Source: Gimesia algae
Lineage (GTDB): Bacteria > Planctomycetota > Planctomycetia > Planctomycetales > Planctomycetaceae
DNA length: 64,000 nt
Direction: 5' to 3'
Assembly (NCBI RefSeq): GCF_007746795.1
Contig: NZ_CP036343.1
Location: 3,027,369-3,091,368 of the forward strand
This document shows, in pieces, positions 1-64,000 of this stretch. Position numbers and translations under genes: made by a program. A model generated the notes under the pieces. The model made no database searches. It was not told the origin of the DNA and worked only from the letters and a program-made list of their open reading frames with translations. Numbering within the stretch: position 1 is the stretch's first letter; each line of letters starts with the position of its first letter.

Positions 1-310
1 TGACGCCATAGTACAGCGGAAAGATTCGCAGAATCCGCCGCAGATAAAAGTTGCGAAAGTAATGGGGGCTCTCTCGCGTATCCAGCAGGATGCCGGTGAT
101 CAGAAATCCGGACAACACAAAAAACAGATCCACGCCACACCAGCAGGACCGGGAGACAATCTCATAGATCTGCCCTGCCGTTCCTGTTCCGGAAACAATG
201 ATCAGACCGCTGTGAAAAAAAAGGACCAGCAGGATGGCCACGCCGCGCACCCCATCAAGCGCTGGCACATGCTTCGCAGAGTCAACCGATTTGAGTGGGG
301 GGACGTTCAT
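1..310 (-). CDS. Acyltransferase 3 family membrane protein, N-terminal part (cut by window edge)
   Basis: The first 103 codons are visible; the rest lies beyond the left edge. The translation starts [20 protein letters not shown] and carries the family hallmarks: [17 protein letters not shown] (first membrane helix with the conserved catalytic-type histidine), then [19 protein letters not shown] and [18 protein letters not shown]. These match the OafA/YrhL (acyltransferase 3) integral membrane acyltransferases, which move acyl groups, often acetyl, onto surface sugars. The acceptor cannot be told from this fragment. The start is the ATG read leftward from 310. A 179-bp gap separates it from the upstream same-strand gene, so co-transcription is possible but unproven. 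Confidence 0.85.
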
Positions 311-489
311 GGTACAGCGTACATCAGAGGCAGTAGAAAAGTTCAGACGGATTCACCAAAGTTGATTTTCCACCACAGCCCCCTATGGCACAATGCCCGC
401 CTGCCGGAAAGCCAGTCAAGCTGCACGACAGGAATCGATTCTGACGATTGTCTGGATCAGAACGCCATATCCAGTCTGCCCGGGCAGGT

Positions 490-1767
490 TTATTCGCCGA
501 TCTTGACTGAAATCTTTCCGCTGTTATCAGCCAGTTCGTGCCAGTGGTCGCGACATCGGAGAAACAGCTTTCCACTCGCGGGCGCTTGAAAACGGTCTGC
601 TTCACCCAGTTCGAATGCTTCACTCAACTTGTATTCCTCATCTTCGTTTTCATACAGGACGACCCCCATCAAAGTACCACTCCCGGAATCATCCCCACTG
701 GCAGTCACGTTCTTACTTTCCGTGGCAGTGTTCCACTCTCCCACTGTTGAAATCTGATATTCCTGCCCCTCTTCCACAAGCACCCGGGAGGCCTGCCAGC
801 CCTGGTTTGCTAAGATTTTGGAAGTCAGCGGACGTACCGAATTAGGTTTACGAAACTTGGTTTTCCAGTCCCACTGACACAGATCACAGCGATACCCCTG
901 ATCAAAGTGTCTCAGGAAGAACAGATATTCGAATGAAATCTCGCGGTCCATCGATCCATAAGTCTGATTGAAGGAGACCGGCTTATTCATCAGCAAACCA
1001 AGTCCCAGCGGCCGAAACCGCGCGGCATAATTTGGATTTGTTGCCAGTAAATGACACAACGCCCACCGCCAGCAGTAATTCTGCCAGGAATCCCCGGTTG
1101 TTTCTCTGGAATTGACGATCTCGTTCAGGCTTTTAGGTTCACTCCGCTTGATATAATCAATCACATATTGCTCACAGGTAACGGCCAGTGGTTGGCCTTT
1201 TCGGGGCACCACTTTCCAGTTATTTCCCATCTCGGCCATGCCTTCACTGTACCAGACTGGCCCTGTACGACCGAAAGTTTGTGCGCAATAGGCGTGCACG
1301 GCTTCGTGCTGAGGCGTTCCGTTGCCCGCGGTTGCATACACAATCGATTTAGCAGCCACAATCTGTCCCCCCCGATACGTGGTGCGACTCATCGTGACGC
1401 CACCTCCCCCCTCAACCGACTGCATCCCCGCCGGATGCAGACTCCCCGCAGGCCAGTTCGCCAGATCCTTCACCACGTAGCATTCAATCACAGTCCGATT
1501 TGGACTCGCCCAGTAGGTCGAAATGATGACCAGCATTTTTTCCAGGCGTTCCAGTAAATCTTTTGCGTCCTCAGCCGACAAATCGGTATGGATCAGAAAA
1601 TTTTTGGAGCGGTAATCTGCTGGCGCAGCGGGAGAGGCAGGCCGCTGGTTCACCGCACGTCGATTTCCCTGGGCAGAGAGACTGCCAACAGAAACGGTTA
1701 CCAGAAACGTAAACACCAGCACCGACCGGAAACACAATGAATTGATGATTTTTGCTGCTGACTCCAC
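490..1767 (-). CDS. Secreted HExxH metallopeptidase-like protein
   Basis: 425 residues. The start is a GTG placed 9 bases after a strong AAGGAGG ribosome binding site. Residues about 12-32 form a signal peptide ending SLSAQ, so the protein is exported. The centre has HEAVH (about 154-158) followed by WYSEGMAEM (Glu at 175 and 179), the HExxH...E layout of gluzincin zinc peptidases and of the DUF1570/peptidase-MA-like proteins that are frequent in planctomycetes. The C-terminal ~100 residues look like a beta-rich extension. Substrate unknown; the peptidase role is inferred from the motif alone. It is divergent from the ceramidase-like gene, with the shared promoter region in 1768-2031. Confidence 0.75.
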   Translation of the reverse strand: MESAAKIINSLCFRSVLVFTFLVTVSVGSLSAQGNRRAVNQRPASPAAPADYRSKNFLIHTDLSAEDAKDLLERLEKMLVIISTYWASPNRTVIECYVVKDLANWPAGSLHPAGMQSVEGGGGVTMSRTTYRGGQIVAAKSIVYATAGNGTPQHEAVHAYCAQTFGRTGPVWYSEGMAEMGNNWKVVPRKGQPLAVTCEQYVIDYIKRSEPKSLNEIVNSRETTGDSWQNYCWRWALCHLLATNPNYAARFRPLGLGLLMNKPVSFNQTYGSMDREISFEYLFFLRHFDQGYRCDLCQWDWKTKFRKPNSVRPLTSKILANQGWQASRVLVEEGQEYQISTVGEWNTATESKNVTASGDDSGSGTLMGVVLYENEDEEYKLSEAFELGEADRFQAPASGKLFLRCRDHWHELADNSGKISVKIGE

Positions 1768-2031
1768 AGACAGTTTCCTCCTTGTTGATTCAGCCCGGCA
1801 TTGGATTTACAGAAATGTTGATTGCAGAAGACGTGGTTGATTGCAGCAGATGATGTGCGAAAACAATTGTACCACGCTTCATACCAGAAACAAATTATAA
1901 TTGTCGAAACAGGCAAGCTCATATCCCGTACGCTTGATATGTCACCGTTCCCACTTTACCCTGAATGAACAGTTTTTAAAGAATGTTTAGTTTGTTCGTC
2001 ATTTGCACTCATTAAGTGAGAGGTCTTCTCC

Positions 2032-3456
2032 ATGAAATATCTAACGCAGATTCGCCTCGGATTTCTACCGCTCCTGCTCTGCAGCCTCTTTCTGGTAAAC
2101 CCCGTCCGAAGTTCAGCATCTGAAGCGCTTTGGAAAGCCGCTTCGGTCAGCGTCGTGATTACGCCGGAAGAAAACCTCTGGATGGCCGGTTACGGCGGAC
2201 GTACCGCCCCCGCGGACGGCAAAATCCACGATCTCTGGATGAAAGTCCTGGTCATCGAAGCCCATGACGGTCATCGAGGGGTGATTGTTTCGACCGATAC
2301 CCTGGGGATTCCCCAGTCAATCTACAACAATGTCTGTGCGGCACTGAAAGAGAAATACAAGCTGGAGCGCAGCCAGATCATGCTGAACAGTTCGCACACT
2401 CACTGCGGGCCAGTACTCCGCGGTGCCCTGCATGACATCTATCCACTGACCCCCGAACACATCAAACAGATCGAAAACTATTCAACAAAACTGGAACAAC
2501 AACTGGTCGACGCTGTCGGAAAAGCCATCAAAGCGCTTCAACCAGCGACTCTTTGGTCAGGTACGGGACTTACCAGTTTCGCTGTCAACCGCCGCAATAA
2601 TATTGAATCGGAAGTGCCCGGGCTCAGAAAAGCACACGATCTCAAAGGGCCCGTGGACCACAGTGTCCCCGTACTCGCTGTCAAAGACAAAGACGGAAAA
2701 CTCAAAACCATCGTCTTTGGTTATGCCTGCCACAATACGACACTGAGTTTCCAGAAGTGGTGTGGAGACTATGCCGGTTTCGCGCAATACGATGTGGAAG
2801 CCATGTTTCCCGGCGTCACTGCCATGTTTTATATGGGTGGTGGTGCGGACCAGAATCCACTGCCCCGCCGCACACAGGAACTGGCAGAATCCTATGGCTC
2901 ACGACTGGCACATGCGGTCGCCGATACGGTGAGACTCCCCATGGTCGAACTCGATCCTGAACTGAAAACCGAAATCGAAATCACCGACATTAAGCTGGGA
3001 GATGCCCCCACGAAAGCAGAGCTCGAAAAAATCGCTGCTGGAAATCCGAACTCCTATGTCACCCGTTGGGGAACTCGACTGCTCAAGCAGCTCAACTCCG
3101 GAAAACCTTTCATTACATCTTATCCTTTCCCGGTCCAGGTCTGGCAGTTGGGAAAGACCCAGCTCTGGATCACCATTGGAGGCGAGGTCGTCGTCGATTA
3201 TTCTCTGGGGATGAAAAAAGAGTTCGGCCCCAACACCTGGGTCGCCGGCTACTGTAATGATGTGATGGCTTACACCCCTTCACTACGGGTCCTGGAAGAA
3301 GATGTCCCCCCACGTAAATCATCCCGCTGGGGCTATGAAGGGAACACATCCATGATGGTCTATGGATTACCCGCCCACCGCTGGTCAGACGAAATCGAAG
3401 ATAAAATCGTCGAGAGTGCCCGCAGACAGGTCAAAAAGGTCCGCAATGGAAAATAG
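2032..3456 (+). CDS. Neutral/alkaline ceramidase N-terminal domain protein, secreted
   Basis: 474 residues with an N-terminal signal peptide (about 8-28). The body resembles the N-terminal catalytic domain of neutral/alkaline non-lysosomal ceramidases: a VVITPEE...MAGYGGR opening, NSSHTHCGP (about 119-127) with the zinc-binding His pair, a CHNTTL segment and GGGADQNP. Neutral ceramidases hydrolyse the amide bond of ceramide; in planctomycetes this family is usually annotated from the domain only and the true substrate is unknown. It lacks the long C-terminal domain of the full eukaryotic and Pseudomonas enzymes. GAGAGGT about 8 bases upstream supports the ATG. Stands alone as a transcription unit. 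Confidence 0.8.
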   Translation: MKYLTQIRLGFLPLLLCSLFLVNPVRSSASEALWKAASVSVVITPEENLWMAGYGGRTAPADGKIHDLWMKVLVIEAHDGHRGVIVSTDTLGIPQSIYNNVCAALKEKYKLERSQIMLNSSHTHCGPVLRGALHDIYPLTPEHIKQIENYSTKLEQQLVDAVGKAIKALQPATLWSGTGLTSFAVNRRNNIESEVPGLRKAHDLKGPVDHSVPVLAVKDKDGKLKTIVFGYACHNTTLSFQKWCGDYAGFAQYDVEAMFPGVTAMFYMGGGADQNPLPRRTQELAESYGSRLAHAVADTVRLPMVELDPELKTEIEITDIKLGDAPTKAELEKIAAGNPNSYVTRWGTRLLKQLNSGKPFITSYPFPVQVWQLGKTQLWITIGGEVVVDYSLGMKKEFGPNTWVAGYCNDVMAYTPSLRVLEEDVPPRKSSRWGYEGNTSMMVYGLPAHRWSDEIEDKIVESARRQVKKVRNGK

Positions 3457-3681
3457 CACTCTACTTCGCTAAAATAGCTGCTTCGACCCTGATTATGACT
3501 GCTGGATGACAGCTTCTGAGGATGTTTTGCGTTTTTAAGCGCCAGCCGTTTGTCGCGCGGGAACCGAAGTCCTAGAATGCTATATATTCAGATCTATTAA
3601 GCAACTTAAATCGACACAGGTTCTCTGTGGGAATCTGAAATCAATTTTTGACAATATTAACGTAGTACTGAGGAGAGAGTA

Positions 3682-6357
3682 ATGGCTTCCGGAAATCCTT
3701 TTGGCGCGGAAGGTCAATTAAAGGCAGCTGGTAGTGAATTCACTTATTACCGCTTGCAGAAACTGATTGATGATGGCATCGGCAATATCGAAGCACTTCC
3801 CTATTCCATCCGCGTGCTGCTCGAATCCTGTCTGCGAAACGTGGATGGCTTCGTGGTCAACGAATCCGACGTCACGAATCTCGCCAACTGGAGTGCGGAA
3901 TCACCCAATCCCGTCGAAGTCCCCTTTAAACCAGGCCGCGTCGTCCTGCAGGACTTTACCGGCGTGCCCGCTGTTGTCGATCTGGCTGCCCTCCGCAGTG
4001 CCATGGTCCGCCTCGGCGGTGATCCCCAGAAAATTAATCCACTGGTACCTTGTGACCTCGTCATTGACCACTCGGTACAGGTCGATGAATTCGCAACCCG
4101 ACTCTCCCTGCAACACAATGTTGAAAAAGAATTCGAACGCAACCAGGAACGCTACCAGTTTCTCCGCTGGGGTCAGCAGGCTCTAGATAACTTTGGCGTC
4201 GTCCCTCCTGCCACCGGCATCGTGCATCAGGTCAACCTCGAGTACCTGGCTAAAGTCGTACTTACCAAAGATGGCGTTGCCTATCCGGACAGCCTGGTGG
4301 GAACCGACAGCCACACCACGATGATCAACGGCCTGGGCGTCGTTGGCTGGGGGGTTGGTGGGATCGAAGCCGAAGCCGTCATGCTCGGTCAGCCGATTTA
4401 CATGCTGACACCCGAAGTCGTCGGCTTCCGATTGAGCGGCAAACTTCCCCCTGCTGCGACAGCCACTGACCTCGTGCTCCGTATCGTGCAGATGCTTCGC
4501 GAACACGGTGTTGTCGGCAAGTTCGTTGAGTTCTATGGTCCCGGCCTGTCCAACATGAGCCTGGCAGACCGTGCCACCATCGCCAACATGGCGCCCGAAT
4601 ACGGGGCCACCATCGGCTTCTTCCCTGTAGACGATGAAACGCTGAACTACATGCGCCGTACAGGGCGTACCGAGGCGGAAGTCGATCTGGTCGAACGTTA
4701 CTACAAAGAACAGGGCATGTTCCGCACGGACAGTTCTCCCGAACCCAAATTCACCAGCAAACTCGAACTCGATATTTCGACCATTGAGGTCTCGCTGGCC
4801 GGGCCGAAACGTCCTCAGGACCGTATCGCTCTGACCGATATGAAATCACACTGGCACTGCGACCTCAGCAAAACATTTGGCAAGCAGGACCCCTCAGATA
4901 CCAGTGTTGCCGTTGAATATAACGACCAGAACTTCAATCTGAAAGATGGCTCGGTTGTGATCGCCGCCATCACCAGCTGTACCAATACCAGTAACCCTTC
5001 CGTCATGATCGGTGCAGGTCTGCTGGCGAAGAAAGCTGCAGAAAAAGGGCTGACACGTAAACCATGGGTCAAAACCAGCCTGGCCCCCGGAAGCCGTGTT
5101 GTGACTGACTACCTGGAAAAAGCAGGCCTGACCCCTTACCTGGATCAGCTTGGTTTTAATCTGGTCGGTTATGGCTGCACTACCTGTATCGGCAACAGTG
5201 GTCCGCTGCCCGCCCCCATTTCCAAAGCCATCAACGAAAACGACATCGTCGCGGCAGCCGTCCTGTCCGGTAACCGAAACTTCGAAGGACGCATCAGCCC
5301 CGATGTACGAGCCAACTACCTCGCCAGTCCGCCACTCGTGGTTGCCTATGCGATCGCAGGCACGACGGACATCGACCTCAGCACGGAGCCACTGGGACAG
5401 GATCAGGACGGTAACAATGTCTTTCTGAAAGATGTCTGGCCTTCTCAGGAAGAAGTCAACGCGACAATGGAATCGTCCATCAATCCGGAAATGTTCCGCT
5501 ATGAGTATGGCAAAGCCACCGAAGGGTCTCCCGAATGGCAGGCCATCAATGGCGGGGACGGAGACATTTTTGCCTGGGATGAACACAGTACCTACATTCA
5601 GGAACCACCCTTCTTCGTCGACATGCCCGCTACACCGGCTCCCATCAGCTCGATCAATGACGCGCGGGTTCTGGTTTCGGTAGGCGACTCGGTCACCACC
5701 GACCACATCTCACCCGCCGGTGCCATCAAAGCAGATTCCCCCGCCGGGAAATACCTGCAGGAAAACGGCATCACGCCGGAAAACTTCAACAGCTACGGCA
5801 GCCGCCGTGGTAACGACCGGGTGATGACCCGCGGGACTTTCGCGAACATTCGCCTCAGCAACCTGCTGGCTCCCGGGACCAGCGGCGGTGTGACGACTTA
5901 CCTGCCAACCGGCGAGCAGACTTCCATCTACGAAGCCTCGCTCCAATACAAAGAAGCCGGTACTCCACTGGTCGTTCTGGCCGGCGGCGATTACGGCATG
6001 GGTTCCTCACGCGACTGGGCTGCCAAAGGAACATTCCTGCTGGGCATCAAAGCCGTCATTGCAACTTCGTTTGAGCGAATTCACCGTTCCAACCTGGTCG
6101 GCATGGGCGTACTGCCTCTGCAGTTCCGCGATGGAGAAAGCCGCGAAGAACTGGGACTCGATGGCACCGAAACATTCGACATCGAACTGGATAACAACCT
6201 GAAACCAGGACAGGCTATCCGCGTCACTGCAACCAAGGAGAACGGAACTCAAGTTCTGTTTACCGTCCAGTGTCGTATTGATACTCCCGTCGAAGTCGAA
6301 TACTACCGCAATGGTGGAATTCTGCACAAAGTACTTCGTGATCTGGCAACGTCCTGA
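3682..6357 (+). CDS. acnA: Aconitate hydratase A
   Basis: 891 residues, the usual AcnA length. It interconverts citrate and isocitrate in the TCA cycle in the cytoplasm. Visible family marks: [20 protein letters not shown], the first cluster cysteine in [13 protein letters not shown], the other two in [14 protein letters not shown], and the swivel-domain [15 protein letters not shown] with the substrate-binding Ser/Arg. All three Fe-S cysteines are intact, so an active 4Fe-4S enzyme is expected. GAGGAGAG just before the ATG fixes the start. The pseudouridine synthase gene begins 4 bases after the stop, so the two are probably co-transcribed. Confidence 0.97.
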
Positions 6358-6361
6358 GTTG

Positions 6362-7315
6362 ATGGAGACTGCGTTTGAAGCCGATCTGATTGTCGAGGAT
6401 TACCTGGACGGTGCCCGCATCGATCGGTTTCTCAGTCGTCATTTCAGAAATTACTCGACCCATCGTCTGCAGCGCATCGTACAGGCGGGCTTTGCTAAAG
6501 TGAATGGCATCCCCGCTGATCCGCTGCAGCGCGTATTTCGAGGTCAGCAGATCAGTATCCGACTGCCGGAACCGCCCGATAAAACATACGATCCAGAACG
6601 ACTGCCTCTGGAAGTTCTGTATGAAGACGCATGGCTGATCATCATCAATAAACCACCGGGTATGATTGCGCATCCCGCAGGAAACATCCTCTCAGGCACA
6701 GTCGCTAACGCCCTGCAGTATTATCTGGATCAGCAAACCTGTGTTCCCAGCCTGCTGCGGCCGGGCATAGTGCATCGTCTCGACCAGTTCACCAGCGGGA
6801 TCCTGATCATCGCCAAAGAGCATCTGGGACACCGGAGCCTTTCGATTCAATTCCAGCAGAACCGGGTCAGCAAATCTTACCTGGCGATTGTCCGCGATCA
6901 GCCGGAACAGGATGCATTTGAAAACAGCGACGCCATCGGCGAACATCCCACCCAGGCAGGCGTCTGCATGACCACTCATCCACAGGCGCTGCGGGCCAAA
7001 GCAGCGTTTACCCGTTTTGAAGTCGTGGAACGTCTCCCCGGGCACTCACTGATTCGCGCATTTCCCAAAACCGGACGTCTGCATCAGATCCGCGTGCATC
7101 TGGCCGAACTGGGATTTCCCATCATCGCCGACGACTTTTATGGTAATGATGCCAGGCTGCTTGATGACCGCACGCTGATCACCAGGCAGGCGTTACATGC
7201 CGAGCAGATTGAGTTCGCGCACCCCGTTACCAATTTGCGGATGAAAATGTCCGCCGGAGTACCAGCTGATTTTGACCTGGCACTCCAGCGGATACGGAGC
7301 GCCTGGAGTGTATAA
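6362..7315 (+). CDS. RluA-family RNA pseudouridine synthase
   Basis: 317 residues from the ATG at 6362. An open frame runs upstream into acnA, but the family N-terminus begins at METAFEADLIVEDYLDGARI. Residues about 10-70 are an S4-like RNA-binding part (DRFLSRHF...RLQRIVQAGFAKVNG), followed by the catalytic core with INKPPGMIAHP and the signature HRLDQFTSGILIIAK, where Asp141 is the expected catalytic aspartate, and GRLHQIRVHLAELGFPI. It isomerises uridine to pseudouridine in rRNA or tRNA; which site cannot be told. Four bases separate it from acnA, suggesting translational coupling. Confidence 0.9.
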   Translation: METAFEADLIVEDYLDGARIDRFLSRHFRNYSTHRLQRIVQAGFAKVNGIPADPLQRVFRGQQISIRLPEPPDKTYDPERLPLEVLYEDAWLIIINKPPGMIAHPAGNILSGTVANALQYYLDQQTCVPSLLRPGIVHRLDQFTSGILIIAKEHLGHRSLSIQFQQNRVSKSYLAIVRDQPEQDAFENSDAIGEHPTQAGVCMTTHPQALRAKAAFTRFEVVERLPGHSLIRAFPKTGRLHQIRVHLAELGFPIIADDFYGNDARLLDDRTLITRQALHAEQIEFAHPVTNLRMKMSAGVPADFDLALQRIRSAWSV

Positions 7316-7326
7316 CAACCATTTCG

Positions 7327-7347
7327 CATAGTGACCGTCACACTATG
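7327..7347. terminator. Short inverted repeat between convergent genes
   Basis: CATAGTG and CACTATG (7 bp) flank a 7-base loop in the 60-bp space between the convergent pseudouridine synthase and transhydrogenase genes. There is no clear T-run, so a terminator role is inferred from position only. Confidence 0.3.
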
Positions 7348-7375
7348 TTCCTCAATTCATATCGTCTCACACAGG

Positions 7376-8866
7376 TTAAACTTCTACGGTTTCCTCTTCA
7401 TCCAGTTCGGCTGGTTGATCTTCCAGTTTGTGCAGTTCAACGTCACTACTGAATTTGGTGAGCTTCGATTCTTCAAACAGACGATCCAGGCTCATTTTCT
7501 CAAACGCATCGAAGGCGGCCACTTTGTAACATTCTGCCATCGTCGGGTAGTTGAAGACCGCGTTTCGGAAATATTCGATTGTTCCACCAAAGGACATGAC
7601 CGTCTGCCCGATGTGCACAATCTCCGTAGCGGCTTCGCCAATCACATGGATGCCCAGAATCTTTAATGTTTCCCGATGGAACAAAATCTTCAGCATCCCT
7701 TCGCGGTCGCCGGAGATCTGTCCCCGCGCGATTTCCCGGTAACGGGCCGCTCCTACTTCATAAGGAATATGCGCATCGGTTAACTGCTGCTCAGTTTTGC
7801 CGATCATCGAAATTTCAGGGATCGTAAATAAACCATAGGGCATAATATCGAACGCTTCAAACGGTTCATTGAAGGCATTACAGACGACACGCCGTCCCTG
7901 TTCCATCGACACACTGGCCAGCGCCGGAAAACCGACGATATCACCAGCCCCGTAGATGTGTGGCACCCAGGTCTGATGCTCTTCGTTACACCACAGTCGA
8001 CCGCGTTCATCTGGCTCCAGACCGGCTGCCTGAAAATTCAGTTCGTCTGCATCGCCCACACGTCCCACTGTGTACAACACCGAATCTGCCACCAGGCGTT
8101 TGCCACTTTCCGTCTGGACTGCTGCCATCGTATCGGAAAACCGCTCGATGCCGACTACTTCTTCTCCCATCCGGAAGATCATTCCCAGGGAACGGGCATG
8201 ATGGATCAGCGCGTCAATAATCTCTCGATCACAAAACTCCAGCAGACGTTCGCGACCATCCAGTACCGTCACTTCCACACCCAGCGTCGCAAACATGATG
8301 GCGTATTCGATACCGATCACACCACCACCCACAACGATCATCGAACGCGGAATCTCCTTCAGATCAATAATTTCATCCGAATCGAAAATCGTCTGGCCAT
8401 CAAAGGGGATGTGTGGCGGACGGGAGGGCTTGGTCCCGGTTGCGACCAGGATATAATCGCCATACAGCTGTTTCCGCCCTGTTTCACAGTCGACTTCCAC
8501 TTCATGCGGACCGACGAATTTGGCTTCACCAATAAATACTTCCACACCGTTCCGCTCCAGCTGATCATGAATGATTTCCAGTTCATGTTCTGCCACATCG
8601 GCTAGTTTCAAGCGCAGATCCTGCATTGTGATCCGACGTTTGCGACGGTACCACTTGCTGTAGACATCCCGGTGGCGATAACCGGTCAGATACAATATCG
8701 CTTCACGCATGGTCTTGGACGGAATCGTTCCTTTATGCAGGCAGACGCCCCCCATGCCACGAAAGTTGCGTTCAATAATGGCAACCCGCTTCCCCAGTTT
8801 CGAAGCGGCAATCGCAGCCTTCTGGCCGGCGGGACCACTTCCTATTATTACTATGTCGTATTTCAT
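7376..8866 (-). CDS. sthA: Soluble (Si-specific) NAD(P)+ transhydrogenase
   Basis: 496 residues of the flavoprotein disulfide reductase family: FAD motif IIGSGPAG at 8-14, NAD(P) motif VVGGGVIGIEYA, second FAD motif HIYGAGDIVG, and a dimerisation domain ending FNYPTMAECYKVAAF. In lipoamide dehydrogenases the active site is CxxxxC; here the second cysteine is replaced by Thr (GGVCLHKGTIPSKT, Cys42/Thr47), the pattern of SthA, which moves hydride between NADPH and NAD+ without a redox disulfide. It also lacks the catalytic His-Glu pair region of dihydrolipoamide dehydrogenase. Probable role: balancing NADPH and NADH in the cytosol. Carries an extra acidic C-terminal tail (about 25 residues). 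Confidence 0.9.
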   Translation of the reverse strand: MKYDIVIIGSGPAGQKAAIAASKLGKRVAIIERNFRGMGGVCLHKGTIPSKTMREAILYLTGYRHRDVYSKWYRRKRRITMQDLRLKLADVAEHELEIIHDQLERNGVEVFIGEAKFVGPHEVEVDCETGRKQLYGDYILVATGTKPSRPPHIPFDGQTIFDSDEIIDLKEIPRSMIVVGGGVIGIEYAIMFATLGVEVTVLDGRERLLEFCDREIIDALIHHARSLGMIFRMGEEVVGIERFSDTMAAVQTESGKRLVADSVLYTVGRVGDADELNFQAAGLEPDERGRLWCNEEHQTWVPHIYGAGDIVGFPALASVSMEQGRRVVCNAFNEPFEAFDIMPYGLFTIPEISMIGKTEQQLTDAHIPYEVGAARYREIARGQISGDREGMLKILFHRETLKILGIHVIGEAATEIVHIGQTVMSFGGTIEYFRNAVFNYPTMAECYKVAAFDAFEKMSLDRLFEESKLTKFSSDVELHKLEDQPAELDEEETVEV

Positions 8867-9170
8867 CGGATCACTCTCAATGCGTCAGACTCTCTTCCCG
8901 GAAACGGCTCTCTTGCGCCGCATGTCAAAATGAGAAGACTGGCTGAACTTTTCTACGTAAACGGACACCTCTAACTTCGGAATACTGGTCGTCTGACGAA
9001 GATAGAAACATTGAAGCAATCAATGAAACAGGCTATTTTGCGTGTAACTTGACGGTTATACTGATATTACCAGCAACATGGATCTGGAATGCCTCTCAGG
9101 GGAGAATCACAACGCAGCAACCTCGGCGTAACCGGTTCTTCTCTCAGCTGACTCGCGATAAGGAATTTCG
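8867..9170. other. Divergent intergenic region sthA / msrP
   Basis: 304 bp between divergently transcribed genes; it must hold both promoters. I see no convincing -35/-10 pair, no long repeat and no RNA structure. AAGGAA eight bases before 9171 is the msrP ribosome binding site. Confidence 0.6.
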
Positions 9171-10178
9171 ATGAATCACCACACCCGAAAAATCTGGAAT
9201 GTTCCAGAACACGAACATACCCCTATTGAAGTATTTCAAAACCGGAAACTATACCGCCGGGAATTCCTGCAGCGCATGGGAACAGGCCTGGGCATTGCCG
9301 GGCTTGCGGGCTTGCTCACGGGCTGTGAACAGGCGACCAAAGAAGAAATCGAACAGGCGGGAGCGACTACGCCTGTACCGCAACAAGACAGTTCGATTTA
9401 CCCGGCGGAGCGGAATCCTGCTTTCAAATACGGGCGACCGGAAACAGAAGACATTGAAGCGGAAAAATTCACCAACTTCTACGAGTTCACGGGTCCCACT
9501 TCTAAACAGGCCTGGAAATATGTAGAAAACTTTAAAACGGCTCCCTGGTCAGTCACTGTGGAAGGCGAATGCGAAAAGCCCCGTACCTTTGATCTGGATG
9601 ACCTGTTCAAAGAATTGAAATTTGAAGAACGCGCCTATCGGCATCGCTGTGTCGAGACCTGGGCAATGTGCGTGCCCTGGACCGGTTTCCCTCTGGCTAG
9701 TCTGCTGAAACTGGTAGAGCCAAAAGCGTCAGCGAAATATGTCGCCTTTGAAACCTTCAACAAACCCAAACAGGCCCCCTATATGGAATCCAGCGGCGCA
9801 GGAACCTGGCCGTGGCCTTATACGGAAGGGTTGACGATGCCTGAAGCGATGAATGATCTGGCCTTCATTGCCACCGGCCTGTATGGCGCACCTTTACTCA
9901 AACAGAATGGCGCCCCGATTCGACTGGTGGTCCCCTGGAAGTATGGTTTCAAGTCGGGCAAATCCATCGTAAAAATCAGACTCACTAAAGACCAGCCGGC
10001 GACGTTCTGGAATACCGTCAACCCTGAAGAATACGGATTTGTCGCGAATGTAGAACCCGACGTACCCCATCCCCGCTGGAGCCAGCGCACGGAATGGATG
10101 CTGGGAACCGAAAAACGCTACGACACCCAACCATTTAACGGCTATGGCGAATATGTCGCCAGCCTGTATACAGGCTGA
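9171..10178 (+). CDS. msrP: MsrP-like molybdopterin oxidoreductase (YedY family), Tat exported
   Basis: 335 residues. The N-terminus has a twin-arginine motif (RREFLQRMG, Arg29-Arg30) and a hydrophobic stretch ending LLTGC, so export is by Tat; the LTGC also fits a lipobox (Cys52). The core has YRHRCVETWAMCVPWTGFPL, where Cys160 aligns with the molybdenum-binding cysteine of E. coli MsrP (YedY), and a C-terminal VPWKYGFKSGKSIVKI segment. MsrP repairs methionine sulfoxide in periplasmic proteins, receiving electrons from the haem membrane protein MsrQ. No msrQ lies next to it, so the electron donor is elsewhere or different. The catalytic role is inferred from family membership. Confidence 0.87.
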   Translation: MNHHTRKIWNVPEHEHTPIEVFQNRKLYRREFLQRMGTGLGIAGLAGLLTGCEQATKEEIEQAGATTPVPQQDSSIYPAERNPAFKYGRPETEDIEAEKFTNFYEFTGPTSKQAWKYVENFKTAPWSVTVEGECEKPRTFDLDDLFKELKFEERAYRHRCVETWAMCVPWTGFPLASLLKLVEPKASAKYVAFETFNKPKQAPYMESSGAGTWPWPYTEGLTMPEAMNDLAFIATGLYGAPLLKQNGAPIRLVVPWKYGFKSGKSIVKIRLTKDQPATFWNTVNPEEYGFVANVEPDVPHPRWSQRTEWMLGTEKRYDTQPFNGYGEYVASLYTG

Positions 10179-10200
10179 AAAGCAGAGTTTGAAGATAAAA

Positions 10201-10234
10201 AAAGCCCCGGTAGCATTCATACTACCGGGGCTTT
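10201..10234. terminator. Bidirectional intrinsic terminator
   Basis: A perfect 13-bp stem (AAAGCCCCGGTAG with CTACCGGGGCTTT) and 8-base loop, with A-tract and T-tract on either side, lies between convergent msrP and the Bax inhibitor-like gene. It can serve both. Confidence 0.9.
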
Positions 10235-10265
10235 CATTTAATCTCAGTCAGATGCTCATTCAGAA

Positions 10266-11000
10266 TTAGTCATCAGAGCTGAACATCATAACGATCCGCA
10301 GTACGTACCAGAACAGTGTGGCAACAGAGGCAAACAAAGCCAGTGAAGCAGACACATACTGATCGGTCGAATATTGATGCAGGATATTTGATGTTTCATA
10401 CAGAATGAAACCGCTCATCAGCAGCACCATGGCAGCAGAGAACCAGAGTCCCAGCGAGACCCCGAAAAACGCAGCACCGATGGCGATGCCAATCGCAGCC
10501 ATCAGAGCAATTGACAGCCCGCCCCCCAGATAGGAGAAATTCGCGCCGGTTGCTAAAACATAAGCCGTCAGTCCTCCAAAAATACAGAGGGTAATGATCG
10601 CCGCGATCGGGATCACTGTCGGGTCTGACATTGAACTTGCATAAAAGAGGATCGGCACGAAAATGATCGCTTCCGCCAGGGTATAAAGCCCGAGCCCAGC
10701 ATACTGCGTCCCCAGTGATTTGGCGCTTGATGCCATGGAACTGGCAATCCAGCTGGCTCCCAGGAAGGCAATCAGAATGATCCAGGGGCTGACAGTGAAT
10801 AGTCCCAGTATAGGTCGCATTAAGGCGGGGGTACTGAAAATGATAAATTCCAGTCCCATGAAAACAAAAATCGCACCGGCAAGGTGCATGTAGGTCTTGC
10901 GGATAAATGCGGCGCGCTCGGAAGCAATTGCGTCAATGGCAAAGACGCCGCCGCCAGCCGTTGTATCCTGGTCATAATAATCAGGAGTGTAGTTATTCAT
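10266..11000 (-). CDS. Bax inhibitor-1 / YccA family membrane protein
   Basis: 244 residues, the usual family length. After a ~30-residue soluble N-terminus there are about seven hydrophobic helices, including GAIFVFMGLEFIIFS, IILIAFLGASWIASSM, AAIITLCIFGGLTAYVLAT and SAAMVLLMSGFILYETSNIL; the FILYETSNIL end with its acidic residue is typical of the BI-1/TMBIM fold (a pH-sensitive calcium leak channel in Bacillus YetJ). It sits in the inner membrane; physiological role in planctomycetes unknown. TTGGAGAAA upstream of the ATG supports the start. Confidence 0.9.
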   Translation of the reverse strand: MNNYTPDYYDQDTTAGGGVFAIDAIASERAAFIRKTYMHLAGAIFVFMGLEFIIFSTPALMRPILGLFTVSPWIILIAFLGASWIASSMASSAKSLGTQYAGLGLYTLAEAIIFVPILFYASSMSDPTVIPIAAIITLCIFGGLTAYVLATGANFSYLGGGLSIALMAAIGIAIGAAFFGVSLGLWFSAAMVLLMSGFILYETSNILHQYSTDQYVSASLALFASVATLFWYVLRIVMMFSSDD

Positions 11001-11301
11001 TGACAGGTTTCTCCAAGTGAGTGAGAAGAGATGTTCCAGACGAACATCGTTTGGGTCATCAGTTTGATCAGTCTGCTGTCACCACGTTTACATCCGCAGC
11101 TGGCAGGCAGGATAATTATAGGTCTCGGTGCACATAATTCAAGTACAGCCGGGTACTCTTTATATTACAGTTAATTTATCAGGCGCTTTTATTCTCCCAC
11201 TGGGTACAGCACTTTCGTTATTGCGGGCAATTTGTTCTGATATCTCATACGTAAGTACGTAAGTTTACATCACAGAATTCAAAATATTCTACAAAATAAT
11301 T
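11001..11301. other. Divergent intergenic region, Bax inhibitor-like / oxoprolinase
   Basis: About 300 bp, AT-rich, holding the promoters of two divergent genes. A tandem 8-mer (ACGTAAGT twice, near 11249-11264) is the only regularity seen; no promoter or riboswitch can be assigned. Confidence 0.5.
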
Positions 11302-14300
11302 GTGAAAGCCTACGAAATATTTGATGAAATGAATGAATTGAAATCAGGAAAAACAGAGCGAAACTGGGAATTCTGGATCGATGTCGGCGGTACCTTCACA
11401 GACTGCATTGCCCGTGCCCCCAGCAATGAATTCATTCCCTTTAAAACCCTTAGTTCGGGTATTACCAAAGGACGTGTACAGGAAGTTACTGCCCCTGATA
11501 CGATTGTTGACCCCTCCCGGGTCGGCAACCCGGCAGACTTCTGGCTGGAGTATCAGATTGAATTTCTGAATCATGAGGGAAAATCCCTGCATACCGCACA
11601 AGTGACGCGGTTTGACAACCTGACCGGAACCCTCACCTTCCAACCCGCTCTGCCTCCCACGGTGCAGATCTCTACAGGCTATGAACTCGCTTCGGGTGAA
11701 GAAGCCCCGGTCCTGGCGATCCGCTGGATTCTGGATCTGAAAAAATCCGACCCTATTTCCGATATCAGCGTCAAACTGGGAACCACGCGTGGCACCAATG
11801 CCCTGCTCACCCGCAATGGTGCCCGAACGGCATTCATCACCACGCAAGGCTTTGCAGATGTCCTGCTGATCGGCAACCAGGACCGCCCGCGGCTGTTCGA
11901 TCTGGCCATTCAAAAACCGGAACCCCTTTTTGAAACCGCTCTGGAAATTGAGGAACGGATCGACGCGGAAGGCAATGTACTCCGCGCCCCCGATCCTGCT
12001 CGTATTCGTGAGCAACTTGATCAACTGAAAGCAACCGGCGTGGAATCGCTGGCGATCTGCCTGCTGCATTCTTTCGCCAACCCCGAGCATGAAGAACTGG
12101 TCGCCCGTCTCGCTGCCGAAGCCGGCTTTGACGAAATCAGTGTTTCCAGCCGCCTGTCGCCACTCATCAAAATCGTCTCCCGCGGCGATACGACCGTGAT
12201 GGACGCCTATCTGAACCCGATCCTCAAAGACTACATCCGCAAGCTCCGCACGCCACTCAAAAACTGTGAACTGAAACTGATGACATCCGCCGGCGGTCTT
12301 GTCGATGCCAATCATTTTGTCGGCAAAGACAGCATTCTCTCCGGCCCTGCAGGAGGTGTGATTGGCTATTCGCGCGTTGCTGAAACAGCCGGTTTTCCCC
12401 GGTCCATCGGCTTTGACATGGGAGGCACGAGTACTGACGTCTCCCGCTTCGACGGCGAATACGAGCGGGAATTCGAAACGACTAAAGCAGGGGTGCGAAT
12501 TGTAGCCCCCATGCTGAGTATTGAAACGGTCGCCGCTGGCGGTGGTAGTATCTGTGGCTTTGATGGCATCAAGCTGCACGTCGGTCCTGACAGTGCCGGT
12601 GCAGATCCTGGTCCCGCCTGTTACGGACGGGGCGGACCGCTCACCGTCACCGACCTGAACCTGTACCTAGGCAAAATCATCCCCAGTCGCTTTCCCTTCG
12701 TCTTAGACAGACAGTCTGTCGAGCAGCGTCTGACGCAGCTCTGCGAAGAGATTGCTGCTTCTCCCATGGGAAAGACTTACACCCCACTCGAACTGGCAGA
12801 AGGCTTTCTACAGATCGCGAACGCTAACATGGTTCGCGCCATCCGTAATATCTCGGTGGCCCGTGGCTATGATCCCGCTGACTATGCCCTGGTCAGTTTC
12901 GGGGGCGCTGGTTCTCAACATGCCTGTGCGATTGCCCGATCACTGGGCATTCATGAAGTTCTGATTCACCCTTATTCGGGGATTCTGAGTGCGTTTGGCA
13001 TCGGCCAGGCTGATGTGCGCCGTTTCGGACAGCAGTCGGTCCTGCAGACCTGGTCTGCCGATCTCAAACAGGAACTGCAGCAACGATTCACAGCACTCGA
13101 TCAAGGTGTTTACGAAGAAGTCCGCGCCGAAGGCATTCCCGCAGAACGCATTGACGCCCCCCTGCACTCGCTGGAAATGCGTTACCTGGGAACCGACGCG
13201 ACCATCCAGGTGAACTGTCAGTCGGATCAGGACGAATTCTCACGATTCGAACAGGAACATCAGCGACTGTATGGTTACTCTCACAAGAGTCGGGCCATTG
13301 AGGTCACTGCGATGCGCACCGAGATTGTCGGACGTATGGAAGAACCCCACCTGCCGGAAACGGAACTGATTGATCGCAGCCCCACACCATCTGAAACAAC
13401 GCAGGCCTGTTTTCAGGGAACGGTCCAGCCCACGGCGGTCTACCTGCGCGAAGACCTGCATCCCGGCGATCAAATTGCAGGCCCTGCCATTATCTGCGAA
13501 GCGATTTCCACCGTCATCATTGACCCCGGCTTCACAGCCAGCATTCTCTCGCGCGGAGAAACACTGATGCGAGTGACCTCTGAGAGTTCCGCAATCCCGA
13601 CAGAAATTGACACTACTGCCGACCCGGTCATGCTGGAAATTTTCAACAATCTGTTTGCTTCCATCGCCGAACAGATGGGCATTACGCTGCAGCGAACTTC
13701 GATCTCGACCAATGTTAAAGAACGACTCGATTTCAGCTGCGCCGTCTTTTCTGCCACCGGTGATCTGGTGGTCAACGCGCCCCATATCCCCGTGCATCTG
13801 GGCGCCATGAGTGAAACCGTCAAACGCATCATCGCCGACAACCCGGATCTGGCACCCGGTGATGTTTTTGTGACCAACGATCCTTACCGGGGCGGCTCGC
13901 ATCTACCTGATGTGACCGTCATCACTCCCGTGCATCACGCGGAAACAAACGAATTGATCTTCTTCACTGCCAGTCGCGCCCATCATGCAGAGATCGGCGG
14001 AATAGTGCCCGGCAGTATGCCACCGTTTTCTAAAACCCTGGCGGATGAAGGCGTGCTGATCCGCAATTTCAAACTGGTCGACCAGGGCTCTTCTCGTGAA
14101 GATGCTTTGCGTGAACTGCTGAGATCGGGTGAACATCCTTCACGTTCGGTCGAAGATAATCTCGCGGATGTCTCTGCCCAGGTTGCCGCCAATAACTGTG
14201 GTGTGAGTCTGCTCAACGACCTGGTCCGCCGCTACTCGCTGACCGTGGTGCTGGCTTATATGAAACATATCCAGCAGGCAGCCACCGAAAAAATGCAACT

Positions 14301-15177
14301 TGCATTAGCTGAGATTGAAGATGGCGTTTACTCCTTCACCGATCATCTGGATAACGGCGCGCCGCTGTCTGTTAAAATCACGATTAAGAACTCCAGCGCC
14401 GTAGTGGACTTCACAGGCACTGCACCGGTTCTGGAAACCAATCTGAATGCCAATCGGGCCATTGTGAATGCCGCCGTTCTGTATGTCTTCCGCTGTCTGA
14501 TCCAGGAAGACATTCCCTTAAACAGCGGCGTGCTGACTCCGATCGAAATCATACTGCCTGAATGTTTTCTGAATCCCCCCGAACGGGAAACGCCCGCAGA
14601 ATGTGCGGCGATGGTAGGCGGCAACGTCGAAACCTCGCAGCGCACTGTCGACACTTTATTAGGCGCCCTCAACAAAGCAGCCGCCAGCCAGGGAACGATG
14701 AACAACCTGACGTTTGGAGATGAGACGTTTGGTTATTATGAAACGATCTGTGGCGGAAGCGGCGCGACTGCCGAACAGGAGGGAGCCGACGCTGTGCATA
14801 CTCACATGACAAATACTCGTTTGACGGATGCCGAGATCATCGAACGCCGTTACCCCGTTCGATTGCACGAATTCTCGATTCGACAGGGATCGGGAGGTGC
14901 GGGACAACACCACGGCGGTGCTGGCATTATTCGCCAGATTGAATTTCTGAAACCATTACAGATTTCGCTGATTTCCGAACGCAGAGGAGAATACGCTCCC
15001 TTCGGTCTGGCGGGAGGGGCGCCGGGACAGATCGGCGAAAATCTGCTGACTAAAGCGGACGGATCCACTTCAGAATCACTGGGAGGAAAATTCTCTCTCT
15101 CCGTTGCTGCCGGCGATAAATTGACGATCAAAACGCCCGGCGGCGGGGGCTTTGGGAAAACTGAGAAGCCTGGGTAA
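11302..15177 (+). CDS. 5-oxoprolinase / hydantoinase A-B fusion protein
   Basis: 1291 residues, the length of one-piece 5-oxoprolinases. Residues about 20-730 match hydantoinase A (N-terminal FWIDVGGTFTDCIARAP nucleotide-binding motif, GTTRGTNALL, SGPAGGVIGYSR, GFDMGGTSTDVSR); about 755-1285 match hydantoinase B (NVKERLDFSCAVF, TNDPYRGGSHLPDVTVITPV, SRAHHAEIGG, and the terminal TPGGGGFG). The ATP-driven enzyme opens 5-oxo-L-proline to L-glutamate in the cytoplasm. The first start is GTG at 11302; an in-frame ATG at 11329 is an alternative, since conservation begins only after residue ~20. The cyclophilin and DUF1445 genes follow on the same strand. Confidence 0.9.
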   Translation: MKAYEIFDEMNELKSGKTERNWEFWIDVGGTFTDCIARAPSNEFIPFKTLSSGITKGRVQEVTAPDTIVDPSRVGNPADFWLEYQIEFLNHEGKSLHTAQVTRFDNLTGTLTFQPALPPTVQISTGYELASGEEAPVLAIRWILDLKKSDPISDISVKLGTTRGTNALLTRNGARTAFITTQGFADVLLIGNQDRPRLFDLAIQKPEPLFETALEIEERIDAEGNVLRAPDPARIREQLDQLKATGVESLAICLLHSFANPEHEELVARLAAEAGFDEISVSSRLSPLIKIVSRGDTTVMDAYLNPILKDYIRKLRTPLKNCELKLMTSAGGLVDANHFVGKDSILSGPAGGVIGYSRVAETAGFPRSIGFDMGGTSTDVSRFDGEYEREFETTKAGVRIVAPMLSIETVAAGGGSICGFDGIKLHVGPDSAGADPGPACYGRGGPLTVTDLNLYLGKIIPSRFPFVLDRQSVEQRLTQLCEEIAASPMGKTYTPLELAEGFLQIANANMVRAIRNISVARGYDPADYALVSFGGAGSQHACAIARSLGIHEVLIHPYSGILSAFGIGQADVRRFGQQSVLQTWSADLKQELQQRFTALDQGVYEEVRAEGIPAERIDAPLHSLEMRYLGTDATIQVNCQSDQDEFSRFEQEHQRLYGYSHKSRAIEVTAMRTEIVGRMEEPHLPETELIDRSPTPSETTQACFQGTVQPTAVYLREDLHPGDQIAGPAIICEAISTVIIDPGFTASILSRGETLMRVTSESSAIPTEIDTTADPVMLEIFNNLFASIAEQMGITLQRTSISTNVKERLDFSCAVFSATGDLVVNAPHIPVHLGAMSETVKRIIADNPDLAPGDVFVTNDPYRGGSHLPDVTVITPVHHAETNELIFFTASRAHHAEIGGIVPGSMPPFSKTLADEGVLIRNFKLVDQGSSREDALRELLRSGEHPSRSVEDNLADVSAQVAANNCGVSLLNDLVRRYSLTVVLAYMKHIQQAATEKMQLALAEIEDGVYSFTDHLDNGAPLSVKITIKNSSAVVDFTGTAPVLETNLNANRAIVNAAVLYVFRCLIQEDIPLNSGVLTPIEIILPECFLNPPERETPAECAAMVGGNVETSQRTVDTLLGALNKAAASQGTMNNLTFGDETFGYYETICGGSGATAEQEGADAVHTHMTNTRLTDAEIIERRYPVRLHEFSIRQGSGGAGQHHGGAGIIRQIEFLKPLQISLISERRGEYAPFGLAGGAPGQIGENLLTKADGSTSESLGGKFSLSVAAGDKLTIKTPGGGGFGKTEKPG

Positions 15178-15360
15178 ATTCAATAACCTATTCACCCACT
15201 CAGGTAGATTTTGAATGTCCAGACCTGGAAATGCAGGTTCTAGGCAATATTGCGACCATCTGCTTTGTGATTTTCTCTGTCACGCGGTAAGGTGACGTTT
15301 AGGGCCAAAATAACAGGAAATCTTACAGACAACCCCGTTTCAGAGAGAAGGAAAATTACC

Positions 15361-15897
15361 GTGTCCGAAAATCGTCGTGCCGAAGTGGATGCCGCATTGG
15401 CTGATGTTGATTTTGAGAAATTCAACTATCAGGTCGTGTTCGAAACCACAAAAGGTACTATTAAAATGGATCTGTATCCCGATGTGGCCCCGGGACACTG
15501 CAAAAATATCATCGGTCTGACCAAAATCGGATTTTATGATGGTATTATTTTCCACCGAGTCATTCCCGACTTTGTCGTGCAGGTCGGTTGTCCGCAAGGA
15601 TCAGGAACTGGTGGCCCGGGCTATACAATTGATGCCGAATTCAATAATCTGCCCCACGAAACCGGCATTTTATCGATGGCTCGTACCAACGATCCCAATT
15701 CAGCCGGCTCGCAGTTCTTCATTTGTCTGGGGCGTGTTCCTCACCTGGATAACCAGTACACCGTCTTCGGCAAAACCAGCGATGCGGAAAGCGAAGCCGT
15801 TGTACTGTCGATCGGTGATGTGGAAACAAACCACAGCGACCGACCGCTCGAAGATGTCAAAATCACCGGTTCAGAAGTCATTGTTACTGAAAAGTAA
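15361..15897 (+). CDS. Cyclophilin-type peptidyl-prolyl cis-trans isomerase
   Basis: 178 residues from the GTG at 15361, which is preceded by AGAAGGA; the open frame extends 23 codons further up, but without a good ribosome site or homologous sequence. The domain shows FETTKGTIKMDLYPDVAPGH, FHRVIPDFVVQVGCPQGSGTGGPG (catalytic Arg in FHR), GILSMARTNDPNSAGSQFFI and LDNQYTVFGK, the cyclophilin core. It speeds proline isomerisation during folding. There is no signal peptide, so it is cytoplasmic. A ~20-residue N-terminal addition precedes the domain. It ends 6 bases before the DUF1445 gene. Confidence 0.93.
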   Translation: MSENRRAEVDAALADVDFEKFNYQVVFETTKGTIKMDLYPDVAPGHCKNIIGLTKIGFYDGIIFHRVIPDFVVQVGCPQGSGTGGPGYTIDAEFNNLPHETGILSMARTNDPNSAGSQFFICLGRVPHLDNQYTVFGKTSDAESEAVVLSIGDVETNHSDRPLEDVKITGSEVIVTEK

Positions 15898-15903
15898 TGG
15901 ACG

Positions 15904-16701
15904 ATGGGCGTTGATCGAACATCCTTGAAGACAGGCGCACTCGTGCGACAGGCGTGTCGCAGCGGAGAATTCACCGGGCAGACATCGGGGCTCGCCCCCG
16001 GGTTTGCCCAGGCGAATCTCGTGATCCTCCCCCAGGCAGAAGCACGTCAGTTTCAGGAATTCTGCGAAAAGAATCCCAAACCCTGTCCGCTGCTGGAAGT
16101 CACAAAACCAGGTGATCCCTGTCTGCATCAACTGGCAGAAGCGGCTGATCTGCGGACCGATCTGCCCCGCTATCGCGTCTGGCAACGGGGCGAACTTGTG
16201 GACGAGCCAACAGAAATCACTTCGCTCTGGCAGGAGGATCTGGTCGCCTTCCTGATTGGTTGTTCCTTCACGTTTGAAGCGGCATTGATTGAAGCGGACC
16301 TTTCCGTGCGACACATTGATCAGGGGACCAACGTTCCCATGTATCGCACGACGATCCCTTGTGAGTCAGCGGGAATGTTCAGCGGCCCACTGGTGGTTTC
16401 AATGCGCCCCTTCAAACCCGCCGATGCCATTCGTGCCGTGCAGATTACCGGACGATTTCCCGCTGTTCACGGTGCTCCTGTGCATCTGGGCTTTCCGGAG
16501 CAACTGGGAATTCACGATCTCTCAGCGCCTGATTATGGAGACGCTGTCGCTGTCGAATCAGATGAACTGCCTGTCTTCTGGGCCTGTGGCGTGACTCCGC
16601 AGGCAGTGCTGATGCAGGCGAAACCGGATTTTGCCATCACGCACAGCCCGGGCTGCATGTTTGTTTCTGACCTGAAAGATAAAGACCTGGCGTCTCTTTA
16701 A
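15904..16701 (+). CDS. D-glutamate cyclase-like / putative hydro-lyase, DUF1445 family
   Basis: 265 residues, full family length. Recognisable blocks: [93 protein letters not shown] and [13 protein letters not shown]. The family is the bacterial relative of the N-terminal half of mammalian D-glutamate cyclase (DGLUCY), which converts D-glutamate to 5-oxo-D-proline; the bacterial proteins are mostly uncharacterised. Its position two genes after 5-oxoprolinase, 6 bases from the cyclophilin stop, makes a 5-oxoproline link plausible. Activity is inferred. Confidence 0.82.
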
Positions 16702-16728
16702 ACAGAGCAGCCATGGATTTCCGCTTAC

Positions 16729-17016
16729 TCAGGAATGCGATTCTACTGAAGAAGATTCATGAGCAGACACATTCTGCTCAGGCAGATGAATCGAACGGAT
16801 GCGATAGTTTTCCCACATCAGTGAGTAAGCAAAGCAAGGCTCACGATCGAGACTGAAAGCCACAGGTTGACTCTCCCAGAAGCTCATCAAATTACCGCGC
16901 GGGGGACTGGTATAGAGTCGACGCTTGCAAACCGGGCAGACCATGCCGAACGGTGTGGCCTGATCTTCTTCGCATTGATGGTCGAGACAAATTGTTTTCT
17001 GTGGTTCGTTTCTCAT
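16729..17016 (-). CDS. Small hypothetical protein with zinc-ribbon-like cysteines
   Basis: 95 residues from the ATG at 17016, which follows a GGGGG stretch; an in-frame ATG nine codons upstream is less well placed. The N-terminus has four cysteines as CLDHQC...CPVCKRRLY, resembling a zinc ribbon. The rest has no feature I recognise. Convergent with the DUF1445 gene, 27 bp apart. The real coding status is likely but not certain. Confidence 0.55.
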   Translation of the reverse strand: MRNEPQKTICLDHQCEEDQATPFGMVCPVCKRRLYTSPPRGNLMSFWESQPVAFSLDREPCFAYSLMWENYRIRSIHLPEQNVSAHESSSVESHS

Positions 17017-17458
17017 AATGCCCCCATTATATCGAGCCGTCATCAGCCTGCTCCAGTTCTTTTTTTAATTACTCATACAAAATTCTCTGAATCGAAGTGA
17101 CTGACCTGATTGTTTCTGAAGTTTGTGCAGCCCCCCGGAACTGAAGATTCCCTATATTCCTTAGAACCGTTCCGACCAGCAGTACAGATACTTGATTGCT
17201 GACAAATCCAGTCTGACTGCCAGATTCCCTCACTCAAGCCCCTTGATTCATCGCATCTGGGAATCCAGTTTGGTATAAATTAATACCTGTCTGATCCTGC
17301 TTCCGGGCTCAGTAGATATGTTATCAGGGAAAATGGAACCTGTCTGAAACAGGTTCCTGGCCACTGCTGTTACCAGATCTGTGTTGATGCGACACACCAT
17401 CTGTGAAACCGGAACGGATCCCTGTTTGTTTTGAATTTAAATTCTGGTACGAGAACTC
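17017..17458. other. Long intergenic leader before the C1 gene run
   Basis: 442 bp without a gene. It contains a 9-bp perfect hairpin at 17335-17357 (GGAACCTGT...ACAGGTTCC, 5-base loop) about 100 bases before the DapA-like start, and a looser 7-bp pair (GATTCCC...GGGAATC) further up. Neither is followed by a T-run, so this looks like a structured 5' leader rather than a terminator. No known riboswitch class was recognised. Confidence 0.5.
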
Positions 17459-18379
17459 ATGGCAATCAACCTTTCCGAACAACTGAAGGGAGTGCTCCCT
17501 CCGGTCATTACACCACTAACTCCTGATCGCAAGCTTGATGCAGCTTCTGCTGAATCCGTCTACCGCTTCATGCTCGACAAAGGTGCCCATGGCCTGTTCC
17601 TGTTTGGCACATCTGGTGAAGGACCTCTGCTCTGTGAAGCAGACCGTCACGAGGCAACTGAGATCGCCTCCAAAGTTGTGAACGGCAGCGTCCCCCTGCT
17701 GGTGGGAGTGATTGCTCCGGGAACCGAACAGATTATCGAGCAGGCTAAAGTCGCAAAGGCACAGGGCGCCGATGCGATTGTCGTCTGCCCCCCGTATTAT
17801 TATCCGGCCAGCCAGAAAGACATGCTCGTCCATTACCGCACCATTCGGGAAGCCGTCGACATCCCCATTTTTGCCTACGACATCCCTGTGATGACAAAAG
17901 TCAAAATCGAAATGGACACACTGATGACCCTGGGCAGAGAAGGCACTGTGATTGGGGTCAAAGACTCCAGTGGCGATGCCGTCAGTTTTCATCGCCTGGT
18001 GGCCAACAAACCTGCCGGCATGAAACTGTTTACAGGAGCAGAAATGCTGGTGCATGCCGTGGTATTGGCAGGCGCTGACGGAACGGTCCCTGGACTGGCG
18101 AATGTCGGACCGGAATTATTCGTCCAACTCTATGAAGCCGCCGCTGCCAACAACCACCAGGAAGCAGTCCGATTCCAGGAAGCCATCGTCCGGTTATTTG
18201 AAGTGTTTGTCTGCCCCGATGGAACCATGAATGTGGGTTATATCATTGGCTCAATGAAAACGGCACTTCGCCTGCGCGGCGTGATCGAACACGACACCCT
18301 GTTCCACCCGTTCTCGGCCTGCACCCCCGAGTTGATAGAGCGGACCCGCACGATTATGACCGAAGTGGGTTGCCTGTAA
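17459..18379 (+). CDS. Dihydrodipicolinate synthase / N-acetylneuraminate lyase family aldolase
   Basis: 306 residues forming a class I aldolase barrel. GTSGEG (50-55), the tyrosine at 140 (FAYDIP) and the Schiff-base lysine at 168 (GVKDSSGD) are all in place, so it should be a working pyruvate- or keto-acid-type lyase or synthase. The family includes DapA, NanA, KDG aldolase and others; sequence alone does not give the substrate. It opens a run with mch (61 bp downstream), an ATP-grasp gene and a phosphatase-like gene, so a role in that pathway is possible and lysine biosynthesis is not assured. Confidence 0.85.
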   Translation: MAINLSEQLKGVLPPVITPLTPDRKLDAASAESVYRFMLDKGAHGLFLFGTSGEGPLLCEADRHEATEIASKVVNGSVPLLVGVIAPGTEQIIEQAKVAKAQGADAIVVCPPYYYPASQKDMLVHYRTIREAVDIPIFAYDIPVMTKVKIEMDTLMTLGREGTVIGVKDSSGDAVSFHRLVANKPAGMKLFTGAEMLVHAVVLAGADGTVPGLANVGPELFVQLYEAAAANNHQEAVRFQEAIVRLFEVFVCPDGTMNVGYIIGSMKTALRLRGVIEHDTLFHPFSACTPELIERTRTIMTEVGCL

Positions 18380-18440
18380 TTGCCTTCCCCGGACGCACAC
18401 CTGTTTCTCTTACATTGTACTTCGAATTGAATGAAACATT

Positions 18441-19391
18441 ATGAGCGGAGTTTTAAACGAACGAGCGTGCCTGTTGACAGAACAGCTGCTTGCCAGAGCG
18501 GGTGAACTGAAAGTCATACCGCATGCCCTGCAGAACGGCGCGATCGTTGTGGATTGTGGAATTGAAACTCCCGCGGGTCTCCAGGCCGGATTATTGCTGG
18601 CCCGCATCTGCATGGCCGACCTCTGTCACATTCAACTGATACCTGGAGAACTGGAAGGTCTCTCCCTGCCGTACCTGCAGGTTCAGACCGATCATCCTGT
18701 CGAAGCCTGTCTGTTGAGTCAGTATGCCGGCTGGAAAATTGACGTCGATAAATTTTTCGCGATGGGCTCCGGCCCCATGCGGGCTGCTGCCGAGGTGGAA
18801 GACCTGTATCGAGTCCTGGGCTTTGGAGAATCACCTGACAAGACCGTCGGCGTGTTGGAATCGAATACCTTACCCGGTGTGGACGTGGTTGAGAAAATTT
18901 CCAAAGCGACAGGCGTCGACCCCAAAGACATCGTGCTGCTGGTCGCTCCCACATCCAGTATCGCAGGTAACATGCAGGTCATCGCCCGCTCGGTGGAAAC
19001 CGCCATGCATAAGCTGCTGGAATGTAAATTTGATGTGCATCGGGTGCAGGCCGGATTCGGTACGGCTCCCCTGGCGCCTGTCGCCAAAGATCACCTGACA
19101 GGCATCGGTCGCACTAACGATTCCATCCTGTATGGCGGTTCCGTGACGCTCTGGGTTACCGGCGATGATGAATCGCTATTGGAAATTGGTCCTGCCATCC
19201 CTTCCGATTCCGCTGCCTGTTATGGAAAACCGTTTCTGGATGTCTTCGCAGAAGCCAATCATGACTTCTATGAAATCGACCCCAGTTTCTTCAGCCCCGC
19301 GGTGATTATTTTTCAGAACCTGGATACCGGAAATGTATTTCAGTTCGGCCAGATGAACACGGGACTTTTGAAAAACAGTTTTGGATTCTAA
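18441..19391 (+). CDS. mch: Methenyltetrahydromethanopterin cyclohydrolase
   Basis: 316 residues, the normal Mch length, full-length similarity in pattern: GIETPAGLQAGLLLARICMAD, AMGSGPMRAAAE, VGVLESNTLPGVDV, VAPTSSIAGNMQVIARSVET, HRVQAGFGTAPLAPVAKDH and GRTNDSILYGGSVTLWV. It hydrolyses methenyl-H4MPT to formyl-H4MPT, a step of the H4MPT-linked formaldehyde oxidation route known in methanogens, methylotrophs and planctomycetes. Cytoplasmic. It lies 35 bases before the ATP-grasp gene, forming one apparent operon. No other C1 gene (fae, mtdB, ftr, fhc) is in the window. Confidence 0.95.
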   Translation: MSGVLNERACLLTEQLLARAGELKVIPHALQNGAIVVDCGIETPAGLQAGLLLARICMADLCHIQLIPGELEGLSLPYLQVQTDHPVEACLLSQYAGWKIDVDKFFAMGSGPMRAAAEVEDLYRVLGFGESPDKTVGVLESNTLPGVDVVEKISKATGVDPKDIVLLVAPTSSIAGNMQVIARSVETAMHKLLECKFDVHRVQAGFGTAPLAPVAKDHLTGIGRTNDSILYGGSVTLWVTGDDESLLEIGPAIPSDSAACYGKPFLDVFAEANHDFYEIDPSFFSPAVIIFQNLDTGNVFQFGQMNTGLLKNSFGF

Positions 19392-19426
19392 CCCTTCGGC
19401 ATCCGTCTCAATATGGAATTACGTAC

Positions 19427-20350
19427 GTGCAGATTGCCATTCTGGGAAATCAGGTCAGCTGGTACTGCGATCAACTCCAGCAGGCAGCCCGCACACGCGG
19501 ACACGAAGCGTCCAAAATCGAATTCCGAGACATGGCTGCTTTCGTCAATAACAATGCCCGCGAACAGTTTTTCAGTTACGATGCAGAACAGACGCAGATC
19601 AGTCTTCCGCACTTCGACTGCCTGATTATTCGCACGATGCCCCCGGGTTCCCTGGAACAGGTTGTGTTTCGCATGGACCTGCTGGGCAGGCTGGAACAGT
19701 CAGGAATCACGGTTTTTAATTCTCCGCGTGCCATTGAATGCGCGGTTGATAAATATCTGACCACATCCCGACTCGCCGCCGCCGGTCTGCCTGTCCCTGC
19801 CACTGCGATCTGTGAATCTTCGGAAGCAGCTTTGCAGCATTTTTCACAGATGGGTAGTGATGTTGTGGTCAAGCCACTGTTTGGTTCGGAAGGGCGTGGC
19901 ATTTTTCGCATCAGTGATCCCGATCTTGCCTACCGTTCGTTTCGCACGCTGGAACGTACCCAGGCAGTGATTTATCTGCAGCAGTATATTGCTCATCCCG
20001 GCTATGATCTGCGGATCCTGCTCCTGAATGGTAAAGTGATCGGTGCCATCCGCCGACACGGTCACAATGATTTTCGCACGAATGTCTCTCGCCAGGGACA
20101 GGCCGAGCTCTATCATCCGACCGATCGGGAAGTCGAACTGGCTGTCCAGGCAGCGGCGCTCACGGATGCCGAATTTGCGGGCGTCGATCTGCTCTCTCCT
20201 GCTGACGCTCCTGACGAATGTTATCTGCTGGAAGTCAATGCTGTACCAGGCTGGCGTGGCTTTCAGTCGGCAACAAACATTGATGTCGCGACGCTGGTCA
20301 TTGAATATCTCGAACAGAAACGAAACAATAAGCCCACTGCTTCACATTAA
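19427..20350 (+). CDS. RimK-like ATP-grasp ligase, probably in H4MPT cofactor pathway
   Basis: 307 residues, GTG start. ATP-grasp features: SPRAIECAVDKYLTTSRLAAAGLPVP, VVKPLFGSEGRGIFR (glycine-rich ATP loop), LQQYI..PGYDLRILLLNGKVIGAIRR, and the metal-binding LLEVNAVPGWRGFQ. The family contains RimK and MptN, which add glutamate to acceptors; MptN adds it to tetrahydromethanopterin. Position directly between mch and an IMPase-like gene argues for a C1 cofactor function, as RimK-like genes are reported in H4MPT clusters of other bacteria. The amino acid and acceptor are inferred, not shown. Confidence 0.82.
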   Translation: MQIAILGNQVSWYCDQLQQAARTRGHEASKIEFRDMAAFVNNNAREQFFSYDAEQTQISLPHFDCLIIRTMPPGSLEQVVFRMDLLGRLEQSGITVFNSPRAIECAVDKYLTTSRLAAAGLPVPATAICESSEAALQHFSQMGSDVVVKPLFGSEGRGIFRISDPDLAYRSFRTLERTQAVIYLQQYIAHPGYDLRILLLNGKVIGAIRRHGHNDFRTNVSRQGQAELYHPTDREVELAVQAAALTDAEFAGVDLLSPADAPDECYLLEVNAVPGWRGFQSATNIDVATLVIEYLEQKRNNKPTASH

Positions 20351-20367
20351 ACTGAAATCATTCTGAA

Positions 20368-21300
20368 ATGAGCTTTGACATGGATCTGAATACACTGTTG
20401 ACCGCCCTGCAAACACATCTGCCTGAAATTCTCCGCTGGTCAGGAGCGATCGCGAAGCGTTTGAGGCACTTCAACATTGCCGTCGAAAATAAAACGTCAG
20501 GCAGCGCACTGACTGACGCATTGACGCTGGCAGACCTGACATTGCAGGAACTGATTGTCGCTGCCTTACGTGACCGCGATCCGATTTTCCGCAATTGTCG
20601 CATCGAAGCAGAAGAAAAAACGGGGGACCTGCATCGCTTTGCCGAGGATGCTCCTTATGTCATATCAATCGATCCCATTGATGGCACGAAACAGTATCGC
20701 GACAAAACCGCCGACGGCTATTGCGTGATGGTTCACCTGCGTGACAGTGAAACCGTCCACTATTCGCTGGTTTATATTCCCGAGACCGGAGAACAGGGAA
20801 CCTGGGTTGAAGCCGTCCATCAAAGTGTTGTCTGTGGTCCCGATGATCAGAGTCGCCCCGCACGTGAGGTTCTGGATGACATGCCAGCCATCGACCCCGC
20901 CACACGCCCTGATTCTTCGAAAATCTATCTCATCGGATTTCAGGATAAAGACACGTCTAATGCAGAGCTCGTCACAGCAACCGGATTGGAAGGCGTGCCT
21001 CCAGAAGAGATGCCGGGCAGTATTTATGACCATCTAGCGACCGGTGCCTTCGGGGGATCATTGATCCATACCCCAAATGTCTATGACTTCCCGGTTTCAC
21101 TGCACATCGCCCGGATTCTGGGCGGAGATGCGGTCTGGGTCCATAATGGAGAATCAGTGAATTTCCATGAACACTGGCTGGATGAGCGGGCCGACATGCT
21201 GCGTCTGCCCGGCATTACAGCCTGCAGCGCCAATCCAGAGACTCTGCAGACACTCTGTGAACTGGCAAAAGACTGGAGCAAAACCCGCTATCAGGACTGA
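20368..21300 (+). CDS. Inositol monophosphatase / CysQ-like phosphatase
   Basis: 310 residues. The two metal-binding signatures are present: EAEEKTGD and ISIDPIDGTKQYRDKTADGY, plus a late GSLIHTPNVYDFPVSLHIARILGGD segment. The family removes phosphate from inositol phosphate, 3'-phosphoadenosine 5'-phosphate, fructose bisphosphate or similar. The gene starts 17 bases after the ATP-grasp stop, so a shared pathway is likely; the substrate is open. An in-frame ATG four codons downstream (20380) is an alternative start. Its last 10 bases overlap the convergent methyltransferase gene. Confidence 0.85.
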   Translation: MSFDMDLNTLLTALQTHLPEILRWSGAIAKRLRHFNIAVENKTSGSALTDALTLADLTLQELIVAALRDRDPIFRNCRIEAEEKTGDLHRFAEDAPYVISIDPIDGTKQYRDKTADGYCVMVHLRDSETVHYSLVYIPETGEQGTWVEAVHQSVVCGPDDQSRPAREVLDDMPAIDPATRPDSSKIYLIGFQDKDTSNAELVTATGLEGVPPEEMPGSIYDHLATGAFGGSLIHTPNVYDFPVSLHIARILGGDAVWVHNGESVNFHEHWLDERADMLRLPGITACSANPETLQTLCELAKDWSKTRYQD

Positions 21301-22046
21301 ACTTCAGTCGGTTCCAGAGGCTTGGTCGCTTCCACAATAATGCCACCCAGTCTAAGAAACTGATGGATGGGAGTGAACCAGTGCTGCTCTTTCCAGGGCA
21401 GTCCTGATTCCTCAAAAGCCTGTTTGAGTTCGACCCGATTGTAGGTACGGCATTTCCAGGTGCGACTATTGAGCATGCCGGAGAATTTATCTTCCGTTGC
21501 CAGCAGAAACAGACTGCCTCCCGGCTGCAGCACACGCTGAATCTCCATCAGACCATGCTTGGGATCAGCCACATACTCCAGCACCCAGCCACAGGTCACA
21601 CAATCGAATGATTCATCCTGGAACGGTAGATTCGTCATATCCGCAGAAAGATAATTCGGACGGGGACTGTCCATCCGGGTGCGAGCCCGTTTCAACATCT
21701 GATGCGACAGATCGCAGGCAACCAGCCGGGCATCAGGATGCGTTTCGCGTAATAAATGGCCCAGAATCTGACCTGCTCCCGAACCAATATCCAGAATGCT
21801 GCGGAATTCAGACACATCAAAACGTCGCGTTTTGATTATGCGCCCCACCAGCGGGTCATGCAGTGATAATTTGCTTGCCAGATAGAGAACGGCACCGGCA
21901 GGGCCATCATATAACTTGCGGGTCGTCGACTGAAACTGGCTTTGCTCGATCTGGTCGCCACCACCAAATTCAATCAGAGAACGCAAAGACTTCTTCAATC
22001 GTAACCGTTTAGGAGTATTCTTACGGGGAGAACTTAATGGAGCCAT
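21291..22046 (-). CDS. Class I SAM-dependent methyltransferase
   Basis: 251 residues. Rossmann-fold motif I is ILDIGSGAGQILGHLL, followed by ARLVACDLSHQMLKRAR (acidic residue for the ribose) and LPFQDESFDCVTCGWVLEYV, the UbiE/methyltransf-11 pattern. An N-terminal basic stretch (KKNTPKRLRLKKSLR type) precedes the fold. The acceptor is unknown. It is convergent with, and overlaps by 10 bases, the phosphatase-like gene. Confidence 0.85.
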   Translation of the reverse strand: MAPLSSPRKNTPKRLRLKKSLRSLIEFGGGDQIEQSQFQSTTRKLYDGPAGAVLYLASKLSLHDPLVGRIIKTRRFDVSEFRSILDIGSGAGQILGHLLRETHPDARLVACDLSHQMLKRARTRMDSPRPNYLSADMTNLPFQDESFDCVTCGWVLEYVADPKHGLMEIQRVLQPGGSLFLLATEDKFSGMLNSRTWKCRTYNRVELKQAFEESGLPWKEQHWFTPIHQFLRLGGIIVEATKPLEPTEVQS

Positions 22047-22429
22047 AGTTTGAATTGCTTATCAAATCTGGAGAACTTTCTGAGGTCGGGATGGAATCCC
22101 TGCTTGTCAATCGTAGCCATCTTAACGATCCAGAAACCGGAAATCGTTATGATTTCCAGATTTCTTAATATTCTCTAAAGAAGAGCTCTTCTGTAAGCGT
22201 CATAAACGGCCCAATGATAATACCTTATGAATATCAATTTTTCCAGCAGCTTGATCAATCGAATTTAGCCGGTTATTATCAGGGAAATGAAGTCTCTCTC
22301 AAATCGAATATTACGCAGTAGTGACACGTTGATCGTGATTCGTTGCGGAGCTGAAAATCTTAACATTTTTGACCGTTGAATTGCGCCAGAAAAATAATTT
22401 CTGCGACAAACAGAAGGCTTAAATTGTTC
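22047..22429. other. Divergent intergenic region, methyltransferase / Sua5-phosphatase fusion
   Basis: 383 bp, AT-rich, with promoters for both sides expected. A 14-base palindrome (AGAAGAGCTCTTCT, 22179-22192) is visible but such palindromes are expected by chance in 64 kb. No RNA gene seen. Confidence 0.5.
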
Positions 22430-23539
22430 ATGACCGAACGGATCAATCTAAAACAGACTGATGACATCCGCGATGTGATCCATCTTGCTGTCCAGTACCT
22501 GGCAAAAGGAGAACTGGTCGCCTTTCCCACTGCCACTGCCTACGTGATCGCAGGTCAGTCACTCAGTCCCGCCGCTATGGCGAAACTGCGTTCCCTGTCA
22601 GGCGGTGATCAACCGCTGGTCCTGTGCGTAAAGGGTTTTGACGAGGCACAGGATTATCTGCCGGAAATGCCACCTCTGGCACGAAAACTGGCCAAACGCT
22701 GCTGGCCAGGCCCCGTGGTTCTGGAACTGAAACGCCCGCAACCAGGCAGCCTGTTTTCACAACTGCCGCCCGAAGTACAATCAGAAATCTGCCCTGGCAG
22801 TCACTTGAGGCTCCGGGCTCCTGCGCATGAAATCATTTTTCAGGCCATGCGTCTCTCCCCTTCGCCACTCGTGTTATTAAACGAAGATTCAAAATATCAG
22901 ACTGCGGATTCGCTCATCGACGATTTCGGAGAAGAAGTTGCTTTGGTCATCGACGATGGCCCGTCCCGCTTTGGTGATCAGTCAACGATTCTCGGCGTCG
23001 ATGAACATCAATGGAAAATAATACAACCCGGTGTCGTAACAGAAACCACACTCAAACGACTCTCCAGCGAAATATACATGTTTATTTGCACAGGAAACAC
23101 CTGTCGCAGCCCGATGGCAGAAGGCCTGTTTCGCAAATTACTGGCTGAAAAGCTGAACTGCCAGGAAGACGAACTGTCTGATCGGGGCTTTATTGTAGGG
23201 TCAGCTGGCCTCGCTGCAGCCATGGGAGCTCCCCCCAGCCCGGAAGGAGTCGCCATCCTGGCTGAACAGGGGATCGACATCCAGGCGCATGAAAGCCAAC
23301 CACTGACAGAACGGCTCCTGGATCAGTCTGATCACATTTTTACCATGACACAGGGGCATCGTGCAGCCATTCTGGCGGAGCGCCCCGATCTGGAAGAATC
23401 CGTCAAACTCCTGTCTGCTGAAGGAAAAGATGTGTCCGATCCCATTGGGGGAGGCTTTCAATGCTATGTCGAATGTAAAAATGAAATCGAAAAGCACCTT
23501 ACCCAGATTATTGCTCAGATCAACATTCCGCAGAATTAA
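22430..23539 (+). CDS. YrdC/Sua5-like domain fused to low-molecular-weight protein phosphatase
   Basis: 369 residues from the ATG at 22430 (AGAAGG upstream). Residues about 15-205 have the YrdC/Sua5 fold pattern (GELVAFPTATAYVIAG, WPGPVVLEL, LRLRAP, VIDDGPSRFGDQSTILGV, QPGVV). Residues about 215-365 are a low-molecular-weight phosphotyrosine/arginine phosphatase with the P-loop CTGNTCRS (Cys220, Arg226) and the general acid in SDPIGG (Asp337). In Bacillus the separate ywlC and ywlE genes are near neighbours. The YrdC half has lost the usual KxRP and S-A-N substrate motifs, so threonylcarbamoyl-AMP synthesis is doubtful, while the phosphatase half looks intact. Confidence 0.85.
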   Translation: MTERINLKQTDDIRDVIHLAVQYLAKGELVAFPTATAYVIAGQSLSPAAMAKLRSLSGGDQPLVLCVKGFDEAQDYLPEMPPLARKLAKRCWPGPVVLELKRPQPGSLFSQLPPEVQSEICPGSHLRLRAPAHEIIFQAMRLSPSPLVLLNEDSKYQTADSLIDDFGEEVALVIDDGPSRFGDQSTILGVDEHQWKIIQPGVVTETTLKRLSSEIYMFICTGNTCRSPMAEGLFRKLLAEKLNCQEDELSDRGFIVGSAGLAAAMGAPPSPEGVAILAEQGIDIQAHESQPLTERLLDQSDHIFTMTQGHRAAILAERPDLEESVKLLSAEGKDVSDPIGGGFQCYVECKNEIEKHLTQIIAQINIPQN

Positions 23540-23840
23540 TAAGTAACCTGAATCCCCATCCGCCCGCGATAATCTTTTTTCAATCATAATTTTCTACATG
23601 AGCTGTGAGGGCTCACTTGCTATAATGGATGGTAAACCATTAACCTTACCATTATGAAGATAATGTTAACCCGTCATATACTCACTTGTTACGATAGATA
23701 ATCAATCGGCATCAGGTTTGATATCAATCCTGATCCACACCAGAGATCATTCAACAGAGACAGCACAGTACGAACGAACGAATCAGGGTTCCTTCACTAT
23801 TTTTAATTCTTCTCTTGCCACTTGATACAAAAGAGTTTCG
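23540..23840. other. Intergenic region before rpiB
   Basis: 301 bp. Apart from the promoter-like region at 23605-23655 (listed separately) it holds no gene and no terminator hairpin for the upstream fusion gene that I can see. Confidence 0.5.
23605..23655 (+). promoter_or_regulatory. Extended -10 promoter with nested dyads, upstream of rpiB
   Basis: TGCTATAAT at 23618-23626 is a perfect extended -10 element. A GTGAG-GG-CTCAC dyad (23605-23616) lies just before it and two nested dyads (ATAATGG...CCATTAT and ATGGT-AA-ACCAT) just after. This looks like a promoter with operator-type sites, about 215 bases before the rpiB start. Function inferred from pattern only. Confidence 0.4.
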
Positions 23841-24296
23841 ATGAAAATTGCAGTTGCCAGTGATCACCGAGGATTTACCACAAAGGTAAAAATTCTCACT
23901 CTTCTTAACCAGTTAGGACATGTGGCCTTTGATTATGGTCCCGATGATGGAGAAAGTGTCGACTACCCCGATTACGCTGTGAAAGTCGCAAAAGCCATTG
24001 GTGAGAAAACGATCGACCGGGGCATTCTGATCTGTGGTACTGGCATGGGGATGTGTATCGTCGCTAATAAATTTCCGGGAGTCCGCGCAACTCCCTGCCA
24101 CGATGATATCACCGCCCAGATGAGTCGCCTGCATAATGACTCCAATGTGCTCTGTCTCTCTGCGGACCTGCTGGGAGATCGACTCGTCAACCGCATGATT
24201 GAAATCTGGCTGAAAGAAGAATTCGAAGGGGGCAGACACGCACGACGCCTGGAAAAACTGCACAAGGTCGAAGAAGAGAATATGCCTCCACATTGA
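23841..24296 (+). CDS. rpiB: Ribose-5-phosphate isomerase B
   Basis: 151 residues, standard RpiB/LacAB length. ASDHRGF (Asp8, His9) and GILICGTGMGMCIVANKFPG with Cys65 match the phosphate-binding and catalytic-base positions of E. coli RpiB; SRLHNDSNVLCLSADLLG is the second conserved block. It interconverts ribose-5-phosphate and ribulose-5-phosphate in the pentose phosphate route. The gene stands alone, 286 bp before gcvH. Confidence 0.95.
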   Translation: MKIAVASDHRGFTTKVKILTLLNQLGHVAFDYGPDDGESVDYPDYAVKVAKAIGEKTIDRGILICGTGMGMCIVANKFPGVRATPCHDDITAQMSRLHNDSNVLCLSADLLGDRLVNRMIEIWLKEEFEGGRHARRLEKLHKVEEENMPPH

Positions 24297-24378
24297 GACG
24301 TCTTCTCTCCTGATGTCTAAACGAATATTCCCCATCAGCTTGAGCCAGCCAGACCTCTCACATCTTCGCTGCGCCTGA

Positions 24379-24434
24379 GACTCCTGCCCGCGAGAAACGG
24401 CATTACCGGATCTCGCAGATATACCGCGGGAGTC
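24379..24434 (+). promoter_or_regulatory. Three-tier hairpin between rpiB and gcvH
   Basis: GACTCC (24379) pairs with GGAGTC (24429), GCGAGA (24390) with TCTCGC (24411), and CGG with CCG around a CATTA loop. The structure lies about 150 bases before gcvH. It lacks the conserved core of the glycine riboswitch as I know it. It has no T-run, so it is either an RNA leader or the rpiB 3' end. Confidence 0.35.
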
Positions 24435-24582
24435 ATCGAATTTCCCTCACTGATTCCTTTTCAAATGGAACAAATCTCTGTATCGTCAACAGTAAGTCAT
24501 CAGGGAATTTTAGACTTCTTTTTTCAGGGTCTCAGCCGTTCAAGTTCCAGAGAAAAGAAATAACACAGAGGGTTATACAATC

Positions 24583-24969
24583 ATGGATCAGGCCAGCTTA
24601 AAATTTACCAAAACACATGAGTGGATCGGGGTCGAAGACGATATTGCGACCGTCGGAATCTCTGACTTCGCCGTAAATCAATTGACCGATCTGGTTTATA
24701 TTGAACTCCCGAAAATCGGATCGACGTGCGAAGCTGGCAAAGTATTTGGCGAAGTGGAAAGTGTCAAAGCCGTCAGTGATCTCTATGCTCCTGTCAGCGG
24801 GGAAATCATTGAGGCTAACGCAACCCTCGTGGATGATCAGTCGCCACTGTCTGATGATCCTTTTGGTGCCGGCTGGATCACCAAAGTCAAAATGTCGAAT
24901 CCCGGGGAACTGGATCAGTTCATGAACGCCGACGAATACAAAAAGTTTTGTGAGTCAGAAGCACATTGA
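24583..24969 (+). CDS. gcvH: Glycine cleavage system H protein
   Basis: 128 residues. The lipoyl-bearing lysine is Lys62 in GEVESVKAVSDLYAPVSG; KTHEWIGVEDDIATVGIS and DPFGAGWITKVKMSNPGELDQ are the other family blocks. It shuttles the aminomethyl group between P, T and L proteins. GAGGG about 13 bases before the ATG may be its ribosome site. It heads a same-strand run gcvH-gcvPA-gcvPB-lipoate ligase, so apoprotein and its lipoylating enzyme are probably made together. Confidence 0.97.
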   Translation: MDQASLKFTKTHEWIGVEDDIATVGISDFAVNQLTDLVYIELPKIGSTCEAGKVFGEVESVKAVSDLYAPVSGEIIEANATLVDDQSPLSDDPFGAGWITKVKMSNPGELDQFMNADEYKKFCESEAH

Positions 24970-25149
24970 AGTGAACAGGTAATCCTGGCAGTCAACTGTT
25001 TTCAGCTGCGGTTAACTGTACTTTCCTGCCCTGAGGGAGTCGATTCAGTCAATCCCCTCCGAAAATGGATAAAACAGAGTTCCCACATTTCTGCTGCGAC
25101 TATAATCCCGACAGCGTTTACCACACTTACGTTTTTTATCGAGTGAACC

Positions 25150-26505
25150 GTGCCCTACCTCTTCAACACACCAGAACAGCAGCAGGAAATGCTGAAAACC
25201 ATCGGCGTCGACTCGCTGGAATCTTTATTTGCCACAATCCCATCTGAGTTACGACTGGGTCGCCCGCTTGAGATCCCACCCGCTCTGACAGAAATGGAAC
25301 TGCAGGCGCATGTCACCAGACTCGCCGCAAAGAATGTCGGACCGACATCACGCGTCTGCATGCAGGGTGGCGGTGCCTACGATCATTTTATTCCTGCTGC
25401 CGTCGATGAAATTGCCGGCCGGGGTGAATTCTACACCGCTTACACTCCCTACCAGGCAGAAGCCAGCCAGGGCAGCCTGCAGACTTTCTTTGAATTTCAA
25501 TCGCTGATCTGCCAGTTAACCGGCATGGATGTGACGAACGCCAGCCTCTACGAAGGAGGCACCTGTGTCAGCGAATCCGCCTTCATGGCAATGCGGGTGA
25601 CCAACCGACACAACCGCGTGGTCCTGCTGGGTTCACTGCATCCCGAGTATCAGCAGGTTGTCGAAACCTATCTGACTCATTTGAACTGTGAAGTCGTTGT
25701 GGTGCCTTGTCTCGATGGGGCTGCCGATCCCGCAGCCGTTGATGCTGCCATGAATGAAGAAACAGCCTGCCTGGTCATCCAGCATCCGAACTTCTTTGGA
25801 ACACTGGAAGAAGCAGAACAGCTGACCGAAATCGCTCACAAATATGGTGCTCTCTCTGTCGTCTCCTATGACCCGATCAGTCTCGGGATTCTGAATCGGC
25901 CGGGTGATTACGGTGCAGACATTGCCATCGCTGAAGGACAGTCCCTGGGAACACCTCTGCAGTTTGGTGGTCCTTATCTGGGCCTGTTCTCCTGCAGCGA
26001 AAAGTTTGTCCGCAGAATGCCTGGTCGCCTGATTGGTCAGACAGTCGATCGCAATGGCAAGCGCTGTTACGTGCTCAACCTGCAGGCCCGTGAACAACAT
26101 ATCCGCCGTGATAAAGCCACCAGTAACATCTGCAGTAATCAGGGTCTGATCGCGATCCGCGCCGCCGTCTATCTCGCTCTGCTCGGCAAACAGGGGATTC
26201 GCGAAGTCGCTGAACTCTGCTGCCAGAAAGCACACTACGCCGCCGAACAACTTGCAACGGTCGAAGGGATCGAGCTTCTCTATCCGGAACGTCCTTTCTT
26301 CAAAGAATTTGCTGTCAGCTGCTCAGAAGGGGCAGACTATCTGCTGCGAAAAGCGCGACAGGCCGGCTTTGACCTGGGTCCCGAGTTATCACGGTTTGAA
26401 TATCAGCAGGCTCCTGAAAAATTCCAGACCGGTGTGCTGGTGGCGATTACCGAACAGAGAACACGCTCAGAAATCGATCAACTGGTCACTGCCTTAAAAG
26501 CATAA
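25150..26505 (+). CDS. gcvPA: Glycine dehydrogenase (decarboxylating) subunit 1
   Basis: 451 residues, GTG start. Two-subunit type P protein, N-terminal half. Family blocks: MPYLFNTPEQQQEMLKTIGV, GGGAYDHFIPAAVDEI, FYTAYTPYQAEASQGSLQ, GMDVTNASLYEGGT and GRLIGQTVDRNGKRCYVLNL. It has no PLP lysine of its own, which lies in the partner subunit. Together they decarboxylate glycine and load the methylamine onto GcvH. It is 180 bp after gcvH and 67 bp before gcvPB. Confidence 0.97.
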   Translation: MPYLFNTPEQQQEMLKTIGVDSLESLFATIPSELRLGRPLEIPPALTEMELQAHVTRLAAKNVGPTSRVCMQGGGAYDHFIPAAVDEIAGRGEFYTAYTPYQAEASQGSLQTFFEFQSLICQLTGMDVTNASLYEGGTCVSESAFMAMRVTNRHNRVVLLGSLHPEYQQVVETYLTHLNCEVVVVPCLDGAADPAAVDAAMNEETACLVIQHPNFFGTLEEAEQLTEIAHKYGALSVVSYDPISLGILNRPGDYGADIAIAEGQSLGTPLQFGGPYLGLFSCSEKFVRRMPGRLIGQTVDRNGKRCYVLNLQAREQHIRRDKATSNICSNQGLIAIRAAVYLALLGKQGIREVAELCCQKAHYAAEQLATVEGIELLYPERPFFKEFAVSCSEGADYLLRKARQAGFDLGPELSRFEYQQAPEKFQTGVLVAITEQRTRSEIDQLVTALKA

Positions 26506-26572
26506 GTGTCCTGAGCTACTCAAGTGCTTAACACGTTTCATTTTTTAAATTTTCGAAGCAGCATCCAATACC

Positions 26573-28042
26573 ATGCGAAACAAATTGGCCACTGAATCTT
26601 TATTTGCTCTCTCAAAACCCGGCAGACGAGGTGCTGAATTCCCGGCTGCTGATGTTCCCGAACGACCTTTGAGTGAGTTGATTCCAACTTCAGCGCTGGC
26701 AGAGAAACCGACCGGACTGCCGGAAGTCACCGAACCTGATGTGATCCGTCACTTTGTCAATCTGTCGACGTTGAACATGTGTGTCGATACCCACTTCTAC
26801 CCCCTGGGTAGCTGTACGATGAAGTACAATCCCAAACGTCATGAGCGACTGGCCAGCCTGCCGGGAATTGTTGATCTGCATCCCTACCAGGATCAGTCCG
26901 ATCTGCAAGGCATGCTGGGCATGCTCTACGAGATGCAGGAAATGCTGGCAGAAATATCAGGTCTGCCGGCCGTCTCACTGCAACCCGCTGCCGGTGCACA
27001 GGGAGAATTCACAGCCCTCTTGACTGCTAAAGCCTATTTTGAAGATCGAGGCGAAAAGCGGACCAAAGTCCTGTTTCCCAACAGTGCACACGGAACGAAC
27101 CCGGCCAGTGCCGCAATTGCCGGTTTCGACTGTGTGCAACTCGCCAGCAGCCAAGAAGGTTTGATAGATCTGGAAGACCTCAAAGCACATCTGGATGATC
27201 AGACTGCCGTCTTTATGGTTACGAACCCGAATACGCTGGGACTGTTCGAAAAAGACATCAAGCAGATTGCCCAGATGGTGCACGATGCCGGTGGCCTGGT
27301 CTATATCGACGGAGCCAACATGAACGCCATTCTGGGCTATACACGCCCTGGTGATTTTGGGGGCGATATGATGCACTTCAACGTCCATAAGACCTTTACA
27401 GGACCTCATGGTGCTGGCGGCCCCGGATCGGGTCCCATTGCTGTTCGTGATTTCCTTGCAGACTACCTGCCGGGTCCCGTGATCAACTATCACCCTGACG
27501 CGGCAGAAACAGAGCAATACACACTGGAAACTCCGGCGAAATCGATTGGCCGTGTGCGGACATTTTACGGTAATATCGGTATCCTCGTCCGGGGCTACTG
27601 CTATCTGAGAACTCTGGGAGCAGCCGGTCTCAAAGCAGTTTCTGAAAACGCCGTTCTGAATGCCAACTACCTGAAAGCATTACTCAAAGACGTGCTGCCT
27701 GTGCCGAATGGTAATCTGTGTATGCATGAATTTGTTGCCTCCGCCTCAAAATCGAAAGCAGCCAATGGAATTACCGCCATGGACATTGCCAAGCGGCTGC
27801 TCGACTTCGGCTTCCATGCTCCCACCGTTTACTTTCCACTAGTCGTCCCCGAGGCAATCATGGTGGAACCGACCGAAACGGAATCAAAAGAAACCCTCGA
27901 TGCCTTTGCAGAAACGATAATCAAAATTCTCAAGGAAGATCCGGAGTTTCTACACCAGGCCCCGCACAGCACGATCATCCAGAGACCCGATGAAGTGGTC
28001 GCCGCCCGCAATCCGATCCTGCAGTGCTGTGAGCCTCAATAA
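26573..28042 (+). CDS. gcvPB: Glycine dehydrogenase (decarboxylating) subunit 2
   Basis: 489 residues, C-terminal half of the split P protein. HFVNLSTLNMCVDTHFYPLG, SCTMKYNPK, SLQPAAGAQGEFTALL and FPNSAHGTNPASAA are conserved; the PLP-binding lysine is in HFNVHKTFTGPHGAGGPG. It completes the PLP enzyme with GcvPA. The gene is followed 49 bp later by the lipoate ligase. The T protein gene (gcvT) is absent from the window and must lie elsewhere. Confidence 0.97.
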   Translation: MRNKLATESLFALSKPGRRGAEFPAADVPERPLSELIPTSALAEKPTGLPEVTEPDVIRHFVNLSTLNMCVDTHFYPLGSCTMKYNPKRHERLASLPGIVDLHPYQDQSDLQGMLGMLYEMQEMLAEISGLPAVSLQPAAGAQGEFTALLTAKAYFEDRGEKRTKVLFPNSAHGTNPASAAIAGFDCVQLASSQEGLIDLEDLKAHLDDQTAVFMVTNPNTLGLFEKDIKQIAQMVHDAGGLVYIDGANMNAILGYTRPGDFGGDMMHFNVHKTFTGPHGAGGPGSGPIAVRDFLADYLPGPVINYHPDAAETEQYTLETPAKSIGRVRTFYGNIGILVRGYCYLRTLGAAGLKAVSENAVLNANYLKALLKDVLPVPNGNLCMHEFVASASKSKAANGITAMDIAKRLLDFGFHAPTVYFPLVVPEAIMVEPTETESKETLDAFAETIIKILKEDPEFLHQAPHSTIIQRPDEVVAARNPILQCCEPQ

Positions 28043-28091
28043 ACTGTTCCTGTCCGTTCTCCTGTGACTTACTTTACCGTCTGGCCTCGCC

Positions 28092-28865
28092 ATGACCCAC
28101 TCTGCAAAACCGGATCACTGTCGTCTGATTATTGAACAGGCCCCGCTTTCAGGGAGCCGGAATATGGCCATTGATGAAGCATTGCTGGAGTCAGCTGCAA
28201 ATCAGGAGTGGTGCACATTGCGCTGGTATCAGTGGAATCAACCCACAATATCACTGGGATACTTTCAGAAAAATGAGGCGAAAGAGTCTGTTGAGAACTG
28301 GAAAGACCTGCCTCGCGTGCGCAGACTCTCTGGTGGGGGAGCTATTCTGCATCACCATGAACTCACTTACGCTTTCGCGCTGCCCGGCTGCCACCCCCTG
28401 GCCAAATCACCGCCAGAGTTGTATGTGGCCATCCACCAGCCAATCATTGATGTTCTGGCAGCCCATGGCCTGCAGGTTCAGTTTCGAGGCGTCTCCTTCC
28501 GATCTGAAACAGAACCCTTTCTCTGTTTCGGGCGCGGCGATGAACGAGATCTGGTTTATCAGGGACAAAAAATTCTGGGAAGCGCTCAACGCAGAAGGCG
28601 TGGTGCAATTGTCCAGCATGGCAGCCTGTTACTGCTGACATCAGAACATGCCACTGATTTTTCAGGTCTGCTCAATCTGACTGAACAGGTTGAGCGATAT
28701 CAGACAGAGTTTCTCGCAGCATTGACTGAGGACTTTTCCCACGCCATATCCCAAGCCCTGAAGCTTCCGCTGAAGTCACAATTCCTGACTGACGAAGAAC
28801 AGGCTCAGTCGGAGAGTCTGGAAAAAGAGAAATATTCTGTTGAGGCCTGGACAGCACGGAAATAA
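28092..28865 (+). CDS. Lipoate-protein ligase A family protein
   Basis: 257 residues of the BPL/LplA/LipM fold: NMAIDEALLE, WYQWNQPTISLGYFQ, RVRRLSGGGAILHHHELTYAF (the lipoyl-AMP binding RRxSGGGA loop) and DLVYQGQKILGSAQRRRRGA with the conserved catalytic-type Lys. Members attach lipoate, or transfer octanoate, to H proteins and E2 subunits. Placement directly after gcvPB argues that GcvH is the main acceptor. Whether it is a ligase (LplA) or an octanoyltransferase (LipM/LipL) cannot be settled by eye. Confidence 0.87.
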   Translation: MTHSAKPDHCRLIIEQAPLSGSRNMAIDEALLESAANQEWCTLRWYQWNQPTISLGYFQKNEAKESVENWKDLPRVRRLSGGGAILHHHELTYAFALPGCHPLAKSPPELYVAIHQPIIDVLAAHGLQVQFRGVSFRSETEPFLCFGRGDERDLVYQGQKILGSAQRRRRGAIVQHGSLLLLTSEHATDFSGLLNLTEQVERYQTEFLAALTEDFSHAISQALKLPLKSQFLTDEEQAQSESLEKEKYSVEAWTARK

Positions 28866-29301
28866 CAGGCTTAACAGCAATATCAGCAACACTTATCAGA
28901 TCCAAGGAAATTTAATAGTTTATTAATAAATTATCCACACGCAGTATGAGTGTTTTATAGTTATTGACTTCTCGTCAAATGCCTGATAGCGTTAAAGATG
29001 TAATACATACTTTATTTCATTGAGATTACGTGTTACGGAAAAAAGTAGTGGCATTTTACTTACATGAAAGTGAGTCAAACCACACAATGCGGGCCTGACG
29101 GACATTGTTATTTGCTCCTTTCATTTTCAGATTCCAAGGTAAATCACTCATTTCTGTTTCTTGTTCATTTCACATTTTTTCTTCCAATCTAAAGTCAAAA
29201 ATGAAAATCAGGTGATCGGAAAATGGATGGTAATTTCATATTACCAGTTCCTCTTCCAGAGCTTAGAAGTGTTCTGTTTGAAACCCATGGAGTGAACGTT
29301 T
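28866..29301. other. AT-rich intergenic region before the FHA gene
   Basis: 436 bp, strongly AT-rich, with runs such as TTTAATAGTTTATTAATAA. No gene, hairpin terminator or known riboswitch seen. It ends with GGAGTG, the ribosome site of the FHA gene. Confidence 0.5.
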
Positions 29302-30159
29302 ATGTTGCAGCTTTCTTTAAAAGTCGTTGGTGGTCGTCATGATGGAAAACAAATTCCCATCAAAGGCAAAAAGTTTCTAATTGGCCGGGAAGAAGACTGC
29401 CATCTGCGACCTAACAGTGACATGGTCAGTCGACACCACTGTGTTTTCACAGTTGATGAATATAGCGTCCGCTTACGCGACTTTGGCAGCACCAATGGTA
29501 CGTCGGTCAATGGAAAACGTATCAAGGGTGAAGTGCAGCTTTCCCATGGCGACCAGATCCAAATCGGCAAACTTGATTTTGTCATCCAAATGTCACACAC
29601 CGCTGATGCAGCAATTGCACCAGACAAACCTGAAGCAGAAGCAGCCCCGCCATTGACTCCCGCGGGAGAAATCCTGACAGGCTCCGATACTGTTTTCGAT
29701 ATTCCTGTTCACAAACCTGAAGAGAGTACTGCGGTTCCTGTTGAAGCTGGAACTGATCCCGCTGCAGCCCCCCCCGCTGGTCCTGGAGTCTATGAAGGGG
29801 ATACGCAGATTCTCTCAGCCGAACAGCAGCGTCAGGCTCAGCTGGCATACGAGCAGGCAGCACAGCAGGCTGGTTACCCACCACAGCCACAGTATGGATA
29901 TCCTCCTCAGCAAATGCCGCCTGGACAGCAACCTTATCCGTACCAGATGCCACCTCAATACTATCCTCAGCAGGGTTATCCGCAACAGCCGATGCCCGCT
30001 TATCCACAGCAGTATCAAATGCCCCCTCAGGGTTATCCGCAACAGCCTCCTCAACCCCAGGAAGAAGAACAGGGACGCTCCAAGCCCGAACTGCCGCCCG
30101 TCACGCTTCCACCTCCGGAACAGACCGGGCTGAAGAACAAGCAGGAAGCTGAGAATTAA
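29302..30159 (+). CDS. FHA-domain protein with proline/glutamine-rich tail
   Basis: 285 residues. The first ~95 form a forkhead-associated domain: LIGREEDCHLRPNSDMVSRHH, then LRDFGSTNGTSVNGKRI and HGDQIQIGKLDFVIQ. FHA domains bind phosphothreonine peptides. Residues about 175-262 are low complexity, rich in Pro, Gln, Tyr and Gly with GYPQQP-type repeats, and the DNA has a duplicated 20-base unit in this part. There is no membrane segment. It could be an adaptor in Ser/Thr kinase signalling, with the tail as a flexible scaffold. No kinase gene is close. Two more FHA proteins lie 7-10 kb downstream. Confidence 0.87.
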   Translation: MLQLSLKVVGGRHDGKQIPIKGKKFLIGREEDCHLRPNSDMVSRHHCVFTVDEYSVRLRDFGSTNGTSVNGKRIKGEVQLSHGDQIQIGKLDFVIQMSHTADAAIAPDKPEAEAAPPLTPAGEILTGSDTVFDIPVHKPEESTAVPVEAGTDPAAAPPAGPGVYEGDTQILSAEQQRQAQLAYEQAAQQAGYPPQPQYGYPPQQMPPGQQPYPYQMPPQYYPQQGYPQQPMPAYPQQYQMPPQGYPQQPPQPQEEEQGRSKPELPPVTLPPPEQTGLKNKQEAEN

Positions 30160-30567
30160 CTGCGAGACAGAGTGAGCACAGTCGCGTCTTACAGCAGATC
30201 TCTCAGGTGATTCCAGAGCAGACCTCGTAACCGTTGAGTCCCTGCCGGATATTCCTGTCCAGGGAAACATTTGCAGCCCCTATATTCGTGACTTCCCATT
30301 GCTTTTCTGAATGGTGTTTGGCAAAATCAGAGAATAAGATCAGGGAAGTGATCAAGTGACTGTGTCGGCAAACCAGATGCAACAGCTGCTTCGGTACCGT
30401 CGATTTCACCACACTAGCTGTGTCCAGGTTTACTGAAACGTCTCGAGGGCCATCTGGGCCGAGTAGAATCGATTGAGAGACGCTCTGGTTAAATGGAACT
30501 TGTTCTAGATCCTGTCCTGAAACTGTGAATTCACAATCTATGATGCCAACAGAGGGAGATGCTTTCC
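30160..30567. other. Intergenic region holding repeat copy C
   Basis: 408 bp between the FHA gene and the small hypothetical gene. The dispersed repeat copy C lies at 30415-30508. The part before it shows no coding signal and no terminator. Confidence 0.5.
30415..30508 (+). repeat. Dispersed ~95-bp intergenic repeat, copy C
   Basis: Starts TAGCTGTGTCCAG and ends TTCTAG. It shares with copies B and A the order GTCCAG-TTTAC, an ACGTCTC box, a GGGCC(GA)AGTA segment, GATTGAGAGACGCT, GGTTAAATG and a final TCTAG. The CGTCTC and GAGACG boxes are complementary, so the RNA or single strand can fold. Compared by eye with 31503-31597 and the reverse complement of 59468-59566. Confidence 0.75.
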
Positions 30568-30780
30568 GTGAATGATTCAGCCAACGCCAGCAACGACATC
30601 CAACGACGATACCGAGAATTTCTCGACCTGCTGCCACTGACGTTATCACTCGCCGGTCTCCCTGAAAGCGACCACGGCAAATATTATACTGAAGAGCAGG
30701 TGGAAGCCCGCGCTTATACTGTCAAACATGCTTTCAAACAGGCCCGTATCCTGACCCGCGAATGCATTCAAAAACAATAA
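30568..30780 (+). CDS. Small conserved hypothetical protein
   Basis: 70 residues from the GTG at 30568 (beginning MNDSANASNDIQRRYREFLD); GAGGGAG lies nine bases upstream. An ATG at 30559 is in frame, but it sits directly against the same ribosome site, so the GTG is favoured. The sequence is helical and charged, with LDLLPLTLSLAGLPESDHG and YTEEQVEARAYTVKHAFKQAR. I recognise no domain and assign no function. It ends before a strong terminator. Confidence 0.6.
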   Translation: MNDSANASNDIQRRYREFLDLLPLTLSLAGLPESDHGKYYTEEQVEARAYTVKHAFKQARILTRECIQKQ

Positions 30781-30833
30781 ACTGACCGCTGCCACCTGTC
30801 AGTCGTTGAAATGATCAGCTAAGCAATAAGTAC

Positions 30834-30875
30834 AAAAACGGGAGTCGAATTCCTCAGAATCCGACTCCCGTTTTT
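30834..30875. terminator. Bidirectional intrinsic terminator
   Basis: A perfect 14-bp stem (AAAAACGGGAGTCG with CGACTCCCGTTTTT) with a 14-base loop. It carries A-tract and T-tract ends and lies between convergent genes (small hypothetical and lipoprotein). Confidence 0.9.
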
Positions 30876-30922
30876 CGATATCTCTTGAGAACTGACACCA
30901 GGTTATAAACACCTCAGGTCAG

Positions 30923-31342
30923 CTATTTACTTTTCAGTTCGAAGGTAAATTCGTTCGAACCAGAATCGCTGACGTCGGCTTCCAGAGTTGTTTTCTCGTT
31001 GTATTCTGCAGGGAGATACTGTTCGACTGCGGGAACAGGTGGCTCGTCAGGTGCGCCACCGACGACAGTTTTCCCCGGAATCTCTTTCGTCGCAGTAATC
31101 ACAACCAATTTCTTACCCGCGGTGGCTTTCAGTGAGTATTCACCGTCCTCAACCTTTCCGGCAGCACTTGCTGCTTTTCCGGAGGCATCACGAAAAATAA
31201 TATCTCCTGCTGGCAGCGGTTCTCCATCTAAGGTAACTTTTCCTGAAACGGGATAAGTCACAGGAGCATCGCTTGCCCCACCACAGCCAACAAGGGAACC
31301 CGTAAAACATACCGTCAGCAACAGGCATGAGACCAACTTCAT
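30923..31342 (-). CDS. Small lipoprotein with transthyretin/carboxypeptidase-regulatory-like fold
   Basis: 139 residues. The signal ends in LVGCGG, a lipobox, so the protein is a lipid-anchored export product. The mature part has TYPVSGKVTLDGEPLPAGDIIF, the start of a beta-sandwich found in many planctomycete lipoproteins, and a C-terminal EFTFELKSK. AGGAGATA before the ATG supports the start. Function unknown; such proteins are among the commonest planctomycete secretome families. Often found near DUF1559 genes, as here. Confidence 0.85.
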   Translation of the reverse strand: MKLVSCLLLTVCFTGSLVGCGGASDAPVTYPVSGKVTLDGEPLPAGDIIFRDASGKAASAAGKVEDGEYSLKATAGKKLVVITATKEIPGKTVVGGAPDEPPVPAVEQYLPAEYNEKTTLEADVSDSGSNEFTFELKSK

Positions 31343-31502
31343 AAATTATCTCCTGAAATATAAATGTGCCCCTGCAATGCAGTCAGGAGCAAAAAGTTCA
31401 GCTGAATTTATACTGCATCTCGTCTTTCAATACTACTGATCAGTCTCCGTTCCTTACTCCGGAAAGTAAAGGAGCGTCCCGAGAAATGGAAATCATCCGT
31501 AG

Positions 31503-31597
31503 TAGACTCTATCCAGTTTTACTAAGGCGTCTCCTGAGTCATTCGGCCCAGGTATAATAGATCGAGAGACGCTATGGTTAAATGTGATGCGCTCTAG
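31503..31597 (+). repeat. Dispersed ~95-bp repeat, copy B (overlaps the DUF1559 stop codon)
   Basis: Starts TAGACTCTATCCAG and ends GCGCTCTAG. Complementary boxes GCGTCTC (about 31527) and GAGACGC (about 31565) can pair over seven bases. The last four bases of the element include the reverse complement of the TAG stop (31594-31596) of the DUF1559 gene. Its last ~24 bases match copy A closely (AAATGTGATGCGCTCTAG shared in full). Confidence 0.8.
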
Positions 31598-32541
31598 AAA
31601 TCGCCGATCACTTCATCACCGGAAATGGTCGCCAAGGCACGAAAAGTACCACGATCAATATTCTCTGAAACGAATCGAACCGCGCCGTCTGCCATACCGA
31701 TATGGACACCTCCCACATGCATGCTGCGGGCATAGTTCCAACGTGTGGATGTGTTATTGACACAGGGAGCATTTACATCAGTCGTACTTTTGCAGAGATA
31801 ATTCTGGTCCGGCGCCGAAGTATTGGGAGTTTCATAGGCGGTAAAAGTCACTTCACCATGCGCCCCACCAATCCAGTAACAGCCGGGACATCCCCAGGAA
31901 AACCCAGTGGGAACAGCGACACGCTGCACTCCTTCACTTAACATCATCGTGCTGGATGTACCGTCGGTTATATCACGCATTTTTGTTCTCGTTTCATAGC
32001 CGAACATTCCATTGTCGGTACCGGTGGAACGGTTATTGGCCCAGCCAATACAGCCCATATAACTACCTCCCCAACGAACACCTGTATTTTCAGCAAAGGC
32101 AGGCCCCACGTCGGAAGGACACATGAAAGCCGGTAATGGAGTACTCACAAACTTCTGGCTGCTGGATATATTATGCACATGATTGCTCGTACTGGCGGAT
32201 ACGTTGGCACAATCAGCTTCATAGGCATTGTACATGGGAGCCTGATCGACATAAGGCAGAATTCGATGGAACCAGGTATCTCGCTGATGACATGCCTGAG
32301 GATACCAGCCATTCGCACCCCGGTGTGCATAAGGAAATACCCGATGCGCACTCTCATAGTTATGCATTGCCAGACTGATCTGTTTCAAGTTATTTTTACA
32401 GGTACTGCGACGCGCTGCTTCCCGTGCCTGCTGCACTGCCGGGAGAAGTAATGCAATCAGAATTGCGATAATCGCAATCACCACCAGTAACTCAATTAAG
32501 GTAAATCCACGTGACTGTCTAGTTTGACTTAAGCGTTGCAT
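31594..32541 (-). CDS. DUF1559 prepilin-like protein
   Basis: 315 residues. The N-terminus is a type IV prepilin/pseudopilin leader, [18 protein letters not shown], with cleavage expected after Gly12 and a helix running to [13 protein letters not shown]. The C-terminal part has the DUF1559 H-x9-DG motif ([22 protein letters not shown]). DUF1559 proteins are large, species-expanded families in planctomycetes and are thought to be secreted through a type II-like machine. Function unknown. The stop codon lies inside repeat copy B. Confidence 0.93.
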
Positions 32542-32915
32542 CTCAATCTTTCTTTCATACTTTCAAAAATGACACTAATAACAGACAAATTAAATATAGC
32601 GATTTATAAAAATCTGACATTTTATTAAACATTATTATATTAAGTTTCTTTCATGGAAGCCCTATTGTCAACCAGAAACCTTAACCGACTGTCACGAAAC
32701 AACTTAACAAAAGCACACTCTAAACAATTAGTACCATTCACCTTGAGATTGTCTGACCAGATTCTGGCAGCAGAAGAAATACCTGCCTGGAGAGAGGGAG
32801 TACAATGATCTGAATTTTCTGAAACTTCACCCCCCAGATTCTGGTATATTCAGTGAGTGACCTGAGGTTTGAATTCAAATCGTGACAACTACCAACATCA
32901 AAGCGGGATTCCTCC
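32542..32915. other. Divergent AT-rich region, DUF1559 / sigma factor
   Basis: 374 bp, very AT-rich around 32560-32660. It must hold the promoter of the DUF1559 gene and of the sigma-factor operon. No hairpin or known motif identified; if the sigma factor is autoregulated, its target promoter should be here. Confidence 0.5.
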
Positions 32916-33473
32916 GTGAATGAAGACGATGCGGCGCAAGTCCGAAGTTGCCTGGATGGTAATACAGAAGCGATGCGCGCGTTCGTAGCCCGGTTTCAAA
33001 ATATCATTTTTGGATTGTGCTACCGCATGCTGGGACATCGACAGGATGCTGAAGATGTCGCCCAGGAGGTCTTCGTGCGGGCTTTTCGCAGCCTTCACCA
33101 GTGGGATCCTGACAGAACACTGAAACCCTGGTTATTAACCATCGCCGCCAACCGCTGTAGAACCTTTCTGAGTAAACGTGCCCGGCGTCCTGTTCCCTCA
33201 GAATTTGCCGCTGACCTGGCCATCAGTCAGTCTGTAGAAGAGTTGCAGGATCTTGGCGAAGAATTACAGAATGCCATCAGCCTGTTACGCGATGACCATC
33301 GCACATGTTTTATTTTATTTCATCAGGAAAATATGAGCTGTCAGGAAATCGGAGACATTCTGGACCGTCCGGAAGGCACGATTAAAACCTGGTTGCACCG
33401 TTCCCGACAGGAACTGGCTGCCAACTTACGACAGCGGGGAATTGTACCAGAGGTCCGATATGAATCTCGTTGA
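32916..33473 (+). CDS. ECF-type RNA polymerase sigma factor
   Basis: 185 residues, GTG start. Region 2 covers about 20-90 (FVARFQNIIFGLCYRMLGHR, DAEDVAQEVFVRAFRSL, KPWLLTIAANRCRTFLSKR) and region 4 about 118-170 (LRDDHRTCFILFHQENMSCQEIGDIL, GTIKTWLHRSRQEL). Regions 1.2 and 3 are missing, so this is a group 4 sigma factor. It directs RNA polymerase to its own promoter set. The next gene, a membrane protein, overlaps its 3' end by 14 bases and is the probable anti-sigma partner. Confidence 0.92.
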   Translation: MNEDDAAQVRSCLDGNTEAMRAFVARFQNIIFGLCYRMLGHRQDAEDVAQEVFVRAFRSLHQWDPDRTLKPWLLTIAANRCRTFLSKRARRPVPSEFAADLAISQSVEELQDLGEELQNAISLLRDDHRTCFILFHQENMSCQEIGDILDRPEGTIKTWLHRSRQELAANLRQRGIVPEVRYESR

Positions 33474-34161
33474 ATATCAATCCAGACTGGAAATGATGAT
33501 CGAAACACGAAACTTCGATCAACGTTCGCGACTGGAGCAGCTTGCGACATCTTCACCTGAGCATCAGCGTCTCTGGGAAGACTTTCTCATCCTGGATACT
33601 GCTGTACCAGCCTGGCAACAGACACTGCCTGAGATTGACCTGATCGATGAAGTGCTCGCCCAGTTAGATGCAGCGCATTTATCAGCTATGGAGGGAATCC
33701 AATCCCGAGAGCTCCCGTCTCCGCGCACAGGATCAAAGGTTCGTCAATGGTCTGCCAGCCTGTTCGTCGTTGCCGTGTTACTGATTGCAATCACTTTGAA
33801 GTTTTCGGGAAATCAGGTAGAAAATGTTGTACCCGAAACCATCCCTGCCAGCGCCGTCGTGATCCCCGACTCTCCTGTTCCTGCCCTGGCACAGTCACAA
33901 TCCAACCGGAGTTTTAATCAACTTCTAAAGAATGCCGGCGCCGCTTCCTGGGGACTGGCACAAAGTACTGCTGGCACTATGACTGAAGCAGTGAGCCTCG
34001 TTCCAGTCACGGCCCCCTTGCCTGAAACAACAGACCCCCTTCCCCGAGAATCGAACTGGGTCGATGATATCAATCTTGAGATGCAACCAATCAAAGACCA
34101 GATCAGTCATGCCTGGAATTTTATCATTCATTCAGTTCCCGAAGAATCAACAAAAATTTAA
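33460..34161 (+). CDS. Single-pass membrane protein, probable anti-sigma factor
   Basis: 234 residues from the ATG at 33460, which has GAGGT just upstream; it overlaps the sigma gene's end by 14 bases, a sign of coupled translation. The N-terminal ~95 residues are cytoplasmic and acidic, with helical ERxxLEQLATSSPEHQRLWEDF-like composition; a membrane helix follows (SLFVVAVLLIAITLKF, about 102-117), then an extracytoplasmic part. There is no HxxxCxxC zinc anti-sigma motif. The anti-sigma role rests on position and topology only. Confidence 0.7.
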   Translation: MNLVEYQSRLEMMIETRNFDQRSRLEQLATSSPEHQRLWEDFLILDTAVPAWQQTLPEIDLIDEVLAQLDAAHLSAMEGIQSRELPSPRTGSKVRQWSASLFVVAVLLIAITLKFSGNQVENVVPETIPASAVVIPDSPVPALAQSQSNRSFNQLLKNAGAASWGLAQSTAGTMTEAVSLVPVTAPLPETTDPLPRESNWVDDINLEMQPIKDQISHAWNFIIHSVPEESTKI

Positions 34162-34214
34162 CGAATTGAATAGACCGAATCTCAACAATCAGATCGGTCT
34201 GGAGTTGTTCAGAT

Positions 34215-36029
34215 ATGAAGCTAATGCAACCGTTTAAATTGACATCGCTCAGCCTGACTCAAAAGCATGTATTCGTATTTGTTTTGGTTCCGGTTATCTT
34301 CTGCCTGGCAGTTGTGTTTCCCGCCAGAGCAGCTGAGCCATTGAGCCAGTTGGTTGATGAGCAGGCCGGGATCTACCTGGAAGCCACTGATCTGAACTCC
34401 CATGTGAAACAGTTTCTGCTGTCACCTCTGGTGAATCGCTTTCGGAAAACTGAGGTTTTTCAAACCTGGCTGCATTCACAGGACGTTCTCCAGTTGAAGC
34501 AGGGATTACGCGATATTGAATCGGTAACCAGTCAGCCGTTACTACCTCTCTTGAATCATTTATTTGGAAAGTCGGTCGGGCTGGCGATTTTCAATCATGG
34601 TCCAAAACAAAATCCCTCCGTGCTCCTGTTGACCACGGTTCAGGATCCCGCCGCTGTTCAGAAGCTGGCGGAAGACTGGTTCAAAAAAACCGACATCAAA
34701 GTCACTTCCGGTACGTTCCAGGGTACAACCTGTTTTGAGGTCAGTCAGCAGGGCGATCCCTCTGCGCCTGCGGTCATCTACGCGTTTCTGGATCAAACCC
34801 TGGTAGTGACAGACAGGCGACAGAACCTTGAATCAACTATTCGCCTGTATGATCGTCAGCGACTCAAAACACAAACACCGGAGACGCAGCCGAGTTTGTT
34901 CAATCTGGAAATGTACCGTCGCGCAAAAGAAGTATTGGCCCAGGATGTCACGGGGTCTGTTTTTCTGAATCCCCGGGCCTGGGATGAACATCTCAAGCCC
35001 CCCCGAAATGAGATCGAACAGGGGGTTGTCAACTGGTGGAATAAAACGGGGGCGCTGATCGCAGGGTTGCATCTGAAAAACACAGTCGCCCTGGAAACTG
35101 TGATTCTGTTTAACTCCGAAGCCATTGATCTACCATTGTTAAAAATTCTCCAGACCCCTGCCGAAATACCAGATCAATACACACTGATCCCGAAAAAAGC
35201 GCTGGCAGTACTCACCGGACAAATGAATGTGAACTTACTGACGAACAAACTCGTCAGTTATTATGCGGAAAAGAACCCGGAAAAATGGCAGAAATTCCTC
35301 GCAGTCAGCACAGGACTCCTGGGGGGACTCGACCCCGTGACAGAAGTCTCAAAAGTTCTGGGGCCCAGTGTTCTGTTTTATTCAGTGCCTCGTGAAACCC
35401 TCTCTTTTGATGCGATTTCCTTTGATGGTCTTGTCGCGATACAGCTTTCCGCTGCGGATTTGGAGCCGGGAGCAAATGACAAAGGCAACTATCAGTCTGC
35501 CATTAAAAATGTCGCAAACTTCCTGATGAACAGCATGCTCAGCTCTCATAATTCAGAAACGCCCCACGGCAAACAACCCTCAATTTTAAAAATCGAAGAC
35601 CATGATCAATATCATATGCGGTGGATCGAAAGCCTCGGCCACTATCAGCCCGCTTATGGAATTAACGAGCGCCAGCTTGTCTTTGCCAGTTCCCCAGAAC
35701 TCGTCAGAGAATTCTTTACTCTGAAATCAGAAGAGAGTCTGGCCGCGTTACCATTATTTCAGTCCTGGAAAGAGACCTTCTTCCGGGAAGAAAAACAACT
35801 CTGTTTTCTGAATATCGCTTCGATCAGAGCATTCATCGAGCAGAACTCTGATTTTCTTGCAGAGCAACTTTCCAAAGGGCATGGCGGAGATCTGGAGAAA
35901 GGCAAAAAGAAACTTGCCGGGTTGAAAAGTCTGCTCCAGTCCTTTGATGGGCTGTTCTTCGCAGCCGGCCTGCAGAAAACACAGGTTCGAGTCATCTTCG
36001 GCCTGGGCTCACTGAATTCCGCTGAGTGA
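34215..36029 (+). CDS. Secreted protein of unknown function downstream of the sigma/anti-sigma pair
   Basis: 604 residues. A hydrophobic segment (about 17-40, ending VVFPARAAE) is a signal peptide, so the protein is exported. The remainder has no cysteine-rich or enzyme motif I can name; the overall pattern (repeated beta/alpha units such as IYLEATDLNSHVKQF and LLLTTVQDPAAVQKLAEDWF) resembles DUF3352-like proteins. GGAG before the ATG and a 53-bp gap make it the likely third gene of the sigma operon. Possible effector or sensor of that pathway; not established. Confidence 0.75.
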   Translation: MKLMQPFKLTSLSLTQKHVFVFVLVPVIFCLAVVFPARAAEPLSQLVDEQAGIYLEATDLNSHVKQFLLSPLVNRFRKTEVFQTWLHSQDVLQLKQGLRDIESVTSQPLLPLLNHLFGKSVGLAIFNHGPKQNPSVLLLTTVQDPAAVQKLAEDWFKKTDIKVTSGTFQGTTCFEVSQQGDPSAPAVIYAFLDQTLVVTDRRQNLESTIRLYDRQRLKTQTPETQPSLFNLEMYRRAKEVLAQDVTGSVFLNPRAWDEHLKPPRNEIEQGVVNWWNKTGALIAGLHLKNTVALETVILFNSEAIDLPLLKILQTPAEIPDQYTLIPKKALAVLTGQMNVNLLTNKLVSYYAEKNPEKWQKFLAVSTGLLGGLDPVTEVSKVLGPSVLFYSVPRETLSFDAISFDGLVAIQLSAADLEPGANDKGNYQSAIKNVANFLMNSMLSSHNSETPHGKQPSILKIEDHDQYHMRWIESLGHYQPAYGINERQLVFASSPELVREFFTLKSEESLAALPLFQSWKETFFREEKQLCFLNIASIRAFIEQNSDFLAEQLSKGHGGDLEKGKKKLAGLKSLLQSFDGLFFAAGLQKTQVRVIFGLGSLNSAE

Positions 36030-36403
36030 AAGCCCCGCTTCTGTACACAATTCTGAACATGCCAGCAGAATTCGAACCTGATAATCAACACAATCGGGAC
36101 AACTACGCAATCGGCAGGCTCGATCACGCTTATCAGTGTTAATTATTTTAAACAAACTACCCAATCCCGATTTTGGTGGGAATAATTGAGTAAGTTAGTT
36201 CCACTTTTCTATTCTGGCCAGAATTAAATCAAAATCGTGGAGCGTTTTTTACAAAATTATGATTCGGGAATTGAAGGTTCAGGGTCAACCGTCATGTATC
36301 AGCGTCTCAAACTGTCTGATTTGCGTTGGATATTACCCATTCCCGTTTGTGTTCGAATTACTTCAGACAACCATCTCCCCTCGAAAAAAGGCAATATTTA
36401 AAT
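36030..36403. other. Intergenic region before the small 104-residue gene
   Basis: 374 bp with no gene. A 14-base palindrome, ATTCTGGCCAGAAT, sits at 36211-36224; one such by chance is expected in a window this size. No terminator for the upstream gene is evident. Confidence 0.45.
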
Positions 36404-36718
36404 ATGGTAAATCAACTTGATCCCCCATCTGAACTGGTTGTAGACCGTCGTCGTGTCAGCCGCAGAGATTCAGGCAAGAAAGAAGCCATTCATACAAAGC
36501 ATGAAGTGGTCGACCAGCGCAAAATTGAGCGTCGACGTCAGATCGATCCCACAACCTGCGAACGCGATTACAGCGATCAGGAAATCGACTTCATGAAAGC
36601 CATGGACGACTACAAACGCCGCAGCGGTCGGCAGTTCCCGACCTGGAGCGAAGTCCTGGAAGTACTACACAGCATGGGTTATCGCCAGGTGGCAGAGCCA
36701 ACTGATATCATGCTTTAA
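36404..36718 (+). CDS. Small conserved planctomycete-type protein
   Basis: 104 residues from the ATG at 36404 (start [20 protein letters not shown]). The frame is open 26 codons further up, but that part is AT-rich and lacks the composition of the rest. The N-terminus is basic (several Arg-rich clusters: [18 protein letters not shown]) and the C-terminus has [20 protein letters not shown] and [18 protein letters not shown], which looks like a folded helical module. The combination suggests nucleic-acid binding, but that is only a guess. A strong terminator follows. Confidence 0.75.
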
Positions 36719-36755
36719 TCTGCATCCCCCGCAGAAAATGATATCATGAACCCTT

Positions 36756-36794
36756 ACAAGCGAGATGCTCATGCATGGCATCTCGCTTGTTTTT
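36756..36794 (+). terminator. Intrinsic terminator
   Basis: A 13-bp perfect stem (ACAAGCGAGATGC with GCATCTCGCTTGT), 9-base loop and a T-run after it, between the small plus-strand gene and the convergent phosphatase gene. Confidence 0.9.
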
Positions 36795-36797
36795 CTT

Positions 36798-38489
36798 TCA
36801 GGGCTTCCGACCGATGATGACTAATGTCAAATCATCATACTGTTCCGCCTGACCTGCGAATATTCTCACCGACTTTAGAATCTGCTCTCCTAACTCTGCA
36901 GGGTTCTGATGGGAATCCAGAATCACGGACTTCAATCGCTCAATCCCAAACTGTTCGCGTTCTTCGTTCATCGCTTCCGTGACACCGTCTGTGTACAGAA
37001 TCAACTTCTCACCCGGTTTCAGATGATGCTGGATGGACTGATACTCATAATCATCCATCACGCCCAGGGGTACGCTCGGATGATCACCAGACAGCTCTCT
37101 CAGAGTGCCATTGGCTTCCAGCAACAGCGGTTCCAGGTGTCCCGCGTTGACAAAAGACACCAGGTCCTCTGCCAGCGCAATCTGCCCCAGAATAAATGTG
37201 ATGAACCGCCCGTCATGAGCTGCTTCATCAATATGATGATTCACTCGATGGACGGCATCTGCAACATCAGTGACGAATTCTACCGTACTGCGAACAGCAC
37301 TGCAGACCCGCGACATCACCAGTGACGCGGGAACCCCCTTCCCGGCAACATCACCCAGTGCGAACCAGATCAGAGAATCAGTGGTTTGAATAAAATCGTA
37401 ATAATCTCCTCCCACAGCACGTGCCGCTTTATAGGAAACAAAGAATTCATAGCCCGGTACCTGGGGGATTTCAGCCGGTAACAGCCCCTTCTGTACGCGC
37501 GCTGCAATTTCCATCTCATTATCGTAACGCTGTTTTTCCACATGCGAGATCATCAGTCGTGCACTCTCATAAGAGAGCGCTGCCTGCCCGGCAATCACCA
37601 TCAGCAGTTCCAGGTCATCGTCCGTAAACATCTGACCGGCCAGTTGGGTGTCCAGGTTAATAATTCCGATGACGCCGCCATCCAGGCCGATCATCGGCGC
37701 ACACAAAATAGAACGGATCGTCAGAGTGGAAACCGATTCACTTTTCTCAAAACGTTGATCGTTAGTTGCATCCGCAGACAGGACTCCGGTTTTATTATCA
37801 GTGACTGCCTTCAACACTGTCCGACTTAACTGCAATGCTTCCAGGTCATCTTCCCGGCGATGACGTATAGCTTTTGGGAAAAAACGCTGATTGTCATGGT
37901 CTCGTAATAAAATACAACCTCGGTCCGCGGCGGGAAAGATGTGGAATAACCCTTCCAGTACGCGCTCGGCCATCGAATCCAGATCGGTTGCTGTCGCAAT
38001 CGTGCGGCTGATTTCCAGAATCGCTTTCAATTTGATTTCGGGTTTGATTTGAAAGCGATTCAGACCAGTGCCTGATTCAGATGCCCGTAATATAGTCGAT
38101 TTATCAGTAGCAGGAGGCCGGACAGAAACATTTTTCAGAGAGGGAATTAAGCCATAAGAAGTCAATAGCCCTTCATGCTGAGAGTTTTCGTAATCCTCAT
38201 CACTGGAAAACTCCAGCAGGAACGGGCCGATCGAAATCTGATCTCCGGTCTCTAATACAAGCGGGTCATTGACGGGCACATCATTGACGAAAGTCCCGTT
38301 ACCACTCCCCAGATCTTCGATTTGATATTCGCCTTCTGGAGAAGCGGTAATGCGCGCATGATGACGGGAGACAATATTCGATTTAAGACAGACTTCGCAG
38401 TCTGGATGCCGTCCCAACGTCACCTGCTTCCCCTTGATTTCCAGTCGAGAGGAGTCGCCATTATTTTGCAGGAACAGGCTGGCGGACAT
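36798..38489 (-). CDS. FHA-GAF-PP2C (SpoIIE-type) serine/threonine phosphatase, second copy
   Basis: 563 residues in three domains. About 1-95: FHA ([36 protein letters not shown]). About 165-315: GAF ([12 protein letters not shown]..., ILCAPMIGLDGGVIGIINLD). About 345-563: RsbU/SpoIIE PP2C phosphatase with metal-binding acids in [34 protein letters not shown] and YDDLTLVII. These enzymes dephosphorylate Ser/Thr proteins such as anti-anti-sigma factors, so it may act in a partner-switching or kinase pathway. It is 40 bp from a paralogue with the same layout. Confidence 0.93.
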   Translation of the reverse strand: MSASLFLQNNGDSSRLEIKGKQVTLGRHPDCEVCLKSNIVSRHHARITASPEGEYQIEDLGSGNGTFVNDVPVNDPLVLETGDQISIGPFLLEFSSDEDYENSQHEGLLTSYGLIPSLKNVSVRPPATDKSTILRASESGTGLNRFQIKPEIKLKAILEISRTIATATDLDSMAERVLEGLFHIFPAADRGCILLRDHDNQRFFPKAIRHRREDDLEALQLSRTVLKAVTDNKTGVLSADATNDQRFEKSESVSTLTIRSILCAPMIGLDGGVIGIINLDTQLAGQMFTDDDLELLMVIAGQAALSYESARLMISHVEKQRYDNEMEIAARVQKGLLPAEIPQVPGYEFFVSYKAARAVGGDYYDFIQTTDSLIWFALGDVAGKGVPASLVMSRVCSAVRSTVEFVTDVADAVHRVNHHIDEAAHDGRFITFILGQIALAEDLVSFVNAGHLEPLLLEANGTLRELSGDHPSVPLGVMDDYEYQSIQHHLKPGEKLILYTDGVTEAMNEEREQFGIERLKSVILDSHQNPAELGEQILKSVRIFAGQAEQYDDLTLVIIGRKP

Positions 38490-38528
38490 GGTAGAGACAA
38501 TCGGATTAAAATAAGAACACAGTCACCT

Positions 38529-40208
38529 TCAGGAAACACGCCCGAAGGTCATTATCGTAATATCATCATTCTGAGGACGACCATTAGCATGGCGGCGGAC
38601 ATCTGCCAGAAGTGCCTGTCCTAACTCTGCCGCATTTTTGTCGCGATTGTCCTTAATAAACTTCCGCATCCGATCCAGGGTATAGAGTTCCCCTTCCGGA
38701 TTCATCGCTTCGTCCACGCCATCGGTGAACAGTACTACGATTTCCCCAGGCCCCAGATCCCGTTCTACGACTTCAAACGGGAAACCTTCCATCACCCCGA
38801 TCGGTACTCCAATACTTTCTTCAGGGAACTCATCAATCGAGCCATCAGGCTTGAGGATCATTGGAGACATGTGCCCCGCATTCACCAGCGACAGACGATT
38901 CCTGTTCGTATCCAGAACCACAAGCACATAAGTCACAAAACGCCCTTCGACGGCACTGTCACACATATGATCGTTAATCGCATCGACAGCTGGTCCGACT
39001 TCATGCACAAAACGCAATGTATTCTGCACACAACTTGACATGCGGGCCATAATCATTGCCCCGGGTACTCCCTTTCCGGCGACATCGCCAAACGAGAGGC
39101 CGATCATCTCATCGGGTAGCTCAAAAATATCATAGTAATCGCCACCAACTGCCTGTGCAGAATCATAAGATGCAAAAAATTCATAACCGTCGACTTCCGG
39201 CACTGAACTGGGCAATAACCCCTGTTGTACGCCGCGGGCAATGTCCATTTCATTGTCCTGCTTCTGCTTTTCCATGAAAGACGTCATCAGCCTGGCACTT
39301 TCATAAGATAGCGCTGCCTGCCCGGCGACGGACATTAACAGATCCAGATCTTCTTCCTGAAACTGTTGCACGGGATTCTGTGTATCGATATTAATGACGC
39401 CGATAGGTTCTTCCGCCAGCCCCAGCATGGGAACACACATCATGGAACGAATCGATAAATTCGAAATCGATTCACTGGCATCAAACTGCGCATCGCTGGC
39501 TGCATCCGCTGATAAGATACCCGATCTTTCCTCGAGCACCTTATTCACAATCGTTCGGCTCAACTTGACTGTGGCATCCTCACCTTCACGGCGATGCTTG
39601 AATGCGCGGGGCAACATCTCACCGTTATGTTCATCCCTGAGTAAGATACAACCCCGGTCAGCTGCAGGAAAGATGTGAAACAGAGTGGTGAGAATCTGTG
39701 GCAGCAGTTTTTCGAGATCGACCGTACCTGCCAGGCTGCGGCTGATTTCGATCATGGCTTTTAATTTTGCTTCCGGTCGAATATCCAGGCCACCAAATCC
39801 ACCGCCCCCGGAAACCGCCCCCATGATGGTGGCTCCGGCATCACCGTCATCCTCATCATTCGAAAAACCGATATCAAAGCTGCTGTCGATCGTCACTCCC
39901 GATCGCTTTGGTTCCGGCTTCTCATCTGATTCAAACCGGAAGAGAATGGGGCCGACTTTCAAGCGATCATCGTGAGCCAGCCGGGTTCGGCCTTCAATCT
40001 TTTTCCCATTAACAAACGTTCCATTCCCGCTCCCCAGATCTTCGACGTAATACTCGTCACCTGCACCAGCGACCTGAGCATGACGCCGCGAAACCATATT
40101 CGAATCGAGTTGAATCTGACAGTCAGGATGTCTACCCAGAACCATCTCAGATTCTGTGAGTGAGTATGAGACCGCTTGACCAGCCTGCAGCATGACCAGA
40201 GTAGCCAT
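38529..40208 (-). CDS. FHA-GAF-PP2C (SpoIIE-type) serine/threonine phosphatase, first copy
   Basis: 559 residues, same three-domain order as its downstream neighbour: FHA ([33 protein letters not shown]), a linker of ~60 residues with an acidic/Gly-rich stretch, GAF ([39 protein letters not shown]), and PP2C ([55 protein letters not shown]). Metal-binding aspartates are present. AAGGG upstream supports the ATG. A 114-bp gap separates it from the uronate-isomerase-like gene; the three may be one operon. The two copies probably arose by duplication and then diverged mainly in the linker. Confidence 0.93.
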
Positions 40209-40322
40209 ATGGGAAGCCCTTAATGAAGAAACTAGAATGGATATGATAAAAATGGGATATGCATCATATTTTAAATAGCATCTGTCCCTGATGCAATCAC
40301 TTCATGACATCCGGAATACCGA

Positions 40323-41603
40323 TTAGTTGCCAAATATCGTCTCTACATTACCCCGCAGCACTAGTTTCCCGAGTTCGATTGCCCGTTGTTCTGACCAGTT
40401 TCTCGCGATTACAAAATCGCTGGCCAGTACATTTGCCAGCACGCGACGATACATACGGAACTTAGGCAGCGCAAACTCCAGTTTGTACATATCGCTGTAG
40501 TAACCGATCTGCTTGGTCTTGGGAACTGCTTCCAGACGACTCTTACAGTCAAACGTAATGAACGCCGGCGTATTCGAGTACCACCAATGTCCGTTGATGA
40601 CCACATTCGGAAAAATCCAGCTGTAGCTGACCAGCTCCTGATTGCTGGTACTGGTCAATACAGAAACAGGAAATGTGACTTTGGGAAATGCGTTGAACAG
40701 TTCCTTATACAGAATCAGAGAAGTCCGCTTGTCATACAGATCCTGTCCCTGATACACACCTGCTTCGTAAACACGACGATTCACGCCAATCATCAGATCG
40801 AAAGGCAGATGATGTTCGGCACAGTACTCTGCCAGAGTCCAGAACACAAACTGGCTTACGATTTTCGACTCGTCGTCGGTAATCTCATCGCCAGCAAACA
40901 GAGATCTCACAATAGGATCGACCTGATCTGCAGTCACCGCAATCGGATTGAAATCGGGCGGTAATGAAATCGCACAGGCCCGCGCCCCCTTCGAAGTGAA
41001 ATGATCAAATAACTTGCCAACCGCATCTCTTAACGTTTTGGCACAGCCGACGTCCAGTTTTGTCGCTTTCGCCAGGCGTTCCCGGGTTTCAGATTTTGCC
41101 AGATGAAAGACCAGGTCATCTGTCCGCAGACAGGGAATATAAAGATTAGTATCAAAGCCTTCCAGTGGATCGTCGAAGTCATTCGTCAGGAATACCTGCT
41201 CTAGACCGCTCTGTTTTAAAACCTGCTGTTCCCAGTCGGGTTGAGCCATCTTCTCAGCAGCGGTGTCATACAGTTTCTCCCAGTTAGACGCTGTGATGGC
41301 TTCCTCTTCGAAGCCGAAAAATTCACTGCAGATATCCAGTAACCAGCTGAGCTGAATCGTATTATCTAGATCCCCCAGTTGCGTCACCAGACGTCCGACT
41401 TTTTCTTTGGGATCGATACCTGGTTCTTCAATCACTTCACGAGGCAGACCGGCAGAATGGGCCAGTTCGGTGTAGTAATGATACCCCATAATATCCGCCA
41501 ATGTGGTGGAAGCCGCCGAGTGGGGGTTAATATGGGTATGAGGGTCAATCAGAACCAGACTCTCTAATTCAGTAAAGATACGTTTACTCAACTGTTCAGA
41601 CAT
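40323..41603 (-). CDS. Glucuronate isomerase-like amidohydrolase
   Basis: 426 residues of the amidohydrolase-type barrel with an N-terminal metal motif DPHTHINP (His22, His24) as in uronate isomerases (UxaC), which have a similar D-x-H-x-H start. Other blocks: WLLDICSEFFGFEEE, SWIFPNVVINGHWWYSNTP and RRVLANVLASDF. UxaC interconverts glucuronate and fructuronate; it is ~470 residues, so this is a shorter or divergent relative, and the reaction is not certain. GCAGGAAT about 11 bases before the ATG. Sugar-acid use fits planctomycete polysaccharide degradation, but the neighbours are signalling genes. Confidence 0.75.
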   Translation of the reverse strand: MSEQLSKRIFTELESLVLIDPHTHINPHSAASTTLADIMGYHYYTELAHSAGLPREVIEEPGIDPKEKVGRLVTQLGDLDNTIQLSWLLDICSEFFGFEEEAITASNWEKLYDTAAEKMAQPDWEQQVLKQSGLEQVFLTNDFDDPLEGFDTNLYIPCLRTDDLVFHLAKSETRERLAKATKLDVGCAKTLRDAVGKLFDHFTSKGARACAISLPPDFNPIAVTADQVDPIVRSLFAGDEITDDESKIVSQFVFWTLAEYCAEHHLPFDLMIGVNRRVYEAGVYQGQDLYDKRTSLILYKELFNAFPKVTFPVSVLTSTSNQELVSYSWIFPNVVINGHWWYSNTPAFITFDCKSRLEAVPKTKQIGYYSDMYKLEFALPKFRMYRRVLANVLASDFVIARNWSEQRAIELGKLVLRGNVETIFGN

Positions 41604-41639
41604 AATGCGTAGATTCCTGCTGTGTTCAAATTAATAATC

Positions 41640-41699
41640 GCCCGAATCCGGTTTGGTATGACTCTTCAGGGGACTGTACCCCAAAGATTGATTTCGGGC
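41640..41699 (-). promoter_or_regulatory. Folded 5' leader of the uronate-isomerase-like gene
   Basis: GCCCGAA (41640) pairs with TTCGGGC (41693); inside are TTTGG with CCAAA and a GGGG/CCCC pair around a 6-base loop. The 60-base structure lies 37-96 bases before the start codon on the minus strand. It could be a cis-regulatory RNA or an attenuator; no class recognised. Confidence 0.4.
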
Positions 41700-41859
41700 T
41701 GCAACGATCTGGCGGAATGAGTTGTCGCGTGTTCCGAATATAATCAGTCAGACCTTACAGTGCAATCAGGTGCCCCCTTCCTGCAGGATGCCTGAGTCTG
41801 AAACGAATGCCAGATCGAAAAACGGCCCCCAATTGGTAAATCAGCCCTGGCAAGAAGCG

Positions 41860-41898
41860 TAAAAAAAGCGACCCTGCGAATTAAATCGCCGGGTCGCT
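41860..41898 (-). terminator. Intrinsic terminator of the cytochrome/WD40 operon
   Basis: Read on the minus strand: AGCGACCC pairs with GGGTCGCT, with an inner GCGA/TCGC pair, one mismatch and a small loop, then seven consecutive T. It lies 35 bases after the WD40 gene's stop. Confidence 0.88.
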
Positions 41899-41932
41899 GG
41901 AAATGGTACAATTATTCTTCGATCTGCCTGGC

Positions 41933-44900
41933 TTATTTGCCGGCGCTGGCCTGCTGATTCGGGGAAACAGGAGGTGGATTGAAGCTGTTGAGCAACTTGC
42001 CAGTCTTTGCATCCCAGACACGCAGAATACCATCTTCGCCACCCGCGATGACAATCGTTTCATCCCGGCTTCCTGCGACACTGTAGACGTAGTCTGTAGA
42101 GCCTGACAGATTGCGGTAGTTTGATCCATTCGTCGTCAGATGCATGCGAACGGTCTTATCACCACCACCACTGACAATGTTGTCCCCCAGTCCCAGGAAG
42201 GCGATCGAGGTGACCTGCTTGGAATAACCTGAAATCGTCCGTTTCTGTTCGCCGGTTTCAATATTCCAGACTTTGATCACATTATCGGCACCTGAGCTGA
42301 CAATAGTAGATTCATCGGCTTTCCAGGCAACATCCAGAACGTGATGCGTGTGACCTTCAAATGATTTCACGAATTTACCGGTCGCAACATCAAAGATTTT
42401 GACGAATTTGTCAGCAGCTCCTGTCAGTAACGATTTGCCTGAACGAGAGAAGCGGACACCAAGTACCGTATCGCTGTGTGCTTCTCCCAGCTTCTTCACG
42501 AGTTTTCCCGTGGTGGCATCCCAGATCGTAATTTCACCACTACGGGAAGGATCACCACCACCGACAGCAAGCAGTTTGCCATCCGGGCTGAAATCCAGAC
42601 AGAGCGCCCGGTTGGAAATTGGTGAACCACCAACTTTCGACGGATCTTTTTCATCGGCCCCCAGTTGAGCAACCAGAGTCCAGACCGGTTGAATACTCTG
42701 TACCAGAACCGTTTTGTCAGCACTACCTGAAACAACCGTTAATTTGGACGTATAACCAACTACTGAGACAGGAGCTGTGTGCCCCCCCAGTGTATCCAGT
42801 TCCTGACCGGAAGTGGCATCCCAGATGCGAACCATCTGGCTGTCATCACCAGTGGCAATCTGCTTACCGTCTTCGGAAAAAGTGACCGACTTCATGGGAG
42901 TCAGAACCGCGGCCTGTTTCTTGGCTTCCGCCAGAGCAGCATCAACAGCTGTGGCTGTTTTATCGATTTCAGCTTTTTCTTTCGTTCGTTCTGCCAGTTG
43001 CCCTTTGATTTTGGTAAGTGTTCCTTCCGCAACTTTCACAGATCGTTCAGATGAAATCACTTTTTTCTCAGCAGCAGCAACCGCATCCGTCAGTTTTTTT
43101 GCTGCAGCTTCTGCGTCAGCGACTTTCTTATCAGCGGCTTTCGTGTCTGGCTTTGCCTCTGCCAGTTTCTTTGCTGCAGCAATCGCAGCAACCGCTTTGG
43201 GTACAGCCTGCCTGGCAGTCGCGATGGCCTGCGTTGCCGCTTTTTCATCGGTTGTCTTTTTCTGCTGGGCCGCGGTCAGTTTTTTCTGAACTGCATCAAA
43301 GGCTGCCTGATCTTTAGCGACAGCATCTTTTTTCTTTGCTTCGCCTTCTTTGTCGGCTGCATCTGGCTTGATCGCATTCGCATCATCCAGAGCTTTTTTC
43401 GCGGCTGCCACTTCTTTTTCTACAGCGGCAATCGCAGCCTGATTGGCATCGTTCGACTGTTTTAATTTCGCTTCCGCATCAACAACTGCTTTGTCAGCAG
43501 CTACCTTCTGGGCATTTGCTGCCGCAACTTCATCTTCACCCTTTTTCTTATGATCTGCCAGCAGTTTTGCCAGCTCCGCTTTGGCAGCCGCCAGTTTCTT
43601 GGCTGATTCGTCTGCCTTTTTCTTTTCTTCTGGCACAGCTTTTTTAGCTGCTACCAGTTCTTCATTGCGTTTCTTTAATTCTGCTTCGCGATCTTTGACA
43701 TTTTTATCAGCGGCTTTCATGGCAGCATCTGCTAAAGCGACTTGTTGCTTTGTGACCGTCTGAGTCTCTGTTGCCAGAACCATCTGACGTTCCTTGCTCA
43801 AATCGCCACGAAACTCTTTCAGCATTTTGCCATCAGCAACCTGCCAGATTTTTCCGGTCCCATTCGCAGAAACGGAAACCAGTGTCTTGCCATCAGCGGT
43901 GACATCAACATCGGTTACCGGCGCTCCATGGTTGATCGAACGAATTTGCTTTTTCCCGGCCAGATCCCAGACTCGAACCGTTCCATCTTCACTGCCGGAC
44001 ACCAGTTGTGTGCCAGCAGGCATGATCAGCTTCACAGAAGAAATCGGCTTGGCATGTCCTTTGAGTTCATACAGGGCAGCAGGAATTTCTGGTGCTTTTT
44101 CTCCCTTTTTAGGGGCAGGCAGAGTCAAAGGCCAGGCATAGATTATCTGATTGGCAGCACCAGCGATCACCTGTGTTCCATCTTTACTGATGGTTAAGGC
44201 ATTGATGACTGCAGGTGTCTTCATTGTGGAAATTTGCTTTCCATCAGCGACATTCCAGACTCGCAAACTCTGATCAGCAGATGCTGTGACGACTTTGGTA
44301 CGATCCGGAGTGAATGCCAGTCCATTAATTTCTCCCGCATGCCCTTTCAAGTCGATCAGTTTGGTGCCTTCCGGTAACTTCCAGAGTGAAGTCGTATTAT
44401 CAGCGGTTGCAACAGCCAGCACACTACGATCGGCATTCAAAGCCAGGCCTGTGACAGCAGTAGGCAGGTCGATCTGTTTAACGACATTTCCAATCGACTT
44501 CTTCCAGAGCTTCACAACACGGTATCCACCTGATGCCAGCAGGCTGCCATCAGAATTGAAAGCCAGTGAATGGACAAAATCGCGATGGGCGGCTCCCAGC
44601 GGGTAAAATGGTTTTCCGTCTTTCTGTAATTTTGACAGCGCGGGATCATTGAGCGTGGCAACTTCTGCTCCCACTGCCAGATCATAAATGGCAATCCGGT
44701 TTGCACGACCAGCGGCCGCATAACGTGCCCAGGGAGACAAAGCGGTACTGTAAATGGAATTCAAATCGGGTGGCAGCGACTGCCAGGCAACTCCGGCATC
44801 GGTCGATTTACCGCTTGATTTGGCACCTTCCAGAATCCACTGACGTAATATCCCCACCTGCTGTGGCGTGAGGGCTTTCGCGCCCACTTTGTTTGGCAGC

Positions 44901-45226
44901 GGGGGCATAAAGCTCTCTTCCGTGCGGGAAGCGACGTTATACAGATAGCTCTCATCAGGTTTACCGGGCACCACAGAGGCGCCACTGTCTCCCCCTTTAA
45001 TGAGATCTTCCACATTCTCCAGAACCAGCGAACCTTCTTTTTTCGCTACGTTGTGGCAGGCAATGCAGTTGGCATCGAGAATCGGAAATACATCTTTCTC
45101 AAAACTGATAGGACGCCCCAGTTCCACCTTCGCAGGCTGGATCGGCTTTTCTTCCGCCGCTGTGATTTGGCTGCAGATTAAAACTGCAGTGATGATGACA
45201 CTTAAACTGGCAAACCGGTTCCGCAT
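41933..45226 (-). CDS. Exported cytochrome c-like protein with two WD40 propellers split by a coiled coil
   Basis: 1097 residues from the ATG at 45226 (GAGGGG upstream); the frame is open 16 codons further up. A signal peptide (about 5-24) is followed by a planctomycete cytochrome-c domain with CIACH (Cys54, Cys57, His58) and FMPPLP. Seven WD40-type repeats cover about 155-470 (e.g. LRVWNVADG, VRVWDLAGK), then ~300 residues of almost pure Ala/Lys/Glu/Asp coiled coil (about 478-775), then seven more WD40 repeats (VRIWDATSG, VKIFDVATG, LRVWDAKTG) to ~1080. So it may be two seven-bladed propellers joined by a rod. Function unknown. Last gene of a three-gene unit. Confidence 0.87.
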   Translation of the reverse strand: MRNRFASLSVIITAVLICSQITAAEEKPIQPAKVELGRPISFEKDVFPILDANCIACHNVAKKEGSLVLENVEDLIKGGDSGASVVPGKPDESYLYNVASRTEESFMPPLPNKVGAKALTPQQVGILRQWILEGAKSSGKSTDAGVAWQSLPPDLNSIYSTALSPWARYAAAGRANRIAIYDLAVGAEVATLNDPALSKLQKDGKPFYPLGAAHRDFVHSLAFNSDGSLLASGGYRVVKLWKKSIGNVVKQIDLPTAVTGLALNADRSVLAVATADNTTSLWKLPEGTKLIDLKGHAGEINGLAFTPDRTKVVTASADQSLRVWNVADGKQISTMKTPAVINALTISKDGTQVIAGAANQIIYAWPLTLPAPKKGEKAPEIPAALYELKGHAKPISSVKLIMPAGTQLVSGSEDGTVRVWDLAGKKQIRSINHGAPVTDVDVTADGKTLVSVSANGTGKIWQVADGKMLKEFRGDLSKERQMVLATETQTVTKQQVALADAAMKAADKNVKDREAELKKRNEELVAAKKAVPEEKKKADESAKKLAAAKAELAKLLADHKKKGEDEVAAANAQKVAADKAVVDAEAKLKQSNDANQAAIAAVEKEVAAAKKALDDANAIKPDAADKEGEAKKKDAVAKDQAAFDAVQKKLTAAQQKKTTDEKAATQAIATARQAVPKAVAAIAAAKKLAEAKPDTKAADKKVADAEAAAKKLTDAVAAAEKKVISSERSVKVAEGTLTKIKGQLAERTKEKAEIDKTATAVDAALAEAKKQAAVLTPMKSVTFSEDGKQIATGDDSQMVRIWDATSGQELDTLGGHTAPVSVVGYTSKLTVVSGSADKTVLVQSIQPVWTLVAQLGADEKDPSKVGGSPISNRALCLDFSPDGKLLAVGGGDPSRSGEITIWDATTGKLVKKLGEAHSDTVLGVRFSRSGKSLLTGAADKFVKIFDVATGKFVKSFEGHTHHVLDVAWKADESTIVSSGADNVIKVWNIETGEQKRTISGYSKQVTSIAFLGLGDNIVSGGGDKTVRMHLTTNGSNYRNLSGSTDYVYSVAGSRDETIVIAGGEDGILRVWDAKTGKLLNSFNPPPVSPNQQASAGK

Positions 45227-45311
45227 AACATGCCCCTCTGATATCGCTGATGAAACAGTTGGATCAACAACCAACCGCCAATGTGTTCTGAATATAAAAA
45301 TACGGTTTATT

Positions 45312-48110
45312 TTACTTGGTTACTTTTAGCTTGATGGGTGCATCGACCAGTGCTTCTCCCTGGAAGTCGGCCTTCGCCCTGACCACCATGTTCGTCAGAT
45401 CCCCTTCAGTCGCTTCTGCAGATGCCTTAATGGGGATGGTGGCTTCCGTTTTATCTGCTGGAATCTGAACCGTATCGGCGGTCACTCCAGTGACCCCCGG
45501 TGGTAAAGGCAACGTCAACTCAACAGGACCTTTGAAATCATTGATGCGTTTAATTGTTGCTTTGACATCAATCGCAGCTCCTTTTTTCAGTGCACCACCT
45601 CCGGGCACAGCGAGTGTCAGAGTCACCGGTGCCGGCTTGACTCGGATCACCAGCGGGGTGGAAGGCGCATAGACTTTAACCGTCTTCGCAGCAGCCGCCT
45701 TTACTGCCGCCGCCACTTTGGCGTCAACCGCTTTCTTCGCTGCTTCCGCAGCTTTGACTGCGGCAGTCGCTGACTTTATTTCCTCTTCCGCTTTTGCCTG
45801 TTCGGCTTTTTTCTGCTCAGCTGTTTTATCCGTAGCTTTTGCAAGGTCATCGCGTTTTTTAGTGACAGCAGCCAGAGCCGCCTGGGCAGCAGTCAGTTTT
45901 TTAGTAACTTCTACCTGCTCCTTTTTCGCTTTATCGACCTTTGCAGGATTGCGACGATAAGAGACATCGACGGTCGACTGCAGATACGTTGTATAAACAC
46001 CAGGCTTGGCATTGTTGTTGACAAACAGCTGAAATAATTCATCTGCTTTGCCTTTGGCAATCGTTTTATTTTGTACGGTAATATTGCTGTTTTTGGGAAT
46101 GCCATTCCAGGCGAGTGCTACTGCATTATCAAAGCCGGTGCGCTTTACCACTTTGACGGGAACCAGTATCTGGCGTCCCTGATTGACACTGACTTCAGCG
46201 ACATCCGCAACGACCTGATAAGGTGCGACTTCATCAATCACCGATAATGCCAGCGAACGGGCAATTCGAGAATCAGCACGCACATTATTCGCGGCGGGCC
46301 GCAGCACAGTGGCAGCTCGCGCGACGCGTTCCAGTTTCGCAGCAGCGGCTCCAGCGGTCCCTGTGATTTCAATTTCACCGGACCACTTCTGGGCGGATTC
46401 ATCCGCTGTCAGAATCATTTCGGCATTGCTGTCACCACTGCCAATACTGGCCGCTTTACAGGTGACCCCAGGTGGCAGACCTTTGACGGACAGCTCGATG
46501 GTTTCATTAAACCCATCCTGCCTCAATGCCATGACGGCAATCTTGCAGCTGTCCCCTTTTCTCAGTGAAATTGCCGCTGGTGAACCGCCGGTATTGACGG
46601 CCTGTGGATACAGCGGCAAAGCTACCAGCCGAAAATCAGGCTTGGGTTGTCGAATTACAGCCCGATACACCATCCGGGGATTCCCACGGGTTTCAAACTG
46701 CAGATCACGCAAGGTCACTCGGTATTCACCATCAGCGGGTGCTGTAAACAGGTAATAAGGGTCGTCTGTCCTCGTATCAAATAATTTACCACTCAGATCG
46801 GCAAAGACAGTTGTGGCACCGACATTGGCCAGTTGTTTAAATGTCTCTTTGCCCTCTTTGTCTTTGGTTACCTGTTCCACCACGATGACAGGATCCATGA
46901 CGATCCCGTTGCGCTGACCGAATACTTCGATCGAATATTTCTCTTTTGCTTTACCGGTAAATCGAAAAGAGTCGACATCATTTTTCACTTCAAACTGCCC
47001 TACCAGTTCACCGGGCAAAGTTAACGTTTCTTCTTTAGTCTGCTCATCACGAACAATACTACCTTCGGCATAGTAGATCGTCATCGGATTGGAATTTCCC
47101 GCGGGTGTCGCCCAGACATAGGAGTAACCGTCTGCACTGACTTCATGAGGGAACCCCTGCTCTCCCATTTTCAAAGTAGTGGGCTTTGATGGCAGAGTGA
47201 TAAAAACATTCACTTCCTGTAATGGTTCGTCGCCGATACTCCAGTCCGAAATTTTCCCGCCCGGCAGGTTGTAACCGTACAAGGTATAGCTACCGGTTGT
47301 TCCAGGAGTTCCCGAGGGGGGCATGATGAATTCGATATGCGGCTTTTTATGAACACTCAATCGATAGACATTATCAACGCCACCAGCATAAGTCAGATCG
47401 TGGACTTTGATTTTATAAACCCCATCCAGGGGCAGCGTCAGATTGATGTAAGGATCGTTGCGAAACGTATCGCGCTCACTGACGAGACGCCGCTGATCAG
47501 GCCCATACAGTTCGACGATGGCGACAGCAGGTGAATCAATGCGGGCTGCACGGCAGTCAATGGAGACCTTGTCCCCTTTTTTGCCTGTGAATGAATAATA
47601 GTCGACATCCGTCGCACCGTTGAGCAAGGCATTCATTACCGAATCCAGTTCCATCGGTGTTGCCTGATCATCTTTATTGTTAGGCTCAATTTCGGTTTTC
47701 TCGGGCAGATCTCCCACCACAAATGATCGGGGATTGCTCAAGCCATACAAGCCATTCGCGCGGACATCATACACGCCGGCAGGAACATCATTACCAATCT
47801 TCACCAGGAACGTATTGGCAACGGGAATCTGCTTTCCGTTACTGTCCTGCATTTTAGGGACGGCTTTGATATCCGGATGACTGAACCACAGGGCATTCAA
47901 CTCATCCAGATCTTTCCCATTCGTCACCCGTACTTCGACAGTCTGTCCTTTCTGTCCTCCCGAAGGATTGACGGAATAGACAATCGTCTGAGGCAGTTGA
48001 GCCTGGAGCGAATGAATGCTGGTTAAGAAAACCAATCCCAATCCTGCAGCAAGAAAACAGACAACCTTCGTGGTTAAACGACGACGGTCAAAAAATCGCG
48101 TATGCATCAT
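45312..48110 (-). CDS. Exported PPC-domain protein with Ala/Lys coiled coil
   Basis: 932 residues from the ATG at 48110 (MMHTRFFDRRR); the open frame runs 95 codons further up without a signal peptide, so this start is preferred. The signal ends SIHSLQAQ. At least two pre-peptidase C-terminal (PPC)-type beta domains are visible (EIEPNNKDDQATPMELDSV... DVDYYSFTGKKGDKVSIDC, and NDVDSFRFTGKAKEKYSIEV). Residues about 727-810 are an Ala/Lys-rich coiled coil (AKKEQVEVTKKLTAAQAALA), then Ig-like beta domains finish the protein. No catalytic motif seen. The adjacent WD40 gene has a similar coiled coil, so the two may bind each other. Confidence 0.82.
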   Translation of the reverse strand: MMHTRFFDRRRLTTKVVCFLAAGLGLVFLTSIHSLQAQLPQTIVYSVNPSGGQKGQTVEVRVTNGKDLDELNALWFSHPDIKAVPKMQDSNGKQIPVANTFLVKIGNDVPAGVYDVRANGLYGLSNPRSFVVGDLPEKTEIEPNNKDDQATPMELDSVMNALLNGATDVDYYSFTGKKGDKVSIDCRAARIDSPAVAIVELYGPDQRRLVSERDTFRNDPYINLTLPLDGVYKIKVHDLTYAGGVDNVYRLSVHKKPHIEFIMPPSGTPGTTGSYTLYGYNLPGGKISDWSIGDEPLQEVNVFITLPSKPTTLKMGEQGFPHEVSADGYSYVWATPAGNSNPMTIYYAEGSIVRDEQTKEETLTLPGELVGQFEVKNDVDSFRFTGKAKEKYSIEVFGQRNGIVMDPVIVVEQVTKDKEGKETFKQLANVGATTVFADLSGKLFDTRTDDPYYLFTAPADGEYRVTLRDLQFETRGNPRMVYRAVIRQPKPDFRLVALPLYPQAVNTGGSPAAISLRKGDSCKIAVMALRQDGFNETIELSVKGLPPGVTCKAASIGSGDSNAEMILTADESAQKWSGEIEITGTAGAAAAKLERVARAATVLRPAANNVRADSRIARSLALSVIDEVAPYQVVADVAEVSVNQGRQILVPVKVVKRTGFDNAVALAWNGIPKNSNITVQNKTIAKGKADELFQLFVNNNAKPGVYTTYLQSTVDVSYRRNPAKVDKAKKEQVEVTKKLTAAQAALAAVTKKRDDLAKATDKTAEQKKAEQAKAEEEIKSATAAVKAAEAAKKAVDAKVAAAVKAAAAKTVKVYAPSTPLVIRVKPAPVTLTLAVPGGGALKKGAAIDVKATIKRINDFKGPVELTLPLPPGVTGVTADTVQIPADKTEATIPIKASAEATEGDLTNMVVRAKADFQGEALVDAPIKLKVTK

Positions 48111-48396
48111 AATACTGCTACCAATTTTCTGGATGGAATTTTCTGGGAGGAATTCAGGAGGGAACCCGTAATCAACCCGTTTCACATCGGCAAAAACGAA
48201 ATCGATACAGATTATCTTAAGTTTATTGTAAAAAAGCGGATCACCATTGTCTAAACATAAAACAGTGGTCAGCTTGAATTTCAGAGACTTTTCGCGGAAT
48301 TCATGATCACTGGAAAGCGGCGTTCGCTGCGAACAAATGCCATCAGCACACCGGGCTGGTATACTGATGGCATGAAATGTTCGCTGCCAACGCACC

Positions 48397-50934
48397 TTAG
48401 TGGTTGAACAGGAATTCCTTGGTATTGATCAGAGCCCAGATGATATCTTCGTAGGCAATCTGAGGTTTTTCTTTGTGTCGTTCAATATAGGACAGGGCAA
48501 ATTTCATTTCCTGTTCCTGTGGAGCACGGGAATAAACCCAGCGATACAGTTCCTGAACTTTTTCCTCGTTGGACCGTTTCGTATCCTTGGCGAGCAAGGC
48601 GGCACGACTTGACGCACCTGTAATCTTATCCTGAACTTCTTTACTGTTCAGCAGATGCAGGCTTTGCGCCAGGTTGGCGCTCTGGGAACGTTCACACTCA
48701 CAAGCAGTATCCGCCTGGGGCTGACCAAACACCTTCAAGAAGTAAGGAGCCGAGGTAGCGTCCGTAATCTGAATGGCTTTCGTTTCGGCAGGCAGACCTG
48801 AAAAACGCTGCGAGGAATTGGTCACCTGATGGAAAACATCATACAGCACTTCCGCTGTTAAACGTTTTGGATAGTACCGCGAGAAGTTCTGTTTGTCTTT
48901 CAGGTTGTACTCGTTAGGCAGCGAACTGAGTTGATAGGCATTGGAACGACAGATCGACCGCACCAGTTCCTTCATATCGAAGCCACTTTCCACAAAATGC
49001 TTGGACAGTCCTTCCAGCAACTCAGGGTTAGCAGGAGGATTAGTAGCTCGCATATCATCTTCCGGTTCGACAATGCCGCGACCAAAGAAGTGTTTCCAGT
49101 AACGGTTCACAAGTGCTTTTGCGAAGAACGGATTATCGGTTCGTGATAACCATTGCACTAAAGCGACACGGGGATCACGTTCGGGACTTAACTCCAGAGG
49201 TTGCATTCCCAGTGCCGTTGGCTTCAGGTTTTCACCAGAACGTATATTCTTCGCTGCAGCCATCCCTTCTTTATGGAAGATGCGTTTATCACGGAAACCG
49301 CGTACTCCAATGGATCCAGCAGTGGGATCTTTGGTTCCGACCCGACTGAAAAATGCAGCCAGACCATAATAGTCATCCTGACTCCATTTCTCGAAAGGAT
49401 GGTGATGACAGCGTGCACACTGAATTCGGAGCCCCAGGAAGAGTTGAGCCGTGTCTTCCACCTGTTCTTCAACAGTGTTGACTTCACGATACCAGACGAC
49501 AGCCGGGTTCTGACGAAACTCACCAGAGGCAGACAGAATCTCACCTACGAATTCATTGTAGGGTTTATTCTCATACAGGCTGTCCCAGATCCACTGATAG
49601 AAGGCATTCGTGCCGGCAATGTCAACAGGCTGCAATTTTTTGTTACGCAGTACCATATTCCATTTGTTGGCAAAGTAATCAGCATACGCGGGACTGTCGA
49701 TGAGTTTATCAATCAACTTATCACGTTTGGCAGTGTCTTGATCAGCCAGGAAGGCTTTGACTTCTTCTTCGGTCGGTGTCGTTCCTGTGATGTCAATGTA
49801 AACACGTCGCATGAACGTGGCATCGCTGGAAACCGGTGAGGGAGGAATCCCCAGAACTTTCAGTTTGTTGAAGACAGCTTCATCAATCAGATTACGTGAT
49901 TCGGGGAGAGAAGCAATTTCGACACCCAGTGGAATCGTAGCGCGGAACGTTGAAACCTGCCCCTGATAGCGGGCCATGATAGCAACTTCACCAGATAAGG
50001 TCAGCGTTTTGACCAGACCTGTTTTATTGACTTCAGCCATTTCTGTGTCATTGGCTTCAAACAAAGCCATTCGCGTGACGTCTTCGGTCGATCCGTCAGA
50101 GTAGGTTGCGATCACGGAAATCTGCTGCTCTGCTTCCTGTTCCATTGTGCGGGTGGGAGGGAAACATTCGATGGAAACAACCTTGCGGTCATTTTCACTC
50201 CCATAAGGCATTCCCTGCTCGATCCAGCGATACAGTAATCGATACTCGTATGAGTCAGCTTTAATCAGTTTTCCACCACCGTGCGGTGTGACTCCAGTCC
50301 CCTTCATCAATAACAGGCTTTCCGCCGGAGAAGAAGGAAACAGGCGTCGTCCCCGGCCTTCTTTGACCAGAAACTCATAATCGTCTCCAGGATAAAAACC
50401 CAGTAACGACAGTTTAAAACCATTCTGTCCGCTGGCTTTGCCATGACAGCCGCCGCTGTTACAGGTCAGTTTGGTAAAGATCGGCACAACCTGATTTTTA
50501 AAGTTGATTGCTTCCGGAGTTGAGATCCCCTGCACTGCAACCGGAATCGAAACAGCTTTGCCATTCTTTGCTGTCACGGTCAATGTCGTCTGACCATCTT
50601 TCAGTGGAGTCAGATAACCATCGCTGGAAATGGAAGCAATACTCTGATCGGCGACAGCATAAACCACATCGCGGGTCACATCCTGCTGTTTTCCATTTGA
50701 AAGCACTCCCGTGACGACCACCTGTTGTCGTGAGTCAGGACCTCTCAACTGAAGTAATTCTTTTCCGCCAGGATGAGGACCAACCTGGAGTTCTTTGAAA
50801 TCCACCGGAGCGACGGCAGCAGCAGGTGCAGCCTCCACAATGGTCACTGCGTTTCCAGAGAAGAGTGACAGAGTCAACACTCCACACAACATAAGGACCT
50901 GGGGTGTCCGAGAGCCATTAATTCGGAAATCCAT
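48397..50934 (-). CDS. DUF1549/DUF1553 cytochrome-like protein with Big2 domain
   Basis: 845 residues. A signal peptide (about 13-35) is followed by a bacterial Ig-like domain (about 60-135), then a cysteine-rich part with CNSGGCHG (about 158-165, CX4CH instead of the usual CX2CH), DUF1549 (YIDITGTTPTEEEV..., WYREVNTVEEQVEDTAQLFLG, CARCHHHPFEKWSQDDYYGL) and DUF1553 (ALVNRYWKHFFGRGIVEPEDD, RLTAEVLYDVFHQVT). This PSD1/PSCyt family is almost confined to planctomycetes and relatives; proposed haem binding is unproven. AGGAGT before the ATG. First gene of the three-gene unit; 286 bp separates it from the PPC gene. Confidence 0.92.
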   Translation of the reverse strand: MDFRINGSRTPQVLMLCGVLTLSLFSGNAVTIVEAAPAAAVAPVDFKELQVGPHPGGKELLQLRGPDSRQQVVVTGVLSNGKQQDVTRDVVYAVADQSIASISSDGYLTPLKDGQTTLTVTAKNGKAVSIPVAVQGISTPEAINFKNQVVPIFTKLTCNSGGCHGKASGQNGFKLSLLGFYPGDDYEFLVKEGRGRRLFPSSPAESLLLMKGTGVTPHGGGKLIKADSYEYRLLYRWIEQGMPYGSENDRKVVSIECFPPTRTMEQEAEQQISVIATYSDGSTEDVTRMALFEANDTEMAEVNKTGLVKTLTLSGEVAIMARYQGQVSTFRATIPLGVEIASLPESRNLIDEAVFNKLKVLGIPPSPVSSDATFMRRVYIDITGTTPTEEEVKAFLADQDTAKRDKLIDKLIDSPAYADYFANKWNMVLRNKKLQPVDIAGTNAFYQWIWDSLYENKPYNEFVGEILSASGEFRQNPAVVWYREVNTVEEQVEDTAQLFLGLRIQCARCHHHPFEKWSQDDYYGLAAFFSRVGTKDPTAGSIGVRGFRDKRIFHKEGMAAAKNIRSGENLKPTALGMQPLELSPERDPRVALVQWLSRTDNPFFAKALVNRYWKHFFGRGIVEPEDDMRATNPPANPELLEGLSKHFVESGFDMKELVRSICRSNAYQLSSLPNEYNLKDKQNFSRYYPKRLTAEVLYDVFHQVTNSSQRFSGLPAETKAIQITDATSAPYFLKVFGQPQADTACECERSQSANLAQSLHLLNSKEVQDKITGASSRAALLAKDTKRSNEEKVQELYRWVYSRAPQEQEMKFALSYIERHKEKPQIAYEDIIWALINTKEFLFNH

Positions 50935-51553
50935 ACGTCAACTCCTGTGCAACTGGTTTCGTTCTTTACTTCTGGCCTGGCAGCGATCAGGTTTGGCGCG
51001 ATATCACGCAGACCATTAAAAGTATGATGTTTGAAAGACGCTTGCTGTTGGTTGGTTTTTTCAGGTAAGTTTTTTAGGTAAGTTAACCAATCAGTGTTTA
51101 CTGAGTGGTTCAATTTTGCGGGTCAGGAAAAAGCCTTTAAGTACAAAGAACTTTTCCTAAGATATTCAATGTATCAAAGTTTATTTAATTGTCAACGTTT
51201 TAACATATCATCTAAATGTTTTATGTTTTTTTGTCCACTTGAACGCAAAAACGAGGCGCATCGCAATCACGCGGAACTTTTCACCTGTCATATCCGATAA
51301 GTCCTTCAAAACCCGCGTAGACCTCATATTCCATAGGCCGTTCCTGGCAACCGGAAGCCTGTAAATCAGCCTGGCTGGCATTTATTTCGAGGGGAATCAG
51401 TCCGTTCTTTTAAAATCGGGATTTCTTTGATTGCCAGTCCAACTCACTTCTATAGAATAAAGTTAGCATAGATTTTCCGACGGGAACTGCCTGCTGGAAA
51501 ATTTTTTAAGTATTCGTTTATCTAAACTTTCCAGGTGGCTTCAAATCGTACCA
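50935..51553. other. Divergent region with a short tandem repeat
   Basis: 619 bp between the DUF1549/1553 and ribBA genes, AT-rich in its middle. On the minus strand, about 51060-51085, AACTTACCTAAAAA and AACTTACCTGAAAAA occur in tandem, with flanking GGTT/AACC pairs; they could be operator sites for the downstream operon. No FMN riboswitch core was found upstream of ribBA. Confidence 0.45.
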
Positions 51554-52804
51554 ATGTCTGATCCTGCTCACGCTGACTCGACCATCCCTAACATTCAACG
51601 CGTCTTCGAACAATTACGGGCGGGCAAGCCGGTCATTGTAACTGACTCCAGCGAGCGGGAAAATGAAGGCGATTTTATTGTCGCAGCCGAAGCCATTACG
51701 CCCGAAATCGTTCAATTCCTGCTGCGTTACGGGAGTGGCGAACTCTGTGTTTCGCTGCCGGAAGAAGTAGCAGAGCGTCTTCAACTGAACCCGATTGTCG
51801 GCCCGGAAGAAAATACAGCCCCTAATCAGACCCAGTTTCTGATTCCCATCGATCATAAAGACAGTGGTAGCGGTGTCAGTGCAGAATGTCGGGCCATTAC
51901 GATTCGCGCCCTGAGCGATGAACATGCACAGGCAAAAGATTTTGTTCGCCCGGGACACATTCATCCACTGCTTGCCAAACAGGGTGGAATTTTACGTCGG
52001 GCCGGCCATACTGAAGCGACCGGTGACCTGCTGCAGATGGCTGGCTTGAAATCAGTTGGCGTGCTGATCGAAATTCTCAGCCAGAAAGGCTTCGGCATGG
52101 CCGACGCCGACGAGCTACGGGAAATCTCAGAACAGTTCGACATCCCGATTATCTCGACAGCTGAAGTCATTCGACATCGTTACATCAGTGAGAAACTGGT
52201 TCATCGCGAAGTCGAAGTCCCCATCAACACCAAAAACTATGGCACGGTTCAGGTCATTGGCTACTCGGTAGAACACGAAAGCCAGCAACCGGTCGCTCTG
52301 GTCTGGGGTGACCTTGCTTCCGTGGAAGCACCGCTGATCCGCATGCATTCATCCTGCTTTACAGGCGACCTGCTGGATTCGTTGCGTTGTGATTGTGGCG
52401 ACCAGTTGCATATGGCCATGGCTGCGATCAATCAGGCAGGAGCAGGTGCCGTCGTTTACCTGCCTCAGGAAGGCCGCGGGATCGGCCTGATTCCTAAACT
52501 CAAAGCCTATGTGCTGCAGGACGAAGGCTACGACACGGTCGAAGCCAACATTCAATTAGGATTTAAGGCCGACAGCCGGGATTTCACCGTGGGCGTTCAG
52601 ATCCTGAAAGATCTGGGACTGACCAAAGTCCGCCTGCTGACTAACAACCCCAAGAAAACCGATTCAGACGTCTATACGGGCTTCGACCTTGAAGTAGTAG
52701 AACAGGTTCCGATCGTCGCCCCTCCCCATAAAGATCGGGAATTCTATCTGCAAACCAAACGCGATAAGATGGGACACATCCTGCCCACCACTCCCGCCGA
52801 CTGA
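51554..52804 (+). CDS. ribBA: Bifunctional 3,4-dihydroxy-2-butanone-4-phosphate synthase / GTP cyclohydrolase II
   Basis: 416 residues. The N-terminal ~205 are RibB (SSERENEGDFIVAAE with the metal-binding Glu residues, RAGHTEATGDLLQMAGL), the C-terminal ~205 are RibA (HSSCFTGDLLDSLRCDCGDQ with the three zinc cysteines, YLPQEGRGIGLIPKL, RLLTNNPKKT). Together they make the two starting molecules of riboflavin. Both halves look intact. No riboswitch was found in the leader. It ends 7 bases before a convergent gene. Confidence 0.97.
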   Translation: MSDPAHADSTIPNIQRVFEQLRAGKPVIVTDSSERENEGDFIVAAEAITPEIVQFLLRYGSGELCVSLPEEVAERLQLNPIVGPEENTAPNQTQFLIPIDHKDSGSGVSAECRAITIRALSDEHAQAKDFVRPGHIHPLLAKQGGILRRAGHTEATGDLLQMAGLKSVGVLIEILSQKGFGMADADELREISEQFDIPIISTAEVIRHRYISEKLVHREVEVPINTKNYGTVQVIGYSVEHESQQPVALVWGDLASVEAPLIRMHSSCFTGDLLDSLRCDCGDQLHMAMAAINQAGAGAVVYLPQEGRGIGLIPKLKAYVLQDEGYDTVEANIQLGFKADSRDFTVGVQILKDLGLTKVRLLTNNPKKTDSDVYTGFDLEVVEQVPIVAPPHKDREFYLQTKRDKMGHILPTTPAD

Positions 52805-52811
52805 AGCTTCT

Positions 52812-53945
52812 TCATTCGCTGAATCGCCGAGCCGACAGGAACTCAATCGGTAAAGACGTTATACCAGTTGTCGCCAGGTCGGCCAGGATTTCTCCCATGA
52901 CGGATGCAAACTTGAATCCGTGCCCTGAAAACCCGGCGCCATACACAACCCGCTGATTCGCGGGATGCCGATCAACAATGAAATGCCCATCGGGAGTCCG
53001 TGTGTACATACAGACGGCGTGCCGCATTGGATGCGGGTTCAGCGCAGGCATCACTTCTTCCACAAAACGGGAAACGCGGGGCACATCAGTCTCATGGAGC
53101 GAGCGGTCCACATGGGTTGGATCTCCCACGATTTCGCCGCCTGCGTGCTCGGCCAGTTTCACAGATGCTCCCTCCAGTGAAGGAAAACCATAGAACTCTC
53201 CCTCAGGCATATCAAAAAAGAAACTCCCCCGGCCCGCATCCAGATTGTAAACCGGCTCACGAACGGAATTCCAGAGCAACACTTTCCGTACAACTTCCAG
53301 GGGCAATGGTAATCCGCTCAGACAGCCGCTGCTCCAGGGACCCGTCGTCACGATCAATGACGCAGCGGTAATCTGCCGCTGATCGGTCGTGACTTCGATC
53401 AACCGCTCACTGACTTTCACATCCAGAATCTGCTCATTCAGGCAAACCGCTGCTCCTTGTGCCTGCGCACATTCCAGGTGAGTCTGCACACACTTTTCCA
53501 CATGCAGAAAGCCGGCCTCCGGTTCGTGTGTCACTTCAAAGCCTTCCGGAATGCGAAACCCGGGAAATCGCTCTAGCGCATCCGCAGGAGAGACACTTTC
53601 CACTTCCACTCCATAGAGCTCCTCTGCCAGGTGCACGCCTCGGATCACTGCGCCCTCAGGCGGTCCCGCCACCATCAGACCACAACGGTTAAACAGTGAT
53701 TTGCCTGAAGACTGCTCCAGATCGTGCCACAGTTCATAAGCACGCTGTAGCAGCGGAATATAATTCGGGTGCTCAAAGTATGCTTTGCGGATGATGCGCG
53801 TCTCGCCGTGAGAACTGCCCCGGTCATGCGCGACACCAAACTGTTCAACCCCCAGAACATTCAACCCGCGTTTCGACAGATGGTAGAGCGCACTACTGCC
53901 CATACCACCCAGCCCCAGTACCAGATAATCAACATGATGTGCCAT
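52812..53945 (-). CDS. Sarcosine oxidase / N-methyltryptophan oxidase-type flavoenzyme
   Basis: 377 residues. The N-terminal FAD motif is VLGLGGMGSSALYHLSKRG; the FAD-attachment cysteine of the monomeric sarcosine oxidase/SolA family fits AVCMYTRTPDGHFIVDRHP, followed by VYGAGFSGHGFKFASVMG. The HDRGSSHGETRIIRKAY block is also typical. It oxidises an N-methyl amino acid, giving formaldehyde and hydrogen peroxide, but the real substrate is not known. No ribosome site found. Formaldehyde release would link it to the H4MPT genes at 18 kb, an inference. Confidence 0.85.
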   Translation of the reverse strand: MAHHVDYLVLGLGGMGSSALYHLSKRGLNVLGVEQFGVAHDRGSSHGETRIIRKAYFEHPNYIPLLQRAYELWHDLEQSSGKSLFNRCGLMVAGPPEGAVIRGVHLAEELYGVEVESVSPADALERFPGFRIPEGFEVTHEPEAGFLHVEKCVQTHLECAQAQGAAVCLNEQILDVKVSERLIEVTTDQRQITAASLIVTTGPWSSGCLSGLPLPLEVVRKVLLWNSVREPVYNLDAGRGSFFFDMPEGEFYGFPSLEGASVKLAEHAGGEIVGDPTHVDRSLHETDVPRVSRFVEEVMPALNPHPMRHAVCMYTRTPDGHFIVDRHPANQRVVYGAGFSGHGFKFASVMGEILADLATTGITSLPIEFLSARRFSE

Positions 53946-54407
53946 AAAAACGCAGCGATCTATCTAAAGAATCCGTTTCCGCAACAGACCGTGATTATCG
54001 TTTGCCAAGACTGCCAGCGTCAATCTTGTTTCTCCAGACTCAAAGGCACCGCGCATAAAATTACCGGGTGTTCAAGAATTGACAGTCAACCTACCCCACA
54101 TACACACTGACCATCAAATTGGAACACCCGGTAATTAATCACTTCACAGAAAACCATCAAAGTTTGATCATTTTCTGTTCTTAAAGACCTGACACAACTT
54201 CACTCGGCTTGTCACTTCACGGAACAACCCAAACAAGCCGGAGTTGTTGCAGCAGAATCTGTTATCGTCGTACTCCTTCCTCACCGCAACGCACACACGC
54301 ACACACGTACACAGCCACTGACAGCCAGCCCGAATTTCAATCTGATCGATTGAAAAATCCCCCCCTGGGCTACTCTGCCGTCAGCAGCAGTTTTTTTCAG
54401 CCTCTGA
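53946..54407. other. Region between csrA and the flavoenzyme gene
   Basis: 462 bp. It contains the long hairpin at 54059-54136 and a CA/GT-type simple stretch near 54288-54317 (ACGCACACACGCACACACG). No protein gene is supported. Confidence 0.6.
54059..54136 (-). ncRNA. Long multi-tier hairpin, candidate non-coding RNA or unusual terminator
   Basis: A perfect 15-bp inverted repeat (AATTACCGGGTGTTC at 54059-54073, GAACACCCGGTAATT at 54122-54136). Inside, AATTGA (54077) pairs with TCAAATT (54114) with one bulge, and CAGT (54083) with ACTG (54106). A 15-bp exact pair within 100 bases is not expected by chance in 64 kb. On the minus strand it lies 271 bases after csrA and 113 bases before the flavoenzyme gene. 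It is followed by only four T. No GGA motifs for CsrA binding were seen. Confidence 0.5.
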
Positions 54408-54683
54408 TTAACAGACCAGACGCGCCGCTTCGACCACCGATAAAGTTCCCCGGATACCAGCATCAGGCAGGCCCTCGCCGTCCTGATCCTTTCCCGGCCC
54501 TTTGATCACCGGTTGCTTTTCCAGGCCTTCTTCTTCCTCGAGTAACTCAGCCCGGATAACTCGCAGATCACCCGGTGCATCAATACCAATTTTGATGGAA
54601 CCCTTTCCCGTCCGAATCACTTTCACAAGAATGTCATCACCAATTCGGATTCCCTCAGCTAACTTCCGTGTCAAAACCAGCAT
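54408..54683 (-). CDS. csrA: Carbon storage regulator CsrA
   Basis: 91 residues from the ATG at 54683, which follows AAGGAG by 8 bases; a GTG three codons up is too close to that site. MLVLTRKLAEGIRIGDDILVKV, GSIKIGIDAPGDLRVIRAEL are the family core: an RNA-binding dimer that controls translation at GGA motifs. The core is ~60 residues; this protein adds ~30 more, including the segment GLEKQPVIKGPGKDQDGEGL. Divergent from rpmB. Confidence 0.95.
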   Translation of the reverse strand: MLVLTRKLAEGIRIGDDILVKVIRTGKGSIKIGIDAPGDLRVIRAELLEEEEGLEKQPVIKGPGKDQDGEGLPDAGIRGTLSVVEAARLVC

Positions 54684-55152
54684 TGTTGTCACTCCTTTTA
54701 TCTTTTAAATCTCATTTACTGATGTGATATTTGGTTTACCTTGTTGCAATCCAGCCTGTCCACAGGTGATTGCCCTGTCTGATCAAGGGTATTTGCGATT
54801 TGCGTGCCAATGTCAGTTTTTTTAACACAAGAATCACGCAAGACCTTTATTCATAAAGGCTTATATTTATTCATCCATTTAAATTTTTGATTCCCGCAGG
54901 ATGGTTTTTTCAAAAAACTGTCGCCAATAGTACAATTTGCAATCCTCAGAAATCAGAATGAGAACACATTTTTCAAGTTTTCCCGCTGCAGCAATCGATA
55001 AGTCAGTAGCTTCGGTTGCATTCTCGGGCAGGGAAAATATACTATTGGGTTCCTCAGCTGGCCGAATCTGTTAATCTGCGGTCACTTTACGTCAATTGAA
55101 ATCAGCGAACGCTGACTTTTCAAAACACACTAGATAGTTAAAGAGTATACAA
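54684..55152. other. Divergent region csrA / rpmB with a hairpin before rpmB
   Basis: 469 bp, AT-rich. A dyad at 55096-55123 (TTGAAA and TTTCAA, then TCAGC and GCTGA around a GAAC loop) lies ~30 bases before the rpmB start and may be a leader hairpin or operator. A smaller hairpin (CCTTTA-TTCA-TAAAGG, 54844-54859) is seen too. No other gene. Confidence 0.5.
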
Positions 55153-55413
55153 ATGGGTCAGAAGTGTGATGCCTGTGGCAAGACTCCTGTAGTGGGTAAT
55201 CGAGTTCGTCAGCGTGGTAAGTATAAATACCTCGGCGGTAACGGACGTCAGACAACTGGCGTTTCCAAGCGCGTCTTCCGCCCCAACCTGCAGAAAATCC
55301 GGGTTCAGGATGGCGGTAGCGTGGTCTCCCAGCGTGTTTGCACGCAGTGCATTCGCTCTGGTAAAATCACAAAAGCGGTTGCTAAAAAACCATTTACGCT
55401 ACCTGCCAGCTAA
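55153..55413 (+). CDS. rpmB: 50S ribosomal protein L28
   Basis: 86 residues. It is the cysteine-bearing (zinc-binding, C+) form: CDACGKTPVVGNRVRQRGKY near the N-terminus and CTQCIRSGKITK near the C-terminus form two CxxC pairs. The middle, GVSKRVFRPNLQKIRV, is typical of L28. It is part of the large ribosomal subunit. Gene gatC follows 31 bp later on the same strand. Confidence 0.96.
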   Translation: MGQKCDACGKTPVVGNRVRQRGKYKYLGGNGRQTTGVSKRVFRPNLQKIRVQDGGSVVSQRVCTQCIRSGKITKAVAKKPFTLPAS

Positions 55414-55444
55414 TACCGACTTCCTGCTCTCGAGTAGATCGACC

Positions 55445-55735
55445 ATGAGCACTCAACTCACTCAGGATGAAGTACTGAAAGTCGCTTCACTTTCCAGGCT
55501 CAAGCTTTCCGAATCGGAAGTCGCCGCCTTGGGAGAACAGATGGGGTCTGTGCTGAAATACATCGCCATGCTGGATGAGCTGGATACGGCTGACATTGAA
55601 CCAATGGCACATGCGATAGAAATCTCGAATGTCTTTCGGGACGATCAACTGCAGGAAAGTCTCCCCCGAGAACAAGCGCTATCCAATGCACCTCAGACAG
55701 ACGGGAATTATTTTCTGGTTCCCGCGATTCTGTAA
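55445..55735 (+). CDS. gatC: Asp/Glu-tRNA amidotransferase subunit C
   Basis: 96 residues from the ATG at 55445; the frame is open upstream but that part overlaps rpmB. LTQDEVLKVASLSRLKLSES, AMLDELDTADIEPMAHAIEI, NVFRDDQLQESLPRE and a C-terminal NYFLVPAIL are the family pattern. GatC braces GatA and GatB in the enzyme that amidates mischarged tRNA-Asn and tRNA-Gln. A terminator-like hairpin separates it from gatA. Confidence 0.95.
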   Translation: MSTQLTQDEVLKVASLSRLKLSESEVAALGEQMGSVLKYIAMLDELDTADIEPMAHAIEISNVFRDDQLQESLPREQALSNAPQTDGNYFLVPAIL

Positions 55736-55778
55736 TTGACCGGCGTCTTTACCCTTGAGCACATAAAAGCAATAATCC

Positions 55779-55812
55779 AAGGCCCGGCTTGCTGACAAGT
55801 CGGGCCTTTAAA
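55779..55812 (+). terminator. Terminator-like hairpin between gatC and gatA
   Basis: AAGGCCCGGCTTG and CAAGTCGGGCCTT pair over 13 bp with one G-T pair, around a CTGA loop, followed by only TTTAAAA. It could stop part of the rpmB-gatC transcript or tune gatA expression. Confidence 0.7.
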
Positions 55813-55836
55813 ACTTATATGGAGACTCGACAGTCC

Positions 55837-57294
55837 ATGTCTATCACTTCAGCCACCGCCAGTGAACTGCTGGCGAAAATGAATGCCGGGGAAGTCAGCA
55901 GCGAAGAGATTACCGCCGCCTGCCTGGAAGAAATTGCCCGTCGAGACAGCAGTATTAATGCCTTTCTTTCACTGCAGGAAGAAACGGCACTGGAAACCGC
56001 CCGCGAAGTCGACCGGAAACGAAAAGCGGGCGAACCGCTGGGAAAACTGGCTGGCATCCCGGTTGCTCTCAAGGATAATATTTGCGCCAAAGGGGCCACC
56101 ACCACCTGCGCCAGCAGGATGCTGGAAGAGTTCACCCCCCCTTATGATGCCCACATTGTCGAACAGCTCAGAGCGGCAGACGCGATACTGATCGGTAAAA
56201 CCAACCTCGACGAATTTGCCATGGGTTCATCAACCGAGAATTCGGCCTTTCAAACCACGGCGAACCCGTGGAACACAAAGTGTGCTGCCGGGGGGTCCAG
56301 TGGTGGTTCTGCGGCAGCCGTCTCTGCCGGCTTTACTCCCCTTTCACTGGGTAGCGACACCGGAGGATCGATTCGGCAACCGGCCAGCTTTTGTGGAGTT
56401 GTCGGACTGAAACCAACTTACGGACGCGTGTCACGATATGGACTGGTCGCATTTGCCAGTTCGCTTGATCAGATTGGCCCCTTCGCTCGCGATATCACAG
56501 ACGCCGCCCTGCTGCTGGAAACCATTGCCGGAAAAGACCAGCGTGACACCACCAGCCTGGATGCAGAAGTTCCCTCATACACGAAGAACCTGGAAAAACC
56601 ACTGGAAAACCTTAAAGTCGGCTATATCGAACATCTACACGAAGCAGGACTGCATGAAGATGTAAAAGCCGCGACGCAACAGGCACTCGAGGTTTACAAA
56701 TCCCTGGGCGCGGAACTCATCCCTGTGGAACTCCCACACGCCAAATATTGTGTCGCTACTTATTACATCATCGCCCCCTCCGAAGCATCCAGCAACCTGG
56801 CCCGCTACGATGGCGTGCATTACGGCTATCGCGCGAAACAGTTTGACAACATGATTGACATGTACGCTGCCAGCCGGGGAGAAGCGTTCGGCGATGAAGT
56901 CAAACGTCGTATCATGCTGGGGACTTATGCTCTCTCTTCCGGCTATTACGATGCGTACTACCTCAAAGCGCTGAAAGTCAGACGACTGATCCGCAACGAC
57001 TTTGAACAGGCATTTCAAAAAGTGGATATCATCGCCTCAGCCGTCACCCCAACGCCGGCATTTGAGATCGGCGAACTGGTGGACGATCCACTTGCGATGT
57101 ACCTCGCAGATATTTTTACGACCAGCGCGAATCTGTCAGGCATCCCCGGCGTATCGATTCCTGCAGGCATGAGCCAGAACAATCTCCCGATTGGCCTGCA
57201 GCTGCTGGCACCCCCGCTGGAAGAAGAACGACTGCTGCGTGCCGCCCGGATGTTTGAACGGGAAACAGACTGGCATTTGAAACGTCCAGAATAG
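55837..57294 (+). CDS. gatA: Asp/Glu-tRNA amidotransferase subunit A
   Basis: 485 residues from the ATG at 55837 (MSITSATASELLAKMN), the usual family length; an ATG at 55819 lacks a ribosome site. The amidase-signature triad is present: Lys in PVALKDNICAKG, Ser-cisSer in GGSSGGSAA and GSDTGGSIRQPASFCG. GatA releases ammonia from glutamine or asparagine for transfer to the tRNA-bound Asp/Glu. It is followed 76 bp later by gatB. Confidence 0.97.
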   Translation: MSITSATASELLAKMNAGEVSSEEITAACLEEIARRDSSINAFLSLQEETALETAREVDRKRKAGEPLGKLAGIPVALKDNICAKGATTTCASRMLEEFTPPYDAHIVEQLRAADAILIGKTNLDEFAMGSSTENSAFQTTANPWNTKCAAGGSSGGSAAAVSAGFTPLSLGSDTGGSIRQPASFCGVVGLKPTYGRVSRYGLVAFASSLDQIGPFARDITDAALLLETIAGKDQRDTTSLDAEVPSYTKNLEKPLENLKVGYIEHLHEAGLHEDVKAATQQALEVYKSLGAELIPVELPHAKYCVATYYIIAPSEASSNLARYDGVHYGYRAKQFDNMIDMYAASRGEAFGDEVKRRIMLGTYALSSGYYDAYYLKALKVRRLIRNDFEQAFQKVDIIASAVTPTPAFEIGELVDDPLAMYLADIFTTSANLSGIPGVSIPAGMSQNNLPIGLQLLAPPLEEERLLRAARMFERETDWHLKRPE

Positions 57295-57370
57295 CCGGAA
57301 CGAAGCCACGAGCCACATAGAAGATTAAAACCAGATACTTTAAATACTGAATAAAGGGTAGCGTGACAGC

Positions 57371-58855
57371 ATGGACTATACGGTCATCATCGGTCTCGAA
57401 GTCCACGTACAGTTACAGACCAGAACCAAGCTTTTCTGTGGCTGTTCGACCAGATTCAATCCGGACCACCCCAACACTCAAACCTGTCCGGTCTGCCTGG
57501 GATTGCCTGGCGCACTTCCTGTATTAAACCGGGAAGCATTTCATCTGGGCATGAAAACCGGCCTGGCAATCAACTGCGAGATTCCATCGTTTACCAAATG
57601 GGACCGCAAGCAGTATTACTACCCGGATCTGCCTAAAGCATATCAGATCAGCCAGTATGATCTGCCGATGAGCCAGAATGGGTGGCTGGAAATTGAAATT
57701 GATCCGGAAACCCGCGAAACCAAAAAAGTCGGAATCATCCGAGCCCACCTGGAAGAAGACGCTGGCAAAAACAGCCACGATGAATCGGGACGAGGACAGG
57801 ACAGCAAAGTCGACCTCAACCGCTGTGGCACCCCGCTGATCGAGATCGTTTCGGAGCCAGATCTGCGCTCGGCCCAGGAGGCCCGCAAGTACCTGGAAGA
57901 ACTGAAACTGCTGCTGACCTACATCGATGTTTCCGACTGCAATATGCAGGAAGGCAGCCTGCGTTGTGACGCGAACGTGAATCTGCATATTCATCAGGAA
58001 GACGGTAAAACCATTCCCACTCCCATTGTCGAAGTCAAAAACCTCAACAGCTTCCGCGGTGTTGAGCAGGCAATTGAATTTGAAGTCAAACGCCAGTGGG
58101 AAACATGGCAGGAATCCGGATTGAGCCTGCATGACGTTCCCAAAGAAACCCGAGGCTGGGATGCTGACCGGGGAATCACACTGGAACAACGGGGCAAAGA
58201 AGAGGCAGCAGACTATCGCTACTTTCCCGATCCAGACCTGGCGCCAGTGACAGTTACCGATGCAGAGCGGGAAAGAGTAAGCGGCGAACTCTGCGAACGA
58301 CCGGCGCTCCGTCGAGGTCGACTGGAAAAAGATTATCAACTCTCTGTTTATGATGCCGCTGTCATCATCGACCAGGGACTGGCTTTTGCAGACTACTTTG
58401 AACGAGTCGCCGCAGGCTGCCAGAACGGAAAACAGGCGGCGAACTGGGTCACCCAGGATGTCCTGCGAGAACTGAAAGAGGGGGGACTGGAAATCTCAGC
58501 CTTTTCCATCAAACCAGAAGTACTGGCTGCTTTACTTGAAAAAGTGGAGCGCAGTGAAATCACCACGAAAAGTGCCCGTACTGTATTTCAGGAACTGTTG
58601 AAATCTGATCAATCGGATCCCGGTGTGGAATCAATCCAGTCCATCATAGAAGACAAAGGACTGGCGATGGTTACCGATACGGGTGATCTCGAAGCAGCGG
58701 TTCAGGCAGTCGTTGCGAAGAACGAGAAAGCGGTCGCGGATTTCCAGGGTGGTAAACAGGCAGCCGTCGGTGCATTAATCGGACAGGTCATGCGGGAAGT
58801 GAAAGGGGCAGATCCGAAAGTAGTGCGGGAGCTCTTAATTGAAAAGATGAGTTAA
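57371..58855 (+). CDS. gatB: Asp/Glu-tRNA amidotransferase subunit B
   Basis: 494 residues. Family blocks: [20 protein letters not shown], then a zinc-type cysteine set ([20 protein letters not shown]), [48 protein letters not shown] and the C-terminal tRNA-binding YqeY-like domain (about 350-494). GatB activates the tRNA-bound acid with ATP. AAGGG lies before the ATG. The order rpmB-gatC-gatA-gatB is one strand. Confidence 0.97.
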
Positions 58856-58907
58856 GCAACTCCCGGAACGATAATCTTCCGATCACACTACAGGGTAGCC
58901 AGCAGTA

Positions 58908-58933
58908 AAAACAGGAGGCGCTTTCCTGTTTTA
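58908..58933. terminator. Bidirectional intrinsic terminator between gatB and the MIP18-like gene
   Basis: AAAACAGGA pairs with TCCTGTTTT over 9 bp, 7-base loop, with A and T tracts on both ends, between convergent genes. Confidence 0.75.
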
Positions 58934-58949
58934 CTTTGAACCAGTCAGA

Positions 58950-59342
58950 TTAAAAAATACCCAGTTCATCACGCGCGTCATCCGTCATCAACTCGGGTGA
59001 CCAGGGAGGCGACATTGTCAGTTGAATACTGGCCTCGTCGACATCATCCAGTCGCTCTAACGCCATCTTCGCCTGAGAGATAATCTGCGGGCCAGCAGGA
59101 CAGGCTGGACTGGTTAAAGTCATCGAAACATTGACTTTGGCCTGATTCTCTTCAGATCGCTTGACGTCATACACGAGGCCCAGATCCACAATATTGATGT
59201 TCAACTCGGGATCAATGACCTGCTTCAATGCATTAATCAGTGACTCGTCGCCACCTACTCCCCGAAACGCAGAAAAAACGGGTAACTGTTCTTCATTCGC
59301 GCCCTGATCATCTCCAGGCTTGTTGTTGACTTCGTCTATCAT
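58950..59342 (-). CDS. MIP18/PaaD-type (DUF59) iron-sulfur assembly protein
   Basis: 130 residues. The DUF59 core starts about residue 35 (LKQVIDPELNINIVDLGLVYDV) and has the conserved cysteine in TLTSPACPAGPQI and the ending MSPPWSPELMTDDARDELG. These proteins (SufT-like) help Fe-S cluster maturation, which fits the suf genes 270 bp upstream on the same strand. The N-terminal ~30 residues are acidic and Asn-rich. AAGGGAAAAG precedes the ATG. Repeat copy A lies between this gene and the Rieske gene. Confidence 0.85.
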   Translation of the reverse strand: MIDEVNNKPGDDQGANEEQLPVFSAFRGVGGDESLINALKQVIDPELNINIVDLGLVYDVKRSEENQAKVNVSMTLTSPACPAGPQIISQAKMALERLDDVDEASIQLTMSPPWSPELMTDDARDELGIF

Positions 59343-59467
59343 AATTCTTTTCCCTTACAATGCGGTGCGCCCACACTCTTAGTTAGTTAAGCAATTATAG
59401 TTATTAAACGATCATACTCATAAGAAATAGAGTATGTACTTAAAAATATGATTATTAGAAAACGCCA

Positions 59468-59566
59468 CTAGAGCGCATCACATTTCATCATAACGTCTCT
59501 CACTCAATCCATGATACTCGGTCCAAATGGCTCTGAAGAAGCTACTGTAAAACTGGACCCAGTCTA
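59468..59566 (-). repeat. Dispersed ~95-bp repeat, copy A
   Basis: Read on the minus strand it starts TAGACTGGGTCCAGTTTTAC and ends AAATGTGATGCGCTCTAG, the best-preserved end. The middle GAGCCATTTGGACCGAGTAT matches the other copies. The left complementary box is degraded here (AGCTTCTTC in place of GCGTCTC), while GAGAGACG is kept. Confidence 0.75.
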
Positions 59567-59614
59567 ATTTCATTTGAATAGCATTAATTCGGACTGGAAT
59601 TCTATTTTGCCAAG

Positions 59615-59923
59615 TTAATGACCAACGTATATTTTCTGGCCTCTGACTTCAACTTCAAATGTTCGAATTGACTTGGTGGCGGGCATACAGAGCGCTTTTC
59701 CGGTGACCAGATCAAAACGCGCTCCATGGCGAGGACAGACAATAGCCCCCTCTTCGATACATCCATTTGTCAACGGCTGTCCATCATGAGTGCACACATC
59801 CTCAATCGCCAGAATCTGGTCTTGAACACGGATCAATAGAACAGGGGTATCCTCAACAAATACCTCCAGCCGATCGGCGCTACCAAAATCATCCAAGGAT
59901 GCTATTTCTTCGAAATCAGGCAT
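59615..59923 (-). CDS. Rieske [2Fe-2S] ferredoxin-type protein in the suf operon
   Basis: 102 residues. The cluster ligands are CTH (Cys44, His46) and CPRH (Cys63, His66), spaced as in NirD/BphF-type Rieske ferredoxins. The gene begins 38 bp after sufD on the same strand, so it is probably co-transcribed. It may supply electrons or be a client of the SUF machine. No oxygenase gene is near. Confidence 0.9.
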   Translation of the reverse strand: MPDFEEIASLDDFGSADRLEVFVEDTPVLLIRVQDQILAIEDVCTHDGQPLTNGCIEEGAIVCPRHGARFDLVTGKALCMPATKSIRTFEVEVRGQKIYVGH

Positions 59924-59961
59924 ATTCTATGTACTGTTAATTGTCTGTGATCAGTGGAATA

Positions 59962-61299
59962 CTACCGACCAAATCCTAATTTTTTGATAATAGCCTGATT
60001 CAAAGTCTCACGAACGACTTCCACCGGGATCCGGTCAAACACAGTCTGAAAGAAACCTTCCACGATCATATGCATCGCTTCATATTCTGATATGCCGCGT
60101 GACATACAGTAAAAGATCTGCTCTTCATCTACGCGACCGGCGGTAGCACCATGTGTACAACGTACGTCATCGGCTTCGATTTCCAGGCCGGGAATGGCAT
60201 CACCGCGACAGGTTGATGAGAGCATGAGTGAATCATTCCGCTGGTAGCCGTTCGTCTGCTGACCTTCCGGCTCAACCCGAATCATTCCCCGCCAGATGGC
60301 GCGTGAATGATCACGAAGAACCTGTTTATACAGGAGATCAGAACGGGTTTCCGGAGCATTGTGAGCCTGCTTCGTATAGAACGAATGGATCTGTTGATCG
60401 GTTGAGAAAGTCACACCATTCACTTCCGCCTCTGCACCACGTCCGTCCAGCACGACATCCTGATGAATATGAGCCAGCTTGGCACCGATTCCACCAACGG
60501 TCCATTGCAGGAATCCGTTATTCTCAACGCGACCGGCCTGGTGAGCAATGTGCCAGACTTTATGATTCCAGTTCTGCAGCTGGACATATCGCAGGCGTGC
60601 CTCTTTGGCCAGGATCAACTCAACAGCCCCGGAGTGCAAGCCCAGATTTTCTTCAGTCGTGGAAGCAGTTTCTTCCAGCAGAGTTGCTGAGGCACCCTCA
60701 TCGAGAATCACCAGTGTGTGACTGAAGTCAGCTGCCTTCTCGGCCTGCAATGTAATCAGACTATGCAGCGGTGCATCCACTACAACATTGCGAGGTACAT
60801 ACAAAAAAGTCCCCCCCGTCCAGAACGCAGCATGCCATGCAGAGAACCGGTCCGTATTACTGTCGACGGCTTTCGTCATGAAATACTTCTGAACCAGATC
60901 GCTGTGCTCCCGTGCGACTGTCGCCAGATCGCCAAAGATGACTCCCTTGGCAGCCAGCTCTTCAGAAAGTTCGCTTGAGATCAGTTGGCCATCCACATGT
61001 GTCACATGCCCGGCAAATTCAGCCTGCTCTTTCAAAAGCGTAGATGCCTGCTGTGCCCCAGACGACTCTAAACCAGCACTCAGTTGAAACCGGTCGGGTC
61101 TGAGTGCCCGCAAATCAACACGGCGGTACTCTTCCGGATCCAGTTCCGTTTCCAGAAGTTCCGAGTAACGCTTGAAGGCCTGTCGACGTGACTCTGTCAC
61201 CCAGGCGGGTTCGTCACGGGTCGCCAGAAATGCTTCGAAAGCGGCTTCACTAAATCCAGCCGGGATGTCAGCAGAGGTATTAACGGATGAAGTACTCAT
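59962..61299 (-). CDS. sufD: Fe-S cluster assembly scaffold subunit SufD
   Basis: 445 residues of the SufB/SufD beta-helix family. Shows FLYVPRNVVVDAPLHSLITL, TLVILDEGASATLLEE, LAHIHQDVVLDGRGAEAEV, NGYQRNDSLMLSSTCRGDAI and the terminal FDRIPVEVVRETLNQAI. SufB, SufC and SufD form the BC2D scaffold on which clusters are built. It is 116 bp after sufB; the Rieske gene follows. No strong ribosome site. Confidence 0.95.
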   Translation of the reverse strand: MSTSSVNTSADIPAGFSEAAFEAFLATRDEPAWVTESRRQAFKRYSELLETELDPEEYRRVDLRALRPDRFQLSAGLESSGAQQASTLLKEQAEFAGHVTHVDGQLISSELSEELAAKGVIFGDLATVAREHSDLVQKYFMTKAVDSNTDRFSAWHAAFWTGGTFLYVPRNVVVDAPLHSLITLQAEKAADFSHTLVILDEGASATLLEETASTTEENLGLHSGAVELILAKEARLRYVQLQNWNHKVWHIAHQAGRVENNGFLQWTVGGIGAKLAHIHQDVVLDGRGAEAEVNGVTFSTDQQIHSFYTKQAHNAPETRSDLLYKQVLRDHSRAIWRGMIRVEPEGQQTNGYQRNDSLMLSSTCRGDAIPGLEIEADDVRCTHGATAGRVDEEQIFYCMSRGISEYEAMHMIVEGFFQTVFDRIPVEVVRETLNQAIIKKLGFGR

Positions 61300-61415
61300 A
61301 CTATTGTCTGTTATGCTTTCAGTAACGTTTAAGAAGAACCTCGAACTCGCTCAGTGAGCTCAAGTCTGCTTTTTCAATTTTGAATGATAAGGCTTCTCAG
61401 TATACGCTCGCGGGA

Positions 61416-62840
61416 CTAACCGATTGAGCCTTCCATCTGGAGTTCAATCAGGCGGTTCATTTCGACGGCATATTCCATCGGCAGCTCTTTTACCAGAGGC
61501 TCGATGAAGCCTGTGACAATCATTGACGATGCTTCAGCTTCTGTCATCCCGCGGCTCATCAGATAAAACAACTGTTCTTCACCGATTTTGGAAACGCTGG
61601 CCTCGTGCTCAATCGCCACATCGTTGTCTTCAATTTCAATGTAGGGATATGTATCGCTACGGCTCTCTGGATCCAGCAGCAAGGCATCGCAGACCACATT
61701 TGATTTACAGCCATGCGCTTCCGGATCCACCTTGACCAGCCCACGATAACTGGCTCGTCCGCCATCTTTGGAAATACTCTTCGAGATAATCCGGCTCGAA
61801 GTATTCGGAGCACAATGCACCATCTTGGCGCCGGCATCCTGATGCTGCCCTTTACCCGCAAAGGCGATCGAGAGGGTTTCGCCACGGGCACCTTCACCCA
61901 TCAGAAAGATGGCGGGATACTTCATGGTCAGCTTGGATCCCAGGTTACCGTCAACCCATTCCATCAGGGAATCTTCGTAGGCATGCGCCCGCTTGGTCAC
62001 CAGGTTATAAACGTTGTTTGACCAGTTCTGAATGGTCGTGTAACGGAACCGCCCGCCTTTCTTGACGATGATCTCAACGACGGCTGAGTGCAGACTGTTT
62101 GAGCTGTAAGTCGGAGCCGTACAACCTTCCACATAATGGCAGGAAGCGCCTTCATCAACGATGACCAGAGTCCGCTCAAACTGACCCATATTTTCCGAAT
62201 TGATGCGGAAATACGCCTGCAGCGGAAATTCAATATGAACTCCCGGAGGCACATACACAAACGAACCACCAGACCAGACGGCCGAGTTCAAAGCAGAAAA
62301 CTTGTTATCTTCAGGAGGAATAATCTTGCCGAAGTACTCCCGGAACAACTCGGGATGATCCTTCAGAGCCGAGTCGGTATCCGTAAACAGAACCCCCTGC
62401 TTGGCCAGATCTTCCTGCAAGCTGCCGTAAACCACTTCAGACTCATACTGCGCTTTCACACCAGACAGGAATTTTTTCTCTGCCTCGGGGATCCCCAGAC
62501 GATCATAAGTCTTGCGAATATCATCGGGAACATCCTCCCAGCTTCGCTCCTGCCCTTCAGAGGCACGCACGAAGTAATGGATATCCTGGTAATTGATCTC
62601 ATTCAGATTGCCGCCCCATTGCGGTGTTGGTTTCTGTTCGAAAATCTCATAGGACTTCAAACGGAAATCCCGCATCCAGGCCGGCTCATTTTTCATCTCT
62701 GAAATCTGGGCCACCACTGCCGCATTCAAGCCTTTCTGGCCGGTAAACACGTACTTGTCGGTGGGGTCATGAAATCCATATTGATAATCTCCAATATCAA
62801 CATTCTCATTTTCCGAATTGGTATCCAACTTGGTAGACAT
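61416..62840 (-). CDS. sufB: Fe-S cluster assembly scaffold subunit SufB
   Basis: 474 residues from the ATG at 62840 (GGGAGAA upstream). Full SufB pattern: DWGLPEAEK-like N-terminal region, [89 protein letters not shown] and a late [20 protein letters not shown]. It has the conserved cysteine in EGCTAP. Key scaffold subunit. It follows sufC by 114 bp, so the order is C-B-D rather than the common B-C-D. Confidence 0.97.
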
Positions 62841-62954
62841 TTCAAATTCTCCCACTCTGTATTAAAACCATTCCACAAGGGAGTGGCGTTACTGCTTTGA
62901 TAGATCGTAATTCATAACGAATATTTATTGCTGCGTTCTCGCAGAGTCTACAGA

Positions 62955-63752
62955 TCAGACAGCTTCGACAACTTCTTCTGCTGCGGCATCCGGATGGCGT
63001 TCCCGCACACTGGAATAGCCATGTTCGTGAAGCTCCGCGGCCAGGCTGGCATCTCCCGTTTCGACAATACGGCCAGCCAGCATTACATGTGTAAACTGCG
63101 GCTGATTAAATTCCAGCAGACGTTCATGGTGAGTGATGATCAGCACTCCCATTTCCGGACCGGTCAGACGGTTCAGTCCTTCACTGACGACCTTGACGGC
63201 GTCACTGTCCAGACCACTGTCGGTCTCATCCAATACAGCAAACTTGGGTTTAAGCATGGCCAGTTGCAGAATTTCCATCCGCTTCTTTTCACCGCCGGAA
63301 AAACCATCATTCAGGTAGCGACGGGCCATTTCCAGATCCATGCCCAGTTCGCTCATCTGATCCCGCAGTTCTTTACGGAACTCACGCATCGGAATCAGCT
63401 TTTCGCCTTCCTTTCGATCCGGGTTCCGTACATTGGACATCGCGTGTCGCAGAAAGTCAGCGACTTTGACTCCAGGAATCACGACGGGATACTGAAACGC
63501 CAGAAATAATCCCAGACGGGCTCGTTCATTGGGATCGAGTTCTGAAATATCGGTGCCATCAATTTCGACTTTACCCTTGGTAATTTCATAACTCGGGTGA
63601 CCAGCCATCGCGTAGGCCAGCGTACTTTTCCCCGAACCATTGGGGCCCATCAGGGCATGAACTTCGCCCTGTTTAATTTCCAGGTTCACCCCTTTTAAAA
63701 TCGGAGTGCCGGTAACTGATACATGTAAATCGGAAATTTTCAACAAACTCAT
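62955..63752 (-). CDS. sufC: Fe-S assembly ATPase SufC
   Basis: 265 residues. ABC ATPase with Walker A GPNGSGKST (36-44), signature FSGGEKKR, Walker B FAVLDETDSGLD and H-loop ITHHERLL. It drives SufBD. Cytoplasmic, no membrane part. First of the three suf genes on this strand, 71 bp after the regulator stop. Confidence 0.97.
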   Translation of the reverse strand: MSLLKISDLHVSVTGTPILKGVNLEIKQGEVHALMGPNGSGKSTLAYAMAGHPSYEITKGKVEIDGTDISELDPNERARLGLFLAFQYPVVIPGVKVADFLRHAMSNVRNPDRKEGEKLIPMREFRKELRDQMSELGMDLEMARRYLNDGFSGGEKKRMEILQLAMLKPKFAVLDETDSGLDSDAVKVVSEGLNRLTGPEMGVLIITHHERLLEFNQPQFTHVMLAGRIVETGDASLAAELHEHGYSSVRERHPDAAAEEVVEAV

Positions 63753-63823
63753 TTTTCGTATTTCACCCTGTCATCCGGAGTTCTGAACGCATCCAGAAAC
63801 ATCAAATAAATTTAAAATCGGAC

Positions 63824-64000
63824 TTAACTGATATATGCTTCAAACTCACAGCAATGATGTCCGTCCAGACAACATTCTGAGAGATTCATCTTAGTACCTA
63901 AAACTCGCTCGAAGACCCTTTGCTCCAGTTCACAAATCGAAGCATCACTGCTGGCGATGTCGTGGTAAGGGCAATTATGCTCCCGTAAAATTGGCAGAGG
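63824..64000 (-). CDS. SufR-like iron-sulfur regulator, C-terminal part (cut by window edge)
   Basis: The last 58 codons are visible; the rest is beyond the right edge. The translation [20 protein letters not shown], then [15 protein letters not shown] and [18 protein letters not shown] resembles the cysteine-rich C-terminal region of SufR-type helix-turn-helix repressors, which bind an Fe-S cluster and repress suf. NCPYH and SIC are spaced by 12 residues. It lies upstream of sufC on the same strand, so it may autoregulate the operon. Identification is from the C-terminal end only. Confidence 0.7.

Follow-up and report, generated by a model that had tools for sequence, protein, structure and literature searches.

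A planctomycete fusion of a TsaC-type domain with a YwlE-like phosphatase, and the probable loss of TsaC catalysis in Gimesia

TsaC is the TC-AMP synthase that acts as the first enzyme of tRNA t6A synthesis, and this enzyme is essential. A KxR...SxN tetrad is described as the signature of the TsaC/Sua5 family (PMC10321239, PMC9654439, PMC3223725). For the low-molecular-weight (LMW) phosphatase YwlE, the Thr at PX5 of the P-loop is described as steering the enzyme to phosphoarginine over phosphotyrosine, and as mattering in PtpB too (PMC8001253). In B. subtilis, McsB and YwlE are described as controlling the degradation and stability of TsaD, the t6A enzyme that follows TsaC (PMC7546277). A search of titles and the first parts of abstracts, with most subscription papers outside its coverage, returned no publication describing a fusion of TsaC with a phosphatase, and neither PMC10321239 nor PMC9654439 has a word starting with "planctomyc" or "phosphatase" in its main text. 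The pair of YrdC and LMW phosphatase domains could well show up in domain databases.

The window is the whole stretch of Gimesia algae DNA that was analyzed, 64,000 nucleotides in length. Between an ATG at 22430 and a stop at 23539 lies one uninterrupted open reading frame that joins these two domains in one protein of 369 amino acids (Table 1). Only PF01300 (Sua5_yciO_yrdC; 76.2 bits, cut-off 25.1) and PF01451 (LMWPc; 87.6 bits, cut-off 23.2) were found by Pfam, with almost no linker between the domain bounds and no Kae1-like domain detected. A previous, sequence-only reading had described a degenerate Sua5/YrdC domain fused to an intact LMW phosphatase; this was borne out by the open reading frame, Pfam, and the motifs, all of those it quoted (PTATAYVIAG, PLVLLNEDS, STILGV, CTGNTCRS, and the Asp) being present. 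The frame was open across its full length in 16 of 16 Gimesia coding sequences compared, and therefore does not result from an assembly or reading error. A pseudogene or sequencing error was likewise ruled out by these open frames in combination with the low dN/dS given below.

Table 1. Positions of the fusion gene, its domains and motifs, and its downstream neighbor in the window.
Feature	Position	Strand	Basis
Fusion gene, degenerate YrdC/TsaC half plus YwlE-like LMW phosphatase, 369 aa	22430..23539	+	ORF, Pfam
YrdC/TsaC half (aa 23-201), probable pseudoenzyme	22496..23032	+	PF01300, tetrad scoring, dN/dS
Former TET loop (aa 33-43), PTATAYVIAGQ, 10/11 positions invariant in 16 Gimesia	22526..22558	+	
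Former KxR loop without its Lys and Arg, shortened (aa 54-62), 1/9 positions invariant in 16 Gimesia	22589..22615	+	
Former SxN loop without its Ser and Asn (aa 146-160), PLVLLNEDS...	22865..22909	+	
Retained ST segment (aa 174-187), 13/14 positions invariant in 16 Gimesia	22949..22990	+	
LMW phosphatase half (aa 217-359); B. subtilis YwlE is the closest solved phosphatase	23078..23506	+	PF01451
P-loop CTGNTCRS (aa 220-227), PX5 = Thr224	23087..23110	+	
Catalytic Asp337 of DPIGG	23438..23440	+	
rpiB, downstream neighbor of the fusion gene	23841..24296	+	

Within the YrdC half, the canonical PTETVYG of the TET loop has become PTATAYV, both the KxR and the SxN loop are shortened, and PLVLLNEDS stands at the place of the canonical S-A-N, followed by a STILGV that is kept. 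The KxR/SxN catalytic tetrad is absent from the window protein and from the other 9 Gimesia that were scored. Against TIGR00057, the TsaC equivalog model, the window protein scored 84.1 bits, under the cut-off of 123.2. Canonical residues still present include T34, T36, Y38, W-P-G-P, R129-x-P, and S185-T186, and the closest solved structures by sequence are Sua5 threonylcarbamoyl-AMP synthases (about 1e-20). A structure model of the fusion (AlphaFold, six Gimesia rows) had a mean pLDDT of 36.5, too low to use. As judged from these sequence features, the fused TsaC half of Gimesia is probably catalytically dead, i.e. a pseudoenzyme.

The sequence-only reading had held that a genuine TsaC must be encoded elsewhere. 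The window genome (7.93 Mb) does encode a canonical Sua5-type protein with the full tetrad (G000:C1:7718781, PF01300 plus Sua5_C), which reads FATETVYG, KQR, SAN, and STVI at the respective motifs and scores 201 bits to TIGR00057 (cut-off 123.2); the contrary finding, a genome with no other tsaC, was therefore not made. A standalone Sua5 was present in all 37 genomes of the window's family. The window genome further encodes a TsaD, besides which PF00814 gave another, shorter match. HypF, a separate protein of 786 amino acids, was considered as a source of TsaC activity and set aside, as it is not needed given Sua5.

In order to place the Gimesia fusion in the phylum, matches to the window protein were collected across sampled genomes. 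Matches occurred in 278 of 294 Planctomycetota and in 148 of 148 genomes of the window's class, where a match may cover one half only or be a standalone Sua5. The fusion itself, whose conservation across planctomycetes had been proposed as a check, was found phylum-wide in the sample. Among the best 30 matches, 13 lay outside the window's family; all 13 kept the TET motif and 12 of them S-x-N. An intact relative with the fusion (L018) passes the TIGR00057 cut-off (149.9 versus 123.2 bits). A contig scan using patterns of the window protein yielded five near-full-length relatives (three titled Gimesia, one Planctomycetaceae, and one Planctomycetota) and one partial phosphatase match titled Natronospira.

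The tetrad was scored in 232 genomes, comprising 135 of the 148 class genomes (all except G294, G307, G321, G333, G343, G351, G366, G378, G382, G394, G398, G414, and G416) and 97 from outside the class. Outside the class, 34 and then 80 of 273 sampled genomes were hand-picked, the main criteria being good completeness and a listed match to the fusion. The open reading frames of G242, G278, G284, and G004 were dropped as they were without a phosphatase domain, and those of G396 and G400, cut by contig ends, were excluded from the final counts, leaving 230. A standalone Sua5 was defined as a strong PF01300 match (E <= 1e-50) away from the fusion, read off by hand; its absence within the class refers to the matches listed, among which a weak, divergent TsaC could be missed.

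Using this scoring, Lys and S-x-N were kept in 104 of 109 genomes with no standalone Sua5 among the matches listed, versus 7 of 121 genomes with one. The 109 genomes with none among the matches listed comprised 88 with KxR and SxN, 16 with Lys and SxN, 1 with SxN only, and 4 with no SxN. The corresponding values beside a standalone Sua5 were 3, 4, 2, and 102, the remaining 10 of the 121 having a YrdC half that was missing (8) or strongly reduced (G365 and G385). Fisher's test for Sua5 presence versus tetrad gave about 1e-49, a value to be read with related genomes not being independent. Eleven families held both kinds of genome, 8 of them showing the same direction, 0 the opposite, and 3 ties (sign test, 0.008); this count includes the edge rows G396 and G400, both in family f93, which is a tie either way. 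On supported branches of a tree of the phosphatase half, 8 independent pairs gave about 4.1 in the same direction, 0.2 opposite, and 3.7 with no difference (median p 0.125), or 2.9, 0.0, and 5.1 with edge rows included (p 0.25), short of significance because supported branches were too few. Where a standalone Sua5 is present, loss of the catalytic residues from the fused TsaC half is the rule. Degeneracy is no inherent trait of the fusion, which in many planctomycetes is the only TsaC among the matches listed. The genome counts and the 8 of 11 families suggest that the fusion is often the sole TC-AMP synthase of the cell, and that it would be a pseudoenzyme where Sua5 is present. The expectation of a degenerate domain compensated by a separate enzyme is consequently supported in part: it fits Gimesia, and it did not foresee the many genomes in which the fused half is intact with no other TsaC among the matches listed.

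Exceptions were found in both directions. Three genomes (G319, G399, and G031) combine Sua5 with an intact fused tetrad, and five have neither Lys plus SxN nor a Sua5 among the matches listed, with completeness values of 99% (G274), 91% (G188), 90% (G149), 83% (G404), and 81% (G420). L022 is the fusion of G274, a draft genome. Furthermore, G346, G358, and G401 of the window's family, all with Sua5, lack the YrdC half and retain the phosphatase only; the half is therefore dispensable, which points to a role that is open to loss. A separate variation concerns L030, L031, L033, L288, and L316 (G099, G012, G222, G062, and G263, respectively), in which Ser replaces the Arg of KxR with Lys and S-x-N kept. 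These genomes had no other PF01300 match among the matches listed, so that this Arg may tolerate replacement.

The phosphatase half is complete in its catalytic residues, with both the C-x5-R-S/T P-loop and the catalytic Asp present in the window protein. Across the scored open reading frames, the Cys, Arg, and Asp were found in 232 of 232 and the PX5 Thr in 213 of 232. The window genome contains one protein with an ATP:guanido kinase domain, which lies above one NCBIfam protein-arginine-kinase cut-off (456.9 versus 385) and below those of four others. The sequence-only reading had left a choice between a protein-arginine and a tyrosine phosphatase, and it is the arginine side that is supported by the YwlE match, the PX5 Thr, and the kinase in the genome. 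On these features, the half is most likely a protein-arginine phosphatase that would reverse arginine phosphorylation by McsB. The same kinase domain occurs in 280 of 294 sampled Planctomycetota and is thus nearly universal, so that co-occurrence of fusion and kinase offered no contrast in this sample. In family f60, all five scored members (L292, L295, L298, L306, and L314) have the P-loop C-x-G-N-T-D-R-S, with the second Cys replaced by Asp. The other two LMW-phosphatase-family genes of the window genome (L005 and L006; C1:5579908-5585398) are separated by 2 kb. Arsenate reductase is the closest family for the one examined (arsC_pI258, 145.9 bits, under the cut-off of 174.3), which adjoins a protein that by eye resembles a membrane transporter.

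Downstream, rpiB begins 301 bases 3' of the fusion gene on the same strand and is followed by gcvH and gcvP. Of the 226 loci whose downstream flank spans 500 bases or more, 159 have RpiB, 158 of these on the same strand. It recurs as a neighbor in many planctomycete families, though not in all of them: it was present in 37/37 loci of the window's family, 0/31 of f93, and 0/7 of f32, although flank lengths differ and some absences may be missed genes. In B. subtilis, ywlC (TsaC), ywlE, and rpiB (ywlF) are close together as well. The phosphatase half is also matched by a solved chain, PDB 4egs, whose label is ribose 5-phosphate isomerase RpiB, a hint that the phosphatase may be fused to RpiB elsewhere.

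To examine what has been retained in the fused YrdC half, residue survival and substitution rates were compared. In 104 broken halves from genomes with Sua5, the K, R, S, and N of the tetrad survived in 0.03, 0.12, 0.17, and 0.03 of rows, respectively; because a half counted as broken when Lys, Ser, or Asn was missing, some of this loss, but not that of all four residues, arises by construction. The fold residues G27, W92, P93, G94, P95, P131, and P146 survived in 88-99% of the same halves, with W92, P93, G94, and P95 kept in 0.88-0.95. Over 16 Gimesia coding sequences, mean identity was 80% for the YrdC half and 86% for the phosphatase half, and median dN/dS (NG86) was 0.087 (64 pairs with dS under 2) and 0.059 (61 pairs), respectively. 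In the other genera treated as Sua5-bearing, the dN/dS of the YrdC half ranged from 0.03 to 0.49 where computable. The ratio of YrdC-half to phosphatase-half dN was 0.98-2.90 over 14 such genera, Gimesia included, with the YrdC half higher in 13 of 14; one of these genera, g260, includes G404, where no Sua5 was found. Six genera without Sua5 gave ratios of 0.56-1.38. Constraint on the YrdC half is therefore relaxed but not gone beside Sua5, and it is strong in Gimesia, where the dead half is under purifying selection and is not junk. Within the Gimesia half, the old KxR loop varies freely, and active-site-derived segments (residues 33-43, 127-136, 146-152, and 174-187), picked after the alignment had been seen and also fold motifs, were invariant at 38 of 42 positions versus 64 of 152 elsewhere.

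It is quite possible, if short of probable, that the YrdC half is a structural remnant that is hard to lose, since it helps the phosphatase to fold or remain soluble, and that binds and regulates nothing: fold residues are the best kept in broken halves, the YrdC half has the higher dN in nearly all Sua5-bearing genera, and, among the scored genomes, 8 lack it and 2 others have it in reduced form. The invariance of the active-site-derived segments, with the post hoc choice and fold motifs just mentioned, argues against a remnant of this kind, as does a dN/dS near 0.09, which in our judgement is low for a mere spacer.

We consider it likely that the gene belongs to a planctomycete fusion of TsaC with a YwlE-type phosphatase and that, in Gimesia, it encodes an arginine phosphatase with a retained, non-catalytic TsaC module. 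An ancestral planctomycete fusion would have joined a TC-AMP synthase to a protein-arginine phosphatase of YwlE type. In Gimesia and its family, the standalone Sua5 most likely makes TC-AMP, and the fused half, apparently because this other gene does the job, would have lost its active site and become a pseudoenzyme, the fold residues being kept and the ATP/substrate tetrad and its loops removed. The complete phosphatase half would continue to act on arginine phosphorylation, and the dead half is most likely a non-catalytic module that would steer it, through putative docking to the t6A machinery or ligand binding in a remodeled pocket. A connection of the fusion with t6A is plausible because McsB and YwlE are described as setting TsaD stability in B. 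subtilis (PMC7546277). More tentatively, and with a specific role that we regard as somewhat unlikely, the fusion may tie t6A synthesis to protein-arginine phosphorylation: the TsaC half may place the arginine phosphatase at the t6A machinery, e.g. at TsaD, and the Gimesia half, relieved of catalysis by Sua5, may have become a pseudoenzyme dedicated to docking or ligand sensing that determines which proteins escape degradation tagged by arginine phosphate.

The proposal of the sequence-only reading, that the YrdC fold became a putative RNA- or nucleotide-sensing module for the phosphatase, appears unlikely in this specific form; retention under selection, conserved remnants of the pocket, and the double-stranded RNA binding described for the YrdC family (PMC3223725) are in keeping with it, but the catalytic tetrad is lost and no sign was found that favors RNA or a nucleotide over an amino acid or a partner protein. 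It is very improbable that the half is still an enzyme, with its chemistry altered to another adenylate or carbamoyl reaction or a YciO-like activity, since all four residues described as the TsaC signature are gone (PMC10321239, PMC3223725) and both loops are shortened, even though the canonical residues listed above remain and the half is under purifying selection.

In many members of the phylum, an essential tRNA-modification enzyme is joined to a protein-arginine phosphatase, which suggests that decoding fidelity and protein quality control are directly connected; a connection of this kind is described for B. subtilis in the regulation of TsaD by McsB and YwlE (PMC7546277). Sister lineages with and without a standalone Sua5 offer a natural experiment on the conversion of an essential enzyme domain into a pseudoenzyme. 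For annotation, a match to the TsaC/Sua5 domain on such a fusion need not indicate a TC-AMP synthase.

Among described systems, HypF and TobZ resemble the fusion in carrying a YrdC domain within a larger protein, but their YrdC domain is described as keeping KxR...SxN and feeding a Kae1 domain (PMC9654439), whereas the window protein is without the tetrad and has a phosphatase as its partner. YciO, compared by description, is likewise a COG0009 member without KxR...SxN that does not replace TsaC (PMC3223725). Descent of the Gimesia half from YciO is nevertheless unlikely because this half is part of the fusion lineage, in which the other members are canonical. With TsaC/Sua5 (COG0009), the window half has the PF01300 profile in common, and the intact fusion L018 lies above the TIGR00057 cut-off; the window protein differs in falling under that cut-off, in being without KxR/SxN, and in that a phosphatase takes the place of the C-terminal domain of Sua5. 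YwlE is the best-matching solved phosphatase, and the likeness extends to CTGNTCRS with the PX5 Thr, the DP-loop Asp, and the rpiB next to the fusion gene. Solved YwlE is a single-domain protein of ~150 residues, whereas the window phosphatase sits behind a TsaC half.
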